A DNA stretch of 9,417 bases from the NCBI GenBank assembly GCA_947629395.1, contig CANRDQ010000041.1:1-9417 (forward strand). Reading direction: 5' to 3'. A program made the translations under genes and the position numbers. This DNA comes from an uncultured Bacilli bacterium (GTDB taxonomy: Bacteria; Bacillota_I; Bacilli_A; RF39; UBA660). This document shows, piece by piece, positions 1 to 9,417 of this stretch. Each line of letters begins with the position of its first letter. Position 1 is the first letter of the stretch. Below the pieces are notes generated by a model. It saw nothing but the letters and a program-made list of their open reading frames with translations, had not been told where the DNA came from and searched no databases.

Positions 1-63
1 ATTTTTTAGGTTTTAACCATTTTTATTTGTTTATAATGGATAACTTTACAAATCTCCACACTT

Positions 64-77
64 TGGAAACGCTATCA
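64..77 (+). promoter_or_regulatory. Candidate cre site (CcpA operator)
   Basis: The 14-mer TGGAAACGCTATCA matches the Gram-positive catabolite-response consensus TGWAARCGNTWNCW at 13 of 14 positions; only the third base (G for W) differs. It ends 15 nt upstream of the -35 box at 93. A cre site upstream of a promoter, rather than over or downstream of it, is the arrangement linked to CcpA activation at B. subtilis ackA and pta. Activation here is inference; no ccpA gene is in the window. Confidence 0.5.
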
Positions 78-92
78 TTTTTTAATAAAAAT

Positions 93-121
93 TTGACAAA
101 GTATTGGAAATATGATATAAT
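93..121 (+). promoter_or_regulatory. Perfect-consensus sigma-A promoter for the 511-aa gene
   Basis: TTGACA at 93-98, a 17-bp spacer, and TATAAT at 116-121, which is also preceded by a TGn extension at 113-115. Every element matches the housekeeping consensus, so high basal strength is expected. Transcription should start near 128, giving a leader of about 110 nt. The 92 bases before it hold only the cre-like site and no gene I can support. Confidence 0.9.
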
Positions 122-186
122 TAAGCAGATTTTTAGCAATAAGTGGCAATTAAAAAATATGTAAAAAAAATACAAAAAATATAATG

Positions 187-230
187 AAAGCGAAATGCAA
201 AAAATTAAAAAATTATTCGTTTTAAGGGGG
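187..230 (+). promoter_or_regulatory. Leader hairpin directly upstream of a strong Shine-Dalgarno
   Basis: AAAGCGAA at 187-194 can pair with TTCGTTTT at 216-223 (8 bp with one G-U) around an A-rich loop. The stem ends just before the Shine-Dalgarno AAGGGGG at 224-230, which lies 7 nt from the ATG at 238. The hairpin leaves the ribosome site exposed, so it may protect the mRNA 5' region or present the site rather than block it. The role is inference. Confidence 0.4.
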
Positions 231-237
231 AAATTTT

Positions 238-1773
238 ATGAATAATTATGGAAATGCAATTTTATTTATTGCACAATACAGTAATAGACCGTTAACTGAA
301 CTTTTCAGAATGAGTCCTGCTGATTTACAAACTGAGGTACAAACAATTATTGCAGATAACACTGCTGCTGTTGATGAAATCAACAGAATTATACCAGTTA
401 TCAATGGATGGGCTGCAGCTGCTGCTAATCCAACAGATGAACTTAATACATGTCCTGGATTTGATAACAACGAAATTACAACTTTAAATACACAACTAGA
501 TAACTATCATTTATTCCATGTAGATGAACATACAACAGCTGAACAATGGAATGAATATGCAAATACTTTAAATGGTAGATTTGAACACTTTAATGATGAG
601 TTAAATGCTAATTATACTGCTTTAACTGATCCTAATGCTGTATATAATCAACCATTAAATGATGTAGATGAAGCTTTAAATTTCTATGAAAGAAATTTAA
701 CAGATGATGAAAAAGAACTTCCATTAGAAGATGCTCATGATGCTATGGTTCAAAGACATTCTAATGATGTTAGGGAATTAAATGATAAAATTAATGCTAT
801 TGATAGTATTATTGATCCAAGAAGAGAAAGCACAAATTATCAAGATAGAGAAGCTTCTTATACTAATGAGGAAGTACCTGATAGTCAAATGTTAAATGAC
901 TTAATAGATGCTTTAACAGATGATGAAAGAAGTGAGTTAGAATCTCATAGAAATCCATCTGGTAGATATACTTATGGTACTTTAGAAGATTTCAGAAATA
1001 ATAATTTACAACCACATTTAGCAAGAGAAGTAGCATATCTATCTGGTGCTAGAAGAGTTCATGATTGTATGTATCGTAATTCTCAAGATGATTTACAAAG
1101 AACATATAACGAAATTAGAACACCTCAACAAACACAACAAAACCAACAAGCTCAAGCTAACCCTGCTAGAGAATGGGCTGCACTTGCTGGAGGAATATGT
1201 GCTGGGTTTGCTTTAAGAGCTGTAGCTGTAGCTACAGGAATTAATCCTATTGCTGACGTTGTAGTTACTGGTTATGGTGTTGCTCGTAACATTTACAATG
1301 GTTTTATAAGAGACCGTGTAAATCATGACAATGCTATTGTTAGAGTGGCTGATACAGTATTTGGTCCATCTCAACATAGAACACTTGGTAAATTTATCGA
1401 TGGTGTAACTTTAGGTTGGTCAGTTTCAAAACTTGCAAATTGTGTAACTGATATGATTAAACCTGATGTGCCACCAGTAGATCCAGTCAATCCTGTACCA
1501 GTAGATCCTGTTAATCCTGTACCAGTGGATCCAATTGTTCCAAATACACCTGCACATACTTTAAGTACAACAGGTATTAGTGGATACTTTGATTCATATG
1601 GAAGTGGACCAGTAGATTTAATCGATGGTATAAATGGACAATTAGCAGAAACAAATAATGGATTCCAATTACTAAGAGAAGTTGGTACTAACACACCAAT
1701 CGCTTGGTTAAGTCCTGAACAAGTAGCTCAAGCTACTCAAACAGCTGCAGGTGCTTTAACTAAAACTCTTTAA
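238..1773 (+). CDS. Unrecognised 511-aa Asn/Gln/Asp-rich protein with hydrophobic core and Pro-rich repeat
   Basis: I do not recognise this protein. It has no signal peptide. Residues 1-290 are predicted largely helical, hydrophilic and rich in Asn, Asp and Glu (for example NAIDSIIDPRRES). A Gln-rich linker follows (about 294-309), then a Gly/Ala-rich hydrophobic stretch (about 312-352) that could form one or two membrane-associated helices. The PVDPVNPV tandem repeat is at 413-436, and a Gly/Asn-rich C-terminal domain ends in TKTL. The start is fixed by AAGGGGG seven bases upstream. With a perfect promoter and this Shine-Dalgarno, it is probably abundant. The 85-aa gene follows after 29 nt with no terminator between, so the two form an operon. 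A structural, filament-forming or secreted effector-like role are all possible; none can be chosen from sequence alone. Confidence 0.9.
   Translation: MNNYGNAILFIAQYSNRPLTELFRMSPADLQTEVQTIIADNTAAVDEINRIIPVINGWAAAAANPTDELNTCPGFDNNEITTLNTQLDNYHLFHVDEHTTAEQWNEYANTLNGRFEHFNDELNANYTALTDPNAVYNQPLNDVDEALNFYERNLTDDEKELPLEDAHDAMVQRHSNDVRELNDKINAIDSIIDPRRESTNYQDREASYTNEEVPDSQMLNDLIDALTDDERSELESHRNPSGRYTYGTLEDFRNNNLQPHLAREVAYLSGARRVHDCMYRNSQDDLQRTYNEIRTPQQTQQNQQAQANPAREWAALAGGICAGFALRAVAVATGINPIADVVVTGYGVARNIYNGFIRDRVNHDNAIVRVADTVFGPSQHRTLGKFIDGVTLGWSVSKLANCVTDMIKPDVPPVDPVNPVPVDPVNPVPVDPIVPNTPAHTLSTTGISGYFDSYGSGPVDLIDGINGQLAETNNGFQLLREVGTNTPIAWLSPEQVAQATQTAAGALTKTL
1474..1545 (+). repeat. In-frame 24-bp tandem repeat (PVDPVNPV)
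   Basis: Three 24-bp units encode PVDPVNPV, PVDPVNPV and a diverged PVDPIVPN (residues 413-436). The units differ at several silent positions (for example CCA/CCT, GTC/GTT, AAT), so the repeat is not freshly duplicated. The every-other-residue Pro/Val pattern suggests an extended, stalk-like linker between the hydrophobic core and the C-terminal domain. Confidence 0.85.
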
Positions 1774-1802
1774 TATATATTTAAAAAAAGGTGGTTATCA
1801 AT

Positions 1803-2060
1803 ATGAAAGGTAAAGTTATTCAAACAGATGATAAACAAAGCTTTTATGTAATTGATGAACTTGCTTATAATAATAAAAAATATATATTTTGTACTGAATG
1901 CGATCCAATAAACAAAACATTAAGTACTAACTTATCAGTTAAGGAATGTTATTTAGATCAAGATGATAATGTAAGAGTCAAAACTATAGAAGACTTAAAT
2001 GAAGAAACTTCTATAGCAGGTATATTCTTACAAAGATATCAACAATCAAAAAATAATTAA
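1803..2060 (+). CDS. Unrecognised 85-aa acidic protein, partner of the 511-aa protein
   Basis: Not firmly recognised. The sequence begins MKGKVIQTDDKQSFYVIDEL and reads as alternating short beta strands, then a helical end (EDLNEETSIAGIFLQRYQQ). The layout loosely recalls small DUF1292/YrzB-type proteins of Bacilli (strand-rich core, acidic tail), but this is weak. It has Cys at FCTEC and ECY and no signal peptide or membrane segment. I chose the ATG at 1803 over an in-frame GTG at 1791, because that GTG lies inside the Shine-Dalgarno AAAGGTGG (1787-1794), which is well spaced from 1803. It is the second gene of the operon and is followed at once by a strong terminator. A cytosolic partner or regulator of the upstream protein is inferred only from position. 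Confidence 0.85.
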   Translation: MKGKVIQTDDKQSFYVIDELAYNNKKYIFCTECDPINKTLSTNLSVKECYLDQDDNVRVKTIEDLNEETSIAGIFLQRYQQSKNN

Positions 2061-2062
2061 TT

Positions 2063-2089
2063 AAGAGTGATAAAAATATCACTCTTTTT
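2063..2089 (+). terminator. Intrinsic terminator of the 511/85-aa operon
   Basis: AAGAGTGATA (2063-2072) pairs perfectly with TATCACTCTT (2077-2086) over an AAAA loop and runs into TTTTT. It starts 3 nt after the stop codon. Confidence 0.92.
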
Positions 2090-2115
2090 GATTGTAATAA
2101 ACAAGTATTTATGAT
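2088..2115 (+). promoter_or_regulatory. Probable promoter for the Nudix gene
   Basis: TTGATT (2088-2093), a 16-bp spacer, and TATGAT (2110-2115). The -35 box overlaps the T-tract of the preceding terminator. It is weaker than the other promoters in the window but is the best candidate in the short gap before the gene. Confidence 0.45.
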
Positions 2116-2144
2116 AAATTAAAACAGTGTTAGGAGGTTTTAGT

Positions 2145-2564
2145 ATGAGTTATGAAGATTCTTGTGGAGGAGTAGTATTTACTAAAAAAGATAATCAACG
2201 TTTGTATGTTATTATCAAGTCTATTGAAGGGTTTTATGGATTTCCGAAAGGACATATGGAAAAAAATGAAACTGAAAAAGAGACTGCACTTCGTGAAATA
2301 AAAGAGGAAGTAGGTTTAGATGTAGAAATTATTGATGGTTTTAAGTCTTTTTCAGAACATCCATTACCAAAGAAACCTAATGTGATGAAAAGAATTGTTT
2401 ATTTTCCATGTTATTATGAAAATCAAGAAATTACTTATCAAAAGGAAGAGTTATTAGGAGCAGAATTAATGACTTATGAAGAAGCTATTAAAGTGTTCCA
2501 ATTTGAGGATAGTAAGCAAATATTAACTGAAATGGATGAATTTTTAGAAAAAAATAATAAATAA
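2145..2564 (+). CDS. Nudix hydrolase, bis(5'-nucleosyl)-tetraphosphatase (Ap4A hydrolase) type
   Basis: Hydrolyses a nucleoside diphosphate linked to another moiety, using divalent metal in the cytosol. A complete Nudix box, GX5EX7REUXEEXGU, spans residues 36-58, with metal-binding REIKEE at 50-55. The preceding FYGFPKGHME is typical of asymmetric Ap4A hydrolases, which split diadenosine tetraphosphate to ATP and AMP, and the C-terminal LMTYEEAIKVF helix also fits. At 139 aa it has the usual size of a single Nudix domain. I chose the ATG at 2145 because TAGGAGGT (2131-2138) is correctly spaced; an in-frame GTG at 2127 would lie upstream of that Shine-Dalgarno. It is monocistronic, since a new promoter starts 4 nt after its stop. 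Substrate cannot be fixed by sequence: RNA 5'-pyrophosphohydrolase or nucleotide-sugar activity remain possible. Confidence 0.9.
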   Translation: MSYEDSCGGVVFTKKDNQRLYVIIKSIEGFYGFPKGHMEKNETEKETALREIKEEVGLDVEIIDGFKSFSEHPLPKKPNVMKRIVYFPCYYENQEITYQKEELLGAELMTYEEAIKVFQFEDSKQILTEMDEFLEKNNK

Positions 2565-2568
2565 ACAA

Positions 2569-2597
2569 TTGACAAATAAAGGGATTTGTTATATAAT
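2569..2597 (+). promoter_or_regulatory. Perfect-consensus promoter of the structured leader RNA
   Basis: TTGACA (2569-2574), a 17-bp spacer and TATAAT (2592-2597), all exact consensus. An inverted repeat, ACAAAT-N6-ATTTGT (2572-2589), lies across the -35 box and spacer. The start point should be near 2603-2605, which places 280 nt of RNA before the next gene. Confidence 0.9.
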
Positions 2598-2602
2598 ACC
2601 AA

Positions 2603-2880
2603 ATAAGCGAGGAGATATAAGCAAATTATTTGTGAGCTATCTCAGATGTAATATCTACACGAACTTTAAAAGTACGGAGTCGCAGTTAGGTTGATTCTGT
2701 GCTTTTTTTGTAAAAAAACAGAGTCTAATATGAACTACAGAGGGATGGTGGTTTTCAATAATGACAACCTATAGCCTCAAAATAAGAGATAAGAGGCAGA
2801 CAATTTAATTTATTAGACCAGATAATTTATCGTGAAGAGTTTAAGTAGTAGAGTGAATTTTCTAAAAAAGTAGGAGAGTG
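2603..2880 (+). ncRNA. Long structured RNA / leader, possible raiA-motif RNA
   Basis: This gene-free stretch of about 320 bases holds a strong promoter and a multi-helix RNA. Helices I can trace: GAGATA (2612-2617)/TATCTC (2638-2643) with inner CAAA/TTTG; ACTT/AAGT near 2663-2672; GATTCTGT (2693-2700)/ACAGAGTC (2718-2725) capped by a U7/A7 stem; GTCTAATA (2723-2730) with its exact complement TATTAGAC (2811-2818), enclosing GAGG/CCTC, GGTT/AACC and GCCTC/GAGGC pairings. Non-paired blocks such as TGTAATATCTACACGAAC look like conserved joining sequence. No terminator with a U-tract precedes the next gene, so it probably reads into it. From memory the size and the CTACACGAAC-like block recall the raiA motif of Bacillota, but it does not match the well-known riboswitch cores I checked (TPP, SAM-I, lysine, FMN, M-box, T-box, ydaO, glmS). 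Structured RNA: fairly sure; raiA identity: about even odds or less. Confidence 0.6.
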
Positions 2881-2887
2881 TAAGAAA

Positions 2888-3136
2888 ATGAAAGATGAAC
2901 TTAATCCTTATGTTAAGTTAGACGTAGCTTTAGAAATTTTAGCAGCTAAGATAGGAATGACTTTTAATGACAATGGTTCTGAAGAAGAGATGAGAGCTTT
3001 AATGAAAGAAAGAGATTTATTTTATCAAGGTGATAAAGAAATAATAGATAAAATTTTTAATGTTTATGCACCTGAAGTTAAAGCTAGATATGAAAAGGCA
3101 GGAGAGAAGGTTAACAAAGGATATAGTAAAAAGTAA
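2888..3136 (+). CDS. Unrecognised 82-aa helical protein downstream of the structured RNA
   Basis: No family recognised. It starts MKDELNPYVKLDVALEILAA and is predicted almost fully helical with alternating charge, no Cys, no signal peptide and no membrane segment. The lysine-rich C-terminus (EKVNKGYSKK) could bind RNA or be disordered. The Shine-Dalgarno AGGAGAG (2872-2878) is 9 nt from the ATG. It is transcribed from the consensus promoter at 2569 through the structured RNA, so its expression is probably tied to that RNA. No clear terminator follows: AGTAAG/CTTACT at 3132-3150 lacks a U-tract. Being flanked by a structured RNA and hsp20 hints at stress or stationary-phase use, but that is inference from neighbours. 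Confidence 0.8.
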   Translation: MKDELNPYVKLDVALEILAAKIGMTFNDNGSEEEMRALMKERDLFYQGDKEIIDKIFNVYAPEVKARYEKAGEKVNKGYSKK

Positions 3137-3194
3137 GAATAAAACTTACTCTATTGTGGTACATTATATATTGTAATTATATTTTTAAGTTTAA

Positions 3195-3222
3195 TTGACT
3201 ATTAAATTTATAGTGATATAAT
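3195..3222 (+). promoter_or_regulatory. Promoter of hsp20
   Basis: TTGACT (3195-3200), a 16-bp spacer and TATAAT (3217-3222); a second TATAAT overlaps just downstream at 3223-3228 but is 22 bp from the -35. No CIRCE (HrcA) repeat and no CtsR heptad repeat is visible, so regulation seems to differ from the classical Bacilli heat-shock operators. Confidence 0.8.
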
Positions 3223-3227
3223 TATAA

Positions 3228-3250
3228 TTGTAGGATGGAACATCTTACAA
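3228..3250 (+). promoter_or_regulatory. 10-bp inverted repeat at the hsp20 transcription start
   Basis: TTGTAGGATG (3228-3237) and CATCTTACAA (3241-3250) are complementary along all 10 bp with a single G-U, with GAA between them. It begins 6 bp after the -10 box, so it is either an operator covering the start site or a stable stem-loop at the very 5' end of the mRNA. Such 5' stem-loops can stabilise mRNAs in Bacilli. Confidence 0.6.
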
Positions 3251-3314
3251 GGTATTATTTTAAGTATGTGCTACCTGAAGTGATAACACATAAAGAAAGG
3301 AAGTAGATTACATA

Positions 3315-3737
3315 ATGATACCACAAAAAAGAGGAGATTTTGATATCTTCGATGAAATGTTTAAGGATCCATTTTTTCAACATCCTCATCCACATGAGAG
3401 AGATTTGATGAAAACAGATATTAAGGAGAATGAAAATAATTATCAATTAATTATTGATCTTCCTGGTTACAAGAAAGAAGATTTAAAAATATCTGTAGAA
3501 AGTGGATACTTAACAGTTCATGCTCAAACAAATTCTGAAAAATCTGAAGAAGACAAAGGTAAATTCGTTAGAAAAGAAAGATTTGTTGGAGAATGTACAA
3601 GAAGCTTCTATGTTGGAGATGATATTGAAACAGAAGATGTTAAAGCTAATTTCCAAAATGGAACTTTAAAATTAGAGATTCCTAAAAAAGAAGCTAAAGA
3701 AATTTCAGAAAAGAAATATGTTCAAATCGAAGATTAA
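3315..3737 (+). CDS. hsp20: Small heat-shock protein, Hsp20/alpha-crystallin family
   Basis: An ATP-independent holdase that binds unfolding proteins in the cytosol and forms oligomers. At 140 aa it has the normal bacterial length. A short N-terminal arm (1-32, with Phe-rich FDIFDEMF and a His/Pro patch) precedes the alpha-crystallin domain (about 33-127), which shows the family hallmarks MKTDIKENENNYQLIIDLPG, the YKKEDLKISVESGYLTVHA strands and the A-x-x-x-NGTL signature (NGTL at 115-118) followed by KLEIPK. The C-terminal V136-x-I138 resembles the I-x-I oligomer anchor. The Shine-Dalgarno AAAGGAAG (3297-3304) is 10 nt from the ATG, slightly long. It is monocistronic, with its own promoter and terminator. 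The 90-nt leader has a start-site hairpin and may fold over the Shine-Dalgarno, which could give temperature control without HrcA or CtsR. Confidence 0.96.
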   Translation: MIPQKRGDFDIFDEMFKDPFFQHPHPHERDLMKTDIKENENNYQLIIDLPGYKKEDLKISVESGYLTVHAQTNSEKSEEDKGKFVRKERFVGECTRSFYVGDDIETEDVKANFQNGTLKLEIPKKEAKEISEKKYVQIED

Positions 3738-3741
3738 ACTG

Positions 3742-3787
3742 GTTGCATATTGAAAGAGATTACTCTTTCTATGCAACTTTTATTTTT
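3742..3787 (+). terminator. Strong intrinsic terminator of hsp20
   Basis: GTTGCATA (3742-3749) pairs with TATGCAAC (3770-3777), and inside it GAAAGAG (3752-3758) pairs with CTCTTTC (3763-3769) over an ATTA loop; only a TT bulge interrupts 15 bp. TTTTATTTTT follows. Confidence 0.95.
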
Positions 3788-3805
3788 AGATGTATATTAT
3801 ATAAT
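3778..3805 (+). promoter_or_regulatory. Probable promoter of the leader ORF and transglutaminase gene
   Basis: TATAAT at 3800-3805 is a perfect -10 box. At 16 bp upstream, the -35 position falls in the terminator T-tract (TTTTAT, 3778-3783), a poor match to TTGACA. A start near 3812 would leave a very short leader before the Shine-Dalgarno at 3819. Confidence 0.5.
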
Positions 3806-3835
3806 ACGAGTAGTTGTTAAGGGGGATAAGTTATT

Positions 3836-3937
3836 ATGATGAATTTTTTAAATAATAAAACAATTTATAATAATGAGTTTCCTATTGTTTTTAAGAAAAT
3901 AGAATATTTTACTCTTGATGAAAATCGGTTTAGATAA
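3836..3937 (+). CDS. Small 33-aa leader ORF before the transglutaminase gene
   Basis: A 33-codon frame (starts MMNFLNNKTIYNNEF, ends TLDENRFR) lies 10 nt after AAGGGGG (3819-3825), a Shine-Dalgarno as strong as that of the 511-aa gene. It is too short for most gene finders. The next gene starts 48 nt after its stop. Near its end, the +1 frame opens at ATG 3918 into a 20-codon Lys/Ile-rich run that stops at 3980, inside the next gene's ribosome site. It may be a translated small protein, a leader peptide, or the decayed start of a larger gene split by a frameshift. The codons are very A/T-rich like the surrounding leader. Function unknown. Confidence 0.5.
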   Translation: MMNFLNNKTIYNNEFPIVFKKIEYFTLDENRFR

Positions 3938-3985
3938 AATTAAAAAACTAAAGAAAAAAATAAAAATAATCAAGAGGTGATATGT

Positions 3986-6082
3986 ATGACAAATACTAGT
4001 TATGAAGATTATATCAAATTAGAAAAGTTAGATTTAGATATAATTCAAGATTTAAATAATTTATTAGCAGATGAAGATGATGAAGCTGTAATTGAGATTC
4101 CTAATACTAAAGGATTATCAAGTGAGATGTTAAAAGAACTAGATGATAGATACTCAATCAGAGTTGCTGGTGGGTATGATGAAGAAAGAATTAAAGACTA
4201 TGAAAAAATAAAGTTTAATAATGGTGAATCAGGGGAAGAATATTATATTTTATCAACAACTTATAGTAAAAAAGAATTAATTAGTATACTTGAAGAAATA
4301 GAAAAAATAGAATCATCTATAGGTAAAGACTGGACAGATTTAGAGAAAGTAGTTGCAATCTATGAAAAATTAAAAGGAGATATCTTCTACGATCCTGACT
4401 ATGAAGATAAAGCTTCATATTATACTAGATCATTACGTGGTCTTATTAATAAACAATCAGTATGTGCAGGATATTCTATGATTTTTAAAGAAATACTAGA
4501 TCGTCAAGGAATACCATGTGATTATGTCAGTGGATGGCATTATACTGAAGACTCAAAAGAAGGTCCTGTTGGACATGCTTGGAATATAGTTGAATTAGAT
4601 GGTAAAAAGTATCCGTTCGATTTAACATTTGATGCTTCATCTTATAGATATGGTGCTTATGATGATATTAGTTATTTAGGTCAAAACTCTGCTGACTTTA
4701 TTACTGAACATATTCCTAAAGAACATGAAGCAGTTCAAGATTATATTGGAGAACTTCATTCTTTAAATTTAAAAGACTTAATTGCTGTTAGAGAACGTTT
4801 AGAAAGAGATAAAGAATTCTTCTTAACTACATTCTATAGAACACGTGATGATGAAAGTATGTATTTCGTTGCTCAAGTTGCCAACTTATATGCCAACGGA
4901 CATTGTTACTATAAATATGTTTATGCTGATATTTTGCCAGATTGTACTCTTTCTAGTCCTATTATTTTATATAGTAAATCTAATTTAGCTAGAATGAGAA
5001 ATAATCAAAGATTCAATACCAATGTTATAGATGGTTATACAGAAGCTTTTGATAATATCTTATTCTCTAAAGAAAATATTGAAGCAACTTTAGCTAAAGG
5101 TACTACTTATGTAGGTGGAGTTGTTACTGAGTATGATGAAAACGATAAGCCTGTTCTTATTGAAAAAGTAGAAGATATACGTAGAAATGAAAAAGAAGAT
5201 AAATTCTTTGCAGTAGCAACTAAAAACTTTAAAAGAAGTGATGGTACTGAATTTATTATTCAAAAATTTAGACCGGTTGATGTAAATGGTAAAGATATTT
5301 ATAGATATGATTTTCTAGAAATAGTTGATGATAATGGAATTATTGTTGTTAAGAAAAATAATGTATGGACTGCTACTGATTTATTAAGTGAAGAAAATGA
5401 AGCTATTGCTGATAAGTTCTTAAGTCGTGAAAAAATTAATAGTCATTCTTTATTAACTGGAGGATATTTAGGAGAATTCCAAGAAAATGGTAATACATTC
5501 TATGATAGTGATTTAATCCGTTACTTTAAGAATTTTGACTATAATACAGAATCAATCTACGGACTTGAAAAATTACCTTCATTAAATGAAATTTATAGTA
5601 ATGTTACTAATTATGGTTTAGAAGTAGAACCACTTAGTCCTTTTGCTTCTTCATTTGATGTTATAGATTTACAAACTGGTGAATTAGTTTCAGATCCTAG
5701 TAAATGTGATGAAGTAAAATTCTCTTACTTATGGGGATGGACTATCGAAGATATTGAAGCTGAAACTAATCAAAGTCTAGATCCTGTTTTACATTTTCAA
5801 TTATATTATGCTTTCATAAATGAAGTAAAAAGAAGTATTGAAAATACTGGTAACCTTGATACTTTAGCAGTTTATGAAAAATTAAAGAAATTAGAACATG
5901 GAGATGAATTAGCTGTTGCGATGCTTAACAATAGTATCTATACAGACTTTATCGATAAATTTATCAGAACTAGAAGTAGTTCATTATGGAAAAATACTAA
6001 AAAACCTGAACCTATTTATAATGGTACATATGCTGAAAATAAATTAGAGTTCAAGAATAAAACGTATACTAAAACAAAATAA
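3986..6082 (+). CDS. 698-aa cytosolic protein with transglutaminase-like (papain-fold) domain
   Basis: Contains a transglutaminase-core domain at about residues 110-225, with all three catalytic residues in order: Cys160 in SVCAGYS, His197 in GHAWN and Asp212 in PFDLTFD. In bacteria this fold usually acts as a cysteine peptidase, amidase or deamidase, less often as a crosslinker. The acidic N-terminal region (1-110) and the C-terminal 470 residues match no family I recognise; the latter holds several aromatic-rich strand segments and ends in a basic KNKTYTKTK. There is no signal peptide or membrane helix, so it should act in the cytosol, unlike most bacterial members with this domain, which are exported. 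I chose the ATG at 3986 because the Shine-Dalgarno AGAGGTGAT (3973-3981) is spaced for it; a GTG at 3977 is inside that site. It follows the 33-aa ORF in one transcript and has its own terminator. The fold is sure; the substrate is unknown. Confidence 0.92.
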   Translation: MTNTSYEDYIKLEKLDLDIIQDLNNLLADEDDEAVIEIPNTKGLSSEMLKELDDRYSIRVAGGYDEERIKDYEKIKFNNGESGEEYYILSTTYSKKELISILEEIEKIESSIGKDWTDLEKVVAIYEKLKGDIFYDPDYEDKASYYTRSLRGLINKQSVCAGYSMIFKEILDRQGIPCDYVSGWHYTEDSKEGPVGHAWNIVELDGKKYPFDLTFDASSYRYGAYDDISYLGQNSADFITEHIPKEHEAVQDYIGELHSLNLKDLIAVRERLERDKEFFLTTFYRTRDDESMYFVAQVANLYANGHCYYKYVYADILPDCTLSSPIILYSKSNLARMRNNQRFNTNVIDGYTEAFDNILFSKENIEATLAKGTTYVGGVVTEYDENDKPVLIEKVEDIRRNEKEDKFFAVATKNFKRSDGTEFIIQKFRPVDVNGKDIYRYDFLEIVDDNGIIVVKKNNVWTATDLLSEENEAIADKFLSREKINSHSLLTGGYLGEFQENGNTFYDSDLIRYFKNFDYNTESIYGLEKLPSLNEIYSNVTNYGLEVEPLSPFASSFDVIDLQTGELVSDPSKCDEVKFSYLWGWTIEDIEAETNQSLDPVLHFQLYYAFINEVKRSIENTGNLDTLAVYEKLKKLEHGDELAVAMLNNSIYTDFIDKFIRTRSSSLWKNTKKPEPIYNGTYAENKLEFKNKTYTKTK

Positions 6083-6112
6083 GGGAAAAACTAGATTTTT
6101 CCTTATTTTTTT
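6079..6112 (+). terminator. Intrinsic terminator overlapping the transglutaminase stop codon
   Basis: ATAAGG(G)AAAAA pairs with TTTTTCCTTAT around CTAGA, with one bulged G, and runs into T7. The stem uses the stop codon TAA at 6080-6082 itself. Confidence 0.85.
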
Positions 6113-6120
6113 GATAAAAT
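6112..6120 (+). promoter_or_regulatory. Possible extended -10 promoter for queH
   Basis: TGA-TAAAAT is an extended -10 element (TGn at 6112-6114, TAAAAT at 6115-6120) right after the terminator U-tract. There is no good -35. It is the only candidate in the 60-nt gap; readthrough from upstream is the alternative. Confidence 0.4.
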
Positions 6121-6142
6121 TTAGACGAGTCGGGGTGATATA

Positions 6143-6739
6143 ATGAATTATAATTTAGAAATGGAACACCAAATAGAAAACTTAGATAAAGAAAATCCTA
6201 CTTTACTATTACATGCTTGTTGTGCACCTTGTTCATCAGCTGTAATAGAAAGACTTAGTGAAGTATTTGATATTACGATTTTATTTTATAATCCTAATAT
6301 CACAGATGAAGAAGAATATCAAAAACGTCTTTTAGAACTTCAGAACTTTGTAAAAAAATTTAAAACTAAAAGAAAAGTTTCAGTTATTGAGGGAAGATAT
6401 CTAAAAGAAGAATTTTTAGAAATGAGTAAAGGTTTAGAACAAGAAAAAGAACGTGGTAAAAGATGTTATTACTGTTATAAGTTAAGATTAGAAGAGACGG
6501 CGAAGATAGCTAAAGAGAAAGGTTTTGACTTTTTTACAACTACTTTATCACTTAGTCCTTATAAGAATGCTAATTGGATTAATGAAATAGGTAAAAACTT
6601 AGAAGAAGAATATAATACTACTTTTTTATATTCTGATTTTAAAAAGAAAAATGGTTATAAAAGAAGTATAGAATTATCTAAAGAATATAATTTATATCGA
6701 CAAGATTATTGTGGTTGTATTTATTCTAAAAGAGATTAA
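6143..6739 (+). CDS. queH: Epoxyqueuosine reductase QueH
   Basis: Catalyses the last step of queuosine synthesis, reducing epoxyqueuosine to queuosine at the wobble position of tRNAs with GUN anticodons (Tyr, His, Asn, Asp). QueH (former DUF208) replaces the unrelated cobalamin-dependent QueG. Diagnostic features are the HACCAPCS motif near the N-terminus (Cys26, Cys27, Cys30), a CYYC pair (Cys108, Cys111) and a C-terminal CGC (Cys190, Cys192), all expected for metal and redox chemistry, plus FYNPNI and the TTLSLSPYKN block. At 198 aa it has the usual length. The Shine-Dalgarno GGGGTGAT (6132-6139) fixes the ATG. No other que gene is nearby, so precursor synthesis or salvage must be encoded elsewhere. 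It is a short unit between a terminator and the next promoter. Confidence 0.96.
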   Translation: MNYNLEMEHQIENLDKENPTLLLHACCAPCSSAVIERLSEVFDITILFYNPNITDEEEYQKRLLELQNFVKKFKTKRKVSVIEGRYLKEEFLEMSKGLEQEKERGKRCYYCYKLRLEETAKIAKEKGFDFFTTTLSLSPYKNANWINEIGKNLEEEYNTTFLYSDFKKKNGYKRSIELSKEYNLYRQDYCGCIYSKRD

Positions 6740-6760
6740 AAATCCTATATTCTACAAATA

Positions 6761-6789
6761 TTTACATTTTTATAAATTTATTATATAAT
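6761..6789 (+). promoter_or_regulatory. Promoter of the membrane protein-murC unit
   Basis: TTTACA (6761-6766), an exact 17-bp spacer and TATAAT (6784-6789). It starts 22 nt after the queH stop; no terminator is visible in between, so some queH readthrough is possible. Confidence 0.85.
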
Positions 6790-6809
6790 CTAAATGAGGA
6801 TGAAAGGTT

Positions 6810-7406
6810 ATGAAAAAGTTATTAGCGTTTTTTTTATTAATTATCGGGGTTGGAATGGTTTGTTGTGGAGTTTTTTATGATAAGATTATAGAGCTTACTG
6901 GTGGAATTATTGAAGAAAAGACTCCAAGTACACTTACTTGTATACGTACAGAAACAAGTAAAGAAAATGGTTTTTCTACTAGTGAGACTAGTAAAATGTA
7001 TTTTGATAAAAAGGGACTTACTAAAATAGAAGATAGAGTAGTTATTAGTCCTGTTGATAATAGTGAAGAAAGTATAAATAAGTTAAGTTTATATTATAAA
7101 GATATGGAAGAATATATTACTGAGAAAGCAGCGAGTACAGAAGGGCTTAAATCTAAATTTGAATTCGCTACTAATCGTATAAAATATAATATGAATTTTG
7201 ATATGAAAAATATTAAGACTAATAGTGGTAAAAAAGAAGAAAGTTTGATTGCTGATATCGAAGAAGAAGTTACTAAAGAAGTAGAAGATAAAAAAGAGTT
7301 TGAGTTTACTAGTGTAGATAAGGATTATAAGGTTAAATATAATTATCATGATTCATATAAGGATGTTAGAGCAGATAGAGAAAAAAATAATTATACTTGT
7401 TCTTAA
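6810..7406 (+). CDS. Membrane-anchored 198-aa protein of unknown function
   Basis: Not recognised. The N-terminus MKKLLAFFLLIIGVGMVCCG (two Lys, then about 18 hydrophobic residues) is a signal peptide or membrane anchor. The paired Cys18-Cys19 do not fit a lipobox (residues before them are G-M-V), so lipidation is unlikely. The outer part is charged, Lys/Glu-rich and predicted beta-rich, with the repeated form K-x-Y-x-x-D/Y. Its only two cysteines, Cys44 (LTCIR) and Cys197 (YTCS), bracket the domain and could form a disulfide joining its ends. GAGGAT (6796-6801) is the Shine-Dalgarno; an AAAGG at 6803 is too close. murC follows after 54 nt without a terminator, so they are probably co-transcribed, which hints at an envelope role. 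Such small exported proteins are common in Bacilli and mostly uncharacterised. Confidence 0.88.
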   Translation: MKKLLAFFLLIIGVGMVCCGVFYDKIIELTGGIIEEKTPSTLTCIRTETSKENGFSTSETSKMYFDKKGLTKIEDRVVISPVDNSEESINKLSLYYKDMEEYITEKAASTEGLKSKFEFATNRIKYNMNFDMKNIKTNSGKKEESLIADIEEEVTKEVEDKKEFEFTSVDKDYKVKYNYHDSYKDVRADREKNNYTCS

Positions 7407-7460
7407 TAGATACATTTTTGAAAGTTATGTTTATACTAATAATAGAAAGAAGGATTTAAC

Positions 7461-8768
7461 ATGAAATATTATTGTTTAGGAATAAAAGGGACAGGAATGA
7501 GTACTTTAGCCCAAATATTATTTGATTTAGGAAATGATGTTAGTGGTTATGATGATGCAAAGGCTCATAAGTTTACCCAAGATGGACTTGAAAAAAGGGG
7601 AATAGATATTTATTATGATGATTCTTATGAACTTGATGAAAATACTATTGTTACTTATTCTGTAGCCTTAAAAGAAGATCATAAGGAATTAGTTAGAGCT
7701 AGAAATAGTAAGGCAACTATCAAAGCTTATAATGAAGTAGTTGCTGAAATTATAGATATGTTTACAACAATTTCAGTAGCAGGAACACATGGTAAAACAA
7801 CTACTTCATCTTTGATTAAACATATTTTAGAAAATACGGTTGGTTGTAATTATTTTATTGGAGCGGGAGATGGAATGGCTACTCATGATAATAAATATTT
7901 TGTTATCGAAAGTGATGAATTTAATCGTCATTTCTTAGCTTATCATCCCGAATATTCTATTATTACTAATATAGAAGCTGAACATTTAGATTGTTATAAA
8001 GATATAGATGACATTAGAGAAACTTTTGAAAAGTTTGCTTCTAATACAAAAGAAAAGATAATTGCTTGTGGTGATGTTGAAGAAGTAAGAAAAATTAATT
8101 TTACCACACCTGTAATCTTTTATGGTTTAAATGAAGATAATGATGTGGTTGTCAAGAATGTTAAACTTGATAAGAGTGGATCTAAATTTGACATTTATAT
8201 GCATGATGAATTATTAGGTAGTTTTGAACTTCCGTTATATGGAATGCACATGGTATTAAATGCTACTGCAGCTATCGTTGCTACTTATTTACAAGGTATA
8301 GATGTAGAGACAATTGAAAAGTTATTAACAACTTTCAAAAATGCTAAAAGACGTTTTGCTGAGACTTTTATAGGTGATACTGTTATAGTAGATGATTATG
8401 CTCATCATCCAACTGAAATTAAAGTAACATTAGAAGCTGTAAAACAAAAATATGCTGATAAAAGATTAGTGGTAATTTTTAGACCAAATACATATTCACG
8501 TACTGCTGATTTTGCTAAAGAGTTTGCTGAAAGTTTTAAAATAGCAGATAAAGTTTATTTAACAGATATCGTTTGTAACAGAGAGTCTGCTAGTGATTAT
8601 CCAGGAGTAACTTCACAGTTAATTACTTCGAAAATAGATGGTGCCGAAATCCTTAATTTAGAAGATATTGATAAATTAAAAGATGAAAAAGGTTCTGTTG
8701 TTTGTTTCATGGGATGTGCTTATGTTGATGATTTAATTGAAGCCTTCACTAAACTTATAAAAGAATAG
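7461..8768 (+). CDS. murC: UDP-N-acetylmuramate--L-alanine ligase MurC
   Basis: Adds L-alanine to UDP-MurNAc with ATP, the first amino acid of the peptidoglycan stem, in the cytosol. The three Mur-ligase domains are present in order: an N-terminal UDP-substrate domain with GIKGTGMS (7-14); the central ATPase domain with the P-loop GTHGKTTT (108-115), the ESDE metal/ATP block and NIEAEHLD; and the C-terminal domain beginning at about residue 295, with the MurC-type signature DDYAHHPTE (311-319). DYAHHPTE and the N-terminal glycine loop separate it from MurD, MurE and MurF. Mpl (a recycling ligase) is a close relative but is mostly proteobacterial. At 435 aa it is close to the typical 430-460 aa. 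The Shine-Dalgarno AGAAGGAT (7448-7455) lies just before the ATG. It is probably the second gene of the unit from 6761; a weak TATACT at 7432-7437 might add an internal start. It is closed by a strong terminator. Confidence 0.96.
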   Translation: MKYYCLGIKGTGMSTLAQILFDLGNDVSGYDDAKAHKFTQDGLEKRGIDIYYDDSYELDENTIVTYSVALKEDHKELVRARNSKATIKAYNEVVAEIIDMFTTISVAGTHGKTTTSSLIKHILENTVGCNYFIGAGDGMATHDNKYFVIESDEFNRHFLAYHPEYSIITNIEAEHLDCYKDIDDIRETFEKFASNTKEKIIACGDVEEVRKINFTTPVIFYGLNEDNDVVVKNVKLDKSGSKFDIYMHDELLGSFELPLYGMHMVLNATAAIVATYLQGIDVETIEKLLTTFKNAKRRFAETFIGDTVIVDDYAHHPTEIKVTLEAVKQKYADKRLVVIFRPNTYSRTADFAKEFAESFKIADKVYLTDIVCNRESASDYPGVTSQLITSKIDGAEILNLEDIDKLKDEKGSVVCFMGCAYVDDLIEAFTKLIKE

Positions 8769-8794
8769 AGTGTCAGAAAAGACACTTTTTTTTT
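8769..8794 (+). terminator. Intrinsic terminator of murC
   Basis: AGTGTC (8769-8774) and GACACT (8781-8786) form a perfect stem over AGAAAA and lead into a nine-T tract. The stem begins right after the TAG stop. Confidence 0.95.
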
Positions 8795-8805
8795 GAAATA
8801 ATCTA

Positions 8806-8814
8806 TGATATAAT
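8806..8814 (+). promoter_or_regulatory. Extended -10 promoter for the pyrophosphatase gene
   Basis: TGA-TATAAT is a full extended -10 (TGn at 8806-8808, TATAAT at 8809-8814) 12 nt past the murC terminator. The -35 position at 17 bp falls in the T-tract and does not match. A short leader precedes the Shine-Dalgarno GAAAGAAGG (8822-8830). Confidence 0.7.
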
Positions 8815-8839
8815 TTTTTTCGAAAGAAGGTAATATATT

Positions 8840-9417
8840 ATGAGAAAAACATTTGTCTTTGGACACAAAAAACCAGATACTGATTCAATTGGTGCTAGTA
8901 TTGCCCTTGCTAATTTAAAAAATCAATTAGGTGAGGTATGTGAAGCTAGAAGTTTAGGAGATATAAATAAAGAAACTAAATATGCTCTTAATTATTTTGG
9001 AGTAGAAGAACCACCATACTTAAATGATGTTAAACTTCAACTTAAAGATGTAGAATATCATAAAGGATTTTATGTAAAAGATACAGATACTATTTATAGT
9101 GGTTATCAATTAATGTTAAAAGAAGGACTTACTGGATTACCAGTAGTTGATCGTGATGCTAAGTTTTTAGGCCTTATAACTATCAAGGACTTATCTCATA
9201 CTTTTATAGATGATAATGTTAGACGTATTAACACTTCTTATGATAACTTATTAAAAGTTTTAAAAGCTGAAGAAATACTTCGTTTTGATGATGAAATAGA
9301 AGCTGATATGTACGTTGCAGCTTATCGTAGTAGAACATTTATGGAGACTATTAAACCTCATCCAGAAATGGCTTTAATAGTAGGAGATAGACATAGTATT
9401 ATTGAATATGCTGTTGA
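8840..9417 (+). CDS. ppaC: Manganese-dependent inorganic pyrophosphatase with CBS/DRTGG insert (5' part, cut by window end)
   Basis: Family II (DHH) pyrophosphatase, which splits the pyrophosphate released by biosynthesis. Only the first 192 residues are in the window and the frame is open to the end. The N-terminal DHH signature GHKKPDTDSIG supplies Mn ligands His9, Asp13 and Asp15. A CBS domain follows at about 70-125 (FYVKDTDTIYSGYQLMLKEG, then LPVVDRDAKFLGLITIKDL), and from about 140 a DRTGG-type domain begins, ending at GDRHSIIEYAV. This order (DHH, CBS, DRTGG, then a second CBS and DHHA2) defines the CBS-pyrophosphatases of Clostridia and relatives, which are inhibited by AMP/ADP and activated by ATP and diadenosine polyphosphates in characterised members. 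The start is set by GAAAGAAGG 9 nt upstream. It has its own promoter. Confidence 0.93.
   Translation, partial: MRKTFVFGHKKPDTDSIGASIALANLKNQLGEVCEARSLGDINKETKYALNYFGVEEPPYLNDVKLQLKDVEYHKGFYVKDTDTIYSGYQLMLKEGLTGLPVVDRDAKFLGLITIKDLSHTFIDDNVRRINTSYDNLLKVLKAEEILRFDDEIEADMYVAAYRSRTFMETIKPHPEMALIVGDRHSIIEYAV

Follow-up and report, generated by a model that had tools for sequence, protein, structure and literature searches.

A recurrent riboswitch-like attenuator without an Rfam match in gene leaders of uncultured Bacilli and Clostridia

The leader of a gene for an uncharacterised 82-aa protein in an uncultured bacterium contains a real, recurrent riboswitch-like attenuator. It is undescribed as judged by Rfam 15 and text searches, and it is of the riboswitch kind in structure, place and platform. 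The element occupies 81 nt (2605-2685, forward strand) of the 9,417-nucleotide stretch of DNA that was analysed, here called the window. It forms a covarying four-helix structure soon after a promoter, is followed by a terminator that excludes its fold, and recurs before many different genes in two bacterial groups. The best reading is an undescribed ON-type transcription-terminating riboswitch, or else a protein-bound antiterminator, with ligand binding putative.

The region 2603-2880 sits between a NUDIX gene (2145-2564) and the 82-aa gene (2888-3136, forward strand). The perfect promoter noted in the initial annotation is borne out: TTGACA at 2569 and TATAAT at 2592 are separated by a 17-nt spacer and match the sigma-70/A consensus at 12 of 12 positions (2569-2597, forward strand), and promoter-like sequences lie upstream of most homologous elements. 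The element starts 8 nt downstream of this promoter, and the claim that the 82-aa gene is preceded by a structured RNA under a promoter of its own is supported. The accompanying picture of a multi-helix RNA of about 280 nt holds in part: the structured leader is real, but the conserved unit is the 81 nt at 2605-2685. A unit of about 80 nt plus a terminator is riboswitch-sized and does not belong to the large-ncRNA size class that had been suggested. Elsewhere in the window, a separate promoter (TTGACT-16-TATAAT at 3195-3222) precedes an Hsp20 gene (3315-3737), and directly 3′ of this promoter a 10-bp inverted repeat, TTGTAGGATG-GAA-CATCTTACAA (3228-3250, one G-U pair), looks like a possible repressor operator. 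Positions 238-1773 encode a 511-aa protein with PVDPVNP repeats and without a convincing Pfam match, next to which comes a short DUF1292-like protein (under the Pfam cut-off).

The two ends of the element are joined by P1, whose 5′ strand GCGA (2607-2610) pairs with UCGC at 2680-2683 and whose covarying second pair is UA, CG or UG. P2 (2612-2617/2638-2643) carries the apical hairpin P2b (2621-2625/2629-2633), the whole arm spanning 2612-2643, with a conserved UAA/GAGC internal loop between them (2618-2620 and 2634-2637). It is followed by the covarying P3 hairpin (2644-2656; strands 2644-2648/2652-2656) and by a conserved segment at 2657-2679 that consists of ACA (2657-2659), the P4 hairpin (2660-2676) and GAG (2677-2679), all on the forward strand. 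In consensus order the 5′ half reads AAGYGAG, a variable helix, UAA, a hairpin, GAGC and the helix's other side; the 3′ half reads a GGGN/NCCU-like hairpin, ACAC, a hairpin and GGAGUCRC, and then comes the terminator. Among 84 elements the unpaired G2611, U2618, A2619, AGC 2635-2637, ACA 2657-2659 and GAG 2677-2679 are each conserved in at least 80 copies, every position of ACA and GAG in 83-84, and the hairpin loops are not conserved. The element thus has, as riboswitches do, a covarying structure with invariant unpaired nucleotides.

The covariation check proposed at the outset, when run on homologues, gives a strong result for P1-P4. In a MAFFT alignment of 35 of 36 extracted elements (A2; an internally duplicated long form in locus L009 was excluded), P1-P4 and P2b are paired in 95.1% of cells, and 15 of 23 pairs are doubly changed. 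The covariation score is 0.424, shuffles giving 0.187 and sliding of the partners no more than 0.122; the slid control favours the structure, because the structure was written after the alignment had been seen. RNAalifold alone predicts 17 pairs on A2 (P1, P2, most of P2b and P3, but not P4), ten of them doubly changed. The covariance model R1 matched 84 elements (in 68 sequences that surround its hits, and in the window), with the window copy ranking 15th at 77.1 bits. In the alignment of these copies, which was fitted to the model structure and whose members from related genomes are not independent, 94.1% of cells are paired, 18 of 23 pairs are doubly changed, and the score is 0.538 versus 0.204 in shuffles and at most 0.135 when slid. 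There are 397 doubly changed cells compared with 136 in shuffles. Two of five measures are only modestly above shuffles: of 500 shuffles, 20 attain the 18 doubly changed pairs and 30 attain the number of further pair types. The 397 doubly changed cells and the score of 0.538 are therefore the stronger measures. P2 occurs with GC, UA, AU, CG and GU pairs, and P4 pairs in only about 85% of cells. Six clostridial copies (five distinct), unused for the model, pair in 99.1% of cells with 11 of 23 pairs doubly changed and score 0.574 versus at most 0.109 when slid; their pair types new relative to the Bacilli order are CG at 8-41 and UA at 13-36 in P2 (A2 numbering).

Several natural variants occur. 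The L009 copy (1525-1643, minus strand) has an internal duplication of about 44 nt spanning P2 and P3, which makes it a natural insertion variant. In L135, L137, L138 and L140, all preceding one unnamed 135-aa protein family, the P2b hairpin is swapped for stretches of very different length, up to GTATGAAAA repeats; P2b seems dispensable there because it is replaced by stretches of variable length. In a further subgroup (L118-L120, L122, L123, L134 and L136) the A-G opposition beside P2b becomes U-U or A-U, and the sequences UAUG..CUAGC and UAAAG..CUUAGC represent a second form of the internal loop.

The element recurs in the order of genome G001, which carries a relative of the 82-aa gene; this order is probably an uncultured lineage of the gut, for instance RF39. 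The window itself probably belongs to this order, to judge by its best matches. A blastn search with 2600-2885 against 385 genomes of the order gave matches in 37, of which 30 were confirmed by the RNA model and the other seven were short and weak only. All matches with E < 1e-8 lie within query positions 1-126 (2600-2725), most of them ending at 75-118. R1 detects the element in 55 of the 385 genomes, with two to four copies in 22 of them, and in 6 of 395 genomes of a class sample and 1 of 392 of a phylum sample, all of which were also in the order sample. A second model, R2, built from the 84 elements and not including the clostridial copies, finds the element in 4 of 199 genomes from the phylum to which G002 (contig title: Clostridia) belongs. 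Two of the four come from families in which it is present in 2 of 5 and 3 of 20 genomes, which brings the clostridial copies to six. The genome counts are lower bounds, because the large searches score some candidates per genome under strict filters. A phage or plasmid origin was rejected, there being no match in phages or plasmids; exact-pattern scans of viral contigs gave none, plus one chance match (L161) without an element around it.

Copies of the element share a position soon after a promoter, as expected of a riboswitch in a 5′ leader. A promoter-like sequence with at least 9 of 12 matches lies upstream of 71 of the 84, the mean score being 10.3 compared with 8.1 in shuffled upstream sequence, and the -10 box ends mostly 7-8 nt upstream of the element (scan distances include 2 nt of the element). 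The other end leads into an expression platform. In the window an intrinsic-terminator-like hairpin of -8.8 kcal/mol is found at 2674-2709 (forward strand) by a scan for hairpins with a U-run; it contains a bulge and goes unlisted in a stricter consensus scan. Its 5′ arm (2674-2683) includes GAG and the 3′ strand of P1, its 3′ arm is 2690-2700, and the U7 tract follows at 2703-2709. A hairpin of -6 kcal/mol or stronger with a U-run follows 77 of the 84 elements, compared with 7.7% once the downstream sequence has been mononucleotide-shuffled; five of the remaining elements have hairpins weaker than this cut-off, and no terminator was found for two. In 76 of the 77 at least two of the four nucleotides of the P1 3′ strand lie inside the terminator hairpin, so that aptamer fold and terminator are mutually exclusive, as in the platform of a riboswitch. 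P1 is absent from the minimum free energy fold of the full leader in 77 of 77, and that of the element by itself contains P1 in 72 of 77. The six clostridial copies have a similar layout, judged by eye. Two elements at most 260 nt apart precede one gene in 12 of 68 loci, both having a terminator that reaches the cut-off in 10 of the 12, and in four further loci two elements stand before successive genes.

The pairings highlighted in the initial annotation fall outside the 81-nt element. Both are present; GTCTAATA (2723) pairs exactly with TATTAGAC (2811) but at chance level, and GATTCTGT (2693) pairs with ACAGAGTC (2718) only with one G-U pair and not exactly as claimed. GATTCTGT is part of the terminator and pairs there with the end of the element. 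Within 2603-2880 one exact 8-bp pairing is observed, and at least one occurs in 21 of 60 dinucleotide shuffles; when G-U pairs are allowed there are 31, a count reached by 1 of 60 shuffles. For 2712-2880 alone the observed counts are reached by 23 of 100 (exact) and 87 of 100 (G-U allowed) shuffles. Folding z-scores are -2.39 for the leader at 2603-2880, -1.03 for 2711-2880 and -1.34 for 2605-2685, the element alone folding only moderately better than its shuffles. Folding energy by itself would not decide; the homologues do. The structure beyond chance is P1-P4 at 2605-2685, because homologues and covariation show it.

Conservation does not extend over some 280 nt as had been supposed: strong blastn matches are confined to 2600-2725, and those of 2712-2887, in 21 of 145 family genomes, span just 21-53 bases, none of them credible. 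No common leader was seen in five loci with short matches, inspected on one strand. Blastn, R1, Rfam and folding together leave 2711-2887 (forward strand) as an extra leader of 177 nt for which no credible homologue was found. A second, diverged copy of the element there was rejected, since unfiltered R1 scores reach no more than 4 bits, and cmscan of 2700-2890 against Rfam (E ≤ 10) gives no significant match. The extra leader holds a possible 15-codon ORF, MTTYSLKIRDKRQTI (2761-2808, forward strand), behind a GGTGG that resembles the sequence preceding the gene at 1803; this ORF is absent from a test restricted to AGGAGG.

The 82-aa protein belongs to a small uncharacterised family. Family searches assigned it no family, and a protein search among 5.77 billion proteins returned three matches including itself, the closest relative sharing 68% identity. 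Relatives in genome contigs are found in L001 ('uncultured Bacilli bacterium') and L002 ('uncultured Clostridia bacterium'); in neither does the RNA precede the relative, which in L001 begins behind a short leader devoid of the element, and genomes G001 and G002 gave no model match under strict filters. The 82-aa gene was accordingly rejected as the reason for the RNA, given the L001 relative without an element and G001 without a model match. It is not among the recurrent partners of the element, and it seems an incidental one because the relative in G001 lacks the RNA.

Genes behind the element are diverse, and many are unnamed. They were tallied as 71 of 72 first genes, spurious first ORFs of L112, L139, L121, L075 and L133 being replaced by the next ORF and the replacement in L139 then excluded; genes from related genomes are not independent in these counts. 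ABC_tran is the commonest named family (15/71; ATPases of ABC exporters), followed by Acetyltransf_1 (GNAT, PF00583; 11/71), and methyltransferases, purine-phosphorylase-like and isopropylmalate-synthase-like proteins occur twice each. Among 57 control ORFs of at least 90 aa, taken from 26 loci that short matches had picked up, ABC and GNAT each account for at most one. The best NCBIfam match of a representative ABC ATPase is DrrA (daunorubicin resistance), at 239 bits below the cut-off of 312, and ABC-2 permease-like genes come next after the ATPases. First or second genes also include NUDIX, Ham1-NUDIX, PF01663 phosphodiesterase and peptidase S51 proteins. Clostridial copies have an exporter of the same kind in L169 (and after one other ORF in L168), GNAT in L172 and a methyltransferase in L171 and also L163; an S66 peptidase in L170 and a PF01663 protein in L168 lie further downstream. 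An unnamed family, A4, with 12-13 members, recurs behind the element. A suspected likeness of A4 to the Spo0A C-terminal region was rejected when Pfam (two members), NCBIfam (two) and a PDB profile search gave nothing significant; a protein search with one member returned three close relatives, all unnamed. The isopropylmalate-synthase-like genes of L123 and L132, which follow the element at a distance of about 190-220 nt, are biosynthetic partners that were not expected. The mix of export, acetylation, methylation and hydrolase genes suggests a response to toxic compounds, and perhaps a detoxification regulon under the element.

A search of the element with all Rfam models (cmscan) gave no family at E = 0.1 or better, which supports the earlier statement that the RNA would be new if no class matched. 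The best match, to the L20 leader (RF00558) on 2613-2714, is insignificant (17.2 bits, E 0.21); it falls far under the gathering threshold of 58.7, and the window gene does not encode a ribosomal protein. The raiA motif is a family in Rfam, and the RNA had been proposed to be a raiA motif or its relative. This fails: no raiA match appears on the window (E ≤ 5), on 2596-2715 or 2700-2890 (E ≤ 10), in 20 homologue loci (E ≤ 1), in 10 loci (E ≤ 0.1) or in four clostridial loci (E ≤ 1). Both are structured RNAs of Bacillota, but the raiA motif is a large ncRNA whereas the element has about 80 nt. The window gene, which has no family, is not raiA, and no raiA is found in the 25 listed of the 39 Pfam families of the 71 first genes. 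T-box leaders of Gram-positive bacteria choose between a terminator and an antiterminator, and the element is like them in this respect; however, no element matched the T-box model (RF00230), and the hairpin loops of the element are not conserved. A T-box was reported elsewhere in L017 (65.9 bits, below gathering), not at the element. In the available portions of their description, the guanidine-IV riboswitch and its variant Gd4v are built of two hairpins that a pseudoknot links, with the terminator as the 3′ hairpin, and Gd4v is enriched in gut samples (PMC9788692). The same portions give them a 5′ leader position, a terminator platform thought to raise genes, and GNAT and efflux (MATE) genes downstream, as likenesses to the element (PMC9788692). 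The described architecture sets them apart from the element: the element is a closed four-helix junction in which P1 joins both ends and the terminator is separate, and its covarying structure, compared at the level of helices, is not that of two pseudoknotted hairpins with the second as terminator. The available portions of PMC9788692, PMC8632094 and PMC11109978 describe no such motif, and within the text searches made no description of the element was recognised.

RNA-binding regulators of the antiterminator type, such as BglG/LicT, HutP and PyrR, raise the possibility that the junction is the binding site of a protein and not of a small molecule. The mutually exclusive terminator would serve such a protein equally, one protein could serve every copy in a genome, and the recurrent A4 family could itself be the regulator, because no function was found for it. 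A closed four-helix junction with near-invariant unpaired positions in 84 copies and two groups is nevertheless more typical of aptamers, and no known antiterminator appears in the 25 listed of the 39 Pfam families of first genes, which makes the protein rather unlikely. It is improbable to a greater degree that an antibiotic-stalled short leader ORF chooses between antiterminator and terminator. Exporters and acetyltransferases are typical drug-inducible attenuator targets, and the window has its possible 15-codon ORF. That ORF lies 3′ of the terminator, however; short ORFs preceded by a Shine-Dalgarno sequence occur in only 14 of the 84 (element plus 40 nt) and encode differing peptides, no conserved leader peptide of the kind that marks such attenuators was found in the 84 elements, and constraint falls on pairing. 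The coupling of resistance genes to their antibiotic by leader attenuators is described in the available part of PMC5418344.

Another reading accepts the class and takes the window instance for a degenerate copy that gives only promoter and terminator. The 82-aa gene is an unusual partner, starting 202 nt after the element when the first called ORF is at most 118 nt away in 63 of the 84 (automatic ORF calls), and the extra leader without a credible homologue intervenes. Yet the high rank of the window copy under R1, its compensated P1 (GCGA/UCGC), its conserved junction positions and its perfect promoter speak for an intact element, and degeneration appears unlikely. That the leader is a raiA-motif RNA or some other large, ornate ncRNA, as its full length of 280 nt and its multi-helix appearance might suggest, is scarcely credible given the lack of an Rfam match, the limits of strong conservation, and the terminator and many different genes downstream; cmscan of the window, homologue and clostridial loci rules out raiA or another Rfam class.

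The leader is thus probably a cis-acting ON-type transcription-attenuation switch in which P1 is held closed by a predicted ligand. As RNA polymerase leaves the promoter, 2605-2685 would fold into the four-helix junction (P1, P2 with P2b, P3 and P4). A ligand, most likely a small molecule, would hold P1 closed and block the terminator at 2674-2709, and the 82-aa gene would be transcribed; P1 closed would mean no terminator and the gene on. Without ligand the more stable terminator would win and transcription would stop near 2709. Such switching in vivo, like a toxic compound as the signal, is a prediction.

Riboswitches for antibiotic-like compounds are rare and debated. It is conceivable, though somewhat doubtful, that a new riboswitch class senses a toxic compound directly and turns on the scattered genes of a detoxification regulon in uncultured Bacilli and in Clostridia. 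If so, the compound could be a gut metabolite resembling an antibiotic, a xenobiotic, or a metabolite that has been damaged. The regulon would then comprise exporters like DrrA, GNAT acetyltransferases, methyltransferases, and hydrolases of nucleotides or peptides, and the response would be made sharper by the tandem copies, most of which have terminators of their own. The element adds a well-supported riboswitch-like class without an Rfam 15 match in bacteria known mostly from metagenomes, and it is a compact, testable aptamer candidate. Finding its ligand would reveal what these bacteria monitor, and would explain the export, acetylation and methylation genes behind the element, including the recurrent nameless families.
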